Positions 1 through 64,000 of a stretch of DNA of 64,000 bases are shown here, one piece after another. Numbering within the stretch: position 1 is the stretch's first letter; each line of letters begins with the position of its first letter. Below the pieces are notes generated by a model, which saw nothing but the letters and a program-made list of their open reading frames with translations, searched no databases and was not told where the DNA came from. The DNA is from Cellulomonas phragmiteti (GTDB taxonomy: Bacteria > Actinomycetota > Actinomycetes > Actinomycetales > Cellulomonadaceae): positions 1-64,000 of the forward strand of contig NZ_BONP01000001.1 in NCBI RefSeq assembly GCF_016862775.1, in the 5' to 3' direction. Position numbers and translations under genes: made by a program.

Positions 1-221
1 GCGCGGGTGGCCTCGTCGGCCAGCAGCCGGTAGCCGAACTCCGGGTCGTCGCGGTGAGCGTCGAACAACGCGTTCGCCAGGTGCGCCTCCTCGAGCTCAC
101 GGGCACCGATCGGAGCGGCGAGCCAGCGGTAGTAGGGCTGTCGGGCGAGCTTGAGGACCCGGCACGTCACCGCGACGGGGATGCCGTCGGCGGCGAGCTC
201 GCTCACGAGCGGGTAGAGCCT
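1..221 (-). CDS. IS3 transposase OrfB, N-terminal part (cut by window edge)
   Basis: The minus strand reads KRLYPLVSELAADGIPVAV, then a conserved segment with YYRWL and DDPEFGYRLLADE, typical of the start of IS3-family OrfB ahead of the DDE catalytic core. There is no start codon of its own at the front; the frame is entered from orfA by a -1 shift at the AAAA run at 221-224. The DDE integrase domain itself lies beyond base 1, so activity cannot be judged. Confidence 0.8.
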
Positions 222-505
222 TTTCCCGGCAGGTGCGCCTGGGACAGGTAGGCCGCCGCGCGGCGCAGGACCTCGTTCTCCTGCTCCAGCAACCGGATCC
301 GCCGGTTGGCCTCACGCAGCTCGGCTGACTCCGTGCGCGTCACGCCCGGGCGGTTGCCGTCGGCGACGTCGGCGTCACGCAACCAGTTACGCAGGCACGA
401 CTCCGCGATACCGAAGTCCGCAGCGACCTGCTTGATCGGAGCATCCCCGCGACGAGCCACGGCCACGACATCGTCGCGGAACTCCTTGGGATAGGGCCTG
501 GGCAC
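203..505 (-). CDS. IS3 transposase OrfA (helix-turn-helix)
   Basis: This is the DNA-binding half of an IS3-family transposase, about 100 residues. It starts MPRPYPKEFRDDVVAVARRG and has the HTH_Tnp_1 pattern (IKQVAADFGIAESCLRNWL), followed by a leucine-zipper-like coiled coil (ESAELREANRRIRLLEQENE) that pairs OrfA and OrfB. I chose the GTG at 505 because GGAAGGA lies just upstream; a longer frame from 538 is open but lacks a ribosome site. The frame ends at a TGA (203-205) shortly after the slip site, so OrfA alone and the OrfAB fusion are both expected products. Confidence 0.85.
   Translation of the reverse strand: MPRPYPKEFRDDVVAVARRGDAPIKQVAADFGIAESCLRNWLRDADVADGNRPGVTRTESAELREANRRIRLLEQENEVLRRAAAYLSQAHLPGKGSTRS
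218..226 (-). other. Probable programmed -1 frameshift signal between orfA and orfB
   Basis: On the minus strand the orfA frame reads GGA-AAA-GGC. Slipping back one base on the A run gives AAA-AGG-CTC and enters orfB. This is the classical IS3-family arrangement for making the OrfAB transposase. I did not identify a downstream stimulatory stem-loop. Confidence 0.65.
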
Positions 506-540
506 GGTGCATCCTTCCTGCGGCGCCTGCGGCGCCACAG

Positions 541-1020
541 GTGGGTGTCACCTACTCGTACACCAGCCCCGGTGTTGTCGGAACGCTGGTGGCGGGCGTT
601 CTCGGTCAGTGGCTCGCAGGTCGCCAGTCCCTCAACGCGTGGCTTCGTGAGCAGCGGCTCGCTCTGTACTCGGACGCGCTGCGCCGCGAAGTGCACCTCC
701 GAGCGACTCGCCTCGCTGACGCATACGACGTCAAACCGCCCGGCGGGCACGTGGAGGTCGTTCCGCAGGATGAGGTCTCGATTCGGATGGACCTACTCGC
801 GCATCGCGACGTCCGAGAGGCATGGCGTGAGGTCGTGAAGGCTGAACTCGACTTCGAGATGTGGGTGGAGCACGAGTACAGCGGCGCTCCGGACGAGGAG
901 GCCCCCTCAAGCGTCACGCAGCCGCTTGAAGACTCGCTCGGGAGACTTCGCGAGACTTGCCGGCGATGTCTCAGTACTCACCGGTGGCGCTGGCGACGGT
1001 CGGACGGCATGCACGAGTGA
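541..1020 (+). CDS. Membrane-anchored hypothetical protein, 5' end probably replaced by the IS
   Basis: This 159-residue frame begins with a short hydrophobic stretch (VVGTLVAGVLGQWLAG) followed by a charged helix (LREQRLALYSDALRREVHLRA) and a polar C-terminal part rich in Glu and Arg. The pattern of one N-terminal membrane anchor and a cytoplasmic coiled helix is common in actinobacterial proteins of unknown role. The GTG at 541 lies inside the presumed IS end, and the first seven or so residues would be IS-encoded, so this is likely a truncated or IS-promoted gene. There is no ribosome site of note. Function unknown. Confidence 0.5.
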   Translation: MGVTYSYTSPGVVGTLVAGVLGQWLAGRQSLNAWLREQRLALYSDALRREVHLRATRLADAYDVKPPGGHVEVVPQDEVSIRMDLLAHRDVREAWREVVKAELDFEMWVEHEYSGAPDEEAPSSVTQPLEDSLGRLRETCRRCLSTHRWRWRRSDGMHE

Positions 1021-1128
1021 GGAGACGCGAATCGGAATGGCCTGTGCGTGACTCGGGGCGCGCATGCTGGGGCAAGGTCGCGCACTCACTCCGACTGCCA
1101 CCTGTCCAGGAGCAAGCACGCTCCTGGC

Positions 1129-1464
1129 GTGAACGAGACGACCGACACCACAGAGCTGCGTATCGACGCCGGCGGCCTCTGGGCCGTACGGAGCACCAGC
1201 GCGACAGTGTGCTACTTGGACCTCGACCGTCGCAGGCTCCTCCGAGCGCGGGGCGCCGGAAGCCCAGTACTGCCGTTCGACGGAGTCTGGGTGCGGCTGG
1301 TGCGGATCGCGTCCCCACGTGGCGACACGGGGGTGGTGCGTGTGGGGGACCGGCACGAGTTCCTGACCGATCCCGGCGGGGCGTACAGCGACTATCGCTG
1401 GTGGATCCCGAGGGCGTGCGTGGCGATCGAGCGGGTCTCTCCGGCCGACGTCCCTCGGACATGA
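1129..1464 (+). CDS. Hypothetical protein (111 residues)
   Basis: The frame reads VNETTDTTELRIDAGGLWAV and continues with alternating hydrophobic residues suggesting a small beta-rich domain (VCYLDLDRRRLLRA, WVRLVRIASPRGDTGVVRVG). No signal peptide, membrane segment or known motif is visible. The GTG at 1129 is preceded by AGGAG about 17 bases away, which is far; an upstream GTG at 1048 would add a low-complexity basic tail. Codon usage fits the genome, supporting a real gene, but I do not recognise the family. Confidence 0.45.
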   Translation: MNETTDTTELRIDAGGLWAVRSTSATVCYLDLDRRRLLRARGAGSPVLPFDGVWVRLVRIASPRGDTGVVRVGDRHEFLTDPGGAYSDYRWWIPRACVAIERVSPADVPRT

Positions 1465-1696
1465 CCAGCCTGACCGACTCGATGCGGTCGGCTCGGTGAG
1501 GGCCGAAGGCAGGTGACCCGCGGCACCAGTCCCGGCCAGGTCGAGCGCACCTTCGAGGGGGCTACCCGAATGGCGCTACGTGCACCGCTACGGGGCATTG
1601 ACGAGTGATGTGCACCGATGCCAGCATGAGCCCGCAGCGTCGTCGCCCGGTGAGGGCGGCGCTGGCAGTGCAGAAATAACACTCGAAAAGTTTGCT

Positions 1697-1728
1697 GAGG
1701 CGCTAAGTGCGAGAGCACTTAGCGCCTC
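1697..1728. repeat. Perfect 14-bp hairpin upstream of the coupled gene pair
   Basis: GAGGCGCTAAGTGC (1697-1710) and GCACTTAGCGCCTC (1715-1728) are exact reverse complements around a GAGA loop. It sits 20 bases before the start of the DUF4258-like gene, just upstream of its AGGAGG site. It could be an operator for a dimeric repressor, a 5'-UTR hairpin, or a terminator for upstream transcription; no T tract follows, which argues against the last. Confidence 0.6.
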
Positions 1729-1748
1729 GCGTCGTATCAGGAGGAAAA

Positions 1749-2117
1749 GTGGAAAATCCTGCGAAGGATAATCTGAACGCCACTATCGATGGTCCGGTCA
1801 AGCATCCGGTGCCCGCACCGCACAAGCGGCCGCGGATCCGGTGCCCCCGCGAGCTGCGCGGGTGGCGCTTCACCCCGCACGCCCGTGAGCACATCGATGC
1901 TCGCGGGTTCGACCCGCACCAGGTGGTCGCGGCCTGCGAGGGTGCGGAGATCACGGTGACCGCGTACAACTACGGGCCTGGACGCATCAGGTTCATCGCC
2001 GGCGGACTCGTGGTCGTCGCGGTCCCCGAGACCCGCGAGATCATCACCGCCTTGCTGCGATCGCACGAGCAGTGGGGCGACGACGACGCACGGCGTGCCT
2101 CGGGGGTGTCAGCGTGA
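1749..2117 (+). CDS. Small DUF4258-like protein
   Basis: The protein is 122 residues. Its core (RGWRFTPHAREHIDARGFDPHQVV followed by strands ending RIRFIAGGLVVVAVPE) resembles DUF4258 proteins: an N-terminal strand, a helix with HARE..DARG, then a small sheet. The GTG at 1749 is chosen because AGGAGG lies directly upstream; a longer frame from 1707 would run through the hairpin. The stop overlaps the start of the next gene by 4 bases, so the two are probably translated together. DUF4258 members often sit in accessory regions and have been compared with small RNase-toxin folds; no catalytic residue can be assigned here. Confidence 0.55.
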   Translation: MENPAKDNLNATIDGPVKHPVPAPHKRPRIRCPRELRGWRFTPHAREHIDARGFDPHQVVAACEGAEITVTAYNYGPGRIRFIAGGLVVVAVPETREIITALLRSHEQWGDDDARRASGVSA

Positions 2118-2530
2118 CCGCCGACGAGTGCTCCGGCTGGGTCGTGACCCTGAGCGGCGAGACGGTGCTGTACACCGGGACGGCGTACGTCGACGGGGGC
2201 CACATGGAGCGGCGCACCCTGCGGACGCACACTCGACGACTCGGAGGGTCGGTGGCGCCCGACCGGTCGCGGGCCGTCACCGTCCTGGTGCACGGTGACC
2301 TCGGCGGGCGGCGCCTCACGGATCCCGAACGCGGGTATAGCCAGAAGCTCGTGTTCGTCGAGCGCCTCATGCGCGAGCGTGGCCAGCACGTCCACGTGAT
2401 CGACGACCGAGGGTTCGAAAACCTGCTCCACGGCCTGTCGGCACGGTGCCACAGGCTCCGGGAGTCAGGCGGCTCGCTCCTGGCGGTGCCCGCCGCAGTG
2501 CAGCACGTGCCCGGAATGGGCGGGTGCTGA
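2114..2530 (+). CDS. BRCT-like domain protein
   Basis: The protein is 138 residues. Residues about 8-100 have the outline of a BRCT domain as in NAD-dependent DNA ligase: a first strand and turn (TVLYTGTAYVDGG), a helix (RRTLRTHTRRLGGSV), a strand (VTVLVHGDLGG), a helix (GYSQKLVFVERLMRERG) and a last strand and helix (VHVIDDRGFENLLHGL). BRCT domains usually bind phosphopeptides or DNA ends. The GTG start overlaps the preceding stop (GTGA). A decayed relative of its C-terminal part lies 500 bases downstream. The fold call rests on pattern only. Confidence 0.55.
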   Translation: MTADECSGWVVTLSGETVLYTGTAYVDGGHMERRTLRTHTRRLGGSVAPDRSRAVTVLVHGDLGGRRLTDPERGYSQKLVFVERLMRERGQHVHVIDDRGFENLLHGLSARCHRLRESGGSLLAVPAAVQHVPGMGGC

Positions 2531-2564
2531 ATCCAGGGTGGGACGGGTGCGGACCACCACGTGC

Positions 2565-2657
2565 CTTCGTAGATAGAGGGTCCTGACCTGCATCCTCGCA
2601 ATCCACGAAGACCCCACCATGAGGTCTTCGTAGATTGCGAGAGCACTCTTCGTAGAT
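2565..2657. repeat. Three direct CTTCGTAGAT repeats with an embedded inverted repeat
   Basis: CTTCGTAGAT occurs at 2565-2574, 2626-2635 and 2648-2657. In addition TCGCAATCCACGAAG (2597-2611) pairs with CTTCGTAGATTGCGA (2626-2640) at 14 of 15 positions, giving a stem with a 14-base loop. The stretch is non-coding and less GC-rich than its surroundings. It may be a recombination site, a protein-binding array or a structured RNA; nothing here decides. Confidence 0.6.
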
Positions 2658-2661
2658 TGTG

Positions 2662-2693
2662 CTGAGGCCCGTCCCGCTTGGGGCGGGCCTCAG
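2662..2693 (+). terminator. GC-rich hairpin, likely terminator of the DUF4258/BRCT pair
   Basis: CTGAGGCCCG (2662-2671) pairs perfectly with CGGGCCTCAG (2684-2693); the loop TCCCGCTTGGGG can extend the stem. There is no T run, as is usual for terminators in such GC-rich genomes. Confidence 0.5.
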
Positions 2694-2795
2694 GGCTGTC
2701 CACGGTACGGGTGTCGGTGACGTCCGCCACCACTCCGGCGAGTGCCCTCGGAGGGATCTGCTGCACGGAGAGGCGACGCCTGACCCTGTGGTGCC

Positions 2796-2827
2796 GGGAG
2801 GCGCCGCTGGGAGGCGCCGCTGGGAGG
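2796..2827. repeat. 13-bp tandem repeat, 2.5 copies
   Basis: GGGAGGCGCCGCT is present at 2796-2808 and 2809-2821 with a partial third copy to 2827. It lies in the decayed region between the BRCT gene and the flavoprotein gene and encodes nothing recognisable. Confidence 0.6.
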
Positions 2828-2839
2828 ATGTGCACCGAG

Positions 2840-3006
2840 GCGCTCGACCCGCCGCAGCGAGGCGGAGAAGGTCGACTGCCGACGTCGCGCTCTGCACGTG
2901 ATCGACCCGCGGGATCGAGGAGCTGCTCCCCGGTCGACCGGCACCGTGCCACAGGCTCAGAGGACCGAGCGACTCGCTCCTCGTCGATCCCGTCGAGCCC
3001 CTGTGA
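2840..3006 (+). pseudogene. Decayed paralogue of the BRCT-like gene, C-terminal remnant
   Basis: Frame 2902-3006 reads GIEELLPGRPAPCHRLRG, then SLLVDPVEPL and stop, matching GFENLLHGLSARCHRLRE and SLLAVP in the intact gene at 2114-2530. The upstream match (HVID at about 2895-2906) is in another frame, so at least one frameshift separates the pieces, and the N-terminal half is beyond recognition. The remnant suggests an old tandem duplication of which only one copy survives. Confidence 0.6.
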
Positions 3007-3111
3007 CCGGTGGGAGTCCCCTCGCCGCACGCACCGGGGTGACGGCGGTCGTCCGCCGGTCGGCTAGGTTCGCCCGGTGCCGACACACCACGCGCGCGGA
3101 CGTTCCCGCCG

Positions 3112-4359
3112 ATGAGCACCGCGACCGTCGTCGGCGGCGGGCCGGCGGGGCTCATCGCCGCCGAGGTGCTGGCACGTACCGGTGTGGACGTCACGGTGCA
3201 CGACCGCATGCCGTCGGTGGGACGCAAGTTCCTGCTGGCCGGCCACGGCGGTCTGAACATCACGCACACCGAGGCGCGGGACGCGTTCGTCGAGCGGTAC
3301 GGCGAGTCGGCGCCCCGGCTGCGGCCGATGCTCGACGTGTTCGGCCCGGAGGACCTGCGCACATGGTGCGCAGGGCTGGGGGAGCCGACGGTCGTCGGGA
3401 CGAGCGGGCGGGTCTTCCCGCGCTCGTTCCGGGCGACGCCCCTCATGCGCGCGTGGCTCGCGCGGCTGACCGACCTCGGGGTGCGGATCGAGAACCGGCA
3501 GCGGTGGGACGGATGGTCCCGCGACGGTGCGTCGCTGTTCACCGGCGCCGACGGCACGACTGTCGAGGTCGGCGGGGACGTGACGGTGTTCGCCCTCGGT
3601 GGCGCGTCCTGGCCGCGGCTGGGCGCCGACGGCGGCTGGGCCGGGCCGTTCACGGACCGCGGGATCGCGGTCACGCCGCTGCGAGCGGCCAACGTCGGCG
3701 TCCGGGTGGGATGGACGGAGGTGTTCGCGCAGCGGTTCGCCGGCACGCCGCTGAAGAACGTCGCGCTCACCGTCCGCGGGCGCCCGGCACGGGGCCGCGG
3801 GGACGCGATGGTCACCCGCACGGGCCTCGAGGGCGGCCCGGTCTACGCCATCGGTGCCGCGATCCGCGAGGCGCTCGACGCGGACGGTCGCTGCGTCGTC
3901 GAGATCGACCTGCGGCCCGACCTGACCGTCGCCCGGCTCGACGAACGGCTCGGGCGCCGCCGCCCCAAGGACTCGGGCTCGTCCTGGCTGCGTCGCTCGG
4001 TCGGACTGGACCCTGCCGCGATCGGGCTGCTGCGCGAGGCCGACGCGGGCACGCTGCCGTCGTCCGGGATGGCGGAGCGGATCAAGGCCGTGCCGGTCGT
4101 GGTGACGGCCACCATGCCGATCGAGAAGGCGATCTCGTCCGCGGGCGGCATCGCGTGGTCGCAGGTCGACGAGGCGCTGATGCTGCGCGCCCTGCCGGGC
4201 ACGTTCGTCGCCGGGGAGATGCTCGACTGGGAGGCGCCGACCGGCGGCTACCTGCTGCAGGCGTCGTTCAGCACGGGTGTCGTCGCGGCCCGGGGTGCGC
4301 TGGCGCGACTCGGGACGGCGCCGTCGGGACACGGACTCGGCGGCCCCGCGCACGTCTGA
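3112..4359 (+). CDS. FAD-dependent oxidoreductase, HI0933/BaiN-like (TIGR03862 type)
   Basis: The 415-residue protein is a cytoplasmic flavoprotein of the HI0933-like group. It opens with a Rossmann motif (VVGGGPAGLIAAE, residues 6-18) and has the group's GRKFLLAGHGGLNITH segment near residues 37-52, plus a C-terminal FAD-binding stretch (GTFVAGEMLDWEAPTGGYLLQ) characteristic of the family. Substrates of most members are unknown; BaiN, a gut-bacterial relative, acts on bile-acid intermediates, but no such role can be transferred here. It stands alone, with ATG at 3112 and no neighbours on the same strand that suggest a pathway. Confidence 0.85.
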   Translation: MSTATVVGGGPAGLIAAEVLARTGVDVTVHDRMPSVGRKFLLAGHGGLNITHTEARDAFVERYGESAPRLRPMLDVFGPEDLRTWCAGLGEPTVVGTSGRVFPRSFRATPLMRAWLARLTDLGVRIENRQRWDGWSRDGASLFTGADGTTVEVGGDVTVFALGGASWPRLGADGGWAGPFTDRGIAVTPLRAANVGVRVGWTEVFAQRFAGTPLKNVALTVRGRPARGRGDAMVTRTGLEGGPVYAIGAAIREALDADGRCVVEIDLRPDLTVARLDERLGRRRPKDSGSSWLRRSVGLDPAAIGLLREADAGTLPSSGMAERIKAVPVVVTATMPIEKAISSAGGIAWSQVDEALMLRALPGTFVAGEMLDWEAPTGGYLLQASFSTGVVAARGALARLGTAPSGHGLGGPAHV

Positions 4360-4497
4360 CGGCGGTCGGCGCCGACAGGCAGGCAGGTCCGGGCGGCGTC
4401 GGTGTCCGAGGCGAGCACGGGCGTCGTCCGTATCGGCTCGAACGGCCGCCCTGACCTGGAGGGAGAGGGATCCACGAACACCCCACCCTGTGGTGTG

Positions 4498-4894
4498 TCA
4501 CAGGTCGACCGCGACCGGGTGCGTCGGCTCGTGGAGGAGCACGGTCCCGGCCCCTGGCACCGTCAGGGCCACACCGAGCCCGAAGCCCAGGTCGCGGGGC
4601 TCTCCCTCGAAGCGGGCGCCGCGGCCGGCCAGCTCCGCCATCGTGCTGTGCAGGTCGTCGCACATGAACGTGAGCTGGTGCTGCCCGTCGGCTCCCCACA
4701 CCTCGCCCGTGGCGCTCCGGGTCGGGTGGACCCCCATCTCGCTGGGTCCGGTCCGGAAGATCAGCCACTCCTCGGGCTCGTCCGTCGGCCCCTCGGTGAC
4801 GCAGGGCCACCGCAGCACGTCCTGGAAGAAGCGCCGCGTCGCTGCGGGGTCCGTGGAGTACAGCAGTGCGTGCAGGCCCGTGAGCGTGCTTCAC
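4498..4894 (-). pseudogene. VOC (glyoxalase-like) gene with a one-base frameshift next to the start
   Basis: The minus-strand frame contains a full VOC module (LLYSTDPAATRRFFQDVLRW, later HQLTFMCDDLHSTMAELAGRGARF, ending GTVLLHEPTHPV). The N-terminal strand TLTGLHALLYSTD is coded but has no start codon in frame. At 4894 a GTG is followed by AAGCACGCT; removing one A would give GTG-AGC-ACG-CTC and restore V-S-T-L-T-G-L-H. The gene therefore looks broken by a single-base insertion just after its start, or the sequence has an error there. An internal GTG at 4818 could give a 106-residue product lacking the first strand. Confidence 0.65.
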
Positions 4895-4958
4895 GGTACG
4901 ACCGCACGGCCCTGCCGTCACGGGCGTCGAACCGTGCTGCGCGACCCGCCGGAGCCGG

Positions 4959-5897
4959 TCAGGCGGCCCGCGAGCCGAAGACGTGCAGGTCGAGGTCGGC
5001 GCTGAGCGCCTCGCAGGCCAGGCGGCCGCGCACGCTCGTGCCCTGCTCGTCCAGCGGCGGGCTGACGACCGCCACGCCCAGGACCCCAGGGACGGACAGC
5101 ACGATCGCACCCGACACGCTCGACTTGGCCGGGACCCCGACGCTGCGCATCCACCGGCCCGAGCCGTCGTACACCCCGCAGGTGGCCATGACCGAGACGA
5201 CGTCACGCGCGACGTCGACGGGCACGACGCGCTCCCCGGTGACCGGGTTGACGCCGCCGCACGCGAGCGTCGCCCCCATGACCGCCAGCGCCCGCGCGTC
5301 CACGAGGACCGCGCAGGCGCGCGCGTAGACCGCGACGGCGTCGTCCGCGCTGATGCTCAGCGTGCCCTCGGCGCGCATGAGGTGCGCCAGGGCGTGGTTG
5401 CGGTCGCCCAGCAGGTGCTCGCTGCGCGCGACGCCCTCGTCGACCTCGAGCTCCTGGCCCGCGAACGCGGACAGCCCGCGCAGGATGCGCGCGTCGCGCG
5501 AGGCGACGTCGCCTCCGTCGACGAGCGCGGCGGTGAGCAGCGCGCCCGCGTTGACCATGGGGTTCGGCGGGCGTCCGGTGCCCGTCTCGAGCTTGATCGC
5601 GTCGAACGCCTCGCCGGTCGGCTCGATGCCGATGAGGTCCAGCGCGTCGCCGCCGGTGTCGAGCAGCGCGAGGGCGAAGAGGAACGGCTTGACGGCCGAC
5701 TGCACGCTGAACGGCACGTCGCCCTGCGCGCTGGCACGCACCGTGCCGTCCGCCAGGGCCAGTGCGACGCCGCACAGGTCCGGGTCGGCATCGCGCAGCT
5801 GCGGGATGCTGTCGTCCACGGTGCCTCCGTGCTCGTCCAGCACCCGCTCCCGCAGGTCGTCGAGGTCGTAGCCGTGGGCGTCCACCGAGCGGGTCAT
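4959..5897 (-). CDS. glsA: Glutaminase
   Basis: This 312-residue enzyme belongs to the serine-dependent glutaminase family (beta-lactamase fold) that hydrolyses L-glutamine to glutamate and ammonia in the cytosol. The catalytic Ser-X-X-Lys pair is in FSVQSAVKPF (Ser67, Lys70). Other family signatures are the PPNPMVNAGAL segment, the NHALAHLMRA helix and the C-terminal KSSVSGAIV motif that corresponds to the KTG-like wall of the active site. Length agrees with the family (about 305-310). It is monocistronic and divergent from the glycan operon at 6131. Confidence 0.93.
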   Translation of the reverse strand: MTRSVDAHGYDLDDLRERVLDEHGGTVDDSIPQLRDADPDLCGVALALADGTVRASAQGDVPFSVQSAVKPFLFALALLDTGGDALDLIGIEPTGEAFDAIKLETGTGRPPNPMVNAGALLTAALVDGGDVASRDARILRGLSAFAGQELEVDEGVARSEHLLGDRNHALAHLMRAEGTLSISADDAVAVYARACAVLVDARALAVMGATLACGGVNPVTGERVVPVDVARDVVSVMATCGVYDGSGRWMRSVGVPAKSSVSGAIVLSVPGVLGVAVVSPPLDEQGTSVRGRLACEALSADLDLHVFGSRAA

Positions 5898-6087
5898 CCG
5901 CCCATGCTGTCAGGGTCCGGGCGCGACGGCCCGCGGCCGGTCGGGCAGGTCAGGGCCCCGCGGGACCGGCTTTTCACCCGGCCCCCCGGGCCCTGCTGCC
6001 GCGGGCGGCGGACGTTTCGCGCCCTACGTCCCGTTCCGTCCGTGTCGCGGCGTGCGGGACGCGCACGACGTGCCCCCGACCGCCCCG

Positions 6088-6093
6088 TAGCGT
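6088..6093 (+). promoter_or_regulatory. Likely -10 element of the glycan operon
   Basis: TAGCGT about 37 bases before the GTG of the first gene would give a short leader that still contains the GGGAGG ribosome site at 6118-6125. No convincing -35 hexamer is seen. Confidence 0.35.
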
Positions 6094-6130
6094 GGGTCGC
6101 GGTGCTGCTCACGGGGGTGGGAGGTCGGCA

Positions 6131-7216
6131 GTGGCTGAACAACGGACCAGGGTCCTGGTGGTCGAGGACGACGCGGACACCGCCGGCTTCGTCCGGACGG
6201 TGCTCGCGCGCCGCGGTGGCATGGACGTCGTCGTGGCCGGCGACGCGATGTCGGCGCTCGCCGAGGTCGCGCGGCAGGTTCCCGACGTGATCCTCACGGA
6301 CATCCAGATGCCGGGGATGTCGGGGCTCGAGCTGCTGGGGGAGCTGCGCTCGCGTGCCCCCGGCGTGCCGGTCGCGGTGATGACGGCGTTCGCGTCCGTC
6401 GACTACGCGGTCGAGGCCCTGCGCCGTGACGCCGACGAGTTCCTCGTCAAGCCCGTCGCGGCCGCGATCCTCCTGGAGCGGGTCACCGCGCTCGCGGCCG
6501 AGGGGCAGGCGCGCCGGGAGGCCGCCGGCCGGCGGGACGTCGTGCTCGCGGTCGGCGCGCACCCCGACGACGTGGAGATCGGCGTGGGGGCGACCCTTGC
6601 GTCGCACCGGGCCGCGGGGGACCAGGTGGTCATCCTCACGCTGTCCGGCGGGGCGGTCGGCGGTGACACCCAGGCGCGGCGCCACGAGGCGCTGGCCGCG
6701 GCCGCCGTCATCGGCGCCCGGCTCTTCGTCCACGACTTCGAGGACACGCGCATGTCCCCGGCGGCAGGGCTCATCACCGCCGTCGAGGAGACGGTGCGCG
6801 ACGTGTCGCCGACGGTCGTGTACACGCACTCGTCGCACGACCGCCACCAGGACCACCGGGCGGTGCACGAGGCCGTCATGGTCGCGACGCGGCGCGTGCC
6901 GTCCCTCGCGTGCTTCCAGAGCCCGTCGTGCACCGTGGACTTCCGCCCGACGCGGTTCGTGCCCGTCGACGGGTTCGTCGAGACGAAGCTCGAGATGCTG
7001 GCCGCGTTCACGTCGCAGTCCCACCGCGACTACATGGACCCGGAGGCCGTGCGCTCGGCCGCCCGCTACTGGTCACGCTTCGGCACCGGGCGCTTCGCGG
7101 AGCCGCTGGAGACGGTGCGTGCGGCGGCGATGCTGTCCGGTCACGCGGGCGCCGCAGCCTCGACGGGCGTGAGCGTCGGCCTGCCGGAGCAGCGCCACGG
7201 GGAGAGGTCCGCATGA
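6131..7216 (+). CDS. Response regulator receiver fused to a PIG-L/LmbE deacetylase
   Basis: The 361-residue protein has an N-terminal receiver domain (residues 5-122) with the acidic pocket (EDD 12-14), phosphoacceptor Asp57 in ILTDIQMPGMSG, Thr85 and Lys107. After a short Ala/Arg helix it continues, in the same frame, into a PIG-L domain (136-335) with the zinc motif AHPDDVEIG (143-151) and the histidine-rich HDRHQDH segment (236-242). PIG-L enzymes remove acetyl groups from N-acetylglucosamine conjugates in the cytoplasm. The design implies that phosphorylation of Asp57 controls the deacetylase directly. There is no DNA-binding domain. GTG 6131 has GGGAGG upstream. The stop overlaps the next start by 4 bases. 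Confidence 0.9.
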   Translation: MAEQRTRVLVVEDDADTAGFVRTVLARRGGMDVVVAGDAMSALAEVARQVPDVILTDIQMPGMSGLELLGELRSRAPGVPVAVMTAFASVDYAVEALRRDADEFLVKPVAAAILLERVTALAAEGQARREAAGRRDVVLAVGAHPDDVEIGVGATLASHRAAGDQVVILTLSGGAVGGDTQARRHEALAAAAVIGARLFVHDFEDTRMSPAAGLITAVEETVRDVSPTVVYTHSSHDRHQDHRAVHEAVMVATRRVPSLACFQSPSCTVDFRPTRFVPVDGFVETKLEMLAAFTSQSHRDYMDPEAVRSAARYWSRFGTGRFAEPLETVRAAAMLSGHAGAAASTGVSVGLPEQRHGERSA

Positions 7217-8181
7217 CGCGCGTGCTCGTCACCGGAGCGGGCGGGCCCGCCGGTGTCGCCGTGATCCGCTCGCTGCTGCGCCGCGGTGACGTCGAAGTGG
7301 TCGCCGCGGACATGGACCGCTGGGCCAGCGCGCTGTACCTCGTGCCCGCGGGCAACCGCCGGCTCGTGCCCGCGGGCCGCGCGGCGGACTTCGTGGACGT
7401 CGTGCGTGCCATGTGCGCGCGGGACCGCATCGACGTGCTCCTCCCGACGGTCGACGTCGAGCTGCCGCGGCTCGCCGCTGCACGCGACACGCTTGCGGCG
7501 GCCGGCACCCGCCTGGCCTCCCCGTCGCTGCGGACCCTCGACACCTGCCTCGACAAGCTCGCGCTCGCGCACGCGTGCACCGGTGTGGTCCGGGTCCCGC
7601 GCACCGAGCTGCTGGGCACACCCCAGGCGCTGGCCGGCTGGGACTTCCCCGTGATCGTCAAGCCCCGGCGCGGCGCGGGGTCGCGGGGCGTGCGGACCGT
7701 CGCGTCGGCGCGGGAGCTCGACGCGGTGCACGACGACGACGACCTGCTCGTGCAGGAGATGCTGCCCGGGCAGGAGTACTCCGTCGACGTGCTGGCCGAC
7801 TCCACGGGGCACGTGATCGCCGCCGTGCCGCGCGCGCGCCTGCGCGTCGACTCCGGCGTCGCGGTCGCCGGTGTCACCGTGCACGACGACGAGCTCGTCG
7901 CGACCGCGACCGCGGTCGCCCGGGCCGTCGGGCTGACGTCGGTCGCCAACGTGCAGCTCAAGCGCGACGCCGACGGCGTCCCGGCGCTGCTCGAGGTCAA
8001 CCCCCGGTTCCCCGGCGCGATGCCGCTGACGATCGCCGCGGGCGTCGACATGCCCTCGATCACGCTCGACGACGTGCTCGGCCGCGAGGTGCCGCGGCAC
8101 CTCGACTTCGTCGAGATCGCGAACGTCCGCTACCTGGAGGACGTGTTCCTGCCCGTGGCCGACGTGCTGCCCGAGCCGTGA
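7213..8181 (+). CDS. ATP-grasp ligase (carbamoyl-phosphate synthase-like)
   Basis: This 322-residue protein has a pre-ATP-grasp Rossmann-like domain (VLVTGAGGPAGVAVIRS, residues 4-20) and an ATP-grasp fold with nucleotide-binding Lys150 (VIVKPRRGAGSRG), the QEYSVDVL strand (188-194) and the metal-binding EVNPRFPG loop (261-268). ATP-grasp enzymes join a carboxylate to an amine or other nucleophile through an acyl phosphate. In this locus it may attach an amino acid or similar group to a sugar precursor; that role is inferred from neighbours only. It starts with ATGA overlapping the deacetylase stop and ends in GTGA overlapping the PHP gene. Confidence 0.85.
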   Translation: MTRVLVTGAGGPAGVAVIRSLLRRGDVEVVAADMDRWASALYLVPAGNRRLVPAGRAADFVDVVRAMCARDRIDVLLPTVDVELPRLAAARDTLAAAGTRLASPSLRTLDTCLDKLALAHACTGVVRVPRTELLGTPQALAGWDFPVIVKPRRGAGSRGVRTVASARELDAVHDDDDLLVQEMLPGQEYSVDVLADSTGHVIAAVPRARLRVDSGVAVAGVTVHDDELVATATAVARAVGLTSVANVQLKRDADGVPALLEVNPRFPGAMPLTIAAGVDMPSITLDDVLGREVPRHLDFVEIANVRYLEDVFLPVADVLPEP

Positions 8182-8912
8182 GGGGCGCTCCCGGGGGTGC
8201 GCCGCGGGTCGACGGCGACCACCACGTCCACTCGACGTTCTCCGACGACGCCGTCAGCACCCTCGTCGAGAACCTCGACGCGGCGCGTCACGCCGGGCTG
8301 GCCGTCATCCGCATGGTCGACCACGTCCGCGTCACGACGACCTACGTGCCGGAGATGCTCGCGGCCGTCCGGGCGCTGCCCGCGGTCGACGGGCTGCAGG
8401 TCCTCACCGGCGTCGAGGCGAAGGTCCTCGACGCGTCGGGGGCGATCGACGCCCCGCCGCAGGTGCTCGCGTCGCTCGGGAGCCCCGACGGCCCGGACCG
8501 CGTCCTGCTGGCCGACCACCAGGTCCCGGGCCCCGACGGGCCGTGGAGCCCGGCCACGGCCACGCGCCTGATCGCCGAGGGACGCGTGACGGCGGCCGAC
8601 GTCGTCGAGCTCGTCGTCACCGCGACCGCCCGTGCCGTGCAGCGGGCGGGACGTGCCCAGCTCGCGCACCCGTTCTCGATCCTGCCGAAGGTCGGCCTCG
8701 CGGAGGACGACGTCCCCGACGACCTGCTCGACGAGCTCGCGCGGGTGCTCGTGGCGACGGCGACCCCGGCCGAGGTCAACGAGAAGTGGCGCTGCCCCGG
8801 CCCGCGCGTCACGGACCGGTGGCGGGCCGCGGGCGTGACGCTCGTGGCGTCCACCGACGCGCACCGCGCGGCCGACGTCGGCGTGTACCGGTGGGTGGGA
8901 GCGGTGGCGTGA
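8178..8912 (+). CDS. PHP-domain metal-dependent hydrolase
   Basis: The 244-residue protein shows the metal ligands of the PHP fold: HxH (H16, H18 in DHHVHSTFSDDA), D48-H49, E80, H164 in AHPFS and the C-terminal STDAH (D227, H229). PHP proteins hydrolyse phosphoesters, for example histidinol phosphate or polymerase by-products; some serve as phosphatases in capsule loci. Here it lies between the ATP-grasp gene and the glycosyltransferase with 4-base overlaps on both sides, so it may dephosphorylate a glycan precursor or a protein of the system. The substrate is unknown. Confidence 0.85.
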   Translation: MRGAPGGAPRVDGDHHVHSTFSDDAVSTLVENLDAARHAGLAVIRMVDHVRVTTTYVPEMLAAVRALPAVDGLQVLTGVEAKVLDASGAIDAPPQVLASLGSPDGPDRVLLADHQVPGPDGPWSPATATRLIAEGRVTAADVVELVVTATARAVQRAGRAQLAHPFSILPKVGLAEDDVPDDLLDELARVLVATATPAEVNEKWRCPGPRVTDRWRAAGVTLVASTDAHRAADVGVYRWVGAVA

Positions 8913-10396
8913 GCGACAGCACCTGGCACGCGGTGCTGGTGGCGGTGCTCGTCACCCTCGTCGCCGTCGGGCTGCTGCCCGCCGTCGGCGGCGTCTACCA
9001 GTACCTGCTGGTCCCCGTCCACGGGTTCCGCAACCACCTGCGGCGTGCCGGGCCGTACCTGCCGCGCGTCGCCGTGGTCGTGCCCGCGTGGAACGAGGGC
9101 GCCGTGCTCGAGGCGTCGCTCGAGCGGCTGATGCGCCTGCAGTACCCGCCGGACCGGCTGCGCGTGTTCGTCGTCGACGACGCCAGCACCGACGACACGC
9201 CGGACGTGGTGCGCGCCAAGGCCGCCGAGCACCCCGGGCGGATCGTGCTGCTGCGCCGCGAGCAGGGGGGCCAGGGCAAGGCGCACACGCTGAACCACGG
9301 GATCGCGCACCTGCTGTCCGACGACTGGATGCAGGCCCTGCTCATCATGGACGCCGACGTCATCTACCGCCCCGACGCGCTGCGCCGCATGACCCGTCAC
9401 CTCGCCGACGAGCGGGTCGGGGCGGTCACCGCGTACATCCGGGAGGGCAGCCGACGCCCCGGTGCGATCGCCCGCTTCATCGGCTACGAGTACGTCACGG
9501 CCCAGGCGTGCGCCCGCCGCGCGCAGAACGTCATGGGCGCGATCGCGTGCCTGGCCGGCGGTGCCCAGCTGCACACCCGGGCCAACCTGGAGGCCGTCGG
9601 CGGGCGCATCGACACCTCGACGCTCGCCGAGGACACCTTCACCACGTTCCTCACCCAGCTCGACGGCCGCTCGGTCGTCTTCGACGGGCAGGCGGTCGTG
9701 CTCGCCGAGGAGCCGGACTCGGTGCGCGCGCTGTGGAAGCAGCGCGTGCGGTGGGCGCGCGGCAACGTGCAGATCACGCACCGGTTCCGGCGCGTGTGGT
9801 TCCGACCCGCGCGCGGGCACCGGCTCGGGGCCGTCGACTTCGGGCTCGTCTGGTTCTCGGTGTTCGCCCTGCCGTTCACGCTGATCGCCGCGAGCGTCGG
9901 CCTGGTCGGCCTGTACTTCGCGGCACCCGGCACGGCGGCCGCGGTGTTCGGCGAGCTGTGGTGGTTCGGGATCGCGACCTACGTGTTCATCACCGTGACG
10001 ACGCTGCTCGTCGACCTGGAGACCGCACGCCGGTCGTGGTTCGAGGGCCTGATGTTCCCGGGCGTGGGCGCGCTCGTGCTGGTGGTCGCCTCCGCCCATC
10101 CCGAGTTCTGGCTGGTCACCGTGCCGGGCCTGGTCGGGCTGCGGATGTCCGCGACCGGCACCGAAGTGTGGACGCTCCTGCTCTACTGCTGGCCCGTGCT
10201 GTCGATGGCGCTGTCCCGGGTGGTCCACGACCTCGAGGGCGTGCCGGTGCTGGGGCACCTGTCCAAGCCCTTGCTGTACGTCGTGGGGTACGGGCCGCTG
10301 CTGTGCGCGATCACCCTGGACGCATACGTCCGGCAGTGGCGGGGCACGGCGCAGGTGTGGGACAAGACCGAGAAGACGGGCAAGGTGGCGGCATGA
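8909..10396 (+). CDS. Processive membrane glycosyltransferase, family GT2
   Basis: The 495-residue integral membrane enzyme has one N-terminal helix (about 8-36), a cytosolic GT-A domain and about five C-terminal helices. Hallmarks of processive polysaccharide synthases such as BcsA, PgaC and hyaluronan synthase are all present: DD (90-91), DAD (148-150), ED (241-242) and QRVRW (278-282). It should polymerise a nucleotide sugar and move the chain across the membrane. Together with the PIG-L deacetylase, a GlcNAc-containing polymer similar in principle to poly-GlcNAc is the simplest guess. The GTG start overlaps the preceding stop. Confidence 0.9.
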   Translation: MSDSTWHAVLVAVLVTLVAVGLLPAVGGVYQYLLVPVHGFRNHLRRAGPYLPRVAVVVPAWNEGAVLEASLERLMRLQYPPDRLRVFVVDDASTDDTPDVVRAKAAEHPGRIVLLRREQGGQGKAHTLNHGIAHLLSDDWMQALLIMDADVIYRPDALRRMTRHLADERVGAVTAYIREGSRRPGAIARFIGYEYVTAQACARRAQNVMGAIACLAGGAQLHTRANLEAVGGRIDTSTLAEDTFTTFLTQLDGRSVVFDGQAVVLAEEPDSVRALWKQRVRWARGNVQITHRFRRVWFRPARGHRLGAVDFGLVWFSVFALPFTLIAASVGLVGLYFAAPGTAAAVFGELWWFGIATYVFITVTTLLVDLETARRSWFEGLMFPGVGALVLVVASAHPEFWLVTVPGLVGLRMSATGTEVWTLLLYCWPVLSMALSRVVHDLEGVPVLGHLSKPLLYVVGYGPLLCAITLDAYVRQWRGTAQVWDKTEKTGKVAA

Positions 10397-10572
10397 CCGG
10401 ACCGCAGGAGCGGCCGCGCAGCGGCCCGGCCTGGTGGGCGACGCTCAGCGACGAGGCGACGGCCGACGAGATCGCGACCAACCGGCGGCGCGAGCGGTTC
10501 GTCGCGTTCGCCGGTGTCGCGGCGGCGGTCGTCACCGGCCTGCTGCTGCTCGTCGTCGCGGTCGCGCGGTGA
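10393..10572 (+). CDS. Small single-helix membrane protein of the glycan operon
   Basis: This 59-residue protein has a polar N-terminal half (residues 1-38, ending ATNRRRERFVAF) and one hydrophobic helix (AGVAAAVVTGLLLLVVAVA). It overlaps both neighbours by 4 bases, which speaks for a real gene. The layout, a cytosolic tail and one C-terminal helix next to a synthase, recalls small auxiliary subunits such as PgaD that assist a synthase, but no sequence similarity can be claimed. Confidence 0.7.
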   Translation: MTGPQERPRSGPAWWATLSDEATADEIATNRRRERFVAFAGVAAAVVTGLLLLVVAVAR

Positions 10573-12332
10573 GCGAGCCGACGCCGCGCATCGTCGACGA
10601 GCCCCGGCACCTGCGGTACCTCGGGCCGGTCGCCCGGTACCTGGGGACGGGCGCGACGGTCGTGGAGCGCCAGCTGCCGTTCACCGGGCTCATGCTCCTG
10701 GCGCTGGTGGGGGTGCTGCTGCCCGGGCTGCGGGCCACGTCGGGCGCGGCCGTGGCGGTCGCGGGGGTGCTCACGGTCGTGCTCCTGCTGCTCGCGGCCG
10801 TGGTGCCCTGGCGGCGCTTCGGGCCCCTGACCCCCGAGGTGCTCACGCTCCTGCAGTTCGTGGCCATCGGCGCGCTCCGGCACGGCACGGGCGGGTTGAG
10901 CTCGCCGTACGCGGGGATGGTGCTGCTGCCGGCGCTGACGCTCAGCGTGCGGGCGGGCCTGCCCGGGGTCGTCGTCGGCGCGGCGGGAGCGGCCGTCTCG
11001 ATCCTCGTCGGGCTGTGGCTGGACCCGAGCTCGACCGCCGAGCCCGTGGTGCTCCGCGGGCTGTTCGTCGCGGCGATCGCCCTGATCATCGGGCTGTTCG
11101 TCAACGAGACGACCACCCGGCTCCGGCTGCGCAACGACGCCCTCGCACTGCTGCAGGTGGAGCAGGCCGGACTGCTGGCGACCGCGCGGGAGGCCGCGGC
11201 GGCGCTGGAGCGGGCGGTCGTGGTCCGGCGTGCCGCCTACGACCAGCTGGTCTCCGTGATCGACTCCGCCACCGAGCAGGCGATCATCGCCACGGACGCC
11301 TCGGGGCGCATCGAGGTGTTCAACGCCGGTGCGGAGCGCCTGCTCGGCTACCCGCAGGGGGAGGTCGTCGGGCGCCGGTACCTCGCGGACCTGCACCTGC
11401 GCGACGAGGTCCTGGCGCGCACGGGCGAGGAGCCGGGGCGGGGAGAGCAGGACGCGCTCATCGCGGCGCTGGTGGCGCCCCGTCGCGGGCCGAGCCGCTC
11501 CCCGGCCGCCGACTGGACGTACGTGCGCGCGGACGGGTCGCACGTGACCGTGCACCCGGCGGTGACCCGCCGCACCGAGCCCGACGGCAGCGTGGCCGGG
11601 TACGTCGTGGTCGCGTCCGACGTGACCGCGGAGCGGGAGGCCGCCCGGCTGAAGGACCAGTTCGTCAGTCTCGTCAGCCACGAGCTGCGCACCCCGCTGA
11701 CCTCGGTGCTGGGGTACGTCGAGCTCATGCTCGACGGCACGGAGGAGCTCAGCGAGGACCAGCGCGAGTACCTGCGCATCATCGACCGCAACGCGCGGCG
11801 GCAGCTGCGCCTGGTGAGCGACCTGCTGCTGTCGGCGCAGGTCGAGGCCGGGACGTTCGCGATCTCCCCGACGGACGTCGACGTCGCCGCCGTCGCGTCC
11901 GCCGCGGTCGCGTCCGCGGGGCCGTCGGCGGCCGCCGCGCAGGTCGTCCTCGAGTCGGACCTGCGGGCCGCGCCGGTGCGCGCCGACCCGGTGCGTCTGG
12001 GCCAGGCGGTCGACAACCTGCTGTCCAACGCGCTGAAGTTCACGCCGCAGGGCGGCACGGTCCGGGTCTCGGTGGAGCCCACGGCCGACGCGGGTGCCCG
12101 CGTCGCGGTGCGCGACACAGGCATCGGGATCCCGCCGGACGAGCTCGGCCACCTGATGGAGCGCTTCTACCGGGCGAGCACCGCGACCCGCCGCGCCATC
12201 CCCGGCGTGGGTCTCGGGCTGTCGATCACCAAGGCCGTCGTCGAGGCGCACGGCGGGTCGGTCGAGGTGACGTCCGTGGTGGGCGAGGGGACGACGTTCA
12301 CGCTCACCCTCCCGGGGCACCCGCCGACCTGA
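10569..12332 (+). CDS. Membrane PAS-domain sensor histidine kinase
   Basis: The 587-residue kinase has five to six N-terminal membrane helices (about 37-180) with almost no extracellular loop, a linker coil, a PAS domain (about 225-350), a HisKA helix with phosphorylated His371 (SLVSHELRTPLTSVLGY) and an HATPase domain with N483/N487, DTGIG (516-520) and GVGLGLSITKAVVEAHGG. It ends the operon that begins with the receiver-deacetylase fusion and is the obvious phosphate donor for Asp57 of that protein. The sensor is likely to read a signal within the membrane or the cytosol. Start GTG overlaps the preceding stop. Confidence 0.92.
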   Translation: MSEPTPRIVDEPRHLRYLGPVARYLGTGATVVERQLPFTGLMLLALVGVLLPGLRATSGAAVAVAGVLTVVLLLLAAVVPWRRFGPLTPEVLTLLQFVAIGALRHGTGGLSSPYAGMVLLPALTLSVRAGLPGVVVGAAGAAVSILVGLWLDPSSTAEPVVLRGLFVAAIALIIGLFVNETTTRLRLRNDALALLQVEQAGLLATAREAAAALERAVVVRRAAYDQLVSVIDSATEQAIIATDASGRIEVFNAGAERLLGYPQGEVVGRRYLADLHLRDEVLARTGEEPGRGEQDALIAALVAPRRGPSRSPAADWTYVRADGSHVTVHPAVTRRTEPDGSVAGYVVVASDVTAEREAARLKDQFVSLVSHELRTPLTSVLGYVELMLDGTEELSEDQREYLRIIDRNARRQLRLVSDLLLSAQVEAGTFAISPTDVDVAAVASAAVASAGPSAAAAQVVLESDLRAAPVRADPVRLGQAVDNLLSNALKFTPQGGTVRVSVEPTADAGARVAVRDTGIGIPPDELGHLMERFYRASTATRRAIPGVGLGLSITKAVVEAHGGSVEVTSVVGEGTTFTLTLPGHPPT

Positions 12333-12371
12333 CGGTCGCGACCGGGTGATCACGTGCTGCTCCGCACGTGT

Positions 12372-12381
12372 GAAACGCTTC
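12372..12381. promoter_or_regulatory. LacI-type half-palindrome upstream of the xylan genes
   Basis: GAAACGCTTC has the central CG and flanking GAA/TTC arms typical of LacI-family operators in actinobacterial glycoside-hydrolase genes. It lies 155 bases before the GH43 start. Confidence 0.4.
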
Positions 12382-12471
12382 GACGACGCTCCAGGTCTTG
12401 TTCGGCGCTCCGGTTCGTGGGCAGCATGGCGCCGATCCGCCGCGACGTCGACGACGCCGTCCGCGGCGGGT

Positions 12472-12485
12472 TGTGAACGATCACA
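12472..12485. promoter_or_regulatory. Inverted repeat TGTGAACGATCACA upstream of GH43
   Basis: The arms TGTGA/TCACA are exact around a central CG, as in LacI or CRP-like operators. It lies about 50 bases before the GH43 start and could block or activate the promoter. No regulator gene is adjacent. Confidence 0.45.
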
Positions 12486-12536
12486 CGTACGGGTGACCCG
12501 TGCGTCCGGTTCGCTCGTCCGTCCCGAGGAGGATCG

Positions 12537-14642
12537 ATGTCCGCCACGACCCCTGCCGTCGGCCGTCCCGGTGGCCGCGCGGTCGCGGTGGCCGCCGTGC
12601 TCGCCCTCACCGTGGCCGCCGGCGCCCTGGGCGCTGCGCTGGCCCCGCCCGCGGCCGCCGCCACCGTCGACACCGCGACCTCCTACGTCCTGGTCAACCG
12701 CAACAGCGGCAAGGCGCTGGACGTGTACAACTTCGCCACCTCCGACGGCGCGCGCCTGACGCAGTGGACCCGGGGGACGGCCGCCAACCAGCAGTGGCGG
12801 TTCGTCGACTCCGGCGGCGGCTGGTACCGCGTCCGGTCCCAGCACTCGGGCAAGGTGCTCGACGTCCACGGCTGGTCGACCGCCGACGCCGGCAGGGTCG
12901 TGCAGTGGTCCGACACCAACGGCGCCAACCAGCAGTGGCGCCTGCAGGACACGACCGACGGGTACGTTTCCCTGGTCAACCGCCACTCCGGGAAGGCGCT
13001 GGAGGTGCAGAACGCCTCGCGCGACGACAACGCCGAGATCGTGCAGTACAGCGCCTGGGGCGGCACCAACCAGCAGTGGCAGCTCGTGCCCGTAGGGAGC
13101 CCCGTGACACCGACGCCGAACCCCACCACGCCGCCGCCCGCCACCGGCTCCTTCACCAATCCCGTGGTCTGGCAGGACTTCGCCGACGGCGACATCATCC
13201 GGGTCGGCGACGCGTACTACTACTCCGCCTCGACGATGCACTACTCGCCGGGTGCGCCGATCCTGCGGTCGTACGACCTCGTGAACTGGGAGTACGCCGG
13301 GCACTCGGTACCGCGGCTCGACTTCGACGACGCGACGTACGACCTCACGGGCGGCCGCCGGTACGTCAAGGGCATCTGGGCGTCGACGCTGAACTACCGA
13401 CCCAGCAACCGCACCTACTACTGGTACGGCTGCGTCGAGTTCAACCGCACCTACGTCTACACGGCCTCGGCCGTCGACGGGACGTGGACCAAGAAGGCGC
13501 GCATCAACAACTGCTACTACGACGCCGGGCTCCTGATCGACGACGACGACACCATGTACGTCGCGTACGGCAACGGCACCATCAGCGTCGCGCAGCTCAG
13601 CGCCGACGGCACGCAGCAGGTCCGCGCGCAGCAGGTGTACCAGACGCCGTCCGGCATCGGGACGCTCGAGGGTGCCCGCTTCTACAAGAAGGACGGCTAC
13701 TACTACATCTGGCTGACCCGCCCGGCCAACGGGCAGTACGTGCTCCGCTCGCGCTCGCCCTTCGGCCCGTACGAGCAGCGCCAGGTGCTGCTCGACCTGC
13801 CCGGCCCGATCAGCGGCGGGGGAGTGCCGCACCAGGGCGGGATCGTCCAGACCCAGGCCGGCGACTGGTGGTACATGGCGTTCACCGACGCCTACCCCGG
13901 CGGTCGCATGCCGACGCTCGCACCGCTGACCTGGACCGACGGCTGGCCCAGCGTGCAGACCGTCAACGGCCGGTGGGGCACCACCTACCCGCGGCCGGCC
14001 ATCAGCACCACGCGCACCGTGCAGCCCATGACCGGCCGGGACACGTTCACCGGCACGCGCCTCGGGCCGCGGTGGGAGTGGAACCACAACCCCGACACCA
14101 CCCGGTTCTCGGTCGGCAACGGGCTGCGCCTGCAGACCGCCACGGTCACGAACGACCTGTACGCCGCGCGCAACACGCTGACCCACCGCGTCCAGGGACC
14201 GACCTCCACCGCCACGATCGAGCTCGACTACTCCGCGATGGCGAACGGTGACCGGGCCGGGCTCGCGATGCTGCGTCAGTCGTCCGCGTGGATCGGCGTG
14301 GTCAAGGGCAGCAACGGGGCCACCCGGGTCGTCATGACCGACGGGCTGACGATGAACACGTCGTGGGCGACGACCAGCACGGGCAGCGAGCGGGCGAGCG
14401 CCGACGTCAGCGGCGGTCGCATCTGGCTGCGGACGTCGGCGGACATCCGCCCCGGCGCGGGCCGGCAGGCGACGTTCTCCTACAGCACCGACGGCACGAC
14501 CTTCCGGACCCTCGGCCCGGCGTTCACGCTCAACAACGACTGGCAATTCTTCATGGGCTACCGGTTCGGCATCTTCAACCACGCGACGAGCAGCCTGGGT
14601 GGTGCGGTGACGGTCCGCAGCTTCGACCTGACGACGCCCTGA
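12537..14642 (+). CDS. Secreted GH43 arabinofuranosidase/xylosidase with N-terminal CBM13
   Basis: The 701-residue precursor has a signal peptide (about 1-42, ending PPAAAA), a ricin-type beta-trefoil CBM13 (46-184) with three QW repeats (NQQWRF, NQQWRL, NQQWQL), a Pro/Thr linker, a GH43 five-blade propeller (about 205-500) and a C-terminal concanavalin-like domain (about 500-701). Candidate catalytic residues are Asp217 or Asp219 in DFADGDIIR and Glu378 in TLEGARFYKKDGYYY. It probably trims arabinose or xylose side groups from xylan outside the cell. The start has GAGGAGG upstream. The GH10 xylanase follows 84 bases downstream, and the two likely share one transcript and substrate. Confidence 0.9.
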   Translation: MSATTPAVGRPGGRAVAVAAVLALTVAAGALGAALAPPAAAATVDTATSYVLVNRNSGKALDVYNFATSDGARLTQWTRGTAANQQWRFVDSGGGWYRVRSQHSGKVLDVHGWSTADAGRVVQWSDTNGANQQWRLQDTTDGYVSLVNRHSGKALEVQNASRDDNAEIVQYSAWGGTNQQWQLVPVGSPVTPTPNPTTPPPATGSFTNPVVWQDFADGDIIRVGDAYYYSASTMHYSPGAPILRSYDLVNWEYAGHSVPRLDFDDATYDLTGGRRYVKGIWASTLNYRPSNRTYYWYGCVEFNRTYVYTASAVDGTWTKKARINNCYYDAGLLIDDDDTMYVAYGNGTISVAQLSADGTQQVRAQQVYQTPSGIGTLEGARFYKKDGYYYIWLTRPANGQYVLRSRSPFGPYEQRQVLLDLPGPISGGGVPHQGGIVQTQAGDWWYMAFTDAYPGGRMPTLAPLTWTDGWPSVQTVNGRWGTTYPRPAISTTRTVQPMTGRDTFTGTRLGPRWEWNHNPDTTRFSVGNGLRLQTATVTNDLYAARNTLTHRVQGPTSTATIELDYSAMANGDRAGLAMLRQSSAWIGVVKGSNGATRVVMTDGLTMNTSWATTSTGSERASADVSGGRIWLRTSADIRPGAGRQATFSYSTDGTTFRTLGPAFTLNNDWQFFMGYRFGIFNHATSSLGGAVTVRSFDLTTP

Positions 14643-16226
<1,584 letters not shown>

Positions 16227-16270
16227 CGGTGGTCCGTCCCGACCGGTGAGCGGCCCACCGTCGCGCGCCC

Positions 16271-16306
16271 CCGGTGCCCCCGTGCCTCACGGCGCGGGGG
16301 CACCGG
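16271..16306 (+). terminator. Terminator hairpin after the xylanase gene
   Basis: CCGGTGCCCCCG (16271-16282) pairs fully with CGGGGGCACCGG (16295-16306), with a further inner GCC/GGC pairing, 45 bases after the stop. Confidence 0.75.
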
Positions 16307-16349
16307 TGCGTCGGCGGTGACGACCTCGAACGACGTGGGACGGCGTGGC

Positions 16350-16355
16350 TAGGGT
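16350..16355 (+). promoter_or_regulatory. -10 element TAGGGT, leaderless promoter for the two-domain VOC gene
   Basis: TAGGGT ends 6 bases before the ATG at 16362, so transcription would begin at or next to the start codon. Confidence 0.5.
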
Positions 16356-16361
16356 CGGGCC

Positions 16362-17111
16362 ATGACCGTGACGTGGACGACCGCGTTCATCGACCTGCCG
16401 GGGCCCGCGCACGCCGCCGGCCGCGCGTTCTGGTGCGCCGTCACCGCCACGACGCCGTCCGAGCCGCGCGGCGACGAGGGGCAGTTCGCGACGCTGCTGC
16501 CCCCGGCGGGGGACGCGTTCCTGCGCGTGCAGCGGCTCGAGGGTCCGCCGCGGATCCACCTCGACCTGCACGTCGACGACGTGACGGTGCAGGCACGTCG
16601 CGCCCGGAGCCTCGGGGCGCGCGTGCTGCTGCACCAGGAGCACGTCGTGCTGGCGTCGCCCGGCGGGTTCGTGCACTGCCTCGTCCCGGACGCCGGCGAG
16701 CAGGTCCGCCCGGACCCGGTGACGGGCCCGCGAGGCGGGACCGCGCAGGTCGACCAGGTGTGCCTCGACGTGCCGCCGGCGCTGCTGCCCCGCGAGGTCG
16801 CGTACTGGACCGCGCTCACCGGCTGGCCGGCGCGCGCCGGGTCGCGCCCGGAGTTCACGGTCCTGGACCGCCCGCCGGGCATGCCGCTGCGCCTCATGCT
16901 GCAGGAGCTCGGTGCGCAGGACGCGCGCACGGCGACCTCGGCGCACCTCGACCTGGCATGCGGCCCCGACGTGGGCGTCGTCGCCGACGAGCACCGCGCA
17001 CGGGGCGCGCGCGTCGTGGACGACGGGCACCCGTGGGTCGTCGTCCGCGACCCCGCGGGGCTGGACTACTGCCTGACGCCCCGGGACCCGTGGACGGGGC
17101 TCGTGGGCTGA
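16362..17111 (+). CDS. Two-domain VOC family protein
   Basis: The 249-residue protein contains two glyoxalase-like halves. The first runs MTVTWTTAFIDLPGPAHAAG to about residue 120 (LVPDAGEQ), the second from about 128 (VDQVCLDVPPALLPREVAYWTALTGW) to the end (PWVVVRDPAGLDYCLTP). The VOC metal ligands are only partly obvious (HLDLHV and HLDLAC). Such proteins range from dioxygenases and resistance proteins to non-catalytic folds, so the substrate is open. Its 3' end overlaps the convergent DoxX-like gene by 46 bases. Confidence 0.75.
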   Translation: MTVTWTTAFIDLPGPAHAAGRAFWCAVTATTPSEPRGDEGQFATLLPPAGDAFLRVQRLEGPPRIHLDLHVDDVTVQARRARSLGARVLLHQEHVVLASPGGFVHCLVPDAGEQVRPDPVTGPRGGTAQVDQVCLDVPPALLPREVAYWTALTGWPARAGSRPEFTVLDRPPGMPLRLMLQELGAQDARTATSAHLDLACGPDVGVVADEHRARGARVVDDGHPWVVVRDPAGLDYCLTPRDPWTGLVG

Positions 17112-17551
17112 GCCCGCGACGCGCGCCACGCGCGCCACGCGCCGGTGGACCAGAGCGCACCCGCCACGAGGACCCCCTGGAACGGCAGCCGGGCCAGCCG
17201 CTTGGCGTCGGTGTCCAGCCCGAACCCGTCGTTGCCCTCCACGTACTGCGCGACGTTGCCCGGGAAGATCGCGACGAAGAAGGCCGCGGCTGCGGCGCCC
17301 ACCCACGGGCGGTACCGCCGGGGCGCGGCGATCAGGGCCGTGCCGAGCGCGACCTCGACGACACCCGAGCCGACGACCACCAGGTCCGCGTCGACGGGCA
17401 CCCACGAGGGCACCTGGGCCTGGAACTCGTCGCGCGCGAACGTCAGGTGGCTGACGCCGGCGAACGCCAGGAAGCCGCCGAGCACCACCCGCCCCAGGGT
17501 GCGCGCGATCCCGTCGCGTCGCGGGTGCGTGCCGTCGACCCCAGTGCTCAC
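17066..17551 (-). CDS. DoxX-like membrane protein
   Basis: The 161-residue protein has four predicted helices (TLGRVVLGGFLAFAGVSHLTF, LVVVGSGVVEVALGTALIAA, YRPWVGAAAAAFFVAIFPGN, GVLVAGALWSTGAW). The HLTF near the end of helix 1 and the FPGNVAQYVEG loop are typical of DoxX/DoxD-like small membrane proteins of unknown function. The GTG start has GAGGAGGA just upstream. It lies 65 bases downstream of the SDR gene on the same strand and is probably cotranscribed. The last 15 codons overlap the convergent VOC gene, which is unusual but keeps a normal frame. Confidence 0.75.
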   Translation of the reverse strand: MSTGVDGTHPRRDGIARTLGRVVLGGFLAFAGVSHLTFARDEFQAQVPSWVPVDADLVVVGSGVVEVALGTALIAAPRRYRPWVGAAAAAFFVAIFPGNVAQYVEGNDGFGLDTDAKRLARLPFQGVLVAGALWSTGAWRAWRASRAQPTSPVHGSRGVRQ

Positions 17552-17616
17552 TGCATCCTCCTCGGCCGGTCCGTGGTCCGAGGCTAGGGCCGTGCGCCGC
17601 GCCGCGCGCGGTGGGC

Positions 17617-18417
17617 TCAGCAGGCGAGGAAGCCCCCGTCGACCGCGACGACGTTGCCGGTCACGTACCGCGCCTCGTCGGAGAACAGCCAGGCCACGGC
17701 GTCGGCGACCTCGCCGGTGGTGCCGGCGCGGCCCATCGGCAGCAGCGGCTCCCACACGTCCGCGCCGTCGGGGTGCAGCCCGGGACCGGCGAACATGCCG
17801 GTGTCGATCGGCCCGGGTGCCACGCCGTTGACGCGGATGCCCTGGTCGGCGAGCTCGACGGCGGCGCACCGCGTCAGGGCGTGGGCCGCCGCCTTCGACG
17901 CGGCGTACGGCGCGAGGCCGCGGAAGACGGTCCGCACCGAGTGGACCGAGAGGTTGTTGACGATCGAGCCGCCGCCGGTCCGTGCCATGTGCCGGACCTC
18001 GGCGCGCATGCACAGCCACAGCGCGCGGGTGTTGACCGCGAACGCCCGGTCGAAGTCGTCGGTGGTCGCGCCCGCGACGGTCCCCGGCCCGGTGACGCCG
18101 GCGTTGTTGAAGGCGTGGTCGAGGCGCCCCCAGATCGACGCCGCCTCGTCGATCGCCGCCTCCAGCGCGTCGTCGTCGCACAGGTCCGCGGTCACCAGGG
18201 CGGCCTGGCCGCCGGACGCCCGGATGCGCTCGACCACGCCCGCGCCTCGCCCGGCGTCGCGGCCCAGGACGACCACGCGCAGGCCGCGCCACGCGAGCTC
18301 GAGGGCCGTGGCCGCCCCGATGCCGGAGGTCGCGCCGGTGATCAGCGCGACGCGGCGCGCGTCCCCGTCCCCGGGGACGTGGGCGTGCGTGGAGACGGTC
18401 GCCGCGGTGCGGTCCAT
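17617..18417 (-). CDS. Short-chain dehydrogenase/reductase
   Basis: The 266-residue cytosolic enzyme has the classical SDR signatures: the cofactor motif TGATSGIG, the NNAG stabilising motif (HAFNNAGVTG), an active-site Ser in NNLSVHS, and YAASK with the catalytic Tyr-X-X-X-Lys, followed by RVNGVAPGPIDTGM. The sequence ends in the YVTGNVVAVDGGF tail of the FabG-like group. The start at 18417 was chosen because a GGGGG tract precedes ATG; a longer frame adds an unlikely Arg-rich leader. The substrate is unknown. Confidence 0.85.
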   Translation of the reverse strand: MDRTAATVSTHAHVPGDGDARRVALITGATSGIGAATALELAWRGLRVVVLGRDAGRGAGVVERIRASGGQAALVTADLCDDDALEAAIDEAASIWGRLDHAFNNAGVTGPGTVAGATTDDFDRAFAVNTRALWLCMRAEVRHMARTGGGSIVNNLSVHSVRTVFRGLAPYAASKAAAHALTRCAAVELADQGIRVNGVAPGPIDTGMFAGPGLHPDGADVWEPLLPMGRAGTTGEVADAVAWLFSDEARYVTGNVVAVDGGFLAC

Positions 18418-18599
18418 CGGTGGTTCCCCCTGGTGCCGTCGATGAGCTGGCTGCGGGCCGGCTCCGTCGGCAGCGCGCGTGCGGGACCGCTCCCGCGCCA
18501 TGGACCCTAGGGGATCGCGCAGGTCGTCCACAACCCGATGCGTCCCGTTCTGCGGTGAAATGCCCCCGGCGGCCTCCGCCGGGCACGGGCGACCCGACG

Positions 18600-18605
18600 T
18601 ACCCT
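18600..18605 (+). promoter_or_regulatory. -10 element TACCCT, leaderless promoter for rlmC
   Basis: TACCCT ends 6 bases before the GTG at 18612. Confidence 0.45.
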
Positions 18606-18611
18606 GGCCGG

Positions 18612-19739
18612 GTGCGCTGCGGGTACTTCGACGCGGGGGTGTGCCGCTCGTGCACGCTCCTCGCCCAGCCGTACGCCGCGCAGGTCGACGCGCAGGCGGC
18701 GCACGTGCGCACGGTGCTCGGCGACCCCGCCGGCGTGCAGTGGCTGCCGACGGTCACCAGCGCGCCGTCCGCGTTCCGCAACAAGGCGAAGATGGTCGTC
18801 GCCGGGACCGTCGACGCGCCGACCCTCGGGATCCTCGACGCGCACGGTCACGGGGTGGACCTGCAGGGCTGCCCGCTGTACCCGGCGGCCCTGAGCGCGT
18901 CGTTCGCGCCGCTCGCGGCGTTCGTCACCCGGGCGCGGCTGGTGCCCTACGACGTGCCCACCCGCCGCGGCGAGCTCAAGCACGTCCTGGTCACCGTGTC
19001 GCCCGACGGTGAGCTCATGGTGCGGTTCGTGCTGCGCAGCACCGAGGCGCTGAGCCGCCTCCGCAAGCACCTACCGTCGCTGCTGGCCGACCTGCCGCGG
19101 CTCGTCGTCGCCTCCGTCAACGTGCAGCCGGCGCACGCCGCGGTCCTGGAGGGCGAGCAGGAGATCACGCTCACGGAGCAGCAGACCCTGCGCATGCGCG
19201 TGAACGACCTCGACCTGCACCTGCGGCCCCGGGGCTTCTTCCAGACCAACACCGAGGTCGCCGCGGCGCTGTACCGACAGGCCGCCGCCTGGGCCGACGA
19301 GGCGCAGGTGGCCTCCGCCTGGGACCTGTACTGCGGCGTCGGCGGCTTCGCGCTGCACCTGGCCCGCCCGGGACGCGCCGTCGTCGGTGTCGAGACGAGC
19401 CCCGAGGCCGTCGCGGGCGCCGAGCAGACCGCGCGCGACGCGGCGCTGCCGGGCACGCGCTTCCTCGCCGGCGACGCGACGGCGTTCGCGCTCGCGGCCG
19501 GCGACGTCCCGGACCTCGTCGTCGTCAACCCTCCGCGGCGTGGCCTGGGGGAGCCGCTGAGCCGGTGGCTCGAGACCAGCGGGGTGCCGCGCGTCCTGTA
19601 CTCGTCGTGCCACGCGGGCTCGCTGGCACGCGACCTCGCCCACATGCCGTCGCTGCGCCCGGTGCGCGCGCAGGTCCTCGACATGTTCCCCCACACGCAC
19701 CACCACGAGGTCCTGACGCTCCTCGAGCGCGCCCCCTGA
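18612..19739 (+). CDS. rlmC: 23S rRNA (uracil-5-)-methyltransferase, RlmC type
   Basis: The 375-residue enzyme methylates C5 of a uridine in 23S rRNA (U747 for RlmC in E. coli) with S-adenosylmethionine. An N-terminal cysteine cluster (MRCGYFDAGVCRSC) for a 4Fe-4S centre replaces the TRAM domain found in RlmD. The SAM-binding motif is WDLYCGVGGFALHLA; the catalytic cysteine motif is YSSCHAGSLARDL, and VNPPRRGLG is the loop preceding it. GTG 18612 gives the family's normal short N-terminus and coincides with a leaderless promoter. The gene is monocistronic. Confidence 0.9.
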   Translation: MRCGYFDAGVCRSCTLLAQPYAAQVDAQAAHVRTVLGDPAGVQWLPTVTSAPSAFRNKAKMVVAGTVDAPTLGILDAHGHGVDLQGCPLYPAALSASFAPLAAFVTRARLVPYDVPTRRGELKHVLVTVSPDGELMVRFVLRSTEALSRLRKHLPSLLADLPRLVVASVNVQPAHAAVLEGEQEITLTEQQTLRMRVNDLDLHLRPRGFFQTNTEVAAALYRQAAAWADEAQVASAWDLYCGVGGFALHLARPGRAVVGVETSPEAVAGAEQTARDAALPGTRFLAGDATAFALAAGDVPDLVVVNPPRRGLGEPLSRWLETSGVPRVLYSSCHAGSLARDLAHMPSLRPVRAQVLDMFPHTHHHEVLTLLERAP

Positions 19740-19760
19740 GCACGGGCGACGCGCCGGCGG

Positions 19761-20795
19761 TCAGCCGAGGGCCTCGGCCAGGAGGCGGAGGGTCTGCTCG
19801 CGGGCCGGGGACGCGTCCGCGGGCGTGCCCCGGGTCGCGCCGGCGACGGGCTGGACCATGATCTCGTCGGTCCCGAGGCGCGCGGCCAGCGCGCGGACCT
19901 GGTCCGCGGCGGAGGCCGGGTCGCCGATCACCCACGACTCCGTGAGGGCCGTCAGCAGGTCGCCCGCCGCTGCGGGCAGGGGAGCGTCCTCGGCGTCCTC
20001 GACCAGCTCCTGCGGCTCCAGCGTCATGCCGGAGCGCAGCCGCCACATCGTGCGGACCTGCGGCAGGGCGAGGCGGTGGGCCTGCTCGGTCGTGGGGGCG
20101 ACGGCGACGTTGGCGACCGCGATCGTGCGGGGCTCCGGCACCGACTCCGACGGCACGAACGTCCGGCGGTACAGCGCGACGGCCTCGTCGGTGCCCCGTC
20201 CGGCGAAGTGGTGGGCGAAGACGTAGGGCAGCCCGAGCCGGCCGGCCAGCTGCGCGGAGTACGTCGAGGACCCCAGCAGCCACAGCTGCGGCGCGGACAC
20301 GGCGCGCGGCGTCGCCCGCAGGGCGTACGACGTCGAGCCGACCCGCACGCTCACGCCCTCGGGACGCACCAGCCCCGCGAGCGTCGCGACGTCGTCGTCG
20401 AAGGTGTCGACGCCGTCGCCCGTCGACCCGCGGCGCAGGAGGTGGCCCGTGACGGGGTCGGAGCCCGGGGCGCGGCCGATGCCCACGTCGACGCGCCCCG
20501 GGTACGCGGCCTCGAGGAGCGCGACCTGCTCGGCGACGACGAGCGGGGAGTGGTTCGGCAGCATCACCCCGCCCGAGCCCACGCGCACCCGGGACGTCGC
20601 GGCCGCGACGAGCGCCATGAGCAGCGGTGCGTTGGTGGCGGCCACCGCCGGCATGTTGTGGTGCTCGGCGACCCAGTAGCGCACCGCGCCGACCTCGTCG
20701 GCGACGCGGGCGAGCGCCAGGGTCGCGGCGACGGCGTCGGCCGTGGTCTGGTCGGAGCGGACGGGGACGAGGTCGAGCACGGAGATCGCGGTCAC
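19761..20795 (-). CDS. Luciferase-like (LLM) flavin-dependent oxidoreductase, MsnO8-type
   Basis: This 344-residue protein has the TIM-barrel pattern of bacterial-luciferase relatives. It starts with ISVLDLVPVRSDQTTADAV, has YWVAEHHNMPAVAATNAP, VRVGSGGVMLPNHSPLVVAEQ and the IGRAPGSDP motif found in the MsnO8/YtoJ group. These enzymes use reduced flavin to oxidise various small molecules; the substrate cannot be read from the sequence. GTG at 20795 is the first reasonable start. Neighbours do not help. Confidence 0.85.
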   Translation of the reverse strand: MTAISVLDLVPVRSDQTTADAVAATLALARVADEVGAVRYWVAEHHNMPAVAATNAPLLMALVAAATSRVRVGSGGVMLPNHSPLVVAEQVALLEAAYPGRVDVGIGRAPGSDPVTGHLLRRGSTGDGVDTFDDDVATLAGLVRPEGVSVRVGSTSYALRATPRAVSAPQLWLLGSSTYSAQLAGRLGLPYVFAHHFAGRGTDEAVALYRRTFVPSESVPEPRTIAVANVAVAPTTEQAHRLALPQVRTMWRLRSGMTLEPQELVEDAEDAPLPAAAGDLLTALTESWVIGDPASAADQVRALAARLGTDEIMVQPVAGATRGTPADASPAREQTLRLLAEALG

Positions 20796-20885
20796 CCCGG
20801 AGGCAACCCCACCGGCGCACGGGCCATTCCGTCGCGCGCACCGGGTGGCGCCGGCGGCTCCTGCTCGGCTGTCGGACCCCGGGCC

Positions 20886-20891
20886 TACCGT
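20886..20891 (+). promoter_or_regulatory. -10 element TACCGT, leaderless promoter
   Basis: TACCGT ends 6 bases before the ATG at 20898 of the hydrolase gene. Confidence 0.5.
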
Positions 20892-20897
20892 GGGGGC

Positions 20898-21653
20898 ATG
20901 AGCGACGAGCCGTCGGTCCCGCGACCGGTCCCGAGCGCGGTCCCGGCTCCGGGCGGGCTCGTCGGTCCGCTGTGGGTCGTGACCCGCGGCGCCGGGCCCC
21001 CGCTCGTGCTGCTGCACGGCAACGGCGAGGACCACCACGTCTTCGACCGGATGGTGCCGACGCTGGGCGTCGGGCGGATGCTCGTCGGGATCGACTCCCG
21101 TGCGCACGGTCGCAGCCCGCGGGGCGAGGGACCGCTGCGCATCGCCACGATGGCGGACGACGTCGCGGTCGTGCTCGGGCTGCTGGGTCTGCCCGCGGCC
21201 GACGTGCTCGGCTTCTCCGACGGGGGGAACGTCGCCCTGGAGCTCGCCCTGCGGCACCCGGGCCGGGTCCGGCGGCTGGTCGTCGTCGGGGCCAACCTGT
21301 TCCCCGAGGGGATGACGGCCGGGACGCTGAGGACGGCGCGGGCCGCGGACGCCGTCATCAGCGCCCTCGCGCGGGTCGTGCCGCCGCTGCGGGTGGCCGC
21401 GGAGCGGGTCGCGCTCATGGTCGACGACCCGTGCCTGGACCCCGCGGACCTGGCGCGCGTCGCGGTCCCGACCCTCGTCGTCGCGGGCGAGCGCGACATC
21501 ATCCGCCCCGCCCACACGCGACTGATCGTCGAGTCGATCCCGGGCGCGCGCGGCGCCGTCGTGGCGGGTGCGGGCCACATGCTGCCGCGTCAGGAGCCGC
21601 ACCGGCTCGCGGCGCTGGTCAGCGAGTTCCTCGCCGATCCCCGCGACGCGTGA
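20898..21653 (+). CDS. Alpha/beta hydrolase
   Basis: The 251-residue protein has an alpha/beta hydrolase core. LVLLHGNGEDHHVFD carries the oxyanion HGNG loop; the nucleophile is the Ser in GFSDGGNVAL. A late acidic residue is in VVAGERDIIRP, and the catalytic His in GAGHMLPRQEP. The first 25 residues are Pro-rich and probably disordered. No membrane or export signal is seen. The substrate is unknown. It is divergent from the LLM gene. Confidence 0.85.
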   Translation: MSDEPSVPRPVPSAVPAPGGLVGPLWVVTRGAGPPLVLLHGNGEDHHVFDRMVPTLGVGRMLVGIDSRAHGRSPRGEGPLRIATMADDVAVVLGLLGLPAADVLGFSDGGNVALELALRHPGRVRRLVVVGANLFPEGMTAGTLRTARAADAVISALARVVPPLRVAAERVALMVDDPCLDPADLARVAVPTLVVAGERDIIRPAHTRLIVESIPGARGAVVAGAGHMLPRQEPHRLAALVSEFLADPRDA

Positions 21654-21727
21654 GCCGTCCGGGCGAACGAGCGGGTTAAACCTGCGGGAATCGGGCGAAA
21701 ACGTGACACAGCGGGCGTCCAGGTCGC

Positions 21728-21733
21728 TACTGT
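21728..21733 (+). promoter_or_regulatory. -10 element TACTGT, leaderless promoter
   Basis: TACTGT ends 7 bases before the ATG at 21741. Confidence 0.45.
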
Positions 21734-21740
21734 GCGCGCC

Positions 21741-22172
21741 ATGTCCACACTCTTCGCGGTCCCGATCACCGACGCCGAGGCCGCCGCCGCAGCGGGCGGT
21801 GCCCTCCTGTTCATGGTCGTCGGCCTCATCGGCTACATCGTCTCGTCGCTCGGCCTCATGGGCGTCTTCAGCAAGGCCGGCAAGCCCGGCTGGGCGGCCT
21901 TCGTCCCGGTCTACAACCTCATCGTCCTGCTCGAGGTCGTGGGCCGGCCGATCTGGTGGCTCGTGCTGTTCCTCGTCCCCGGGGTCAACGTCATCGCGAC
22001 CATCATCGTCATGAACGACCTGTCGAAGTCCTTCGGCCACGAGGCCGGCTTCACCGTGGGCCTCGTCCTGCTGACGGTGGTGTTCCTGTGGATCCTGTGG
22101 CTCGGGTCCAGCACCTACCGCGGCCCGGCCGCCCTCACGCCGAGCGCGCCCGGCGCCGCGTACGCCGGCTGA
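21741..22172 (+). CDS. DUF5684-type small membrane protein
   Basis: The 143-residue protein has four hydrophobic segments (LLFMVVGLIGYIVSSLGLMGVF, AFVPVYNLIVLLEVV, IWWLVLFLVPGVNVIATIIV, TVGLVLLTVVFLWILWL). The AGKPGWAAFVPVYNL turn and the NDLSKSFG loop match the DUF5684 pattern, a family once annotated as signal-peptidase-like. Its role is unknown. The C-terminal tail is Ala/Pro-rich. A strong hairpin lies between it and the convergent NYN gene. Confidence 0.75.
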   Translation: MSTLFAVPITDAEAAAAAGGALLFMVVGLIGYIVSSLGLMGVFSKAGKPGWAAFVPVYNLIVLLEVVGRPIWWLVLFLVPGVNVIATIIVMNDLSKSFGHEAGFTVGLVLLTVVFLWILWLGSSTYRGPAALTPSAPGAAYAG

Positions 22173-22189
22173 CCCGTCCGTCCACCTCC

Positions 22190-22220
22190 GGCCCGGTCGC
22201 CCCGCGGGGGCGACCGGGCC
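22190..22220. terminator. Bidirectional terminator hairpin
   Basis: GGCCCGGTCGCCCC (22190-22203) and GGGGCGACCGGGCC (22207-22220) form a perfect 14-bp stem with a 3-base loop between two convergent genes. Confidence 0.8.
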
Positions 22221-22235
22221 GACCCGTTCCCGGCG

Positions 22236-23687
22236 TCAGGCGGCGACGAGCCCGCCCCCCACCCAGGCGCGGATCGCCGCGGCATCGCCGTTCGTCAGCT
22301 CCATGCGCGCTCCGCGGCACAGGCCGATGACGTTGTCCGCCCACCCGCGCGCGACGAGCTCCGGGGTCGGCTTGCCGTCCAGGGACAGGCCCGTGTAGAG
22401 CACGCCCGAGATGACGAAGTTGATGGTGGACCGCCCGACCTTCGCGCCGGACTGCTGGCACGCCTCGTGCACCCGGCGCGACGTCGCGACCCGGTCGAAC
22501 GGGTGCGCGGCGACGTCCGCCGCGAGCGTCTTGAGCACGACGCGGTACTGCGCCTGGCTCAGGCCCGGCGTGTCGGTCACCGCGATGACCTGACGCTGCA
22601 GCTCGTTGGGGGCGGTGTCCGCCACCGCACCCGGCAGGTCCGCCTCACCGAAGCGCTGCGGGTCCCACACGTGACCCGGCGGGCGCGTGGAGACGTCCAG
22701 GTCCGGCAGCGCGCGGGCGAGCCACGCGGTGAAGCCTCCGGTACCCGCCCACTGCGAGGGCGCGAGCGAGGGGTCCGCGGTCTGCGCGACCTGGGCTGCC
22801 GCCCCCAGCGGCAGGGGGGCGTCCGCGGTCCGGACCGCGCGGCGCACCGCGCGCCGCGCCCGGGCCTCCGCCTCGTCGACGATGCGCTCGGTGACGCGTG
22901 CGCGCGTCGTGCGCGGCGCCGCCGTCGTGGCCTCCTCCGGTGCCTCGGCGGCCGGCTCCGACGGTGCGTCCGACGTCACGGCGGCCGGCGCCGTGCCCGC
23001 CCGGGTCGCCCGCCGCGAGCGTCCCGTCCGCGTCGTCGCCGGAGCCGGCTCGGCCGCGGGCGCGCCCGGAGCGGCGGCAGCGCTCACGACGGCGACCGGC
23101 TCGGGCTCGGGCGCCACGGGCTCGGCGGGCGGGTCGGCCACGAACGTGGAGGCGGTCTGCGTCACCAGGTCGGCCAACGCGTCCGCGCCGATGACGGTGT
23201 CGGCCACCGAGCGGTACGCGGAGGCGGCGGGCGAGGCCGTGATGATGGTCACGCGACGGTCGTCGGCGCGGCACCGCTGGGCGAGCGGGGTGAAGTCGGC
23301 GTCGGCGGAGACGATGACGAACTCGTCGTAGCGGGTCGTGGCGGCCAGCGCGTCGACCGCGTCGAGCACGAGGTTGATGTCGGCGCTGGACTTGCCCTGC
23401 TGCGTGAGGGACGGGCAGTCGACGACGGTGAAGCCCGCGCGCGTGAAGTTGGGGCGGAACCTCGAGTACACCGACGGGTTGAGGTAGCAGGCGCGGACCA
23501 GGAACCGGCGCGTGAGGTCCCCGTCGACGTCGGAGCCCTGACCCAGCTCCGAGAGCCAGTGGGCGGGGTCGGTCGCGAACGCCTCCGCCGCCTGCGGGTC
23601 GAGCCGCGCGAGGCCGATGTAGACGTTGTCGAAGTCGACGAACAGCGCGGAACGCAGCCGGCGGGTGGGCTCGGGGGTGATGGTCAC
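22236..23687 (-). CDS. NYN-domain ribonuclease-like protein with a LOTUS/OST-HTH domain
   Basis: The 483-residue protein starts with a PIN-like NYN domain (about 10-165) whose acidic motifs are visible: ALFVDFDNVYIGL, SSADINLVLDAVDAL and EFVIVSADADFTPL. A long Ala/Pro/Thr-rich linker follows (about 165-270). A LOTUS-type helical domain begins near LAPSQWAGTGGFTAWLARALP with DVSTRPPGHVWDPQRF, and a further helical region (LQRQVIAVTDTPGLSQAQYRVV) ends the protein. NYN domains are metal-dependent RNases and LOTUS domains bind RNA, so a regulated RNA-processing role is likely. The start at 23687 follows a G-rich ribosome site. Confidence 0.8.
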   Translation of the reverse strand: MTITPEPTRRLRSALFVDFDNVYIGLARLDPQAAEAFATDPAHWLSELGQGSDVDGDLTRRFLVRACYLNPSVYSRFRPNFTRAGFTVVDCPSLTQQGKSSADINLVLDAVDALAATTRYDEFVIVSADADFTPLAQRCRADDRRVTIITASPAASAYRSVADTVIGADALADLVTQTASTFVADPPAEPVAPEPEPVAVVSAAAAPGAPAAEPAPATTRTGRSRRATRAGTAPAAVTSDAPSEPAAEAPEEATTAAPRTTRARVTERIVDEAEARARRAVRRAVRTADAPLPLGAAAQVAQTADPSLAPSQWAGTGGFTAWLARALPDLDVSTRPPGHVWDPQRFGEADLPGAVADTAPNELQRQVIAVTDTPGLSQAQYRVVLKTLAADVAAHPFDRVATSRRVHEACQQSGAKVGRSTINFVISGVLYTGLSLDGKPTPELVARGWADNVIGLCRGARMELTNGDAAAIRAWVGGGLVAA

Positions 23688-23724
23688 CCCCCCATCCTGC
23701 CGTGCCCGCACCGCCGTGCGTCGG

Positions 23725-23730
23725 TAGCCT
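23725..23730 (+). promoter_or_regulatory. -10 element TAGCCT for the thrE-like gene
   Basis: TAGCCT would place the transcription start near 23737, a few bases before the GTG at 23744, which supports that start over the GTG at 23816. Confidence 0.35.
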
Positions 23731-23743
23731 GCCCCCGAGGTGG

Positions 23744-25684
23744 GTGTGGATCACGAGGGGGGCCGGTGCGCGGGCAGGACGTCGGGCGAGGGCCCTGGGT
23801 CTGGACGAGGTCGCGGTGACGACTCCGACGACCCTGCCGACGGCCGCGTACGCCGTCGACCCGGACGGGGCCGCCCCGCAGCAGACGACGGAGGCGCCCA
23901 CGCCGACGCCGTCCGTGACCGCGGCGCCCACGACGCCGGCCCCGACCCCGACACCGACCCCCGCGCCGACACCCGCCGTGACCACGGCACCGGTCCCACC
24001 CCCCGCCGAGGTCACCCCGGACCCGACGCCCCAGGCCACGACGGAGCCGACGCCCGCGCCGGTGCCCACGGTGCCGAGCGCGGTCCCCACCCCCAGCCCC
24101 ACGACCACGTCCGAGGCGCTGGTGCCGGTGTGGCCGTCGCGCCCGGCCGTCGTGGAGTCCGCGGTGCCCTGGGGGATGGTCCTGGTGGCCGCCCTCGTCC
24201 TGGTCCTGGCGGCGACCGGGCTGGGCTGGTGGTGGCGGCGGGCCGCGGCCGCAGGCGCTGGTGACGTCGCGCCGGGTGACGACGCGGCGCCGACCGGCGG
24301 CGACCCGGACGCGCCGACCGGCGGCGACCCGGACGCGCCGACCGTCGTGCTGCCGGCGACGGCGGGGGACGCGGCGACCGCGGTGCTGCCGCGCACCTCG
24401 CCGGACGGGGACACGGCGGCCGACGTCACCGCGCTCAGCGCCCACGCGGACGCGACCGTGCGGTTCCTCGTCCGGCTCGGCGAGGCGATGATCGACACGG
24501 GCTCGCCGATCGTCCAGGTCAACTCCACACTGCAGCGGGTCGCGGCCGTGAACGGCCTGCCCGAGGCCGCGGTGGTGACGTTCCCGACCGCCCTCATCGT
24601 CTCGGTCCCGCAGCACGACACCGTCCAGACGGCAGTGACCACCGCGGGCAGCCGCGCGCTGCGCCTCGACCAGGTGGCCGACGTGCTCGATCTCGCCCAC
24701 GCCGCGTCGCGTGGCGACGTGCGCCCGCGCGACGGGCTGCAGGCGCTCACCGCGATCGTCCTGTCCGACCCGGTGTCGTCGACCGCGCGCCGCGCGGCCG
24801 GGTACGTCGCGGTGGCCGCCGGGCTGTCGCTCGTCCTGGGCGGGGGCTGGCTCGACGTGCTGGTCGCCGCGGTCCTCGGGGGCCTGGTGGCGGCCGTGAC
24901 GACCGCGACGCGACGCGTCCCGGCCGTGTACCAGGGGCTCCTGGTGGCGCTGTGCGCGTTCCTCGTCGCCGTGCCCGTGCTGCTGCTCGTGCGCACGGGC
25001 TGGCCCGTCGGCCTGCTGGCGCCGCTCGTGGCACCCCTGGTGACCTTCCTGCCGGGAGCGCTGCTGACCACGGGGGTCATCGACCTCGCGACGCGGCAGA
25101 TGATCGCCGGCTCGTCGCGGCTCGCGGCCGGCGTCATGCAGCTCGTCCTGCTGGCGCTCGGCATCACCGCCGCCGCCGGCCTGGTGGGCGTGCCGGCGGC
25201 CGACGTCGGGACGGCGAGCACCGGCCAGCCGTTGGGCTGGGCCGGACCGTGGCTGGGCGTGCTCGTCTACGCGGTGGGTGTGGTGCTGCACAACGACGCG
25301 CATCGGGGCGCGCTGCCGTGGATCACCCTCGTGCTGGTCGTCGCGTACGCCGGGCAGGTCCTCGGTGGCGTGCTGTTCGGTGCCGTCGTGTCCTCGTTCG
25401 TCGGCGCACTGGCGATGACACCGGTGGCGATGCTCGCCGCGGCGCGGCGCGGTGGCCCGCCCTTCCTCGTGACGTTCCTGCCGGGGTTCTGGGTGCTGGT
25501 CCCCGGTGCCCTCGGGCTCGTCGGGGTCACCTCGGCGCTCGGCCGCTCGACGGACCAGGCCCTGACGACCATCGTCACCACGGGGGTGTCGATGGTCGCC
25601 ATCAGCCTCGGCGTGCTCGCCGGGCTCGCGCTGGGCGGCGGGGTGCAGCGTCGGCTGGCACCGGACGCGCCGCGGATCGTGTGA
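23744..25684 (+). CDS. ThrE-type threonine/serine exporter with a Pro/Thr-rich N-terminus
   Basis: The protein is about 646 residues, against about 490 for Corynebacterium ThrE. A Pro/Thr-rich stretch (about 25-135), one helix (WGMVLVAALVLVLAATGLGWWW) and a Gly/Asp repeat region precede the ThrE domain. That domain begins DATVRFLVRLGEAMIDTGSPIVQVNSTL and has about ten helices, with FLPGALLTTGVIDLATRQMIAGSSRLAAG matching the family's conserved core. It should export threonine or serine by proton antiport. The extension would sit outside or in the wall depending on topology; its role is unknown. The start codon is uncertain (23744 or 23816). Confidence 0.8.
   Translation: MWITRGAGARAGRRARALGLDEVAVTTPTTLPTAAYAVDPDGAAPQQTTEAPTPTPSVTAAPTTPAPTPTPTPAPTPAVTTAPVPPPAEVTPDPTPQATTEPTPAPVPTVPSAVPTPSPTTTSEALVPVWPSRPAVVESAVPWGMVLVAALVLVLAATGLGWWWRRAAAAGAGDVAPGDDAAPTGGDPDAPTGGDPDAPTVVLPATAGDAATAVLPRTSPDGDTAADVTALSAHADATVRFLVRLGEAMIDTGSPIVQVNSTLQRVAAVNGLPEAAVVTFPTALIVSVPQHDTVQTAVTTAGSRALRLDQVADVLDLAHAASRGDVRPRDGLQALTAIVLSDPVSSTARRAAGYVAVAAGLSLVLGGGWLDVLVAAVLGGLVAAVTTATRRVPAVYQGLLVALCAFLVAVPVLLLVRTGWPVGLLAPLVAPLVTFLPGALLTTGVIDLATRQMIAGSSRLAAGVMQLVLLALGITAAAGLVGVPAADVGTASTGQPLGWAGPWLGVLVYAVGVVLHNDAHRGALPWITLVLVVAYAGQVLGGVLFGAVVSSFVGALAMTPVAMLAAARRGGPPFLVTFLPGFWVLVPGALGLVGVTSALGRSTDQALTTIVTTGVSMVAISLGVLAGLALGGGVQRRLAPDAPRIV
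24287..24344 (+). repeat. 24-bp in-frame tandem repeat, 2.4 copies
   Basis: The unit is at 24287-24310 and 24311-24334, with 10 bases of a third copy to 24344. It encodes APTGGDPD repeats in the linker of the ThrE-like protein and may vary in copy number between strains. Confidence 0.75.
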
Positions 25685-25694
25685 GCCCGGCGCC

Positions 25695-26549
25695 TCAGGA
25701 CGAGACGTCGGCCGTCGTGAACCGGGCCCACGCGAGGGCGCCGAACACCGCGACCCAGCCGGCCTGCACCGCCAGACCCTGCGCGAGCACGTCGGCGGAC
25801 GGCACGACCCGCAGCATCTCCGCGAAGTCGAACCAGTGGTGCGTCAGCAGCGCCGGGTGGATCACCGCGACCTGGGGCAGCTGGTCCAGGACGCTCGAGA
25901 CGACCGCCACGACGACCGTCGCCGCCATCGCCCCGACCGGCACCTCGGTGAGCGTCGAGAAGAACAGCCCGACGGCGACCAGGCCCGTCATCGACAGCCC
26001 GACGTACACCACGACACCGGCGACGCGCAGGACGCCGTCGGCGAGCGGGACGGTCGTGCCGGACAGCAGCGTGAGGTCCCCGACGCCGAAGAGCGCGGCG
26101 CCCGCCACCAGCCCGACCACCGCGATCGCGAGCACCGCGGCCCCGGCGAACACCAGCGCGCCGAGCGCCTTCACGGCCAGCAGCCGACCCCGCGCCACGG
26201 GCACGACGAGCAGGTAGCGCAGCGTGCCGGTCGACGCCTCGCCGGCGATCGCGTCGCCCGAGGCGATCCCAATGGTCAGCGGCAGCAGGAACGGGGTGCA
26301 CAGGAACAGGGACGCCACGACGAGGAACAGCCCGTTGCCGGTGACGCGGGCCACGAACGGCGGACCCTGCCCGGCCAGCCCGGCGTCCTGCGCGAGGTAG
26401 AGGACGACGCCCAGCAGCAGCGGCACCATCGCCAGCCCGACGAGGAGCACGACGTTGCGCCGGCGCCCCAGGACGAGCGCGAGCTCGGACCGCACGAGGC
26501 GCCCCGTCGCGCCGCGGTGGTGGACCGGCGCGGTGTCAGCGAGCGACAT
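25695..26549 (-). CDS. ABC-2 type transporter permease
   Basis: The 284-residue protein has six predicted helices (NVVLLVGLAMVPLLLGVVLYLA, GLFLVVASLFLCTPFLLPLTIGIA, ALVFAGAAVLAIAVVGLVAGAALF and others) and the SGDAIAGEASTGTLRYLLVVPVARGRLL loop characteristic of ABC-2 permeases near the coupling helix. It pairs with the ATPase encoded just upstream (14-base overlap). The exporter may carry a lipid, peptide or drug. Confidence 0.85.
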   Translation of the reverse strand: MSLADTAPVHHRGATGRLVRSELALVLGRRRNVVLLVGLAMVPLLLGVVLYLAQDAGLAGQGPPFVARVTGNGLFLVVASLFLCTPFLLPLTIGIASGDAIAGEASTGTLRYLLVVPVARGRLLAVKALGALVFAGAAVLAIAVVGLVAGAALFGVGDLTLLSGTTVPLADGVLRVAGVVVYVGLSMTGLVAVGLFFSTLTEVPVGAMAATVVVAVVSSVLDQLPQVAVIHPALLTHHWFDFAEMLRVVPSADVLAQGLAVQAGWVAVFGALAWARFTTADVSS

Positions 26550-27600
26550 CGAAGCCCTCCCCGGTGAGCTCCACGAAGACCTGCTCGAGGGAGGGCCGGC
26601 GCACGTCGAACGCGAGCAGTCCGACGCCGGCACGCACGAGCGCCCCGGCGACGTCCTGCGGCGCCGGCAGCGCGCTCGCGGGTTCCCCGGCCACGTCGTC
26701 GGCCAGGGCGGCCGACACCGTCACCGTGCCGTCCGCCGCCACCGGCTCGGCAGTGGCGTCCGCGAGGCCCAGGCGCCGCAGCTCGGCCAGCGCCGCCGGG
26801 CCGTCCGCCTGCGGCGTGCGCACGACCACGCGTGACCCGCGGCGCGCGGTGAGCTGGTCGCGCGGGCCCTGCAGCAGCAGCCGGCCGCCCCCCATGATCC
26901 CGACGTGGGTGCACACCTGCTCGATCTCGGCGAGCAGGTGCGAGGACACCAGAACGGTGGTCCCCGCGTCGGCGAGCTCGCGCACCAGGTGGCGGACCTC
27001 GCGCGTGCCCTGCGGGTCCAGGCCGTTGGTCGGCTCGTCGAGCACCAGGAGGTCGCGCGGGCGCAGCAGCGCCGCCGCCAGGCCGAGACGCTGCTTCATG
27101 CCCAGGGAGTACTGCCGGTAGCGCTTGTCGGCGGCGGCGCCGAGCCCCACGCGGTCGAGTGCCGCGTCCGAGCGGGCACGCGCGGTCCGCGGGTCGGCCG
27201 ACGCGTCGACCGCGTCGAGCCGGGCGAGGTTGGCACGGCCCGACAGGTACGGCTGGAAGGCCGGTCCCTCGACGAGCGCACCCACGCGCGGCAGCACCCG
27301 GGACGCCGCCTGCGGCATCGGCTCGCCCAGCAGGTGCACCTGCCCGGCGGTGGGTGCGACCAGCCCCAGCAGCATGCGGATCGTCGTGGTCTTGCCCGAG
27401 CCGTTGGGGCCGAGGAACCCGTAGACGGCGCCGCGCGGCACCGCCAGGTCGATGCCGTCGACCGCGACCTGACCCGTGCGGAACCGCTTGGTCAGGCCGT
27501 GGGTGCGGATCGCGTCGTCGCTCACGGGACCAGCCTGCGCCACCTCGGGCGCCGGTGCGGGGGCGGCCGCCGTGGCGGTCGCCCCCGGCGCCGTGGTCAC
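26536..27600 (-). CDS. ABC transporter ATP-binding protein
   Basis: The 354-residue ATPase has an Ala/Pro-rich N-terminal tail of about 30 residues, then a nucleotide-binding domain with Walker A GPNGSGKTT, signature YSLGMKQRLGLA, Walker B LLVLDEPTNGLDPQG and the switch His in SSHLL. The C-terminal 100 residues are the extra domain found in CcmA/DrrA-like exporters. I took the GTG at 27600, which overlaps the LolA-like gene's stop by 4 bases; a GTG at 27535 would remove the Ala-rich tail. It energises the adjacent ABC-2 permease. Confidence 0.88.
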   Translation of the reverse strand: MTTAPGATATAAAPAPAPEVAQAGPVSDDAIRTHGLTKRFRTGQVAVDGIDLAVPRGAVYGFLGPNGSGKTTTIRMLLGLVAPTAGQVHLLGEPMPQAASRVLPRVGALVEGPAFQPYLSGRANLARLDAVDASADPRTARARSDAALDRVGLGAAADKRYRQYSLGMKQRLGLAAALLRPRDLLVLDEPTNGLDPQGTREVRHLVRELADAGTTVLVSSHLLAEIEQVCTHVGIMGGGRLLLQGPRDQLTARRGSRVVVRTPQADGPAALAELRRLGLADATAEPVAADGTVTVSAALADDVAGEPASALPAPQDVAGALVRAGVGLLAFDVRRPSLEQVFVELTGEGFDVAR

Positions 27601-28859
27601 GCCCGGGCCGCCGCGCGCAGTGCGTCCACGGGCACCGCGCCGACCAGGACCCGGCCGTCGTCGAGGACGAGCACCGACAGCAGCGTCGAGGACAGGGCGC
27701 GACCGCCCTCGACGGGGCTCGTCAGCTGCTCGTACAGCGCGGCCGTGTCGAGGTCGATCGGCGGGCCGTCGCCCTCGGGGGCGAACTGCTCGTAGAGCTC
27801 CTGCGCGCCCTCGGACCCGAACTGCTTGTCGACCCGGGGGAGGTCCGCGACCGCGGCGGGGTCGCCCGCCAGCAGCGCGGCCGCGTCGACGCCGGACAGC
27901 TGGACGATCGTGTCCCACCCGGTGCCGGTGACGGTGACACCCTCGGGCAGCGGGACCTCGGACGGGTCGGTCGGCAGCGACGTGGGCAGGTCGTCCGGAG
28001 CGGCCTGCGCGAGCGACGCGTCGTCGGGCAGCGGCACGAGGACCTCCCGCACGGCGGCACCCGGGGGCGGGGAGAAGGTCAGGACGGCGTCGTCGGGGAC
28101 CGCGAACGTCACGTCGGTGAACCCGAGCTCGAGCGCGGGCGTCGCCGCGTCGTCGCTGCTCCACACCTGCACCCGCAGGGGCGTCCAGGTCTGCGCGTCG
28201 ACGGCCACGACCACGCGGCCCACGAGCGTGGTGGTGCTGCGCGGCGTCACGACCACCTGGTACGCGTCGCGCCCGGCCACCGTCGTGGCCGCGTCGACGC
28301 CGACCGTCGCGTGCTCCTGGGCACGGTCCAGCGCCTGGCGTCCCAGCTCGTCGGGCGTCGGGAGGTCCGCGGGCGGCGTCGCCGTGGCCTTCAGCTCCTG
28401 CGCGCGCGCCGCGTCCTGCGGGGACATCGCGTAGTGCACGACCTCGTCGTCGGACGACGAGTACGTCCACGCCTGCGTGCCGTCCGCGACGACCGAGTAC
28501 TCCGACGCCGTGCCGAGCAGCGAGACGCGCGAGCGCTGCTCGCCGTCCGTCCACACCCGCAGCGTCGTCGAGCCGCCGAGCAGGCTCACCGGGTCGGCGC
28601 CCGCGACCTGCGTCATCGACAGGTCCGGCAGCCCGAGACGCGCGGTGTGCACGACCGTGCCGGACAGCGCCTGCGGCTCGGCCTCCAGGACGCGTGCCAC
28701 CAGCTCCTCGGCCGTGACCTCCGGGAGCCCGTCCGGGGCGGCCGAGGCGAGCAGCGGCGGAGCGGCGAACGCCGCGGCGACGGCGACCACGGCTGCTGCC
28801 GGGACGGCCCAGGCGGCGCGGGTCCGCGACCTGGTGGGCGAGACGGGGGTGGTGTCCAT
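27597..28859 (-). CDS. Exported LolA-like protein
   Basis: The 420-residue protein has an N-terminal signal or anchor helix (AWAVPAAAVVAVAAAFAAPPLLASA) and a long beta-rich region resembling the LolA/LppX half-barrel. It has ALSGTVVHTARLGLPDL early, QAWTYSSSDDEVVHYAM, and DAYQVVVTPRSTTTLVGRVVVAVDAQTWTPLRVQV, the repeating strand pattern of LolA relatives. Such proteins bind lipids or lipoprotein acyl chains. It starts the three-gene unit with the ABC ATPase and permease and is divergent from a two-component pair, so the module may respond to envelope stress. That function is inferred. Confidence 0.75.
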   Translation of the reverse strand: MDTTPVSPTRSRTRAAWAVPAAAVVAVAAAFAAPPLLASAAPDGLPEVTAEELVARVLEAEPQALSGTVVHTARLGLPDLSMTQVAGADPVSLLGGSTTLRVWTDGEQRSRVSLLGTASEYSVVADGTQAWTYSSSDDEVVHYAMSPQDAARAQELKATATPPADLPTPDELGRQALDRAQEHATVGVDAATTVAGRDAYQVVVTPRSTTTLVGRVVVAVDAQTWTPLRVQVWSSDDAATPALELGFTDVTFAVPDDAVLTFSPPPGAAVREVLVPLPDDASLAQAAPDDLPTSLPTDPSEVPLPEGVTVTGTGWDTIVQLSGVDAAALLAGDPAAVADLPRVDKQFGSEGAQELYEQFAPEGDGPPIDLDTAALYEQLTSPVEGGRALSSTLLSVLVLDDGRVLVGAVPVDALRAAARA

Positions 28860-28953
28860 GGACCTACCGTGCCCCGGCCCGGCTGAGCGGACCCTGAGAG
28901 ACCGCCCGTGCGGCCCGGCGCCTGCGCACCGCGGCGGGTGGGATGCTGCCGGG

Positions 28954-29610
28954 GTGCGGGTGCTCGTGGTCGACGACGAGGTCGGGCTCGTGCGCGCCCT
29001 GCGCCGCGGGCTGACCGCCGAGGGCTTCGCGGTCGACGCCGCGCACGACGGGGAGACGGGCCTGGCGATGGCCGTCGACGGCGAGTACGACGTGCTCGTC
29101 GTCGACGTCATGCTGCCGCGCCGCAACGGCTACGACGTCGTGACCGCGCTGCGCGCGCAGGACGTGTGGACGCCGGTGCTCATGCTGTCCGCCAAGGACG
29201 GGGAGCACGACGTCGCCGACGGGCTCGACGTGGGTGCGGACGACTACCTCACCAAGCCGTTCTCGTTCGTGGTGCTCGTCGCGCGGCTGCGGGCGCTCGT
29301 GCGGCGGCCGGTCGCCCCCCGCCCGGCCGCGCTGCGCGCCGGTGCGCTCACGCTCGACCCGGCGTCGCGCGAGGTGACGCGCGACGGGCGGGTCGTCGAG
29401 CTCACCGTGCGCGAGACGGCCCTGCTGGAGTACCTGCTGCGGCACGCCGGACGGGTCGTCGGCAAGATCGAGCTGCTGGACCACGTGTTCGACACGGGCG
29501 GGGAGGACCCGAACGTCGTCGAGGTCTACGTCGGGTACCTGCGGCGCAAGCTCGGGCGCGACGCGGTCGTCACGGTGCGCGGCGCCGGGTACCGCGTGGG
29601 GACCGTGTGA
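28954..29610 (+). CDS. OmpR/PhoB-type response regulator
   Basis: The 218-residue regulator has a receiver domain (1-115) with DD (7-8), phosphoacceptor Asp51 (VVDVMLP), Ser79 and Lys101, and a winged-helix DNA-binding domain (about 125-215) with ELTVRETALLEYLLRHAGRVV and the VEVYVGYLRRKLG recognition helix. Its stop overlaps the kinase start (GTGA). The 94-base gap to the divergent LolA-like gene probably holds both promoters, and that operon is the most likely target. Confidence 0.93.
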   Translation: MRVLVVDDEVGLVRALRRGLTAEGFAVDAAHDGETGLAMAVDGEYDVLVVDVMLPRRNGYDVVTALRAQDVWTPVLMLSAKDGEHDVADGLDVGADDYLTKPFSFVVLVARLRALVRRPVAPRPAALRAGALTLDPASREVTRDGRVVELTVRETALLEYLLRHAGRVVGKIELLDHVFDTGGEDPNVVEVYVGYLRRKLGRDAVVTVRGAGYRVGTV

Positions 29611-31019
29611 GCGGCGTCCCGCCCGCGCGGCCACCTCGCCCGGGCCGCCCGTGGCGCTCACCGTCCCTGCGGGCGCGCCTGACGCTGGTGGCGACGCTCG
29701 CCGTCGCCGCGGTCCTGGTGGCCGGGGCCGTCGCGCTGTCCGCCGCGCTCGGGACGGCCCGCACCGCGGCGCTCGACGACGTGGTGCGGGAGCGCTCGGC
29801 GACCCTCGCCGCGCTCGTCGCCGACGACCGCGTGCCCGACGCGCTGCCCGTGTCCCAGCCCGGTGAGGTCGCGCAGCTCCTCGACGCGGACGGCGGGGTG
29901 CTCGCGACGTCGACCACCGCGTCGCGCACGCTGCCCGTCGTCGACGCCGCCACCCTCGCCGCGTGGCGCGAGCGCGCGGGCCGCGACGTCCTCGTGCTCG
30001 GCACGGACGCCAGCGCCTACGACCAGGTGGCGCGCGCCGCCGTCCGTGACGTCACCTGGCGCGGCACCCCGGCGACGCTGGTGAGCACCGTGCCGGCGAC
30101 CGACGTCGTGGGCGTGCTGGACGCCCTGCGCGTGGCGCTCCTGCTGGTCGTGCCCCTGCTGACGGCCGGCTTCGCCCTCGTCATGTGGACCGTGCTGGGC
30201 CGGGCTCTCGCGCCGGTCGAGCACCTGCGGGCCGCGGCGGACCGCGTCGCGCTCGCCGGCGGCCCCGGCTCGCTGCCCGTGCCGGCCGCGGACGACGAGC
30301 TCGGCGCGCTGGCCCGCACGCTCAACGCCATGCTCGACCGCCTCGAGGTCGCCGCCGCGCGGCAGCGGACGTTCGTCGCCGATGCCGCGCACGAGCTGCG
30401 CTCGCCGGTCGCGGCCGCCCGGGCCGCCGTCGAGGTCGCCGCGGCGCATCCGGCGGCGTACCCCGTGGCGGACCTGGTGGCGGACCTCGCCCCCCAGGTC
30501 GCGCGCATGCAGACGCTCGTCGACGACCTGCTGGTCCTCGCGCGCGTCGGTGCGGCCGCCGTGACGCCCGGGCCCGTGGACCTCGGCCGGGTCGTCGCCG
30601 ACGCGGTGGCGTCGGTGGCCGCCGAGGCCGAGGCGCGCGACGTGCGCGTCGTCGTCGACGGCACCGCGACCGCGTCCGGCACCCCCGAGGCGGTCGGCCG
30701 GGTGGTGCGCAACCTGGTGGCCAACGCGGTGCGGCACGCGCGCGGCGTCGTGGACGTGCGCGCGGACGGGACGGGAGGCGGGGCGGGGGGCGTGCGGGTG
30801 GTCGTGGACGACGACGGGCGCGGCATCCCTCCCGCCGACCGGGAGCGGGTGTTCGAGCGGTTCGTGCGGCTGGACGAGGCGCGCGAGCGCGACGCCGGCG
30901 GTGCGGGGCTCGGACTGGCGATCGCGCGGGAGGTCGCCCGCGAGCTCGGCGGGGACGTGCGGATCGAGCAGGCGCCGGGCGGCGGCACGCGCGCGGTCCT
31001 CGAGCTCCCGGGGCGGTGA
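29607..31019 (+). CDS. Sensor histidine kinase partner of the OmpR-type regulator
   Basis: The 470-residue kinase has two membrane helices (LVATLAVAAVLVAGAVALSAAL, and VALLLVVPLLTAGFALVMWTVL) flanking an extracellular domain of about 120 residues. A HAMP domain, HisKA with His262 (VADAAHELRSPVAAARA) and HATPase (NLVANAVRHARG, DDGRGIPPADRERVFERF, GLGLAIAREVARELGG) follow. The variant HELRSPV in place of HELRTPL is common in actinobacterial kinases. The overlap with the regulator gene makes the pairing clear. Confidence 0.92.
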   Translation: MSGVPPARPPRPGRPWRSPSLRARLTLVATLAVAAVLVAGAVALSAALGTARTAALDDVVRERSATLAALVADDRVPDALPVSQPGEVAQLLDADGGVLATSTTASRTLPVVDAATLAAWRERAGRDVLVLGTDASAYDQVARAAVRDVTWRGTPATLVSTVPATDVVGVLDALRVALLLVVPLLTAGFALVMWTVLGRALAPVEHLRAAADRVALAGGPGSLPVPAADDELGALARTLNAMLDRLEVAAARQRTFVADAAHELRSPVAAARAAVEVAAAHPAAYPVADLVADLAPQVARMQTLVDDLLVLARVGAAAVTPGPVDLGRVVADAVASVAAEAEARDVRVVVDGTATASGTPEAVGRVVRNLVANAVRHARGVVDVRADGTGGGAGGVRVVVDDDGRGIPPADRERVFERFVRLDEARERDAGGAGLGLAIAREVARELGGDVRIEQAPGGGTRAVLELPGR

Positions 31020-31077
31020 GGGCAGCCGCGCGGCCCGTGGCCGCCCGGCCGTGGGCCTGCGGGCGGCGCCGACCCGT

Positions 31078-31087
31078 GAAACGATTC
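31078..31087. promoter_or_regulatory. LacI-type half-palindrome GAAACGATTC
   Basis: It has the same GAAACG-N-TTC layout as the site at 12372, here 42 bases before the hydrolase gene at 31130. A chance match is possible. Confidence 0.25.
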
Positions 31088-31129
31088 CGGGGCGGCTCCT
31101 GACCCGGAGGCCGGGCGACAGGAGGATGC

Positions 31130-31933
31130 ATGGCGCTGACCGTCCGCGAGCCGCGCCCGGAGCGCGGCACGGTGGTCGGGGCCCAGCGGTGGCGGATCGA
31201 CGGTGTGGCCCTGCGGACGTGGACCGTCCAGGACCCGGTGGTCGACGAGGTGCCGCTCGCGGACCGCCGCGACTTCGTGCTCGTGCACGGGCTCGGGGCG
31301 TCGTCGGCCACCTTCGAGCGCCTCGCCCCGCACCTGGCCCGCGTGGGCACCGTGCACCTGGTCGACCTGCCGGGATTCGCCCGGGTGCCGCGCCCGTCCG
31401 GCGGCCTGGAGGTCGCCGACCTGGCGCGCGTCGTGACGGGCTGGGCCGAGCGCGCCGGGGTGCAGGGGGCGACGTTCGTCGGGCACTCGATGGGCGCGCA
31501 GGTGGTCGCCGAGGCGCTGGCAGCGTCACCCGACCTCGCCTCCCACGGGGTCCTCGTGGGACCGACCGTCGACGAGCGCGCGCCCACGGCCGGGCGGCAG
31601 ATGCTGCGGCTGGCCCGCAGCGGCCTGGCCGAGTCCGCCGCCGTCCGGGCGGTCCTGGTGCGCGGGACGCTGGAGTGCGGCCCCCGCTGGTACGTCACCG
31701 AGCTGCGCCGCATGCTGCGTCACGACGTGGCCGCACGGGTGCGGGCGGTCGAGGCCCCGCTGCTGATGGTGCGCGGCGAGCACGACCACGTCGCCCCGGC
31801 CGCGTGGGTGGCCGGGCTCGCTGCCACGGCGCCGCGGGGACGCGCCGCCACGGTGCCCGGAGCGGCGCACGCCGCCATGTACACGCACGGCCGTGAGGTC
31901 GCCGACCTGGTGCTGGCGCACGTCGCGGGATGA
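31130..31933 (+). CDS. Alpha/beta hydrolase
   Basis: The 267-residue enzyme has the oxyanion motif LVHGLGASSATFE, nucleophile Ser in VGHSMGAQVVAEAL, an acid in VRGEHDHVAPA and a catalytic His in PGAAHAAMYTHG. AGGAGG sits just before the ATG. The downstream lipase-like gene overlaps its stop by 4 bases, so the two hydrolases are translated together. The substrate is unknown; the close pairing suggests successive steps on one ester or lipid. Confidence 0.85.
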   Translation: MALTVREPRPERGTVVGAQRWRIDGVALRTWTVQDPVVDEVPLADRRDFVLVHGLGASSATFERLAPHLARVGTVHLVDLPGFARVPRPSGGLEVADLARVVTGWAERAGVQGATFVGHSMGAQVVAEALAASPDLASHGVLVGPTVDERAPTAGRQMLRLARSGLAESAAVRAVLVRGTLECGPRWYVTELRRMLRHDVAARVRAVEAPLLMVRGEHDHVAPAAWVAGLAATAPRGRAATVPGAAHAAMYTHGREVADLVLAHVAG

Positions 31934-32691
31934 CGGCGCGGGGGACCGGTGGGGCAGCCGGTGCTGGGGGCGGTCGGGCGGGTCGCGTGCGCCGTCGGCT
32001 GCAGCAAGGGGTCGCGTGGGCGCGGGACTACGCATGGATCACCGCCGCCCAGCTGGCGGCGACGGTGCGTCCGCCGCGCCCGGACTCGCTGGCGACCGGC
32101 GAGCGGGTGCCCGTGCTGCTGCTGCCCGGCATCTACGAGACGTGGCCGGTCATGGGCGGGCTGGCGCGGGCGCTGCACGCCGCCGGTCACCCGGTGCACA
32201 CCGTGCCGGCGCTCGGGCTCAACCGGCGCGGGCTCGAGGAGTCCGCGCGGTCCGCGGCCGAGCGGCTGACCGAGCTCGACCTGCGGGACGTCGTGCTCGT
32301 CGCGCACTCCAAGGGCGGCCTGATCGGCAAGCTCCTGCTCGCCGACCCGGTCGTCGGACCGCGCGTCGCCGGGCTCGTCGCCGTCAGCACCCCGTTCGCG
32401 GGGTCGGTGTACGCGCGGTGGTTCCCGGTGCGGTCCGTGCGCGCGCTGGCACCCCACGACCCGCACGTCGTGGCGCTCGCGCGCGAGGTGGCCTCGCACG
32501 CCCGCATCTGGTCCCTCTACGCGCGGTTCGACCCGCACGTGCCCGGGGGCAGCGAGCTGCCCGGCGCGGTCAACGTCCTGCTGCCCCTCGACGGGCACTT
32601 CCGGCTGCTGGACGACCCGCGGCTGCACGCCGCGGTCCTCGACGCCGTGGCGCACCTCGCGTCCGACGGCCGGGAGCGCCCGGCTCTCTGA
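31930..32691 (+). CDS. Lipase/esterase-like alpha/beta hydrolase
   Basis: The 253-residue protein has an Arg-rich N-terminus, a core strand PVLLLPGIYETWPVMGGLARAL, the nucleophile motif VAHSKGGLIGKLLL and a late DGHFRLLDDP with a possible catalytic His. The AHSKGG elbow and the VAVSTPFAGS strand resemble class 2 lipase and PGAP1-like esterases. No signal peptide is evident. It is the second gene of the hydrolase pair. Confidence 0.78.
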   Translation: MTARGTGGAAGAGGGRAGRVRRRLQQGVAWARDYAWITAAQLAATVRPPRPDSLATGERVPVLLLPGIYETWPVMGGLARALHAAGHPVHTVPALGLNRRGLEESARSAAERLTELDLRDVVLVAHSKGGLIGKLLLADPVVGPRVAGLVAVSTPFAGSVYARWFPVRSVRALAPHDPHVVALAREVASHARIWSLYARFDPHVPGGSELPGAVNVLLPLDGHFRLLDDPRLHAAVLDAVAHLASDGRERPAL

Positions 32692-32698
32692 CGTGGTG

Positions 32699-34198
32699 TC
32701 AGTGGTGGCCCGGCACGGCGGCCCCGGCCGGGGCGGCGCGCACCGCGAACGCGGCGAGGATCGCCGGGAGCGTGAGCACCCCGCCGACCAGGAACGCCGC
32801 GTGCACGCCGCCGGCCGTCGCGGCCACCTCGGACGCGCCGTCCGCGGCGAGACCGGCCGCGGTGGCGGACAGCACGGTGACGAACACGGCCGTCCCGGCG
32901 GCGCCGGCGACCTGCTGGACGGTGCCGATCACGGCGCTGCCGTGCGAGTAGCGCTCGGGGGCGACGGAGCCGAGGGCCGAGGTGAACAGCGGCGTGAACA
33001 CCAGGGCCAGGCCGGCCGACATCGTCAGGTGCGCCGCGACCAGCAGCCAGGGCGACGTCTGGGCGCCCAGCAGCAGGGCCATGCCCCACGCGGCGAGGCT
33101 GACGAGCACGGTGCCGGGGACCAGCAGCGGACGCGGGCCGACCCGGTCGTAGGCGCGGCCGACGGCCGGTGCGAGCAGGCCCATGAGCAGCCCGCCGGGC
33201 AGCAGCATGAGGCCCGTGCGCAGCGTGTCGACGCCGAGCACCGTCTGCGCGTAGATCGGCAGCATGATGATGACGCCGAACAGCGACATCATCATGAGGG
33301 CCATCAGCCCGACGCCGACCGCGAACGTGCGGGAGCGGAACGTGCGCAGGTCCAGCAGGGCGTCGTCCGTGCGCTGCAGCCGCAGCTGGCGGGCGACGAA
33401 CAGCGTGAGACCGGTCGCGCCGAGCAGCAGGGCACCGAGCGTCACCGGCTCGACCCCGCCGCTCACGGCCTCGCCGATGCGGGACATGCCGAACACGAGC
33501 CCGCCGAACGCGACGGCGGACAGCAGCACCGAGACGACGTCGACGCGCGCGCGGCGCGTCTCGGTGACGTTCGGCAGCCGTACGGCACCCAGCGCGAGGG
33601 CACCGAGGGCGACGGGCAGGACGAGCCCGAACATCCAGCGCCAGTCGAGCACCGACAGGATCAGCCCGGAGATCGTCGGTCCCAGCGCGGGCGCCACCGA
33701 GATGACGATCGAGATGTTGCCCATGGTGCGTCCGCGGGACGCGGGCGGGGTCACCGTCATCACGGTCGTCATGAGCAGCGGCAGCATCACGGCGGTGCCG
33801 GTGGCCTGCACGACGCGCCCGGCGAGGAGCATCTCGAAGCCGGGCGACAGCGCGCACACCAGCGTGCCGAGCGAGAACAGGCCCATGGCCGTGAGGAACG
33901 CGCCGCGCGTCGTGGTGCGCTGCAGGAAGAACCCGGTGACCGGGATGACGACGGCCATCGTCAGCAGGAACGCGGTGGTCAGCCACTGGGCGGTGCTCGC
34001 CGTGATGGCCAGGTCGTCCATGAGGCGCGGCAGCGCGACGCCCATGATCGTCTCGTTGAGGATGACGACGAACGTCGAGACGAGCAGCAGCGTGACGGCG
34101 AGCCGGTCGCGTGCCGTCATCGAGGTCGCGGTGCGGTGCTCGCCGGCGACGACGGTGGCGTCGTCGACGATCGTGGTCGGGGCAGTCGGTTCGGTCAC
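32699..34198 (-). CDS. DHA2-family (EmrB/QacA) drug efflux MFS transporter
   Basis: The 499-residue protein has 14 predicted helices. The motif-C region is VISVAPALGPTISGLIL, the N-terminal helix has VVILNETIMGVALPRLMDDL, and the loop motif A appears as GRAYDRVGPRPLLVPG. These place it among proton-coupled multidrug exporters of the EmrB/QacA type. GTG at 34198 gives a normal start; a longer frame adds an Arg/Pro-rich tail. The substrate is unknown and no regulator lies alongside. The 212 bases upstream of it show no gene. Confidence 0.88.
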   Translation of the reverse strand: MTEPTAPTTIVDDATVVAGEHRTATSMTARDRLAVTLLLVSTFVVILNETIMGVALPRLMDDLAITASTAQWLTTAFLLTMAVVIPVTGFFLQRTTTRGAFLTAMGLFSLGTLVCALSPGFEMLLAGRVVQATGTAVMLPLLMTTVMTVTPPASRGRTMGNISIVISVAPALGPTISGLILSVLDWRWMFGLVLPVALGALALGAVRLPNVTETRRARVDVVSVLLSAVAFGGLVFGMSRIGEAVSGGVEPVTLGALLLGATGLTLFVARQLRLQRTDDALLDLRTFRSRTFAVGVGLMALMMMSLFGVIIMLPIYAQTVLGVDTLRTGLMLLPGGLLMGLLAPAVGRAYDRVGPRPLLVPGTVLVSLAAWGMALLLGAQTSPWLLVAAHLTMSAGLALVFTPLFTSALGSVAPERYSHGSAVIGTVQQVAGAAGTAVFVTVLSATAAGLAADGASEVAATAGGVHAAFLVGGVLTLPAILAAFAVRAAPAGAAVPGHH

Positions 34199-34410
34199 GG
34201 GTCGCCTGTCGCTGTCGGGCCCACGAGGGGCGGGGGCGCGGTCGGGCCGCACCCGACGGGAGGGTGGTCGGCTCGCGCCCACGAGGAAGTCTCCGACGCC
34301 AACCGCGTGCAGGTCGACGTCATTCCGGCCACCCGTACCGACCAGGCGACGTGCCCGGACTCATCGCCCTACCCGCACCCGTCGTGGCCGGTGCCGGCGG
34401 CCGCGCGAGG

Positions 34411-35145
34411 TCAGACGGTCGCGAGCACCGCGTCGAGCAGTCCCAGCACCACCGTCGCCGAGCGCTCGGCGGCGTCGTCGACGTGCGCGCTGAAGTCCAC
34501 GCCCGCGATCGGCCCGCACAGGTCGGAGATGCCGCGCACCGACAGGAACGGCAGCCCGGCCAGGTGCGCGGTGTGGGCCAGCGCCGTCGACTCCATGTCG
34601 CACGCCAGCGCGTCGGGGAACGCCTCGCGCAGGGCGACGACCCGCTCCGCGTCGACGAACACGTCGCTCGACAGGATCGTGCCCGTCCGGACCGTCAGCG
34701 GGCCCGCGTCGACGTCGGCCGCCGCGGCGAGCAGGGCCGGGTCGGCGTCGAAGCGCGCCGGCATGCCGGGCACCTGGCCGAGCGCGTAGCCGAACACCCG
34801 CGCGTCGGCGGCACCGTAGACGGTCGTGGCACCGACCACGACGTCGCCCACGCGCACGTCGAGACCCATGCCGCCCGCGGACCCGGCGCTGAGCACCGCC
34901 CGCGCGCCCGACCCGTGCAGCGCGAGGGTCGCGGCCGACGCGGCGTTGACGAGGCCGATGCCGCAGGTCACCAGCAGGACGCGCGGGCCACCCAGGTCGA
35001 GGACGCGGCGGCGTGCGCCGACGAGCTCGACCTCGTCACCGACGCGCGACGCGCGGTCGAGGAACGGCGACGCCTCGACACCCATCGCGGTGACGACCAC
35101 GGCGTCGACGCGCGCTCCGGGCGCGGCGGAGAGCTCGGCGCTCAC
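34411..35145 (-). CDS. mtnN: 5'-methylthioadenosine/S-adenosylhomocysteine nucleosidase
   Basis: The 244-residue enzyme splits adenine from S-adenosylhomocysteine and methylthioadenosine. Family marks are [13 protein letters not shown] at the start, [36 protein letters not shown], the substrate-binding DMEST and the catalytic Asp in [10 protein letters not shown]. Its product S-ribosylhomocysteine is the substrate of LuxS, whose gene precedes it with a GTGA overlap; together they complete activated-methyl-cycle recycling. Confidence 0.92.
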
Positions 35146-35594
35146 GCGGTCACCGTGCTCCACTCGTCGCGCGCGTCGAGGAAGGTGCGGGCGACGTCCT
35201 GCGCGCCGACGAGCGTGTGGTGCGCGCCCCAGCCGCACTGCACCTCGTTGGCCGCGGGCACCTCGGCCGCACCGAGGATGTCGGTGAGCGTCGCGGCCAC
35301 CAGGTCCTCCACCTCCGCGGACGTCCAGCGGCCCTCGAGCATGAGGTAGAAGCCCGTCTGGCAGCCCATGGGCGAGAAGTCGAGGACGCGCCCGGAGTGG
35401 TTGCGCGAGTGCTCGGCGAACAGGTGCTCCAGCGAGTGCACGGCGTCCATCTCGAGGTGCGCCACGTTCGGCTGCGTGAACCTCACGTCGAACTTCGACA
35501 GGACGTCCCCGTGGGGGAGCTCCTTGAGGTCCGCGAGCCGGATGTACGGCGCGACGACGGTGCGGTGGTCCAGGTTGAACGACTCGACGTTCAT
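35142..35594 (-). CDS. luxS: S-ribosylhomocysteine lyase (AI-2 synthase)
   Basis: The protein is about 150 residues. The metal ligands HSLEH (HxxxH) and a cysteine in [11 protein letters not shown] are present, with the active-site region [11 protein letters not shown]. It converts S-ribosylhomocysteine into homocysteine and DPD, the precursor of autoinducer-2. I chose the ATG that starts [13 protein letters not shown]; starts at 35609 (GTG) or 35627 (ATG) would add 5 or 11 residues. A gene for S-adenosylhomocysteine hydrolase is not in the window, so whether this is mainly metabolic or for signalling cannot be told. Confidence 0.92.
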
Positions 35595-35642
35595 GCGCGG
35601 TGTGTCCACGGGACCAGTGTGCGGCATCGGAGCGGGCAGCCG

Positions 35643-36527
35643 TCAGTGCGCCCGCAGCTCGACGAGCACGCGCGGCAGCTGGTCCAGCAGCTCGCGGGCC
35701 AGGTACCCGTGCGGTCCCACCGCGGCGGCGAGCCGGTCGCCCGCACCGCCGTGGGCGGCGACACCGAAGCACGCGGCCTGCGCGGGCGTCGCCCCCCGGG
35801 CCAGCAGCCCGGCCACGGCACCGGCCAGGACGTCACCGCTGCCGGACGTGCCGAGCCCGGAGTAGCCGGTCGACGACCGCCAGCGCTGCCCGTGGGGCTC
35901 CGCGACGACGCCCGAGCACGCCACCACGACCCCGAACGCGTCGGCGATCCGGGCGGCCACCGGCTGCTCGGCGTCGTCGTGCCCCTCGGGCGCGCCGTCG
36001 AGGTCGTCGTCCAGCAGGCGCGCGGCCTCGGTCGTGTTCGGGGTGAGCACCGCACGGCCCGGCAGCGCGGCCCGCACGTCGGGCGCGTCGCGCAGCACGC
36101 CCAGCGCGAACGCGTCGAGCACCAGCCGGGTGGTCGTCGGGGTCCCGGCGACGACGGCCCGCAGCAGCGCCAGCGTCCCGGCGGGCGCGTCGAGTCCCGG
36201 CCCGACGACCACGACGTCCGCGCGCTCGAGCTCGTCGGCCAGGGCGTCACCCGGCCCGTCCACCGCGCCGTCGTCGCCCTCCGGCAGCGCGAGGACCCCG
36301 GCCTCGGGCACCGCGACGGCCAGGGGCCCGGCCACCGACGCCGCGACGCCGAGCGTCAGCCGTCCGGCACCGACGCGCAGCGCCGCCAGCCCGGCCAGCA
36401 GCACCCCGCCCGGGGTGGCGCGCGCCCCGCCGAGCACGAGGACGCCGCCGCGCGCGTCCTTGCCGCCGGTCGGCTCGGGCAGGGGGTGCTCGCGCAGCAG
36501 CGCGGGGGTCAGGACGTGCTCAGCCAC
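35643..36527 (-). CDS. nnrD: ADP-dependent NAD(P)H-hydrate dehydratase
   Basis: The 294-residue protein repairs hydrated NAD(P)H in the cytosol. It shows the ribokinase-like fold of the YjeF C-terminal domain: KDARGGVLVLGGARATPGGVLLAGLAALRVGAGRLT, VVVGPGLD, the LTPNTTEAARLL loop and the conserved GTSGSGDVLAGAVAGLLARG near the catalytic Asp. No epimerase (YjeF_N) domain is attached. It overlaps the upstream phosphatase gene by 8 bases. Confidence 0.88.
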   Translation of the reverse strand: MAEHVLTPALLREHPLPEPTGGKDARGGVLVLGGARATPGGVLLAGLAALRVGAGRLTLGVAASVAGPLAVAVPEAGVLALPEGDDGAVDGPGDALADELERADVVVVGPGLDAPAGTLALLRAVVAGTPTTTRLVLDAFALGVLRDAPDVRAALPGRAVLTPNTTEAARLLDDDLDGAPEGHDDAEQPVAARIADAFGVVVACSGVVAEPHGQRWRSSTGYSGLGTSGSGDVLAGAVAGLLARGATPAQAACFGVAAHGGAGDRLAAAVGPHGYLARELLDQLPRVLVELRAH

Positions 36528-37266
36528 CGGTGTCCGCCGTCCCCTCGTGCTCGGTGATCGCGGCGTCGAGGGCCGCGAGGTGGGAGACGTCGTCGAAGAC
36601 GACGAGCCGCCAGCCGTCCTGCACCCGGTCCAGGCGCGTGACCGAGACGTTGCGCACGCTCTGCTCGCGGGCCACGGTCATGATCTCGTCCTCGGTCAGC
36701 TCCTCGAGGACGTACCGCAGCAGCATGACCACCGCGTCGTGGACGACGACGAGCACCCGCCGCCCCGCGTCGCGCCGCTGCAGGTCGCCCAGGGCGGCGC
36801 GCAGGCGCAGGGCCACGTCGGCCCACGACTCGCCGCCCGGCGGCCGGTGGTACATCTTGCCGAGGTGGCGGCGCCGCTCGGCCTCCTCGGGGTACCGGTC
36901 CAGCACGCCCCGCCACGTCAGGCGGTCCAGGATCCCCAGCTCGCGGTCCCGCAGACGCTCGTCCTGCCGCAGCGGCAGGTCGGTGCCGGCCGCGTCGAGG
37001 GCGATGCGGGCGGTCTCGAGGGTCCGCACGTAGGGGGAGCACCACACGACCTCGGGACGCTCGTCGGGCGGCAGCGCCGCCAGCCAGGCCCCGAGCGCGG
37101 CGGCCTGCTCGCGGCCGCGCTCCGAGAGCGGGGTGTCGGCGTCCCGCGTGGCCACGTCGACGACCAGCGCGCCCTCGCGCTCCGCGCGGGTCGCGGCGAC
37201 GTTGCCGACGCTCTCGCCGTGCCGGACGAGCACCAGGCTCGTGGGTGCGGTGGCCGACGCGGTCAC
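36520..37266 (-). CDS. Histidine phosphatase family protein
   Basis: The 248-residue protein has the phosphoglycerate-mutase-like RHGES motif (LVLVRHGESVGNVAATR) with catalytic His, CSPYVRTLETA, RELGILDRLT, GESWADVALRLRAALGDL, and the second catalytic His in VVVHDAVVMLLRY. The two-histidine arrangement is complete. It may hydrolyse a phosphosugar or phosphoprotein. The start overlaps the stop of the small membrane gene by GTGA, making a three-gene operon with nnrD. Confidence 0.88.
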   Translation of the reverse strand: MTASATAPTSLVLVRHGESVGNVAATRAEREGALVVDVATRDADTPLSERGREQAAALGAWLAALPPDERPEVVWCSPYVRTLETARIALDAAGTDLPLRQDERLRDRELGILDRLTWRGVLDRYPEEAERRRHLGKMYHRPPGGESWADVALRLRAALGDLQRRDAGRRVLVVVHDAVVMLLRYVLEELTEDEIMTVAREQSVRNVSVTRLDRVQDGWRLVVFDDVSHLAALDAAITEHEGTADTGG

Positions 37267-37502
37267 CGGCGGTCGCGCTCCTCGAGCGCCGGCAGGATCG
37301 TCGTGGGGATCGCGAAGGCCAGCCCGAACGCGAGGATCCCGCCCGTGACGAGCCACGGCCCCGTCGAGCCGTTGGCGTCGAAGCCGAGGGTCAGCAGCAC
37401 GAACGACCCGAGGAACAGCAGGAGGCACAGCAGGCCCGTCGCGGCGCGCGACGGGGCCTCCGGCGCGGCGTCGGTCGTGGGTGCGGTGTCGTCGTGCGGC
37501 AT
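37263..37502 (-). CDS. Small two-helix membrane protein
   Basis: The 79-residue protein has two hydrophobic helices (TGLLCLLLFLGSFVLLTLGFD and WLVTGGILAFGLAFAIPTTIL) and an Asp/Ala-rich N-terminus. GGAGGAG precedes the ATG at 37502. It is the first gene of an operon with the histidine phosphatase and nnrD. I do not recognise the family. Confidence 0.65.
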   Translation of the reverse strand: MPHDDTAPTTDAAPEAPSRAATGLLCLLLFLGSFVLLTLGFDANGSTGPWLVTGGILAFGLAFAIPTTILPALEERDRR

Positions 37503-37617
37503 GGGTCTCCTCCTGGGTCGGACGGGGCTGCGACCAGTATCGCCGCACGGCGCGGCGGGGGCACGTCCGCCTCGCTGCCCGGACGCCGCGGCGGGCGGGG
37601 CGCGCCGGCGCACGGCG

Positions 37618-38544
37618 TCAGCGCAGGGGCAGCGCGCGACGTCCTCGCGGTCCGTAGGCCGGCAGCTGCCCGCGGTGGGCGAGCTCGAGCAGCACGATCA
37701 CCCGCTGGCGGTGCCCCTGCCAGGGGGCGAGGAGCCGGAGCATGCCCGCGTCGTCGGCGCGCCGCCCGGTCAGCGCCCAGCCCACGAGGTGGGGGAGGTG
37801 CGCGTCGCCCACCTGCACGGCGTCCGGGTCGCCCAGCGCACGGGACGTGACCTCGGCCACCGTCCACGGCCCGATGCCGCGCACGGTGAGCAGCCGGCGT
37901 GCGAGCTCCGCGGGCGCCAGGTCGTCCCGCAGGGCGTGGGCGACCGTGGCGGCGCGGCGCACGGTGTCGGAGCGCTGCGCGTCCACCCCCGCCGCGCGCC
38001 ACTGCCACACGGGCAGCTCCCACCACACCCGCGGCGGGGGCGCGACGTGCAGCCCGCCGGGCGCGGGCCCGGGTGCCGGTGCCCCGTGCCGCAGGACGAG
38101 CCGGCGCCACGACGCCTTCGCGTCGACCCCGACCACCCGCTGCTCCAGGACCGCGGTGACGACGGCCGACCAGACGTCACCGCCGCGCGCCAGGCGCACG
38201 CCGCCGTGCGTGCGGTGGGCGCGTGCCACGACGGGGTGCAGGTGCGCGGCGAAGCCGGTCGCGTCGTCGAGCAGGCCGAGCAGCGCCGGTGCGTCGTCCA
38301 GGGCGCGGGCCGCGGCCGCCCCCCACGCGTCGACGCGGACGCCGCCGGGCACCGGTCGCAGCCGCAGCGTGGCCGGGTCCTCGCCCCGGCGCGTCGCGTG
38401 CCAGACGTCCGCGCCGTCCCCCGACCACGTCGGGTCGCCGGCGCCGCGGCGCAGGCGTCCCAGCGTCCGGCGCAGGTCCAGCCCCGGCGGGCACGCGACG
38501 ACGACGTGCGCGTCACCCGTCGGGCCCGGGCCGGTGGTGGTCAC
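37618..38544 (-). CDS. DNA glycosylase of the HhH-GPD (AlkA/3-methyladenine) type
   Basis: The 308-residue protein carries a C-terminal helix-hairpin-helix GPD domain. LLTVRGIGPWTVAEVTSRALG is the hairpin and DPDAVQVGDAHLP contains the candidate catalytic Asp. The N-terminal half (DLRRTLGRLRRGAGDPTW, LRLRPVPGGVRVDAWG) resembles the AlkA_N-like saddle. It should excise damaged bases in the cytosol. I took the GTG at 38544, preceded by GGAG; 38559 is possible. Confidence 0.82.
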   Translation of the reverse strand: MTTTGPGPTGDAHVVVACPPGLDLRRTLGRLRRGAGDPTWSGDGADVWHATRRGEDPATLRLRPVPGGVRVDAWGAAAARALDDAPALLGLLDDATGFAAHLHPVVARAHRTHGGVRLARGGDVWSAVVTAVLEQRVVGVDAKASWRRLVLRHGAPAPGPAPGGLHVAPPPRVWWELPVWQWRAAGVDAQRSDTVRRAATVAHALRDDLAPAELARRLLTVRGIGPWTVAEVTSRALGDPDAVQVGDAHLPHLVGWALTGRRADDAGMLRLLAPWQGHRQRVIVLLELAHRGQLPAYGPRGRRALPLR

Positions 38545-38655
38545 CGCTCCAGGATGCACCCGGCCACCGACCGCGCGGCGCCGGCCCGACCCTCAGGTGC
38601 CCGCGACGTGGGCGCGAGGTGCCGGGCCGCGCACCACGCGGCACACTGTCGGCCG

Positions 38656-39009
38656 ATGGACGCGCGAGGAGGTGCCGCCGGAGGTCGCCTCGACGTGCGC
38701 CGCGACGGCCCGGTGCTGCGGGTCGTCCTGGGCGGCGCCGTCGACCTGGTCGTCCGGGAGCGCGACGCGCCGGCGCTGTGGCCGGCGCTCGACGACGCCG
38801 GGCTGTCGGCCGTGGAGGTCGACGCAGGTGCCGTCACGTTCCTGGACTCCACGGGGATGTCCGTGCTGGTGCGGCTCGCCCGGGACGTCGCCGAGCGGGG
38901 CCTGCCGCTGCGGCTGGTGGCGGTGAGCCCGCGCGTCGAGGAGCTGCTCGAGCACACGGGCGTGCGGGAGTGGATGGCGACGATCGACGGCGAGCGCGGC
39001 GCGCGCTGA
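38656..39009 (+). CDS. STAS-domain anti-sigma-factor antagonist-like protein
   Basis: The 117-residue protein fits a STAS domain: VLRVVLGGAVDLVVRERDAPAL, then VEVDAGAVTFLDSTGMSVLVRLARDVAERGL with the Ser of DSTG that is the usual phosphorylation site. Such proteins release sigma factors by binding an anti-sigma kinase. No kinase or sigma factor is encoded nearby, and the gene sits alone between two minus-strand genes, so its partner must be elsewhere. Confidence 0.85.
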   Translation: MDARGGAAGGRLDVRRDGPVLRVVLGGAVDLVVRERDAPALWPALDDAGLSAVEVDAGAVTFLDSTGMSVLVRLARDVAERGLPLRLVAVSPRVEELLEHTGVREWMATIDGERGAR

Positions 39010-39032
39010 CGCGCGGCCGCGTGTCGCCGGGT

Positions 39033-39407
39033 TCAGTGCCCGCGCAGCCGCTCGATCGCGCGGCGGTCGCGCTTGGTGGGCCGGCCCGCCCCGCGGTCGC
39101 GCTGCGCGGCGACCGCGACCTGCGTGCGCGGCGGCGGGACGGGGGACCGGTCGAGGTAGGAGGCCTGCGCGACCTCGGCCGACACCCGCTTGACGAGCAG
39201 CCGCTGCACGACGACCAGCCGCTCGCGGGCACCCCCGCGGACCTGCACCTCGTCGCCGGGGACCACCTGGGTGGCGGGCTTGGCACGGTCCCCGTTGACC
39301 CGCACGTGCCCGGCCCGGCACGCCGCACCGGCGGCCGACCGGGTCGGGAACAGGCGGACCGCCCACGTCCAGGCGTCGACGCGCACGCGTCCCTGCGGCT
39401 CGGCCAC
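39033..39407 (-). CDS. S4-domain RNA-binding protein (HslR-like)
   Basis: The 124-residue protein opens with an S4 domain (VRVDAWTWAVRLFPTRSAAGAACRAGHVRVNGDRAKPATQVVPGDEV) and ends in a basic tail (RDRGAGRPTKRDRRAIERLRG). This is the layout of Hsp15/HslR relatives, which bind stalled 50S subunits with attached peptidyl-tRNA. GTG start. A perfect palindrome separates it from pgi upstream. Confidence 0.85.
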   Translation of the reverse strand: MAEPQGRVRVDAWTWAVRLFPTRSAAGAACRAGHVRVNGDRAKPATQVVPGDEVQVRGGARERLVVVQRLLVKRVSAEVAQASYLDRSPVPPPRTQVAVAAQRDRGAGRPTKRDRRAIERLRGH

Positions 39408-39424
39408 CGCGCCACCTCCCGTCC

Positions 39425-39450
39425 GTCCGGGCCCGCCGGCGGGCCCGGAC
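39425..39450 (-). terminator. Perfect 26-bp palindrome, terminator of pgi
   Basis: GTCCGGGCCCGCC (39425-39437) is followed directly by its reverse complement GGCGGGCCCGGAC (39438-39450). It lies 52 bases after the pgi stop. Confidence 0.65.
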
Positions 39451-39501
39451 GCCAGCCTGCCACGCCGGGCGCCGCGGGCCGGGGCGGCGCCCGACGGGCG
39501 G

Positions 39502-41184
39502 TCAGTCGCGCAGCTCCAGGTAGCGCTCGATCAGCGCGCGGGTCGACGGGTCCTGCGCGGCGAGCGCGTCCGCGTCCCCGGTCACCGCGGGCGTCACCTC
39601 GAGCGCGAGCTTCTTGCCCAGCTCGACGCCCCACTGGTCGAACGAGTCGATGCCCCACACGACGCCCTGGGCGAACGTGATGTGCTCGTAGAGCGCGATG
39701 AGCTGCCCGACGACCGACGGCGTGAGCGCGGGCGCGAGGATCGAGGTCGTCGGGCGGTTGCCGGAGAACACCCGTGCCGCGACGATCTCCTCGGCCGTGC
39801 CCTCGGCGCGGACCTCGTCGGCGGTCTTGCCGAACGCGAGCGCCTTGGTCTGGGCGAAGAAGTTGGCGAGGAACAGCGCGTGCACGTCGGTGTCGCCGTC
39901 GCGCAGCGGGTACGCGGGGTTGGCCACGGCGATGAAGTCGGCCGGGATCAGCCGCGTGCCCTGGTGGATGAGCTGGTAGAACGCGTGCTGTCCGTTGGTG
40001 CCCGGCTCGCCCCAGAACACCTCGCCCGTCTGCGTCGTGACCGGCGTGCCGTCCCACCGCACGGACTTGCCGTTGGACTCCATCGTCAGCTGCTGCAGGT
40101 ACGCGGGGAAGCGGTGCAGCTGCTGGGCGTAGGGCAGCACGGCGTGCGTGTGCGCCCCGAGGAAGTTGACGTACCAGACGTTGAGCAGGCCCATGAGGAA
40201 CGGCACGTTCTGCGCGACGGGCGTCGTGCGCGCGTGCTCGTCGACGGCGTGGAAGCCCGCGAGCAGGTCGCCGAACGCGTCGGGGCCGATCGCGATCGCC
40301 AGGGAGGTGCCGATGGCCGAGTCCACCGAGTAGCGCCCGCCGACCCAGTCCCAGAACCCGAACGCGTTGGCGGGGTCGATGCCGAAGTCGGCGACCTTGT
40401 CCAGCGCCGTCGAGACGGCGACGAAGTGCTGGGCGACCGCGCCGGTGCGCGCCTCGTCGGTGTCGGCGATGTGCCCGCCGGCGACCAGGGAGTCCCAGAG
40501 CCACTGCCGCGCGAGGCGCGCGTTGGTGAGGGTCTCCAGCGTGGTGAAGGTCTTGGAGGCGACGATGAACAGGGTGGTCGTCGGGTCCAGGTCGGCCGTC
40601 TTCTGCGCGAGGTCGGTCGGGTCGATGTTCGAGACGAACCGCACCTCCAGGTCGTCGGCCACGTACGGCTCGAGGGCCTCGTAGACCATGACGGGCCCCA
40701 GGTCGGAGCCCCCGATGCCGATGTTGACGACCGTGCGCACCGCCTCGCCCGTCACGCCCGTCCACTCGCCCGAGCGCACCTGCTCCGCGAACGCGAAGAC
40801 CTCGCCCAGCACGGCCTGCACGTCGTCGTCGACCTGCTGGCCGTCGACGACCAGCGGCGGCTCGGCGTCGGCGGGGCGCCGCAGCGCGGTGTGCAGGACG
40901 GCGCGGTCCTCGGTGACGTTGATGTGCTCGCCGGTCAGCATCGCCTCGAACCGGTCGGTGAGCCGCACCTCGTCGGCCAGGCGGGCCAGCAGCGCGATCG
41001 TCTCGTCGGTGACGAGGTTCTTCGACAGGTCGACCGTGAGGTCGGCGACCTGCAGGGTCAGCCGCTGCGCGCGGCCGGGGTCGTCGGCGAACCAGCCGCG
41101 CAGGTCGGGGCGCAGCCCGCTCTCGTGCTCCGTGAGCGCCTGCCAGGCGCTCGTGGTCGTCGGGTCGATGGGCGGCGTGGGCAC
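39502..41184 (-). CDS. pgi: Glucose-6-phosphate isomerase
   Basis: The 560-residue enzyme interconverts glucose-6-phosphate and fructose-6-phosphate in glycolysis. Landmarks are [69 protein letters not shown] and [20 protein letters not shown], all conserved with catalytic Glu, His and Lys in place. The GTG at 41184 follows a GGGAG site. Cytosolic and monocistronic. Confidence 0.95.
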
Positions 41185-41276
41185 GTGGGTCTCCCTGGGG
41201 GTGCGGCGGGGGTCTCCCGCCCACCGTAGGGCCGCCGGGGCGCTGCCCGCACGGGACGTCCGGCGCACGCCGCGGG

Positions 41277-41282
41277 TACCGT
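41277..41282 (+). promoter_or_regulatory. -10 element TACCGT, leaderless promoter
   Basis: TACCGT ends 7 bases before the ATG at 41290. Confidence 0.45.
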
Positions 41283-41289
41283 GCGTCCC

Positions 41290-41628
41290 ATGTCGCGCCT
41301 GCCCGTCGCCCCGGTGGCCGCCACGGGTCTGGTCGTCGCGTTCGCGCTCGCGCAGGGCACCGGCCTGCGGTGGCTCGGCGGGACGGTCCTGCTGGTCACG
41401 GGCGCCGTGTGCCTGCTGCTCGCGGTGCCGCGGGCCGGGTGGTGGCGCCCGCTCGCCGTCGTCGGCGTGGGTGTCGCGGTGTTCGTCGCCTCGCACGCCG
41501 CCGCGGACGTGCTGGGGGCGTGGCCGGCCGTGCTGACGGCCGCGGCGGTGCTCGGCGCGACCGCCTGGTGGCTCGTCGACCGGGGACGGCTCGCGGACCC
41601 CGCGCGCGAGAGCGCGGGCCACCGGTGA
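41290..41628 (+). CDS. Small four-helix membrane protein
   Basis: The 112-residue protein consists mostly of hydrophobic helices ([70 protein letters not shown]). There is no motif I recognise. Its stop overlaps the PfkB kinase start by 4 bases, so the two are made together. Confidence 0.65.
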
Positions 41629-42620
41629 CCGGTCCGCCCCCGGGGCACCGGAGGCCGGGCCCGTCGGCGGCGCCGGGGGTCGCCCACGAGGGTGCCCGCG
41701 TGCCCGGCCGGCTCGTGTGCTGCGGCCTGACGACGCTCGACGTGACGCAGGTGCTCGACCGCCTGCCCCTCCCCGACGAGAAGGTGGTGGCGGACGGGCT
41801 CGACGTCACGTTCGGCGGCCCGGCCGCCAACGCGGCGGCGGTGGCCGTCGCGCTCGGGGTCCCGACGACCCTCGTCACCGCGCTCGGCCGGGGAGCCCTC
41901 GCCGACGTCGCGCGCGCGGGCCTGCGTGCCGCCGGCGTCGACGTCGTCGACCTCGTCCCCGACGAGCCGGACGTCCTGCCGGTGTCCACGGTGCTGGTGA
42001 CGCGCGGGACGGGGGAGCGGGCGGTGGTGTCCGTCAACGGGGCGCGCGCACCCCGCCTGCCCGCGCCCGACGCGGGGGTGCTGGTCCACGCCGGCGCGCT
42101 GCTCGTCGACGGCCACCACGCCGCCGCGGCGCTGGGGCTCGCGGCCGCCGCGCGTGCCGCGGGGGTGCCGGTCCTGCTCGACGGCGGCAGCTGGAAGCCG
42201 ACGACCGCCGACCTGCTCGCGACGGTCGACCTGGCGGTGCTCTCGGCCGACCTGCGCTCGCCGACGGCGGGTGCGCTCGACCCGGGCGACGTGGCGGCGG
42301 TCGACGACCTGCTCGAGGACGTCGCCGCCCGGGGCCCGTGGTTCGTCGCGCGCAGCGCCGGTGCGGGTCCGGTGCGGGTGCGTCGGGCGACGGCAGCCGG
42401 GCCGCCGGCGAGGTCCGTGGTGTGGCCGGCACGGGTGCCGCCGGGTGCCGTGGTCGACACGCTCGGTGCCGGGGACGTCCTGCACGGGGCCATGGCCGCG
42501 GCGCTCGCGCGGGGGAGCGACCCGCTCGCCGCCCTGGCGGAGGGCGTGCGGTGCGCGAGCGCGTCGGTGCGGCACGCCGGGGCCCGCGGGTGGCTGACCG
42601 CCGCCGACGCGCGCCGCTGA
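41625..42620 (+). CDS. PfkB-family carbohydrate kinase
   Basis: The 331-residue protein has a ribokinase-like fold: [23 protein letters not shown] at the front, the [17 protein letters not shown] substrate loop and the [18 protein letters not shown] signature 2 with catalytic Asp. The first 25 residues are poorly conserved and a GTG at 41700 could be the true start, but the GTGA overlap at 41625 favours coupling with the small membrane protein. The sugar is unknown. Confidence 0.85.
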
Positions 42621-42723
42621 CCTGCGCGGACGCGCCGGGGGCTCGCGTGTCACGTCGTCGTGTCCGCTGTCGCACGGACGTGTGAACGCGCGGTCACGAT
42701 GTGATCACGGTCACCTTCGACCA

Positions 42724-42758
42724 TTGACGCGGATTTGTAAGGAAGGTCTACTAACAAA
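42724..42758 (+). promoter_or_regulatory. Leaderless promoter with an overlapping ROK-type operator
   Basis: TTGACG (42724-42729), a 17-base spacer and TCTACT (42747-42752) form a good sigma-70-type promoter that would start transcription at the ATG at 42760. Overlapping it is an inverted repeat, TTTGTAAG (42734-42741) and CTAACAAA (42751-42758), matching at 7 of 8 positions around 9 bases. This is typical of AT-rich ROK/NagC operators and points to autorepression. Confidence 0.65.
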
Positions 42759-42759
42759 C

Positions 42760-43938
42760 ATGTCCCGGACGTCGAACCCGATCGCCGCCCGCACCGCGAG
42801 CCCCGTCCAGCGCCAGCTGCGGCCGACCGCCAAGGTGCTCCCCGAGCACGCCCGCGCGCACAACCGCTCCCTGGTCCTGGGCCACCTGTTCCACGAGGGT
42901 CCGTCGTCCCGCGCGGACATCGCCCGCAGCACGGGCCTCACCCGCGTCACGGTCTCGGACCTCGTCGCGGCGCTGCTCGCCGAGGGTCTCGTGGCCGACC
43001 TGGGGGTCCGCGCCGAGAGCCGCGTCGGCAAGCCCGCGACGCTCGTCGGGCTGCGGTCGTCCGAGCACCACGTGGTCGTCGTCGACCTCGCCGACGACGC
43101 CACGGTGCACGGCGCCGTCATGACCCTCGTCGGTGACGTCGTCGTCCGGGAGCACGTCACCGGTGCGGGCGCCACGGGCACCGCCGCCGTCACCCTCGTG
43201 GAGGACCTGTGCCGGCGCCTCGTCGAGCGGGCCAGCCGGCCCGTCATCGGCGTCGGGATCTCGTCGCCGGGCGTGATCGACGCCGGCGGACGCGTCGTCG
43301 AGGCGCCCAACCGCGGCTGGTACGGCGAGCCCCTGGCGGCACGGCTGACGGGCGTGCTGGGCCTGCCGGTCCACGTCGCCAACGACGCCAACACCCGCGC
43401 CCTCGGCGAGTACACGTACGGCGGCGCCGCGGCCGACGCCATGATCGTCACCGTCGGCCAGGGGGTGGGCGCCGGCATGCTCGTCGACGGCGCGCTCGTC
43501 CGCGGCCGCGGGCACGCCGCCGGCGAGATCGGCCACGTGACCGTCGTCGACGAGGACACCGCCGGCGAGACGCCCGAGCCGTGCGCGTGCGGACGCACGG
43601 GCTGCCTCGAGACCGTGCTGAGCGCGCCGGCCCTGCGCCGTCGTACCGCCGGTCTGACCCCCCAGGACGCCGACGCCACGCTCGCGTCGGTCGGACGGAT
43701 GCTGGGCCGCGCCCTGGCACCCGTCGTCAGTGCGCTCAACCTCGCCGAGGTCCTGCTCTCCGGCCCCCCGGAGCTGCTCGACGGTTCGCTGCGCGAGGCC
43801 GTGGCGACCACCCTCCGCGACCGCACGATGCCCGTCATCGGGCACGACCTGCGGGTCCGGATGGCGGCGCTCGACGAGGACGCGGCACTCGCAGGTGCCG
43901 CCGTGCTCGTCCTGTCCGGACAGCTCGGGATCACGTGA
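42760..43938 (+). CDS. ROK-family transcriptional repressor of amino-sugar uptake
   Basis: The 392-residue protein has an N-terminal winged helix (NRSLVLGHLFHEGPSSRADIARSTGLTRVTVSDLVAALL) and a ROK sugar-sensing domain with VANDANTRALGEYTYGG, GVGAGMLVDGALVRG, AGEIGHVTV and the zinc motif CACGRTGCLE. Proteins of this type (NagC, XylR) release DNA when they bind a sugar or sugar phosphate. It precedes the transporter and nagB and probably controls both itself and the transport genes. The ATG lies at the predicted transcript start. Confidence 0.9.
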   Translation: MSRTSNPIAARTASPVQRQLRPTAKVLPEHARAHNRSLVLGHLFHEGPSSRADIARSTGLTRVTVSDLVAALLAEGLVADLGVRAESRVGKPATLVGLRSSEHHVVVVDLADDATVHGAVMTLVGDVVVREHVTGAGATGTAAVTLVEDLCRRLVERASRPVIGVGISSPGVIDAGGRVVEAPNRGWYGEPLAARLTGVLGLPVHVANDANTRALGEYTYGGAAADAMIVTVGQGVGAGMLVDGALVRGRGHAAGEIGHVTVVDEDTAGETPEPCACGRTGCLETVLSAPALRRRTAGLTPQDADATLASVGRMLGRALAPVVSALNLAEVLLSGPPELLDGSLREAVATTLRDRTMPVIGHDLRVRMAALDEDAALAGAAVLVLSGQLGIT

Positions 43939-43993
43939 CGGTCCCGAGCAGGCCGGGGTCGGCTCGCCGTCACGTGACGACCGCGAGCCGACC
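43924..43993. repeat. Two nested palindromes sharing TCACGTGACG
   Basis: CTCGGGA...TCCCGAG (43924-43930/43942-43948) and GGTCGGCTCGC...GCGAGCCGACC (43957-43967/43983-43993) both carry TCACGTGACG in their loops (43931-43940 and 43970-43979). The first straddles the end of the ROK gene. The second may terminate transcription; the repeated loop motif might be an operator for the downstream transporter genes. Confidence 0.6.
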
Positions 43994-44065
43994 TTCCTGC
44001 AGTCGGTAGCACCACCCATCGGCGTCGTCGTCGACGATCGCCTCGCACACGGGAGGAACCCCCAC

Positions 44066-45343
44066 GTGAAGATCCTACGTTTCGGCGCCGTCGGACTGGC
44101 GGCCGCACTGACCCTGACCGCCTGCTCCGGGGGCGGCGACGCCGGCACCGGCGACGCGACCGGCGGTGCGCAGGGCGCCGAGATCCGCGTCTGGCTCGTC
44201 GGCACCGACACCCCCGACGAGGCGCGCGAGTACCTGAAGAGCACGTTCGAGGAGGAGAACCCCGGCTCGACGCTCACGATCGAGGAGCAGTCCTGGACGG
44301 GCCTGGTCGACAAGCTCACGACCGCGCTGTCGTCGTCCGACTCGCCCGACGTGGTCGAGGTCGGCAACACGCAGGCCGCGACGTTCACGTCGGCCGGGTA
44401 CTTCGCGCCCCTGGACGACATCGCGCAGGACCTCGGCGGCGACGACCTGCTGCCCGGCTTCGTCAAGGCCGGCACCTGGGAGGACACGTTCTACGCCGCC
44501 CCGTACTACGCGGGCTCGCGCATCGTGTTCTACAGCGAGCAGGTGCTCGGCAGCACGCCGGTCCCCACGACGCTCGACGAGTACGTCGCCACCGCGACGT
44601 CCCTGCGGACCGCCGACCGGTCGGGCCTGTGGTTCCCCGGGCAGGACTGGTACAACGCCCTGCCCTTCGTCTGGGAGAACGGCGGCTTCATCGCCGAGCC
44701 GGGCGACGACGGCACGTGGGAGGCCGGCTTCTCGTCCCCGGGCGGCATCGCCGGCCTGCGGCAGGTGCAGGACCTCATGACCAACGCGTCCAACGCACCC
44801 AAGGACGGCGACGAGGCCGAGCTGCAGGTGCCCTTCTGCGCCGGCCAGACGACGTTCCTGTCGGCGCCCAACTGGATCCGCTGGTCCATCCAGGCGCCCG
44901 CCGACGCCGAGACGCCCGGCTGCGCCGACACCTTCGGCGCCGACCTGCACGCCTTCCCGCTGCCCGGCGCCACCGCCGGCGAGACCGCCAAGGTCTTCGC
45001 GGGGGGCTCGAACGTCGCGGTCGCCACCAGGTCCGCGAACGTGGACCTGGCCAAGAAGGCCCTGACGATCATGCTCTCGGAGGAGTACCAGACGATCCTG
45101 GCGGAGAACTCGATGATCCCGGCCCGGATCTCGCTCGCCTCGGCGCTGCCCGACGACGAGTTCACGCAGGCGTCCGCCGCCGCGGCGGCCAACGCCGAGC
45201 TCACGCCCGCGACCCCCAAGTGGGGCGACGTCGAGGCCCAGAAGGTCATCCAGGACGCCCTGGTGCAGATCGCGCAGGGCGGCGACGTCGAGACGATCGC
45301 CGCGGAGCTCGACGCGACCATCGAGTCCATCCTCAACGGCTGA
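44066..45343 (+). CDS. Sugar ABC transporter substrate-binding lipoprotein
   Basis: The 425-residue precursor has a lipoprotein signal (LAAALTLTAC, lipid on Cys20) and an extracellular family 1 solute-binding fold (IRVWLVGTDTPDEAREYLKSTFEEENPGSTL, later YYAGSRIVFYSEQVLGSTPVP and GGSNVAVATRSANVDLAKKAL). The operon's ROK kinase and NagB suggest GlcNAc or chitobiose as ligand, like NgcE in Streptomyces. GGAGG precedes the GTG start. A strong hairpin follows the gene. Confidence 0.9.
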   Translation: MKILRFGAVGLAAALTLTACSGGGDAGTGDATGGAQGAEIRVWLVGTDTPDEAREYLKSTFEEENPGSTLTIEEQSWTGLVDKLTTALSSSDSPDVVEVGNTQAATFTSAGYFAPLDDIAQDLGGDDLLPGFVKAGTWEDTFYAAPYYAGSRIVFYSEQVLGSTPVPTTLDEYVATATSLRTADRSGLWFPGQDWYNALPFVWENGGFIAEPGDDGTWEAGFSSPGGIAGLRQVQDLMTNASNAPKDGDEAELQVPFCAGQTTFLSAPNWIRWSIQAPADAETPGCADTFGADLHAFPLPGATAGETAKVFAGGSNVAVATRSANVDLAKKALTIMLSEEYQTILAENSMIPARISLASALPDDEFTQASAAAAANAELTPATPKWGDVEAQKVIQDALVQIAQGGDVETIAAELDATIESILNG

Positions 45344-45353
45344 CCGGGCAGGC

Positions 45354-45386
45354 CCGGCCGGGCCCGCGCGACGCGGGCCCGGCCGG
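45354..45386 (+). terminator. Strong intercistronic hairpin after the binding-protein gene
   Basis: CCGGCCGGGCCCGCG (45354-45368) and CGCGGGCCCGGCCGG (45372-45386) form a perfect 15-bp stem with a 3-base loop, 20 bases before the first permease start. It probably ends a share of transcripts or protects the 3' end of the binding-protein message, giving more binding protein than permease. Confidence 0.75.
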
Positions 45387-45406
45387 ACCGTCGACGGAGG
45401 GACACC

Positions 45407-46363
45407 ATGAGCTCCACCACGCTCCCGGCCGCGCCGCCGAGCGCCGCGCCGGTGCCGCGCGCCACCCGCGCGATCACGCCCGCGCGCCTACTGCCGTGGC
45501 TGCTGCTGACGCCGAGCCTCGTCGTGCTCGTCGTCGTCACCGGCTACCCGCTGGTGCGCATGCTGTGGCTGTCGGTCCACGAGTACGAGCGCGCCCAGCT
45601 GCTCGGCGTGCCGGCGCCGTTCGTCGGCCTCGACAACTACGTCGCCACGCTCACCGACGCGCGCTTCTGGGCGGTGACGGCACGCAGCTTCGCGTTCATG
45701 CTCGTGTGCGTCACCCTGACGATCACCGTCGGGACGCTCGTCGCGCTGCTGCTCATGCGGCTGGGCCGGGTGATGCGGCTTGTCCTGTCGATCGGGCTGC
45801 TGCTGGCCTGGGCGATGCCCCCGCTGGCCGCCATGCTCGTCTGGGGCTGGATCTTCGACACCCAGTACGGCGTGGTCAACCACCTGCTGACGTCGCTGAC
45901 CGGCGCCGACTGGATGGGCCACTCGTGGCTCATCTCGCCGCTGTCCTTCTTCACCGTGGCGGCCCTGGTCATCGTCTGGGGCGCGATCCCGTTCGTGGCG
46001 TTCACGCTGTACGCGGGCTTCACGCAGATCCCCGGGGAGGTCCTGGAGGCCGCGCAGCTCGACGGGGCGAGCGCCCGGCAGCGCTTCTTCGGGGTGCAGG
46101 TGCCGTACGTCCGGACCATCTACGTCGTGCTCATCGTGCTGTCGATGATCTGGGACCTCAAGGTCTTCACGCAGATCTTCGTGCTGCAGGGCATCGGCGG
46201 GGTGAAGTCGCAGACCAGCACGCTGGGCGTCTACATCTACGAGATGGGCATGGCCCAGGGGCACTACGGGGCCGCCAGCGCGATCGCCGTCATCTTCACG
46301 ATCATCATGCTCGCGATCTCCGCGTACTACGTGCGCGCCACGATCACGGAGGAGCAGCTGTGA
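45407..46363 (+). CDS. Sugar ABC transporter permease (MalF/UgpA type)
   Basis: The 318-residue protein has six membrane helices, beginning LPWLLLTPSLVVLVVVTGYPLVRMLWLSV, and the EAA loop (GEVLEAAQLDGASARQRFFGVQVP) that docks the ATPase. It forms the channel with the next gene product. Its stop overlaps that gene's start by 4 bases. Confidence 0.93.
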   Translation: MSSTTLPAAPPSAAPVPRATRAITPARLLPWLLLTPSLVVLVVVTGYPLVRMLWLSVHEYERAQLLGVPAPFVGLDNYVATLTDARFWAVTARSFAFMLVCVTLTITVGTLVALLLMRLGRVMRLVLSIGLLLAWAMPPLAAMLVWGWIFDTQYGVVNHLLTSLTGADWMGHSWLISPLSFFTVAALVIVWGAIPFVAFTLYAGFTQIPGEVLEAAQLDGASARQRFFGVQVPYVRTIYVVLIVLSMIWDLKVFTQIFVLQGIGGVKSQTSTLGVYIYEMGMAQGHYGAASAIAVIFTIIMLAISAYYVRATITEEQL

Positions 46364-47286
46364 GCCTCGCACCCGCCGGCGCCGCGCCGACCGCCGTCGC
46401 CCCGTCGCCCCCGCCGCGCACCGCCGCGGTCGTGCGCCGCCGCCCCGCGCGCCGGACCGCGGCCTCGGTCGGCTGGGGCGTCGTGGCGGCGCTGCTCGCC
46501 GCCGCCTTCGCCTTCCCGGTCTACTGGATGGTCAACACGTCCCTCCTGCCGACCAACCTCATCTCGGGTCCGGAGCTGCACCTGTGGCCCGACCAGCTCA
46601 CGCTGCGCAACTACGACACGGCGATCTTCCGGCAGGAGCGCTCGCCGTTCCTGCCGGCGCTCGGCAACTCGCTGCAGGTGACGTTCCTCGTGCTGGTCGC
46701 CTCGATGGTCCTGGCGTTCTTCGCGTCCCTGGCCGTCACGCGCTTCCGGTTCCGCGGGCGCAAGGCGTTCGTGCTGTCGATCCTCGTCATCCAGATGGTG
46801 CCGGGCGAGGCGATGATGATCTCGGTGTTCCAGCTGGTCGACTCCTGGCGGCTGCTCAACACCGTGATCGCGCTGGGCGTGGTGTACCTCGCCGGGGTGC
46901 TGCCCTTCACCATCTGGACGCTGCGGGGCTTCGTCAACGGTGTCCCCGTGGAGCTCGAGGAGGCCGCCATGATCGACGGCTGCTCGCGACCGCGCGCGTT
47001 CTGGAAGGTGACGTTCCCGCTGCTGGCTCCGGGGCTCGTGGCGACGGGCGTGTTCGCGTTCCTGCAGGCGTGGAACGAGTTCATGATGGCCCTGATCATC
47101 ATGACCCGGCCCGAGTCCATGACGCTGCCCGTGTGGCTGCGCACGTTCCAGCAGGCCACCAAGTCGACCGACTGGGGTGCGCTCATGGCCGGCTCCGTGC
47201 TCGTGGCGGTCCCGGTCGTCGTCTTCTTCCTCATCGTGCAGGGGCGCATGACCGGTGGTCTGGTGTCCGGGGCGGTCAAGGGCTGA
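46360..47286 (+). CDS. Sugar ABC transporter permease (MalG/UgpE type)
   Basis: The 308-residue protein has a Pro/Arg-rich cytosolic N-terminus and six helices. The EAA loop reads VELEEAAMIDGCSRPRAFWKVTFPLL, followed by the FAFLQAWNEFMMALI helix. It is the second half of the channel. No ATPase gene follows; in related actinobacteria such transporters use a shared MsiK ATPase coded elsewhere. Confidence 0.93.
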   Translation: MSLAPAGAAPTAVAPSPPPRTAAVVRRRPARRTAASVGWGVVAALLAAAFAFPVYWMVNTSLLPTNLISGPELHLWPDQLTLRNYDTAIFRQERSPFLPALGNSLQVTFLVLVASMVLAFFASLAVTRFRFRGRKAFVLSILVIQMVPGEAMMISVFQLVDSWRLLNTVIALGVVYLAGVLPFTIWTLRGFVNGVPVELEEAAMIDGCSRPRAFWKVTFPLLAPGLVATGVFAFLQAWNEFMMALIIMTRPESMTLPVWLRTFQQATKSTDWGALMAGSVLVAVPVVVFFLIVQGRMTGGLVSGAVKG

Positions 47287-47289
47287 CCC

Positions 47290-48315
47290 ATGGACGCCAC
47301 GATCCCGGGGGGGAGCCCTGCCGTGCCCGCTGCGCACCACGACGCCGCGCCCCACGACGTCGCGCACCCGGACCCGCGCGCGCCCGGCTGGGCCGTGGGG
47401 GTCGACATCGGCGGCACCAAGGTCCAGGCCGCCCTGCTGGACCCCGACGGCCGCGTCGTGGGGACCCGACGCCGTGCGACGCGCCCCGGGCCGGACGGGC
47501 TCGTCGCCGCCGTGACGACGACGGTGCGGGAGCTCGCCGCGGAGCACGGCGTCCCGGTCGGCGCGCTCGCCGGCACCGGCATCGGCGTGCCGGGCGTCGT
47601 CGACCCCGTCACCGGGTCCGTGGAGCACGCCGTCAACGTGGGCGTCGAGCGGCCGTTCGCGCTGGCGGCGGCCGTCGCCGACGCCCTCGGCGCCGGGGCG
47701 CGCGTGCGCGTCGAGAACGACCTCAACGTCGCCGTGCTCGGTGCCGCGCACACCATGGCGTCGTCGTTCGCGCACCGGGACCTCGCGTTCCTCGCGCTGG
47801 GCACCGGCGTCGCCGCAGGGCTGCTGCTCGACGGCACGCTGCGGCGCGGCTCGCACCGCGCGGCGGGCGAGGTGGGGCACCTGACGCTCGTGCCCGACGG
47901 GCTGCCGTGCAAGTGCGGGCAGCGCGGCTGCGTCGAGCAGTACGCCTCGGGCAGCGCGCTCGACGCGGCGTGGCCGTCGCGCGACGGCCGGCCGGCGCCC
48001 GTCGCCGTGTTCGAGGCCGCGGCGGCGGGCGACCCGCGTGCCGTGGCGGTGCGGGACCGGTTCGTGTGGGCCGTCGCGGGGGCGGTGCGGATCCTCGTCC
48101 TCACGTGCGACGTCGACCACGTGGTGGTGGGCGGCGGGGTCAGCGGCGTGGGCGAGCCCCTGCTGGGGGCGGTGCGCGTCGAGCTCGAGCGCGAGACCGC
48201 GGCGTCGCCGTTCCTGGCGTCGCTGCGGCTGGCGGACCGCGTGCACCTCGCGCCGCAGGACGTTCCGGTGGGCGCAGTGGGCGCCGCGCTGGTGGGACGA
48301 GGGGAGATCGTCTGA
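47290..48315 (+). CDS. ROK-family sugar kinase (probably N-acetylglucosamine kinase)
   Basis: The 341-residue protein has the phosphate-binding VGVDIGGTKVQAALL (Asp39), a catalytic-loop region VENDLNVAVLGAA, GTGVAAGLLLDGTLRRG and the zinc motif CKCGQRGCVEQ. Unlike the regulator at 42760 it lacks a DNA-binding domain; the first 33 residues are His/Ala/Pro-rich. With NagB directly downstream (TGATG overlap), phosphorylation of GlcNAc is the likely reaction, though glucose or glucosamine cannot be excluded. A NagA deacetylase is not encoded here. Confidence 0.85.
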   Translation: MDATIPGGSPAVPAAHHDAAPHDVAHPDPRAPGWAVGVDIGGTKVQAALLDPDGRVVGTRRRATRPGPDGLVAAVTTTVRELAAEHGVPVGALAGTGIGVPGVVDPVTGSVEHAVNVGVERPFALAAAVADALGAGARVRVENDLNVAVLGAAHTMASSFAHRDLAFLALGTGVAAGLLLDGTLRRGSHRAAGEVGHLTLVPDGLPCKCGQRGCVEQYASGSALDAAWPSRDGRPAPVAVFEAAAAGDPRAVAVRDRFVWAVAGAVRILVLTCDVDHVVVGGGVSGVGEPLLGAVRVELERETAASPFLASLRLADRVHLAPQDVPVGAVGAALVGRGEIV

Positions 48316-49097
48316 TGGAGGTCGTCATCGCACCGCGTGACGAGCTGGCGCGGCTCGCGGCGGACGCGGTCGAGCGGCTGCTGGTCGCCCGGCCGGACGC
48401 GGTGCTGGGGCTCGCGACGGGGTCCAGCCCGCTGGCCGTCTACGACGAGCTGGCGCGCCGGCACGCGCAGGAGGGGCTGTCGTTCGCGCGGGCGCGCGCG
48501 TTCCTGCTCGACGAGTACGTGGGCCTGGCGGCGGACCACCCGCAGCGCTACCGCACCGTCATCGACACCGAGCTGGTCTCGCGCGTCGACCTCGCGCCGG
48601 ACGCGGTCCACGCCCCGGACGGGCTCGCGGCCGACCTGCCCGCGGCGTGCGCGGCGTACGAGGAGGCGATCCGTGCGGCGGGCGGTGTCGACCTGCAGCT
48701 GCTCGGCATCGGCACCGACGGGCACGTCGCGTTCAACGAGCCCGGCTCGTCCCTGGCGTCGCGCACGCGCATCAAGACCCTCACGCGCCAGACGCGCCAG
48801 GACAACGCCAGGTTCTTCGACGGCGACGTCGACGCGGTCCCCACGCACTGCCTCACGCAGGGCCTCGCGACGATCATGGCGGCACGGCACCTCGTCCTGA
48901 TCGCGACGGGTCGGGGCAAGGCGCAGGCCGTGCACCAGCTCGTCGAGGGGCCGGTGAGCGCGCTGTGGCCGGCGACCGTGCTGCAGCTGCACCCGCACGT
49001 GACGGTGCTCGTCGACGACGCCGCCGCCGGCCGGCTGCAGCTGGCCGGCCACTACCGCGAGACGTACGCGGGCAAGCCGGCCTGGCAGCACCTGTGA
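48315..49097 (+). CDS. nagB: Glucosamine-6-phosphate deaminase
   Basis: The 260-residue enzyme turns glucosamine-6-phosphate into fructose-6-phosphate and ammonia. Family marks are LGLATGSSPLAVYDEL, the catalytic LLDEYVGL (Asp66), QLLGIGTDGHVAFNEPGSS with the His/Glu pair and GRGKAQAVHQLVEGPVSALWPAT. It closes the amino-sugar operon. Confidence 0.95.
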   Translation: MEVVIAPRDELARLAADAVERLLVARPDAVLGLATGSSPLAVYDELARRHAQEGLSFARARAFLLDEYVGLAADHPQRYRTVIDTELVSRVDLAPDAVHAPDGLAADLPAACAAYEEAIRAAGGVDLQLLGIGTDGHVAFNEPGSSLASRTRIKTLTRQTRQDNARFFDGDVDAVPTHCLTQGLATIMAARHLVLIATGRGKAQAVHQLVEGPVSALWPATVLQLHPHVTVLVDDAAAGRLQLAGHYRETYAGKPAWQHL

Positions 49098-49103
49098 CCG
49101 TCG

Positions 49104-49121
49104 GCCGCGCGCCTGCGCGGC
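49104..49121. terminator. Terminator hairpin between nagB and the convergent GntR gene
   Basis: GCCGCGC (49104-49110) pairs with GCGCGGC (49115-49121) around a 4-base loop, just after the nagB stop. Confidence 0.6.
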
Positions 49122-49127
49122 GCCGGG

Positions 49128-49490
49128 TCAGCCGAGCAGGGCGCCGCGGACCAGGTCGAGGGCCTCGTCGGGGGTGAGGCCGGCGGCGCGGGCGGCGCGC
49201 ACGTAGGCCGTCGCCGCGTGGCGGGCGGTGACGTGGGCGGGGACCGCGTCGTCGGCCACCACCGTCCCCGAGCGGCGCCGGGTGACGACGACGCCCGCGA
49301 GCTCGAGCTCGCGGAAGGCGCGGGCGACGGTGCCGGGGGCGACGCCCAGGTCGGTCGCCAGGGCGCGGATCGTCGGCAGCCGGTCGCCCGGCTGCAGCCG
49401 GCCCGCCGCGACGTGCGCGACGACCTGGGTGCGGACCTGCTCGTAGACGGGCACGCCGGAGGTCACGTCGACCTCGACGTGGACGCTCAC
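49128..49490 (-). CDS. GntR-family regulator, YtrA type
   Basis: The 120-residue protein is almost only a winged helix: VPVYEQVRTQVVAHVAAGRLQPGDRLPTIRALATDLGVAPGTVARAFRELELAGVVVTRRRSGTVV, followed by a short dimerisation helix. The absence of a large effector domain is typical of the YtrA subgroup, which usually represses an adjacent transporter or membrane operon. Its start overlaps the stop of the upstream membrane protein gene by GTGA. Confidence 0.9.
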   Translation of the reverse strand: MSVHVEVDVTSGVPVYEQVRTQVVAHVAAGRLQPGDRLPTIRALATDLGVAPGTVARAFRELELAGVVVTRRRSGTVVADDAVPAHVTARHAATAYVRAARAAGLTPDEALDLVRGALLG

Positions 49491-50431
49491 GCGGGCACCG
49501 GCGCGGGTGCGGTCGCGGTCCCGCGGGCGGCGCGTGCGAGCGCGACCCCGGTGACGACGAGCGTCGCGACGAGGACGAGCGGTGCCGCGGCGAGGGCGGC
49601 GGTGCCGAGCGTGTGCGCGACGGGCTCGGTCGACGTGGTCCACACGTCGTCGACGGCCCACCGCGACGTCGCGGCGTTGCGCAGCGCGTTCCCGGCGGCG
49701 AGCAGGACGCCCGCCAGGGTGCCGCCGACGACGAGCTGCACGGCCGCCAGGACGCGTCGGCCCGCGGCCAGCCGCAGCCGGGTGTCGTCGGCCGTGGACA
49801 CCTGCGCGACGGCGGGGCGGGAGGCCACCAGGTGCAGCGTCAGGAGGGTGGCCAGGAGCAGCACGACGACGGCCGCGGCGATCGGCACGCCGTACGCGGC
49901 GCCCGGGTACGGCCCGGCCTGCGAGAGCGACAGGTCGTCGGGCTGCACCGTGACCGTGCGACCGTCCGGGTGGGCCGAGACGCCGGTGGCGAGCAGGACC
50001 AGGAGGAGGGCGGCCGACCAGCCGAGGACGAGCGCGGTCAGAGGGCGGGGGGCGACGTCCCGGGCGGTGCGCCGTGCGAGCGACGCGCGGCGCACCGGTG
50101 CGGCGGGTCCGGGCCACGTCCGCTCGCCGACCGCCGCCACGAGGAGCGCGACCACGCCGGCCACGGCCGGTGCGCACCCGAGCGCGATGCCCTGGTCGGG
50201 GCCGAAGGGGAGCGAGGCGGGCAGTGCGACGGCGACGACCAGCAGCGCCGTCCACGACGCGGCCGCGACGAGCGCGGCGTGGCGCCGGGCGCCGGCGTAG
50301 GCCTCGGGCGAGGTCTCGACGTCCTCGCCGGTCGCCGGGCGCCGGGACGTGACGGCCGTGACGACGACCGTGCCGAGCAGGGCCAGGACGGCGAGCGGCA
50401 GGAGCAGGAGCAGGAGCACGAGCAGGCGCAC
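49487..50431 (-). CDS. Multi-helix membrane protein paired with the YtrA-type regulator
   Basis: The 314-residue protein has a hydrophobic N-terminal helix (LLVLLLLLLPLAVLALLGTVVVTAVT) and about six further helices, with a soluble loop near HPDGRTVTVQPDDLSLSQAGPYP. The arrangement recalls DUF1648-type membrane proteins found with YtrA regulators, but I see no decisive motif. GGAGG precedes the GTG at 50431. Probably regulated by the GntR protein it is cotranscribed with. Confidence 0.7.
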   Translation of the reverse strand: MRLLVLLLLLLPLAVLALLGTVVVTAVTSRRPATGEDVETSPEAYAGARRHAALVAAASWTALLVVAVALPASLPFGPDQGIALGCAPAVAGVVALLVAAVGERTWPGPAAPVRRASLARRTARDVAPRPLTALVLGWSAALLLVLLATGVSAHPDGRTVTVQPDDLSLSQAGPYPGAAYGVPIAAAVVVLLLATLLTLHLVASRPAVAQVSTADDTRLRLAAGRRVLAAVQLVVGGTLAGVLLAAGNALRNAATSRWAVDDVWTTSTEPVAHTLGTAALAAAPLVLVATLVVTGVALARAARGTATAPAPVPA

Positions 50432-50452
50432 GGGGCCCTCCGGTGGGCGTCG

Positions 50453-50474
50453 GTCAATGTATCGACACTTTGAC
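50453..50474. promoter_or_regulatory. Operator-like inverted repeat upstream of the GntR operon
   Basis: GTCAATGT (50453-50460) and ACTTTGAC (50467-50474) are reverse complements at 7 of 8 positions around ATCGAC, in a locally AT-rich patch 22 bases before the membrane protein start. A plausible binding site for the GntR-type repressor. Confidence 0.5.
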
Positions 50475-50553
50475 ACATACCTTCCGTGTCGTCCAGGTCC
50501 GTCGCGGAGGGCGCGACACGGTCGCCTCACCCCGGGACGTCGGACCCCCGACG

Positions 50554-50559
50554 TACGAT
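50554..50559 (+). promoter_or_regulatory. -10 element TACGAT, leaderless promoter
   Basis: TACGAT ends 7 bases before the ATG at 50567. Confidence 0.5.
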
Positions 50560-50566
50560 GTGCGCC

Positions 50567-50938
50567 ATGAGCGAGCCGACCCCGCCGACAGGACCCGACG
50601 ACCCGTTCGGCCCCCAGGGCGGCACCTCGCTCCTCGAGCGCACGGAGACCGGCGAGCAGGTCGAGCCGGGGGACCACGAGCGCTTCGCGCACTACGTGCG
50701 CAAGGAGAAGATCATGGAGTCCGCGATGACCGGCAAGCCGGTCATCGCCCTGTGCGGCAAGGTCTGGGTGCCGGGCCGCGACCCCAACAAGTTCCCGGTG
50801 TGCCCGATCTGCAAGGAGGTCTACGACGGCCTGCGTGCCCCGCAGGACGGCGACGGCGACTCCGGCGGCGGGGGTGGGCGCGGCTTCCTCGGCTTCGGCC
50901 GCGGCAAGGGCTCCGGCTCCGGCGCGGGCGGCGCGTGA
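50567..50938 (+). CDS. DUF3039 protein
   Basis: The 123-residue protein has the DUF3039 core: TSLLERTETGEQVEPGDHERFAHYVRKEKIMESAMTGKPVIALCGKVWVPGRDPNKFPVCPICKEVYDGL. The Cys of ALCGK with CPIC suggests a small zinc site. A Gly/Ser-rich tail follows. The function is unknown. It overlaps the helicase gene start by GTGA, and that linkage suggests a shared nucleic-acid role. Confidence 0.88.
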   Translation: MSEPTPPTGPDDPFGPQGGTSLLERTETGEQVEPGDHERFAHYVRKEKIMESAMTGKPVIALCGKVWVPGRDPNKFPVCPICKEVYDGLRAPQDGDGDSGGGGGRGFLGFGRGKGSGSGAGGA

Positions 50939-52740
50939 GCGCGGCCCGTCGGTCCGTCGCCCCCGCCCACACCCCCCAGCACCCCTCGACGTCGGCAGCG
51001 CAGCAGCTGCCGCCGGCGTTCCCCGCGCGTGCGCCGTGGGGGGCCGCGGGGAGCCTGCGGGCGTGGCAGGCGCAGGCCATCGACCTCTACCGCGAGCGCG
51101 CCCCGCGCGACTTCCTCGCCGTCGCGACGCCGGGCGCCGGCAAGACGACCTTCGCGCTGCGGATCGCGACCGAGCTCCTGGAGTCGCGCGCCGTGCGGCG
51201 CGTCACCGTCGTCGCGCCCACCGAGCACCTGAAGAAGCAGTGGGCCGACGCCGCGGCGCGCGTCGGCATCCGGCTCGACCCGCGGTTCTCCAACGCCCAG
51301 GGCCGGCACGGGGCCGGCTACGACGGCGTGGCCGTGACCTACGCGCAGGTCGCGAGCAAGCCGGCGCTGCACGCCGCACGCACGACCGCCGAGCGCACGC
51401 TGGTCATCCTCGACGAGGTGCACCACGGCGGGGACGCGCTGTCGTGGGGCGACGCGGTCCGTGAGGCGTTCGAGGGCGCGACCCGGCGGCTGGCGCTGAC
51501 GGGCACCCCGTTCCGGTCGGACACCGCGCCGATCCCCTTCGTCACCTACGCCCCGGACGCCCACGGGATCCGGCGCTCGGTGGCCGACTACACCTACGCC
51601 TACGGGGACGCGCTGCGCGACCACGTCGTGCGGCCCGTGATCTTCCTGTCCTACTCCGGGTCGATGCGCTGGCGCACCAAGGCGGGCGACGAGGTCGCGG
51701 CCCGCCTGGGCGAGCCGCTGACCAAGGACATGACGTCGCAGGCCTGGCGCACCGCGCTGGACCCGAACGGCGAGTGGATCCCGTCGGTGCTCGCGGCGGC
51801 CGACCGGCGCCTGACCGAGGTGCGGCGGACGGTCCCGGACGCGGGTGCCATGGTCATCGCGACCGACCAGACCGACGCGCGGGCGTACGCGGGCCACCTC
51901 GCCCGCCTCACCGGGCAGTCACCGGTCGTCGTGCTCTCCGACGACGACGGGGCGAGCGACCGGATCGAGGAGTTCGCCGAGGGTGACGCGCGCTGGCTCG
52001 TCGCGGTGCGGATGGTGTCGGAGGGGGTCGACGTGCCGCGCCTGGCCGTGGGCGTCTACGCGACGAGCACGGCGACGCCCCTGTTCTTCGCGCAGGCCGT
52101 GGGGCGGTTCGTGCGGGCGCGGCGCCGGGGGGAGACCGCCTCGGTGTTCCTGCCCAGCGTCCCGCAGCTGCTCGAGCTCGCGGCGACCCTCGAGATCGAG
52201 CGCGACCACGCCCTCGACAAGCCGACCAACGGCTCCGAGGACCCCGAGGCGGACCTGCTGGCGCTCGCCGAGCGCGAGCAGAGCAGCGCCGACGCGGTGG
52301 GGGCGGACGGGGTCGCCGGGACCTTCGAGGCGCTGGAGGCGCAGGCGTCGTTCGACCGCGTGCTGTTCGACGGCGGCGAGTTCGGCACGGGCGCCGAGAT
52401 GGGCTCCGACGAGGAGCTGGACTTCCTCGGCCTGCCCGGTCTGCTCGACGCGGACCAGGTGACGACGCTGCTGCGGCAGCGGCAGGCGGACCAGCAGGGC
52501 GCCCGACGCGCACGGGGGCAGGTCGAGCCCGAGGTCATGGACCACCGCAAGCAGGCCGAGCTGCGCAAGGAGCTGGCCCAGCTGGTCGGTGCCTGGGCGC
52601 GCCGCAGCGGCCAGCCGCACGCCACGGTGCACGCCGAGCTGCGCCGGCGGTGCGGGGGTCCGGAGGTGGCCGTGGCCGCTCCCGACCAGCTCGAGGCGCG
52701 GGTGGCGATGCTGCGCGGGTGGTTCGTCGGCAAGCGCTGA
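50935..52740 (+). CDS. DEAD/DEAH-box (superfamily 2) helicase
   Basis: The 601-residue protein has an SF2 helicase core: the Q-like SLRAWQAQAIDLY, Walker A ATPGAGKTTFALR, VVAPTEHLKKQW, motif II LDEVHH, motif III LTGTPFRSD, then motif V VRMVSEGVDVPRLAVGVYAT and motif VI QAVGRFVRARR. The C-terminal 200 residues are acidic and then helical (QAELRKELAQLVGAWARRSGQ). DNA or RNA translocation is expected; the exact substrate is unknown. It is widely conserved in actinobacteria next to DUF3039. Confidence 0.9.
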   Translation: MSAARRSVAPAHTPQHPSTSAAQQLPPAFPARAPWGAAGSLRAWQAQAIDLYRERAPRDFLAVATPGAGKTTFALRIATELLESRAVRRVTVVAPTEHLKKQWADAAARVGIRLDPRFSNAQGRHGAGYDGVAVTYAQVASKPALHAARTTAERTLVILDEVHHGGDALSWGDAVREAFEGATRRLALTGTPFRSDTAPIPFVTYAPDAHGIRRSVADYTYAYGDALRDHVVRPVIFLSYSGSMRWRTKAGDEVAARLGEPLTKDMTSQAWRTALDPNGEWIPSVLAAADRRLTEVRRTVPDAGAMVIATDQTDARAYAGHLARLTGQSPVVVLSDDDGASDRIEEFAEGDARWLVAVRMVSEGVDVPRLAVGVYATSTATPLFFAQAVGRFVRARRRGETASVFLPSVPQLLELAATLEIERDHALDKPTNGSEDPEADLLALAEREQSSADAVGADGVAGTFEALEAQASFDRVLFDGGEFGTGAEMGSDEELDFLGLPGLLDADQVTTLLRQRQADQQGARRARGQVEPEVMDHRKQAELRKELAQLVGAWARRSGQPHATVHAELRRRCGGPEVAVAAPDQLEARVAMLRGWFVGKR

Positions 52741-53000
52741 GGCCCCCGGCGGCCCCGGGGCGACCTCGCCCGTCTCAGCATGCGGACGATGAGAGCTGGG
52801 TGAAATCGCAGGTCAGCGGGCTGGACGCGCGACCACATACCAGCGGACGACCTCCGCGCAACTCGACCGTTCGACGTGCCGACACCCGCCACCGCTGCCA
52901 CGCTTCTTGCCGTGACAGAAACGGCCCGGGTACCCCCGGTGCCGAACCCGGAGCGTGGCGGCCGACGTGCCGCCGGCATTCGCACGAAAGGTGTGTTCAC

Positions 53001-53156
53001 ATGCCGTCCTGGCTCATCCTCATCCTTGTCGGTGTCGTCCTCGTCGTTCTCGGCGTCGCGACCAACATCGGCCAGTTCCTCATCTGGATCGGCGTCATCG
53101 TGCTGGTCGTGAGCCTCATCCTCGGCCTGGTGGGCCGCGGTCGTTCGAGGGTCTAG
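53001..53156 (+). CDS. 51-residue hydrophobic membrane protein (DUF6131-like)
   Basis: Almost the whole protein is two hydrophobic helices, SWLILILVGVVLVVLGVAT and FLIWIGVIVLVVSLILGLV, ending in a short Arg tail. GAAAGG precedes the ATG. The shape matches small DUF6131-type proteins. The 260 bases upstream contain no gene, and a strong hairpin follows. Confidence 0.7.
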   Translation: MPSWLILILVGVVLVVLGVATNIGQFLIWIGVIVLVVSLILGLVGRGRSRV

Positions 53157-53210
53157 CACCGCCCGCGACGGCCGGCACCCCCTCCGCCGGTCGTCGCACC
53201 GCTTGAACCC

Positions 53211-53239
53211 GGGCCGGGACGCCATGTGCGTCCCGGCCC
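53211..53239. terminator. Bidirectional terminator hairpin
   Basis: GGGCCGGGACGC (53211-53222) and GCGTCCCGGCCC (53228-53239) form a perfect 12-bp stem with a 5-base loop, followed by GGCTTT, between the small membrane gene and the convergent pncB. Confidence 0.8.
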
Positions 53240-53257
53240 GCGGCTTTCCCGGGGATC

Positions 53258-54658
53258 TCAGCCGAGACGCAGCTCCACCGTCGGGACGGCGGCCTCGTCC
53301 GCCGACAGGCGACGGGCCCCACGCGGCAGCTCGTCGCGCGACGCGGCGTGACGCTCCGCGGCCGCCCGCACGCCCGGGGCGGCGGTGAGTCCCGGCAGCA
53401 CCTCGCCCTCGCGGACGAGCGGGACGTGCAGCGTCCGCAGCGCCGCGGCCGGGGCGGCCTGCTGCCGGGCGGTCCAGCCCGCGACGTCGTCGTCCGCGCC
53501 CACGACCAGCACCTCCTCGACCGCACGCCCGTCCTCGTCGAGGCGACGCGCGGCCGACTTGCGTCCGCCGACGCTCGTCTTGGACCGTGAGGCCTTGGCG
53601 ACCGGCTCCATGGCACCCGACGCCCCCTCGCGCGCGACGAGCTTGTAGACCATGCCGCACGTGGGCGAGCCCGACCCCGTGACCAGGGCGGTCCCCACGC
53701 CGTACGAGTCGACCGGCGCCACGGCGAGCGACGCGATGGCGTGCTCGTCGAGGTCGCTCGTGACGACGATCCGCGTGTCGTGCGCCCCGGCGGCGTCCAG
53801 CTGGGCGCGCACCTCCTGCGCCAGGACGCCCAGGTCGCCGGAGTCGAGCCGCACCGCACCGAGCGCGGTCCCGGCAGCCGCCAGCGCGCGCTCGACCCCC
53901 CGCCGCACGTCGTAGGTGTCGACGAGGAGCGTCGTGCCAGGCCCCTGCGAGCGCACCTGCGACGCGAAGGCCGCCTCCTCGTCGTCGTGCAGGAGCGTGA
54001 ACGCGTGCGCGGCCGTGCCGATCGTGGGCAACCCGTAGCGCCGGCCGGCCTCGAGGTTCGAGGTGGCCGCGAACCCCGCGACGACCGCGGCGCGGGCGGC
54101 AGCGACGGCGGCGTCCTCGTGCGCGCGCCGCGCCCCCATCTCCAGGCACGGCCGCCCCACGGCCGCGCTCGTCATGCGCGATGCGGCCGACGCGACCGCC
54201 GAGTCGTAGTTGAGCACCGACAGGACCAGCGTCTCGATGAGCACCGCCTGGGCGAACGTCCCCTCGACGACGAGCACCGGGGACTGCGGGAAGAACACCT
54301 CGCCCTCGGCGTAGCCGACGACGTCGCCGGCGAACCGGTAGTCGGCGAGGAACGCCAGCGTCGCGTCGTCGACCACGCGCTCGTCGGCGAGCCAGTCCAG
54401 CTCGGCCGTGCCGAACCGGAAGGCGGCGAGCTGCTCCAGCACCCGCCCCGTGCCCGCCAGCACCCCGTACCGCCGCCCCGCCGGCAGCCGACGCGTGAAC
54501 ACCTCGAACACGCAGCGCCGGTGCGCGGTCCCGTCGGCGAGCGCCGCCTGCAGCATCGTCAGCTCGTAGCGGTCGGTGAGCAGCGCCGTGCTGCCCGAGC
54601 CGACGGCGGCCACCGCCGGGCTCGTCGCGGCGGGCGCGGGGGCGGGGGTGTCCGTCAT
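53258..54658 (-). CDS. pncB: Nicotinate phosphoribosyltransferase
   Basis: The 466-residue enzyme makes nicotinate mononucleotide from nicotinate and PRPP in NAD salvage. Motifs include [84 protein letters not shown] with the phosphorylated/active His region, [14 protein letters not shown] and [18 protein letters not shown] 54658 sits 6 bases after a -10 element, implying a leaderless message. Divergent from clpS. Confidence 0.93.
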
Positions 54659-54664
54659 GGCGCC

Positions 54665-54670
54665 AACGTA
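54665..54670 (-). promoter_or_regulatory. -10 element TACGTT, leaderless promoter for pncB
   Basis: On the minus strand TACGTT ends 6 bases before the ATG at 54658. Confidence 0.5.
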
Positions 54671-54716
54671 GACGCCCCGCAGCGCGCAGGGCACCCGGTC
54701 GGGCGCCCGGCGCACC

Positions 54717-54722
54717 TACAGT
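54717..54722 (+). promoter_or_regulatory. -10 element TACAGT, leaderless promoter for clpS
   Basis: TACAGT ends 7 bases before the GTG at 54730, which favours this start over the GTG at 54721 that overlaps the hexamer. Confidence 0.5.
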
Positions 54723-54729
54723 GGGCGTC

Positions 54730-55023
54730 GTGCCTGCCACGACCGTTCCCGACACGCGCCCGGACGTGGACGAGTCGACGTCGACCGCCGACGCGTGGGT
54801 GACGATCGTGTGGAACGACCCCGTGAACCTCATGACGTACGTCACCTACGTGTTCCAGACCTACTTCGGCTACCCGCGCGAGAAGGCGGACCGGCTCATG
54901 CACCAGGTGCACGAGGAGGGCCGCGCGGTCGTCTCGAGCGGCAACCGCGAGGCGATGGAGGTCGACGTCCAGGCCATGCACTCCTACGGGCTGTGGGCCA
55001 CGATGCAGCGCGGCGGGCAGTGA
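54730..55023 (+). CDS. clpS: ATP-dependent Clp protease adaptor ClpS
   Basis: The 97-residue adaptor delivers N-degron substrates to ClpAP/ClpCP. The signature [71 protein letters not shown] is complete, with the acidic pocket residues of NDPVN and the HxxG region replaced by HEEG as in actinobacteria. It overlaps the DUF2017 gene (TGATG). Confidence 0.95.
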
Positions 55024-55664
55024 TGCGGGCGTTCCGTCGGCACAAGGGCCGGTTCGTGGCCCAGCTGGACGCCGGTGAGCGGGCGGTGGTCGCGTCGGTC
55101 GTGGCCGACGTCGCCGAGCTGCTGGGAGCCGGACGGTTCGAGGACGGGCCGCGCGAGGGCGACCAGCCGGCGGCCGTCCCCGGGGCACCGGCGGGCTGGT
55201 CGCTGCGCACCGCGCCCGTCCCGCCGCCGCAGGACCCGGCCGTGCGCCGGCTGCTGCCCGACGCCTCGCGCGACGACCCCGAGGTGGCGGGCGAGTTCCG
55301 CCGCCTGACCGAGGACGACCTGCGGGCGCGCAAGATCGCGCGGCTGCGCAGCCTGTGGACCTCGCTGGTGCACGGCGAGCCGGGCTGGCCGGAGCACGCG
55401 CTGGTCGTCGCGCCGCACGCGGCCGACGACGTCGCCGCGACGCTGACGGACCTGCGGCTCGTGCTGGGGGAGCGCCTCGACCTGCGCACCGACGAGGACT
55501 CGGAGGCGCTGTACGACGGCCTCGTCTCGGAGTCCGAGGACGACGTCCGGGCGTACCTCGCCTCCGTCTACGGCGCGCTGTCCTGGCTGCAGGAGTCGCT
55601 GCTGGCTGTGATGCTCGCCGCACCCGACGGTGGCGGAGCGGGCCGGGGTCGGTCCGGCGGCTAG
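55023..55664 (+). CDS. DUF2017 protein
   Basis: The 213-residue protein follows clpS, as in most actinobacteria, and has the DUF2017 pattern: [62 protein letters not shown], and a C-terminal [23 protein letters not shown]. The function is unknown; the constant linkage suggests a role in ClpS-dependent proteolysis or in control of murI. Cytosolic. Confidence 0.9.
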
Positions 55665-55667
55665 TCT
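55662..55667 (+). promoter_or_regulatory. -10 element TAGTCT, possible internal promoter for murI
   Basis: TAGTCT overlaps the DUF2017 stop and ends 7 bases before the GTG at 55675, so murI may have its own leaderless message besides read-through. Confidence 0.4.
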
Positions 55668-55674
55668 CGGTCGG

Positions 55675-56487
55675 GTGAGCGACGCGCCCATCGGCATCTT
55701 CGACTCCGGTGTCGGCGGCCTGACCGTGGCGCGGTCGATCCTCGACCAGCTGCCGCACGAGTCCACGCTGTACATCGGGGACACCCTCAACGCGCCGTAC
55801 GGCCCCAAGCCGCTGGCGGCCGTCCGCGCCCACGCGCTCGAGATCATGGACGACCTCGTCGACGCGGGCGTGAAGATGCTGGTCATCGCCTGCAACAGCG
55901 CGTCGGCCGCGGTGCTGCGCGACGCGCGCGAGCGGTACACGCTGCGCCGCGGGCTGCCGGTCGTCGAGGTCGTGCTCCCGGCGGCCCGCCGGGCCGTCGC
56001 GGCGACGCGCAACGGGCGCATCGGCGTCATCGGGACGCGCGCCACGATCGACTCCCGCGCCTACGACGACGCGTTCGCGGTCGCCGGCGTGGACCTGACG
56101 TCGCGCGCGTGCCCGCGGTTCGTCGAGCTCGTGGAGGCGGGCGTGACCTCCGGGCCCGACGCGCTGGCCACCGCCCACGAGTACCTCGACCCCGTCCGCG
56201 CCGCGGGTGTCGACACGCTCGTCCTGGGCTGCACGCACTACCCGTTGCTCACGGGTGTCATCTCCTACGTCATGGGGGAGCAGGTCACGCTCGTGTCGAG
56301 CGCCGAGGAGACCGCCAAGGACGTGTACCGGACGCTGGTGGCGCACGACCTCGAGCGTGACCCGGCGGCCGGCCCGGCGGCGCACCGGTTCCTGGCGACA
56401 GGGGACCCGGGGTCGTTCGCCACGCTGGCGCGGCGCTTCCTCGGGCCGGAGGTCGAGTCGGTCGAGACGCGGGGGGCGTTGCGATGA
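55675..56487 (+). CDS. murI: Glutamate racemase
   Basis: The 270-residue enzyme provides D-glutamate for peptidoglycan. The catalytic cysteines are Cys73 (IACNSASA) and Cys186 (LGCTHYPLL); [16 protein letters not shown] holds the substrate Asp-Ser and [10 protein letters not shown] the second conserved loop. The stop overlaps the MBL gene start (ATGA). Confidence 0.95.
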
Positions 56488-57272
56488 GGGTGGTCGTGCT
56501 GGGGTGTGCAGGGTCGTTCCCGGGGCCGGGGTCGGCCGCGTCGTCCTACCTCGTGCAGGCCGACGACGCGGACGGGCGCACCTGGTCCGCGCTGCTGGAC
56601 CTGGGCAACGGGGCGCTCGGGGCGCTGCAGCGCTGGGGCGACCCGGCGGCGCTGGACGTCGTCGCCCTGTCGCACCTGCACGCCGACCACGTCGCCGACA
56701 TGGCGGTCCTCGGCGTCTACCGCCGGTACCGGCCCGGCGGTGCCCTGCCGCAGATCGCGGTCCACGGCCCGCAGGGCACCGCGGAGCGTCTGGCCCACCT
56801 GTCCGGCCACGACCCCGCCACGGACACCGGCGAGCAGTTCGACGTCCGCACGTGGCAGGTCGGACGGCCCGTGGTCGTCGGCCCGCTGACGATCGAGGCG
56901 GTGCCCGTCGAGCACCCCGTCCCGGCGTTCGGCCTGCGGGTCGTCGGGCCGTCGGAGCACGACCCGGGGCGTCGGACGACGCTGGCCTACAGCGGGGACA
57001 CCGACGCGTGCGCGGGCCTGGACGACCTGGCCACCGGCGCCGACCTGCTGCTGGCCGAGGCCGCGTTCGTCGAGGGCCGCGACGACCACGTGCGCGGCGT
57101 CCACCTGACGGGCCGCCGAGCGGGTCAGGCCGCGGCCCGGGGCGGCAGCCGCGCCCTCGTCCTCACCCACGTCCCGGCGTGGAACGACCCGCAGGTCGCC
57201 CTCGCGGAGGCGCGCGACGTGTACGACGGCCCGATCACGCTCGCCATCCCGGGCGCCACGTACCCGCTGTAG
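56484..57272 (+). CDS. Metallo-beta-lactamase-fold hydrolase
   Basis: The 262-residue protein has the metal motif [12 protein letters not shown], then [12 protein letters not shown], a [14 protein letters not shown] Asp bridge and the final His in LVLTHVPAW. This is the RNase Z/MBL type that often lies between murI and rph in actinobacteria. The physiological substrate is unknown; cyclic nucleotide or phosphodiester hydrolysis is possible. Confidence 0.88.
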
Positions 57273-57323
57273 CCCCGCGCGCCCCGGCCCGGGGACGGTT
57301 CGGCCCAGGGGTGGGTGCCCACG

Positions 57324-57329
57324 TAGGGT
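57324..57329 (+). promoter_or_regulatory. -10 element TAGGGT, leaderless promoter for rph
   Basis: TAGGGT ends 7 bases before the ATG at 57337. Confidence 0.5.
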
Positions 57330-57336
57330 CGGGGGC

Positions 57337-58182
57337 ATGGTGAGTGCCGGTGGGTCGGGTGCAGGTGCAGGTGGCGGAGCGACCGCGGGCGGTGCGTCCG
57401 CCGGGCCGCGGGTCGACGGGCGGCGGGTGGACGAGCTGCGGCCCGTGACGATCACCCGGCGCTTCCTCGATGCCGGCGAGGGCTCCGTCCTGGTCGAGTT
57501 CGGGGGGACGAAGGTGCTGTGCGTCGCCTCGTTCACCGAGGGCGTGCCGCGCTGGCGCAAGGGATCGGGCGAGGGCTGGGTCACGGCCGAGTACGCGATG
57601 CTGCCGCGCGCCACGGACAGCCGGTCGGACCGCGAGTCCGTCCGCGGCAAGATCGGCGGCAGGACGCACGAGATCTCGCGGCTCATCGGCCGTTCGCTGC
57701 GGGCCGTGATCGACGTCGCGGCGCTCGGGGAGAACACGATCGTGCTCGACTGCGACGTGCTGCAGGCCGACGGCGGCACGCGCACGGCCGCGATCACCGG
57801 GGCCTACGTCGCGCTGGCGGACGCGGTCGCGTGGGCGACCGCGAAGCGGCTGGTGAAGCCGGGACGCCAGGTCCTGCGCGACTCGGTGGCCGCCGTGAGC
57901 GTCGGCATCGTCGACGGCGTCGCCGTCCTCGACCTGCCGTACGAGGAGGACGTCCGCGCGCAGACCGACATGAACGTCGTCACCACCGGCGCGGGCACGT
58001 TCGTCGAGGTCCAGGGCACCGCGGAGCACGCACCCTTCGACCGGGCCGAGCTCGACGCGCTGCTCGACCTCGCCGTGGCCGGCACCGCGCGGCTCGCCGC
58101 GCTGCAGGCCGAGGTCCTGGCCGTGCCGGCCGGCGAGGGCCCGACGTCGCGGTCGACCGCCGCCGGCGAGGTGGGCGCGTGA
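57337..58182 (+). CDS. rph: Ribonuclease PH
   Basis: The 281-residue exoribonuclease trims tRNA 3' ends using phosphate. After a Gly/Ala-rich N-terminal tail of about 25 residues the RNase PH fold starts ([39 protein letters not shown]), with RDSRSDR-like [46 protein letters not shown] and a VDLPYEED-like [18 protein letters not shown]. The stop overlaps rdgB (GTGA). Confidence 0.94.
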
Positions 58183-58838
58183 CCCCCTCGGGTCCCGGGT
58201 CCGGCGCGCGCGCCGTGGTGCCGGCGGGCGCCCGCCTCGTCCTGGCGACGCACAACGCCCGCAAGGTCGCCGAGCTGCGGGCGATCCTCGCCCCCGGGCT
58301 GCCCGGGCTGGACCCGGCCGCGGTGCTCGGCGCGCGGGACGTGCACGCGCCGGAGCCGGTCGAGGACGGGGTCACGTTCGAGGAGAACGCCCTGATCAAG
58401 GCCCGGGCGCTCGCGGCCGCGACGGGCCTGCCCGCCGTCGCCGACGACTCGGGGCTCAGCGTCGACGTGCTCGGCGGTGCGCCGGGGATCTTCTCGGCGC
58501 GGTGGGCGGGCCGCCACGGCGACGACGCCGCCAACCTGGACCTGCTGCTCGCCCAGCTCGCCGACATCGCGCCCGCCCACCGCGGAGCGCGGTTCGTGTG
58601 CGCGGCGGCACTCGTCACGCCCGACGGCGCCGAGCACGTCGAGGTCGGCACGCTCGAGGGCACCCTCGCCACCGCGCCGCGGGGCACCGGCGGCTTCGGC
58701 TACGACCCCGTCCTGGTGCCCCGGGGGGACTCGCGCACGTGCGCCGAGCTCACGCCGGAGCAGAAGAACGCGATCAGCCACCGCGGGCAGGCGTTCCGCG
58801 CGCTCGTGCCGCACCTCGTGGCGGCACTGCGGGCATGA
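58179..58838 (+). CDS. rdgB: Non-canonical purine NTP pyrophosphatase (RdgB/HAM1)
   Basis: The 219-residue enzyme removes dITP and XTP from the nucleotide pool. It has [18 protein letters not shown], the catalytic [45 protein letters not shown], and [13 protein letters not shown]. The stop overlaps the ABC-F gene by 4 bases. Confidence 0.94.
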
Positions 58839-60511
58839 GCACCCCCGGGACGCCCCGGCCCGGCGACGTGCAGCTGGTCGCGCAGGGTGTGACGTTCGGC
58901 TACCCGGGACGGCCCGTCGTGGACGGGCTCGACCTCGCCGTCGGACCGGGCGACCGGATCGGGCTCGTCGGGGAGAACGGCGCCGGCAAGTCGACCCTGC
59001 TCGGTCTGCTGGCGGGCCGGCTGCACCCGCGCAGCGGCAGCGTGCGGCGGCACGGCACGCTGGCCGTCGTCGAGCAGGACCTGGCGGTCACCGACGAGGA
59101 CACCGTCGGCACGCTCGTCGCCGCGACCGGCAGCGCGACACGGGCGGCCGCGGACGACCTGCAGGCGGCGATCGACGGGTTCGACCACGCGGGCGGGGAC
59201 GTGGCGGCGCTGTCGGCGGCGATCGCCCGCTACGAGCACCTCGCGGCCTGGGACGTCGACCGGCGCGTCGACGAGGGCCTGTCGCGGCTGCACGCCCCCC
59301 GCGACCTCGACCGTCGCCTCGCCGAGCTCAGCGTCGGGGAGCGGTACCGCGTGCGCCTGGCGTGCCGGCTCGCGGAGCGGGCCGACCTGCTGCTGCTCGA
59401 CGAGCCGACGAACCACCTCGACGCCGGTGGCGTCGCGCACCTCACCGCGCAGCTGCGGGCGTGGGCGGGCGGGCTCGTCATCGTCACGCACGACCGGCGG
59501 CTGCTGGACGACGTCATGACGGCGGTCCTGGACCTGGACCCGTCCATGGACGGGCGCCCCGTGCTGTACGGAGCGGCGCGCTACACCGACTACCGGTTCG
59601 CGCGCGACCAGATGCTGCGCCGGTGGCGGGCGCGCTACCGCGCCGAGCGCAAGCGTGCCCGCGTCCTCGCGGAGCGGCTCGACGCGTCCTACGAGGGCCT
59701 GTCCGACGAGTGGCGCCCGCCGAAGGGGTCGGACCCGCACCGGCGCGCCACCCGCGCGCGGCAGCACGTCAAGGCCGCCGACCGGCTGATCGAGCGGCTC
59801 GAGGCGCAGGCGGTGGACGTGCCCGTGCCGCCGCCGGCCCTGCAGTTCCCCGACCTGCCGTCGGTGCCGCCGGGCTACGCCGGTGGCCCGCTCCTCGAGG
59901 TGCGCGGCCCGCGCGTCACCGGGCGCCTGGACCTGCCGGGTCGCCGGGTCGAGGTCATGCCGGCCGGACGGCTGCTCGTCACGGGGGCCAACGGCGCGGG
60001 CAAGTCCACGCTGCTGGCAGCCCTCGTGGGCGTCGTCGGGCTCGACCGCGGCACGCGGGACGTCGCCGCCGGCGTGCGGTGCGGCGTGCTGGCGCAGGAG
60101 GGCCCGGCGGAGCGGGTGCAGGCCCCCGACGGTGCGGCACCGACGGCCTTCGACGCGTACGCGCGCCATGCGCTGGACCTGCTCGCGGCCGGCGCGCTGG
60201 ACCCGGACGCGCTCGTCCCGGTCGCCGCCCTGGGGCTGCTGTCCGAGGCGGACCTGGAACGTCCCCTGCGGGAGCTGTCGCTGGGGCAGCGTCGGCGGTT
60301 CGACCTGGCGTGCGCGCTGCTCGCGGCCCCGCACGTGCTGGTGCTCGACGAGCCGACCAACCACCTGTCGGTCGGGCTGGTCGACGAGCTCACGGCGGCG
60401 CTGCGCGCGACGTCGGCGGCCGTGGTCGTGGCGACGCACGACCGGCAGCTGCGCGCCGACCTCGCGGACTGGCCGCACCTCGACCTGGGCGGCAGCGACC
60501 GCCCGGCCTGA
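58835..60511 (+). CDS. ABC-F family ATPase
   Basis: The 558-residue protein has two nucleotide-binding domains without membrane parts. Walker A is GENGAGKST (47-55) and GANGAGKST (about 384); signatures LSVGERYRVRLA and LSLGQRRRFDLA; Walker B with DEPTNHLD and DEPTNHLS. The linker between the domains is basic (RARYRAERKRARVLAERLDA). ABC-F proteins act on the ribosome; subgroups protect against macrolides or tiamulin, others translate difficult sequences. Which applies is open. It is coupled to rdgB. Confidence 0.9.
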   Translation: MSTPGTPRPGDVQLVAQGVTFGYPGRPVVDGLDLAVGPGDRIGLVGENGAGKSTLLGLLAGRLHPRSGSVRRHGTLAVVEQDLAVTDEDTVGTLVAATGSATRAAADDLQAAIDGFDHAGGDVAALSAAIARYEHLAAWDVDRRVDEGLSRLHAPRDLDRRLAELSVGERYRVRLACRLAERADLLLLDEPTNHLDAGGVAHLTAQLRAWAGGLVIVTHDRRLLDDVMTAVLDLDPSMDGRPVLYGAARYTDYRFARDQMLRRWRARYRAERKRARVLAERLDASYEGLSDEWRPPKGSDPHRRATRARQHVKAADRLIERLEAQAVDVPVPPPALQFPDLPSVPPGYAGGPLLEVRGPRVTGRLDLPGRRVEVMPAGRLLVTGANGAGKSTLLAALVGVVGLDRGTRDVAAGVRCGVLAQEGPAERVQAPDGAAPTAFDAYARHALDLLAAGALDPDALVPVAALGLLSEADLERPLRELSLGQRRRFDLACALLAAPHVLVLDEPTNHLSVGLVDELTAALRATSAAVVVATHDRQLRADLADWPHLDLGGSDRPA

Positions 60512-60556
60512 GCCGACGGTCCGGTCCCGACGGTCGCGACGGTCCCGACGGAGGGG

Positions 60557-61111
60557 TCAGGGCAGGCGGCCGGCCCAGGCCATCGCCTGGCGCAGGAGCA
60601 GCCCCTGCCCGCCGTTCATCTCGACCTGGACGGCCTCGGCGCACGCCTCCTCGGGGGTGAGCCACGCGAGGTCCAGCGCGTCCTGCTGGGGCCGGCAGTC
60701 GCCGGTGACGGGCACGACGTAGGCGAGCGAGACCGCGTGCTGGCGCGGGTCGTGGTACGGCGTGACGCCGGGTGTCGGGAAGTACTCGGCAACGGTGAAC
60801 GGCTGCGGCGACGCGGGCACCTGCGGCAGGGCCACGGGCCCGAGGTCCTTCTCGATGTGCCGCAGCAGCGCGTCGCGGATGCGCTCGTGGTACATGACGC
60901 GCCCCGACACCAGGGCGCGCGACATCACGCCCTCGCGGGTCACGCGCAGCAGCAGGCCGACGGCCACCACGTCGCCCGACTCGTCGACCCGCACGGGGAC
61001 CGCGTCCACGTAGAGGATCGGGAGCTGGGTGCGCGCGGTGGCGATCTGCTCGGCGGACAGCCAGCCTGCGGGGCGCTCGGGGCCTGGGGGGAACTCGGCG
61101 GACGCGGTCAC
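60557..61111 (-). CDS. NUDIX-like protein, DUF4916 type
   Basis: The 184-residue protein shows GWLSAEQIATARTQLPILYVDAVPVRVDESGDVVAVGLLLR, VMSRALVSGRVMYHERIRDALLRHIEKDLGP and the C-terminal AVQVEMNGGQGLLLRQAMAWAG, the DUF4916 pattern related to NUDIX. The usual GX5EX7REUXEEXGU box is replaced by a version around SGRVMYHERIRDALLRHIEKDLG, so hydrolase activity is uncertain. GTG start. Monocistronic. Confidence 0.82.
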   Translation of the reverse strand: MTASAEFPPGPERPAGWLSAEQIATARTQLPILYVDAVPVRVDESGDVVAVGLLLRVTREGVMSRALVSGRVMYHERIRDALLRHIEKDLGPVALPQVPASPQPFTVAEYFPTPGVTPYHDPRQHAVSLAYVVPVTGDCRPQQDALDLAWLTPEEACAEAVQVEMNGGQGLLLRQAMAWAGRLP

Positions 61112-61238
61112 CGTGCAGTTCTACCTCGTCTGCGCGCCTGGGGCCGCATCGCCTCGCGGGGACGGACGGGGTGCGAGGGAATAGTCGCGCGGGGGTGGGT
61201 GCTGTAGCGCTCGAACCCCTGCAGGATGGAGACAGACC

Positions 61239-61601
61239 ATGGCCACCACCACGCTGACCGCCGACACCATCGCCGAGACGATCAAGGACAACGAGATCGT
61301 CCTGGTCGACTTCTGGGCCGCCTGGTGCGGTCCGTGCCGCCAGTTCGGCCCGGTGTTCGAGGCCTCGAGCGAGCAGCACCCGGACATCGTGCACGCGAAG
61401 GTCGACACGGAGGCCGAGCAGCAGCTCGCCGCCGAGCTGCAGATCACGTCGATCCCGACGCTCATGGCGTTCCGCGACGGCGTCCTGGTGTTCAACCAGG
61501 CCGGTGCCCTGCCGGCGCCGTCCCTCGAGCAGGTCGTCACGGCCGTCAAGGAGCTCGACATGGAGGACGTCCGCGCGAAGATCGCGGAGCGCCAGGCGTA
61601 G
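61239..61601 (+). CDS. trxA: Thioredoxin
   Basis: The 120-residue protein has a full thioredoxin fold with the redox centre WAAWCGPCRQF (Cys30, Cys33) and the cis-Pro in ITSIPTLMAFRDG. It reduces disulfides in the cytosol. AGGATGGAG upstream serves as ribosome site. A hairpin terminator follows the stop, so it is monocistronic. Confidence 0.94.
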   Translation: MATTTLTADTIAETIKDNEIVLVDFWAAWCGPCRQFGPVFEASSEQHPDIVHAKVDTEAEQQLAAELQITSIPTLMAFRDGVLVFNQAGALPAPSLEQVVTAVKELDMEDVRAKIAERQA

Positions 61602-61623
61602 TCCCGCCCCACCGCGAGCAGGC

Positions 61624-61651
61624 GACGGGAGACCCGACGGGGTCTCCCGTC
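61624..61651 (+). terminator. Terminator hairpin after thioredoxin
   Basis: GACGGGAGACCC (61624-61635) pairs perfectly with GGGTCTCCCGTC (61640-61651) around GACG. Confidence 0.8.
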
Positions 61652-61660
61652 GTCCCTGAG

Positions 61661-61688
61661 TTGACGCGTGTCAACGCGGTGTTACCGT
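61661..61688 (+). promoter_or_regulatory. Promoter with overlapping palindrome for the GH81 gene
   Basis: TTGACG (61661-61666), a 16-base spacer and TACCGT (61683-61688) form a promoter; TTGACGCGTGTCAA (61661-61674) is a TTGAC/GTCAA inverted repeat with a central CG that covers the -35 box. A LacI-type repressor is a fitting reader. The leader to the ATG is about 140 bases and has no gene. Confidence 0.55.
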
Positions 61689-61835
61689 GGTGTTCAGATC
61701 GCACTCATCGCAGCGCGGCCAACGGGGGTCGTGCGGGGAGCGTCGCGGTGCGCGGCAATGGCGCAGTGCACCGTTCACACAGGGCAGCGGCCCACGTGCG
61801 CAACGCGCGGGCGCGCCGCCTGGGGGCATCACACC

Positions 61836-64000
61836 ATGTCAACAACGTTCTGGACCCCTCGGGGGTCCCTGTCCCAGCCTGCCCGGGCAGCGGCAGCGGC
61901 ACCACGGTCACGTGGTCGGGTGGCGGCAGGCGCCGCGCTCGCCCTGACCGTCGCGGCCGCGCTCGTCGTCGTCCCGGGCGACGACTCGATGGCCGCCGAC
62001 GGCATCGTCGACGTCGGCGCCGGCAGCTACTCCGCGACGCCTGTCGGTCCCACGCCGGAGGGGTGCGCCTCGATCGAGGCGGACCCCCGTGCGCACGTGA
62101 CCGCCGACGCGCCGCAGGGTCCGCTGCCGACCAACGACTGGTGGTCGTCGCTGCTGTACAAGCGGCTCGACTGCCGCATGAGCGAGCCGTTGCACGCCCA
62201 CCCGGTGTCGTACCAGCCGACGCCCGCGGGTCTCGGCCTGTCGACACCCCGCGAGGCGACGCTGTTCGGGACCCCGGGCGGCATCGGTGAGTTCCACTTC
62301 GTCTACGTCCAGGACGTCGTCGTCGGCGTCGCCGGGCTCGACGCGCCGACCGTGCAGGTCGCCGACTGGACCGACTGGACGGTGACCCCCGCCTGGTCCG
62401 ACGGCACCCGCAGCCTCCGCGCGACGATCGGCCACGGCCTGCCGACGTCCTGGTACCACCTCGAGGGGGGCGACGCGCTGCTGACCTCCACGCACGACGT
62501 GCGCGTGTGGGCGCAGGACGGCGGGACGCTCGGCTTCACCGCGAACGGTCACGACTACGCCGCGTTCGCGCCGACCGGCGCCACGTGGCAGGTCTCGGGG
62601 TCGACGCTGCGGTCCTCGCTCGCGGGTGCGGGCTACCTCGCCGTCACGGCGCTCGCGACGTCCGCCGACGCGACCGACAGCGACCGTGCCGCCGCGCTCG
62701 AGGCGGTCGCCGGCTCGGCGTTCGCCGAGGTCACGGGCACGACCGTCGACTACACCTACGACGCCGAGAACGCCGTCGTCCACACGACGTACCAGTTCGA
62801 GACGACACCGCTCGAGGGCTACGACGACGGCACAGTCGTCGCGCTGTACCCGCACCAGCAGCGGTACCTCGAGAGCGTCGAGGGCGACGAGCTCGACACG
62901 ACCTACCCGAGCCCGCGCGGGGCGATGGCGGCGTACACCGACGCGACGTCGTTCACGACGACGACCCCGTTCACGGGCATCCTGCCGGAGATCCCTGCCG
63001 TCGCGACGTCGACGGGCTCCGAGCGGGAGACGCTCGACCGGCTGCTCGCCGAGGCGGCGGCGGACCCGCTGCCGATCCTGCGGGCCGACACCTACTGGAC
63101 CGGCAAGGCCCTGGGCCGCGCCACCCGGATCGTCGAGATCGCCGACCAGCTCGGTGAGACCACGGTGCGCGACGAGACCCTCGCGCTCGTGCGCGACACC
63201 CTCACCGAGTGGTTCACCGCGACCCCGGGCAAGTCCGAGCAGGTCTTCGCGTACGACGAGCGCTGGGGCACCCTCATCGGGTACCCCGCGTCCTACGGCT
63301 CGGACACCGAGCTCAACGACCACCACTTCCACTACGGCTACTTCATCGCGGCCGCAGCCACGCTCGCCCGGTTCGACCCGCAGTGGGCGTCCGACGAGCA
63401 GTACGGCGGCATGGTCGACCTGCTGATCCGCGACGCCAACGGGTACGACCGGTCCGAGACCCGCTTCCCGTACCTGCGGGACTTCGACATCTACGCCGGC
63501 CACGACTGGGCGTCGGGGCACGGGGCGTTCGCCGCCGGCAACAACCAGGAGTCCAGCTCCGAGGGCCAGAACTTCGCCGGGGCGCTCGTCCAGTGGGGCG
63601 AGGCGACCGGTGACACCGCGGTGCGGGACGCCGGTGCGTACCTGTACGCGACCCAGGCCGCCGCGATCCAGGAGTACTGGTTCGACCAGGCCGAGGCGAT
63701 CCCCGAGGGCTTCGGTCACACGACCCTCGGCATGGTCTGGGGCTCCGGCGGCACGTACTCGACGTGGTTCTCCGGGGAGCCGGAGATGATCCAGGGCATC
63801 AACACGCTGCCGATCACCGGCTCGCACCTGTACCTGGGGATGCGTCCGGACGACGTGGTGTCCAACTACGCCGAGCTCGTCCGGGCGAACAACGGACCGC
63901 CGACGGTGTGGCAGGACATCCTGTGGAGCTACCTCGCGCTCGGCGACGGTGAGGAGGCGCTGCGGCTGCTGCAGGCGGACCCGGACTACCCGGTGGAGGA
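61836..64000 (+). CDS. Secreted GH81 endo-beta-1,3-glucanase (3' end beyond window)
   Basis: At least 721 residues are coded before the window ends. A long N-region and a hydrophobic helix (VAAGAALALTVAAALVVV) form a signal peptide, probably cut near SMAADG. The mature part begins with the GH81 beta-sandwich (GPLPTNDWWSSLLYKRLDCRMSEPLHAHP) and continues to the helical barrel. Catalytic residues are visible in ELNDHHFHYGYFI (Asp) and AGNNQESSSEGQNFAG (Glu). It cleaves laminarin, callose or fungal beta-1,3-glucan outside the cell. Any C-terminal binding module lies past base 64000. Confidence 0.92.
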   Translation, partial: MSTTFWTPRGSLSQPARAAAAAPRSRGRVAAGAALALTVAAALVVVPGDDSMAADGIVDVGAGSYSATPVGPTPEGCASIEADPRAHVTADAPQGPLPTNDWWSSLLYKRLDCRMSEPLHAHPVSYQPTPAGLGLSTPREATLFGTPGGIGEFHFVYVQDVVVGVAGLDAPTVQVADWTDWTVTPAWSDGTRSLRATIGHGLPTSWYHLEGGDALLTSTHDVRVWAQDGGTLGFTANGHDYAAFAPTGATWQVSGSTLRSSLAGAGYLAVTALATSADATDSDRAAALEAVAGSAFAEVTGTTVDYTYDAENAVVHTTYQFETTPLEGYDDGTVVALYPHQQRYLESVEGDELDTTYPSPRGAMAAYTDATSFTTTTPFTGILPEIPAVATSTGSERETLDRLLAEAAADPLPILRADTYWTGKALGRATRIVEIADQLGETTVRDETLALVRDTLTEWFTATPGKSEQVFAYDERWGTLIGYPASYGSDTELNDHHFHYGYFIAAAATLARFDPQWASDEQYGGMVDLLIRDANGYDRSETRFPYLRDFDIYAGHDWASGHGAFAAGNNQESSSEGQNFAGALVQWGEATGDTAVRDAGAYLYATQAAAIQEYWFDQAEAIPEGFGHTTLGMVWGSGGTYSTWFSGEPEMIQGINTLPITGSHLYLGMRPDDVVSNYAELVRANNGPPTVWQDILWSYLALGDGEEALRLLQADPDYPVE

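What the first reader, a model, noticed from the sequence alone, without database searches (positions are those of the whole stretch)
6131..12332. Six-gene self-contained glycan assembly and sensing operon
Receiver-deacetylase, ATP-grasp ligase, PHP hydrolase, processive GT2 synthase, one-helix protein and PAS kinase are chained by 4-base overlaps in every junction, so they form one translational unit. The regulator is the first gene and its kinase the last. I infer a surface polymer whose deacetylation is switched by a membrane sensor; I know of no named system with this content.
Basis: partly seen in the sequence, partly recalled or inferred. Interest (0 to 1): 0.8.

Follow-up and report, generated by a model that had tools for sequence, protein, structure and literature searches.

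The report
Sensor-controlled amino-sugar polymer operon
A six-gene bacterial operon joins a membrane sensor to an enzyme that probably strips acetyl groups from sugar building blocks of a surface polymer, and much the same gene set recurs in distant bacteria, so it looks like a real and so far unnamed way to switch surface chemistry by protein phosphorylation.

Summary
Six genes at 6131-12332 encode a receiver/PIG-L deacetylase fusion, an ATP-grasp ligase, a PHP hydrolase, a membrane GT2, a one-helix protein and a PAS histidine kinase; all five junctions are 4-base overlaps. It is not chance: the first four genes recur in the same order and strand in 47 of 59 contigs carrying a GT2 orthologue, in several actinobacterial families. 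Rearranged versions outside actinobacteria add H-NOX sensors (3 loci) and BcsB-like cellulose-synthase subunits (3 loci). The receiver's phospho-acceptor and the deacetylase's zinc motif are kept in 50 of 50 aligned rows. Distant relatives have a membrane-type PIG-L beside ATP-grasp and GT2; in four loci the receiver-PIG-L sits beside such a foreign ATP-grasp/GT2 pair. Most likely: a kinase switches N-deacetylation of a cytoplasmic amino-sugar precursor, the ligase re-acylates the amine, and GT2 makes and exports the polymer. Substrate, product and signal are unknown; nothing was assayed. No paper listed in my searches described it. New variant of synthase-dependent polysaccharide loci; interest 0.55.

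The parts
6131..7216 (+). Receiver domain fused to PIG-L/LmbE-type de-N-acetylase (361 aa)
   Evidence: Pfam Response_reg 95.9 bits and PIG-L 91.1 bits; D57 50/50, D13/D14/T85/K107 49/50 each, AHPDD and HQDH zinc motif 50/50 in 50 aligned rows (the partial L036 row was dropped for length)
7213..8181 (+). ATP-grasp ligase, PRK12767/ATPgrasp_Ter-like (322 aa)
   Evidence: Pfam ATPgrasp_Ter 118.1 bits; best solved match 2pn1, 90.5 bits; E261 and N263 in 53/53 rows
8178..8912 (+). PHP-domain metallohydrolase (244 aa)
   Evidence: Pfam PHP at cut-off 26.4; weak match to YcdX 1m65, E 0.0015; H18, H49, E80, H114, H164, D227, H229 in 50/50 rows, H16 in 49/50
8909..10396 (+). Membrane GT2 glycosyltransferase, PgaC/BcsA-like (495 aa)
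   Evidence: Pfam Glyco_tranf_2_3 109.7 bits; NCBIfam best PgaC_IcaA 124.6 bits, below cut-off 422.3; invariant DxD, ED, QRxRW and C-terminal WDKTxKxG over 24 chosen rows
10393..10572 (+). One-helix membrane protein (59 aa), proposed small subunit of the GT2
   Evidence: one hydrophobic helix 37-55; a one-helix frame follows GT2 in 50 of 57 loci with enough sequence, most rows sharing a pattern like EI..(D/N)RR.ER (pattern by eye)
10569..12332 (+). Membrane PAS sensor histidine kinase (587 aa)
   Evidence: Pfam PAS, HisKA, HATPase_c; H371 in 41/41 aligned kinases; five hydrophobic windows, two of them overlapping, before the PAS domain

Best explanation
The operon is a synthase-dependent polysaccharide locus under two-component control at the level of enzyme activity. 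The kinase at 10569-12332 phosphorylates D57 of the receiver-PIG-L protein (6131-7216) and thereby changes its de-N-acetylase activity. That enzyme, cytoplasmic, removes the acetyl group from an N-acetylhexosamine precursor (nucleotide- or lipid-linked; UDP-GlcNAc-type is the simplest guess). The ATP-grasp ligase joins a carboxylate, perhaps an amino acid, to the freed amine. The GT2 polymerises and exports the product with the one-helix protein as subunit; the PHP protein removes a phosphoester somewhere in the path. Shown here: genes, motifs, conserved linkage, partner exchange. Inferred: phospho-control of the enzyme, substrate, N-acylation, processivity, subunit role, PHP step.
For: Four-gene core conserved in 47 of 59 loci. 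Reverse search with the receiver-PIG-L profile: 8 of 296 genomes of the class match, the window's own included; of the 7 others, 6 have an ATP-grasp and a GT2 in the fetched stretch, though two of those six (L120, L121) have a PIG-L without receiver and two (L117, L121) only distant ATP-grasp and GT2 (30-39% identity). Phospho-acceptor and zinc ligands retained; kinase H371 in 41/41. Receiver-less unit: PIG-L with hydrophobic N-terminal helices, ATP-grasp and GT2 side by side in L063, L066, L068, L070, L074, L077, L082, so deacetylase + ligase + GT2 looks like the enzymatic unit and the receiver like an added control. In L062, L065, L067 and L117 the only PIG-L found in the stretch is the receiver form, beside a triad-type ATP-grasp/GT2 and near a kinase, and it branches in a supported clade with the Cellulomonas proteins: natural partner exchange. 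BcsB-like proteins near L050, L051, L052 argue for export of a polymer. GT2 is nearest PgaC among NCBIfam models in the window and in triads L066 and L070.
Against: No enzyme activity or product is known. A receiver-less PIG-L sits in an otherwise complete core (L120) and Streptomyces L053 has no recognisable receiver, so phospho-control is not obligatory. L033 has ATP-grasp, PHP and GT2 but no PIG-L found by tblastn. L119 has receiver-PIG-L and kinase with no GT2 or ATP-grasp match in 19 kb. GT2 plus the small protein occurs without the others in L023-L025 (only L025 has 8 kb on both sides). Of the 47 core loci 7 have no kinase over 150 bits on the same strand, two of them with little sequence after GT2. 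L094 has no recognisable BcsB by Pfam or NCBIfam.
Confidence: 0.5

Rival explanations
1. A small glycoside or glycolipid pathway built like mycothiol/bacillithiol synthesis: GT2 adds one GlcNAc to a lipid or small acceptor, PIG-L deacetylates it, ATP-grasp adds an amino acid to the amine; no polymer.
For: PIG-L matches BshB1 best among the NCBIfam models shown (84.3 bits, below cut-off 182.5), and the order GT, deacetylase, ligase is that of thiol-sugar synthesis (recalled). Solved relatives of the PIG-L include BshB1 and a pseudoaglycone deacetylase.
Against: GT2 has three strong hydrophobic segments after the catalytic part and the QRxRW motif, NCBIfam ranks PgaC first, and L050, L051 and L052 carry BcsB-like proteins, which are partner subunits of cellulose synthases (recalled).
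Confidence: 0.2
2. The product is an already described polymer: partly deacetylated poly-GlcNAc, or the curdlan-type glucan reported for Cellulomonas.
For: PgaC is the best NCBIfam model. Curdlan is reported as abundant in C. flavigena and in small amounts in C. fimi and other species; each of three cellulomonads has two GT2 proteins 35-39% identical to Agrobacterium curdlan synthase (PMC3544764, section 17 read and passages seen). I could not test whether one of those is the orthologue of this GT2, and I had no curdlan synthase sequence to compare.
Against: PgaC cut-off not met (124.6 of 422.3). No PF01522 deacetylase in the operon; the genome's two are on contigs C34 and C29. A beta-glucan needs no de-N-acetylase or amide ligase. 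C. flavigena, the abundant producer, is not among the 80 loci kept by the GT2 scan (the scan can miss). This genome has at least two other GT2 genes that look membrane-bound by eye.
Confidence: 0.15
3. The receiver-PIG-L is a regulator that has nothing enzymatic to do with the polymer: the PIG-L part binds or cleaves another metabolite, and the genes are grouped only for common expression.
For: L119 carries receiver-PIG-L, a kinase and a second receiver protein (230 aa) without the synthase; PIG-L/LmbE enzymes include amidases with other substrates (PMC4101496, start of abstract, keywords and two passages seen).
Against: PIG-L with hydrophobic N-terminal helices takes the same place beside ATP-grasp and GT2 in distant loci, and the receiver form can stand in for it.
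Confidence: 0.1

Closest known systems
Poly-GlcNAc synthase-dependent systems (PgaABCD / IcaADBC)
   Same: membrane GT2 synthase plus a de-N-acetylase and a small membrane protein (their make-up recalled)
   Different: deacetylase is PIG-L and apparently cytoplasmic, not the exported PF01522 type; ATP-grasp and PHP added; GT2 far below the PgaC cut-off; a receiver on the deacetylase
Bacterial cellulose synthase BcsA/BcsB
   Same: GT2 with QRxRW and, in L050, L051 and L052, a BcsB-like protein nearby
   Different: CelA model far below cut-off (57.5 of 699.1), no PilZ domain found in the six proteins, deacetylase and ligase present, no BcsB among the six window proteins
Mycothiol/bacillithiol synthesis (deacetylase MshB/BshB followed by amide ligation)
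   Same: logic of de-N-acetylation of GlcNAc and then amide formation on the free amine (recalled)
   Different: BshB1 cut-off not met; ligase is ATP-grasp; GT2 is a multi-pass membrane protein
Unnamed receiver-less triad: PIG-L, ATP-grasp, GT2 (Isoptericola, Glutamicibacter, Gulosibacter, Trueperella, Propionibacteriaceae, Chloroflexales, Methanosarcina)
   Same: same three enzyme families side by side; GT2 has QRVRW in 8 of 8 and a W(N)K(L)-type ending visible in 5 of 8
   Different: PIG-L has N-terminal hydrophobic helices in 7 of 8 and no receiver in the 5 scanned; no PHP found by tblastn (the one-helix protein was not sought sensitively); GT2 only 28-37% identical
Response regulators with enzymatic output domains
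   Same: receiver fused to an enzyme instead of a DNA-binding domain
   Different: output is a PIG-L de-N-acetylase; no paper listed seemed to describe this pair, judged by title and start of abstract

Membership tests
Poly-GlcNAc synthesis (Pga/Ica) | GT2 passes the PgaC/IcaA equivalog cut-off | tested here: not met
   124.6 bits against 422.3
Poly-GlcNAc synthesis (Pga/Ica) | polysaccharide deacetylase of the PF01522 type in the locus | tested here: not met
   none among the six proteins; the genome's two PF01522 matches lie on contigs C34 and C29
Cellulose synthase (Bcs) | catalytic subunit passes the CelA equivalog | tested here: not met
   57.5 bits against 699.1
Cellulose synthase (Bcs) | BcsB partner | tested here: not met
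   not among the six window proteins; BcsB-like found near L050, L051, L052, no match in L094
Bacillithiol-type deacetylase BshB1 | PIG-L passes the BshB1 cut-off | tested here: not met
   84.3 bits against 182.5
Two-component system | histidine kinase with phospho-acceptor His and ATPase domain | tested here: met
   HisKA 72.8 and HATPase_c 111.1 bits; H371 in 41/41
Two-component system | receiver with acidic pair, phospho-Asp, Thr and Lys | tested here: met
   D13, D14, D57, T85, K107 in 49-50 of 50 rows
Two-component system | phosphotransfer between this kinase and this receiver | not testable with these tools
   only co-location, 40 of 47 core loci
PIG-L/LmbE zinc de-N-acetylase | AHPDD and HxDH metal-binding motif | tested here: met
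   50/50 rows
PIG-L/LmbE zinc de-N-acetylase | removal of acetyl from a GlcNAc-type substrate | not testable with these tools
   needs an assay
Processive GT2 synthases | DxD, ED and QxxRW motifs with membrane helices after the catalytic domain | tested here: met
   D148xD150, E241D242, Q278-W282 invariant in 24 rows; three strong hydrophobic segments after the catalytic part
Processive GT2 synthases | processive polymerisation and export | not testable with these tools
   needs an assay
Ter-operon ATP-grasp pathway | ATP-grasp of PF15632 together with ter genes | tested here: not met
   PF15632 118.1 bits but no ter family among the six proteins; wider surroundings not searched for ter genes

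The most novel reading that the evidence does not exclude
A class of surface polymer whose amino groups are stripped of acetyl and re-acylated with another carboxylate before polymerisation, with the stripping step itself switched by receiver phosphorylation; different lineages have plugged different sensors (a membrane PAS kinase, other kinases, H-NOX gas sensors with kinases) into the same deacetylase, and moved that switchable deacetylase onto foreign ligase/synthase pairs.
Probability: 0.35. Interest if true: 0.8.

Novelty: new variant of a known kind. Interest (0 to 1): 0.55.

Why it matters
Control of exopolysaccharides is best known at transcription or by c-di-GMP binding to the synthase (recalled). 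Here the phosphorylation target would be the sugar-modifying enzyme itself, giving a fast, transcription-free switch of surface charge and chemistry. The recurring deacetylase/ATP-grasp/GT2 unit also predicts an N-acylated (perhaps aminoacylated) polymer that I found no description of, testable in culturable Cellulomonas, and the versions with H-NOX would tie the same output to nitric-oxide or oxygen sensing.

Tried and rejected
Chance grouping: rejected by synteny and by the reverse search. Plain Pga/Ica, Bcs or bacillithiol membership: rejected by curated cut-offs. One-helix protein as DUF3040: below cut-off; a PHROGs search gave only a match at E 0.13. One-helix protein as a remnant of the BcsB membrane anchor: considered after reading BcsB-like C-termini; dropped because its basic stretch precedes the helix, so the likely topology is reversed (inference). 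Leptothrix sheath genes as relatives: lthB is called a GT8 protein in a reference title (PMC13386937, passages seen), so dropped. The EPS cluster that PMC3544764 names in C. fimi and C. gilvus (section 17 read) is listed with other genes (phosphoglycerate mutase, ABC transporters) and does not look like this one; its figure was not held. Actinoplanes sporangium clusters (PMC13390465, passages seen): described as Wzx/Wzy and GtrA types. Thauera floc deacetylase (PMC4784049, passages seen): polysaccharide deacetylase in another kind of cluster. P. aeruginosa DnpA (PMC6048251, passages seen): PIG-L in an LPS cluster, substrate unknown, a loose analogue. Plasmid relatives: 42 records, none covering 80% of GT2; the 40 listed are at 38% identity or less. 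Literature: ten searches; some searches were aimed at this gene content. Searches found no paper, 12 and 16 listed all 8 and 3, 59 and 60 listed 15 of 419 and 20 of 63; none listed seems from title and start of abstract to describe it. Most papers of subscription journals are missing from that library.
Full report
What is there. The window lies in a 4.15 Mb genome (G000) whose GT2 is 92% identical to that of Cellulomonas avistercoris. Six genes run on the + strand from 6131 to 12332, each overlapping the next by 4 bases. Upstream, divergently, is a 312-aa frame at 4959-5897; downstream come frames of 701 aa (12537-14642) and 499 aa (14727-16226) that I read by eye as glycoside hydrolases (recalled, not searched). 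I did not search the families of the neighbours, so other sugar genes nearby are not excluded.

The proteins. The first protein has both a receiver and a PIG-L domain. The PHP match is exactly at its cut-off. The small protein matches nothing above a cut-off. In NCBIfam none of the families shown reaches its cut-off (for the first and last proteins 25 of 97 and 25 of 82 are shown): GT2 is nearest PgaC/IcaA (124.6 bits, cut-off 422.3), PIG-L nearest BshB1 (84.3, cut-off 182.5), ATP-grasp nearest the PRK12767 group (164.2, cut-off 390), kinase nearest PnpS (231.8, cut-off 400). By sequence the best solved matches are 6yv7 and the cellulose synthase 5ej1 for GT2, 1uan, 2ixd and BshB1 6p2t for PIG-L, 2pn1 for ATP-grasp and YcdX 1m65, weakly, for PHP.

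Conservation. A scan of one genome per species found 180 relatives of GT2, of which the best 80 are held. L003-L061 (59 loci) match at 44% identity or more, the rest at 37% or less. Of the 59, 47 carry receiver-PIG-L, ATP-grasp, PHP and GT2 in this order on one strand; 4-base overlaps are kept at 36, 30 and 34 of 47 junctions (starts were chosen by script). The 12 others are L005, L045, L058 and L061, whose contig is cut within the operon or close to GT2; L023-L025, three Cellulomonas with GT2 and the small protein only (L025 with 8 kb on both sides, the other two with little upstream); Nakamurella L033 without PIG-L; and L050-L052 and L055, not actinobacterial or unassigned, with another order or, in L055, no partner found. 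A kinase related to the window's (over 150 bits) is on the same strand in 40 of 47 (37 downstream, 3 upstream). A one-helix frame follows GT2 in 50 of 57 loci with enough sequence, 45 of 50 with the 4-base overlap (the script preferred that start), and in none of L050, L051, L052 and L061. One or two single receivers lie downstream of GT2 in 24 of 59 loci; L003-L006, L047 and L056, among the window's closest, have none.

Motifs. Over 50 rows of receiver-PIG-L (window and 49 loci; partial L036 dropped) the phospho-acceptor D57 and the zinc motif are in all, the other receiver residues in 49 each. Streptomyces L053 has no Pfam receiver. GT2 keeps DxD, ED, QRxRW and a C-terminal WDKTxKxG in 24 rows chosen from the 59 loci and the window. 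ATP-grasp keeps E261 and N263 in 53 of 53; the likely PHP ligands are in 49-50 of 50. H371 of the kinase is in 41 of 41 rows (window and 40 loci passing a score and length filter; the script failed to delimit L029, which is left out). The roles of these residues are recalled family knowledge.

Outside actinobacteria. Loci L050 (unassigned), L051 (Myxococcota) and L052 (Comamonadaceae) have receiver-PIG-L, ATP-grasp and GT2 within 10 kb in another order, and each has a BcsB-like protein. L051, L052 and L094 (from a genome in the phylum of L051) also have H-NOX proteins beside a kinase, a hybrid kinase in L051 and L094 (the H-NOX of L052 by tblastn only). L094 has PHP too, but its large protein in a similar place matches no Pfam or NCBIfam model. 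So three loci have BcsB-like and three have H-NOX, two having both.

Abundance. The GT2 profile at E 1e-80 found 10 of 121 genomes of the family, 2 of 296 of the phylum, 1 of 274 of the class of L052 and 2 of 195 of the phylum of L051. Each count includes the centre genome, and at most 12, 5, 5 and 8 candidates per genome were scored, so these are lower bounds. The system is patchy.

Reverse test. To avoid judging linkage only from GT2, I searched 296 genomes of the class with the receiver-PIG-L profile (at most 6 candidates scored per genome): 8 matches including the window's. Of the 7 others, L115, L116 and L118 have the full core; L120 has the core with a PIG-L lacking the receiver; L117 has receiver-PIG-L and a kinase beside a distant ATP-grasp/GT2 pair (32% and 35%); L121 has a receiver-less PIG-L, a 30% GT2, a 39% ATP-grasp and a WecB-type UDP-GlcNAc 2-epimerase; L119 has receiver-PIG-L, kinase and a second receiver protein, and no ATP-grasp or GT2 match.

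The older unit. Eight distant loci (L063, L066, L068, L069, L070, L074, L077, L082) have PIG-L, ATP-grasp and GT2 side by side. Five of these PIG-L proteins (L063, L066, L070, L074, L082) were scanned with Pfam and have no receiver; seven of eight have hydrophobic N-terminal helices (L069 starts at a contig end). In L062, L065, L067 and L117 the ATP-grasp/GT2 pair is of this distant type, but the only PIG-L found is the receiver form. In a tree of 42 selected PIG-L domains these four fall in a 10-row clade with the Cellulomonas proteins (support 100/99; the deep branches are unresolved, so it does not show how often the receiver was gained). I read this as exchange: the receiver form takes the place of the membrane form as partner of the same two enzymes.

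How it probably works. PIG-L/LmbE enzymes hydrolyse the amide of GlcNAc-type substrates (PMC4101496, abstract passage seen). With no hydrophobic segment this one should be cytoplasmic. GT2 synthases of this type export the chain as they build it (recalled), so a cytoplasmic deacetylase should act on the precursor. ATP-grasp enzymes form amide bonds (recalled), and the freed amine is the obvious acceptor. Phosphorylation of the receiver would open or close the first step. None of this is measured. I put about 0.65 on a kinase-controlled polysaccharide locus, 0.5 on control through a deacetylase acting on a precursor, and 0.35 on N-acylation by the ligase together with phospho-switching.

Known or new. 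Ten literature searches listed no paper that, by title and start of abstract, describes this set (see Tried and rejected). A review of the LmbE superfamily does not use the words response regulator or receiver (PMC4101496); a signalling census does not use PIG-L, LmbE or deacetylase, but it states that it left out other enzymatic output domains, so it says nothing here (PMC1183210, passages seen). The parts and the overall kind, a synthase-dependent polysaccharide locus with a deacetylase, are known; the control point and the ligase are not, as far as I could see. Hence 'new variant of a known kind'.

Noticed in passing
L051:51-605, L052:12534-13082, L094:16319-16873: H-NOX (haem-NO-binding) proteins next to histidine kinases, within about 15 kb of receiver-PIG-L and GT2 (Pfam for L051 and L094, tblastn for L052); suggests that gas sensing feeds the same output there.
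   Followed up: partly
L050:3139-5184: A PAS-GGDEF-EAL protein (Pfam) next to the receiver-PIG-L of L050; a possible c-di-GMP link.
   Followed up: no
L062, L065, L067 (10.9-12.2 kb, - strand) and L117:9163-10269: Receiver-PIG-L beside a distant-type ATP-grasp/GT2 pair with no other PIG-L found in the stretch: natural partner exchange.
   Followed up: yes
L063, L066, L068, L069, L070, L074, L077, L082: Unnamed PIG-L/ATP-grasp/GT2 triad, PIG-L mostly with N-terminal hydrophobic helices, in several actinobacteria, a Chloroflexales bin and a Methanosarcina bin.
   Followed up: partly
L025:9623-10714 (similar frame by eye in L023:3158-4246): In Cellulomonas with GT2 and the small protein but none of the other operon genes, the convergent neighbour is an HGSNAT-type membrane acetyltransferase (Pfam on L025 only); it could modify amino sugars in the opposite direction.
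   Followed up: no
L121:14101-15234: WecB-type UDP-GlcNAc 2-epimerase directly after an ATP-grasp-like frame, downstream of a receiver-less PIG-L and a GT2; a possible hint to the precursor sugar.
   Followed up: no
L119:5752-9430: Kinase, 230-aa receiver protein and receiver-PIG-L followed by two frames that look by eye like ABC exporters, without ATP-grasp or GT2: the switchable deacetylase in another setting.
   Followed up: no
L007, L010, L029, L034, L040, L059 and others, downstream of GT2: One or two single-domain receivers in 24 of 59 loci, absent in the window and its closest relatives; these systems may be branched phosphorelays.
   Followed up: partly
window 10311-14645, - strand: A 1444-aa open frame antisense to the operon end; I take it for a high-G+C artefact (75% G+C window).
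   Followed up: no
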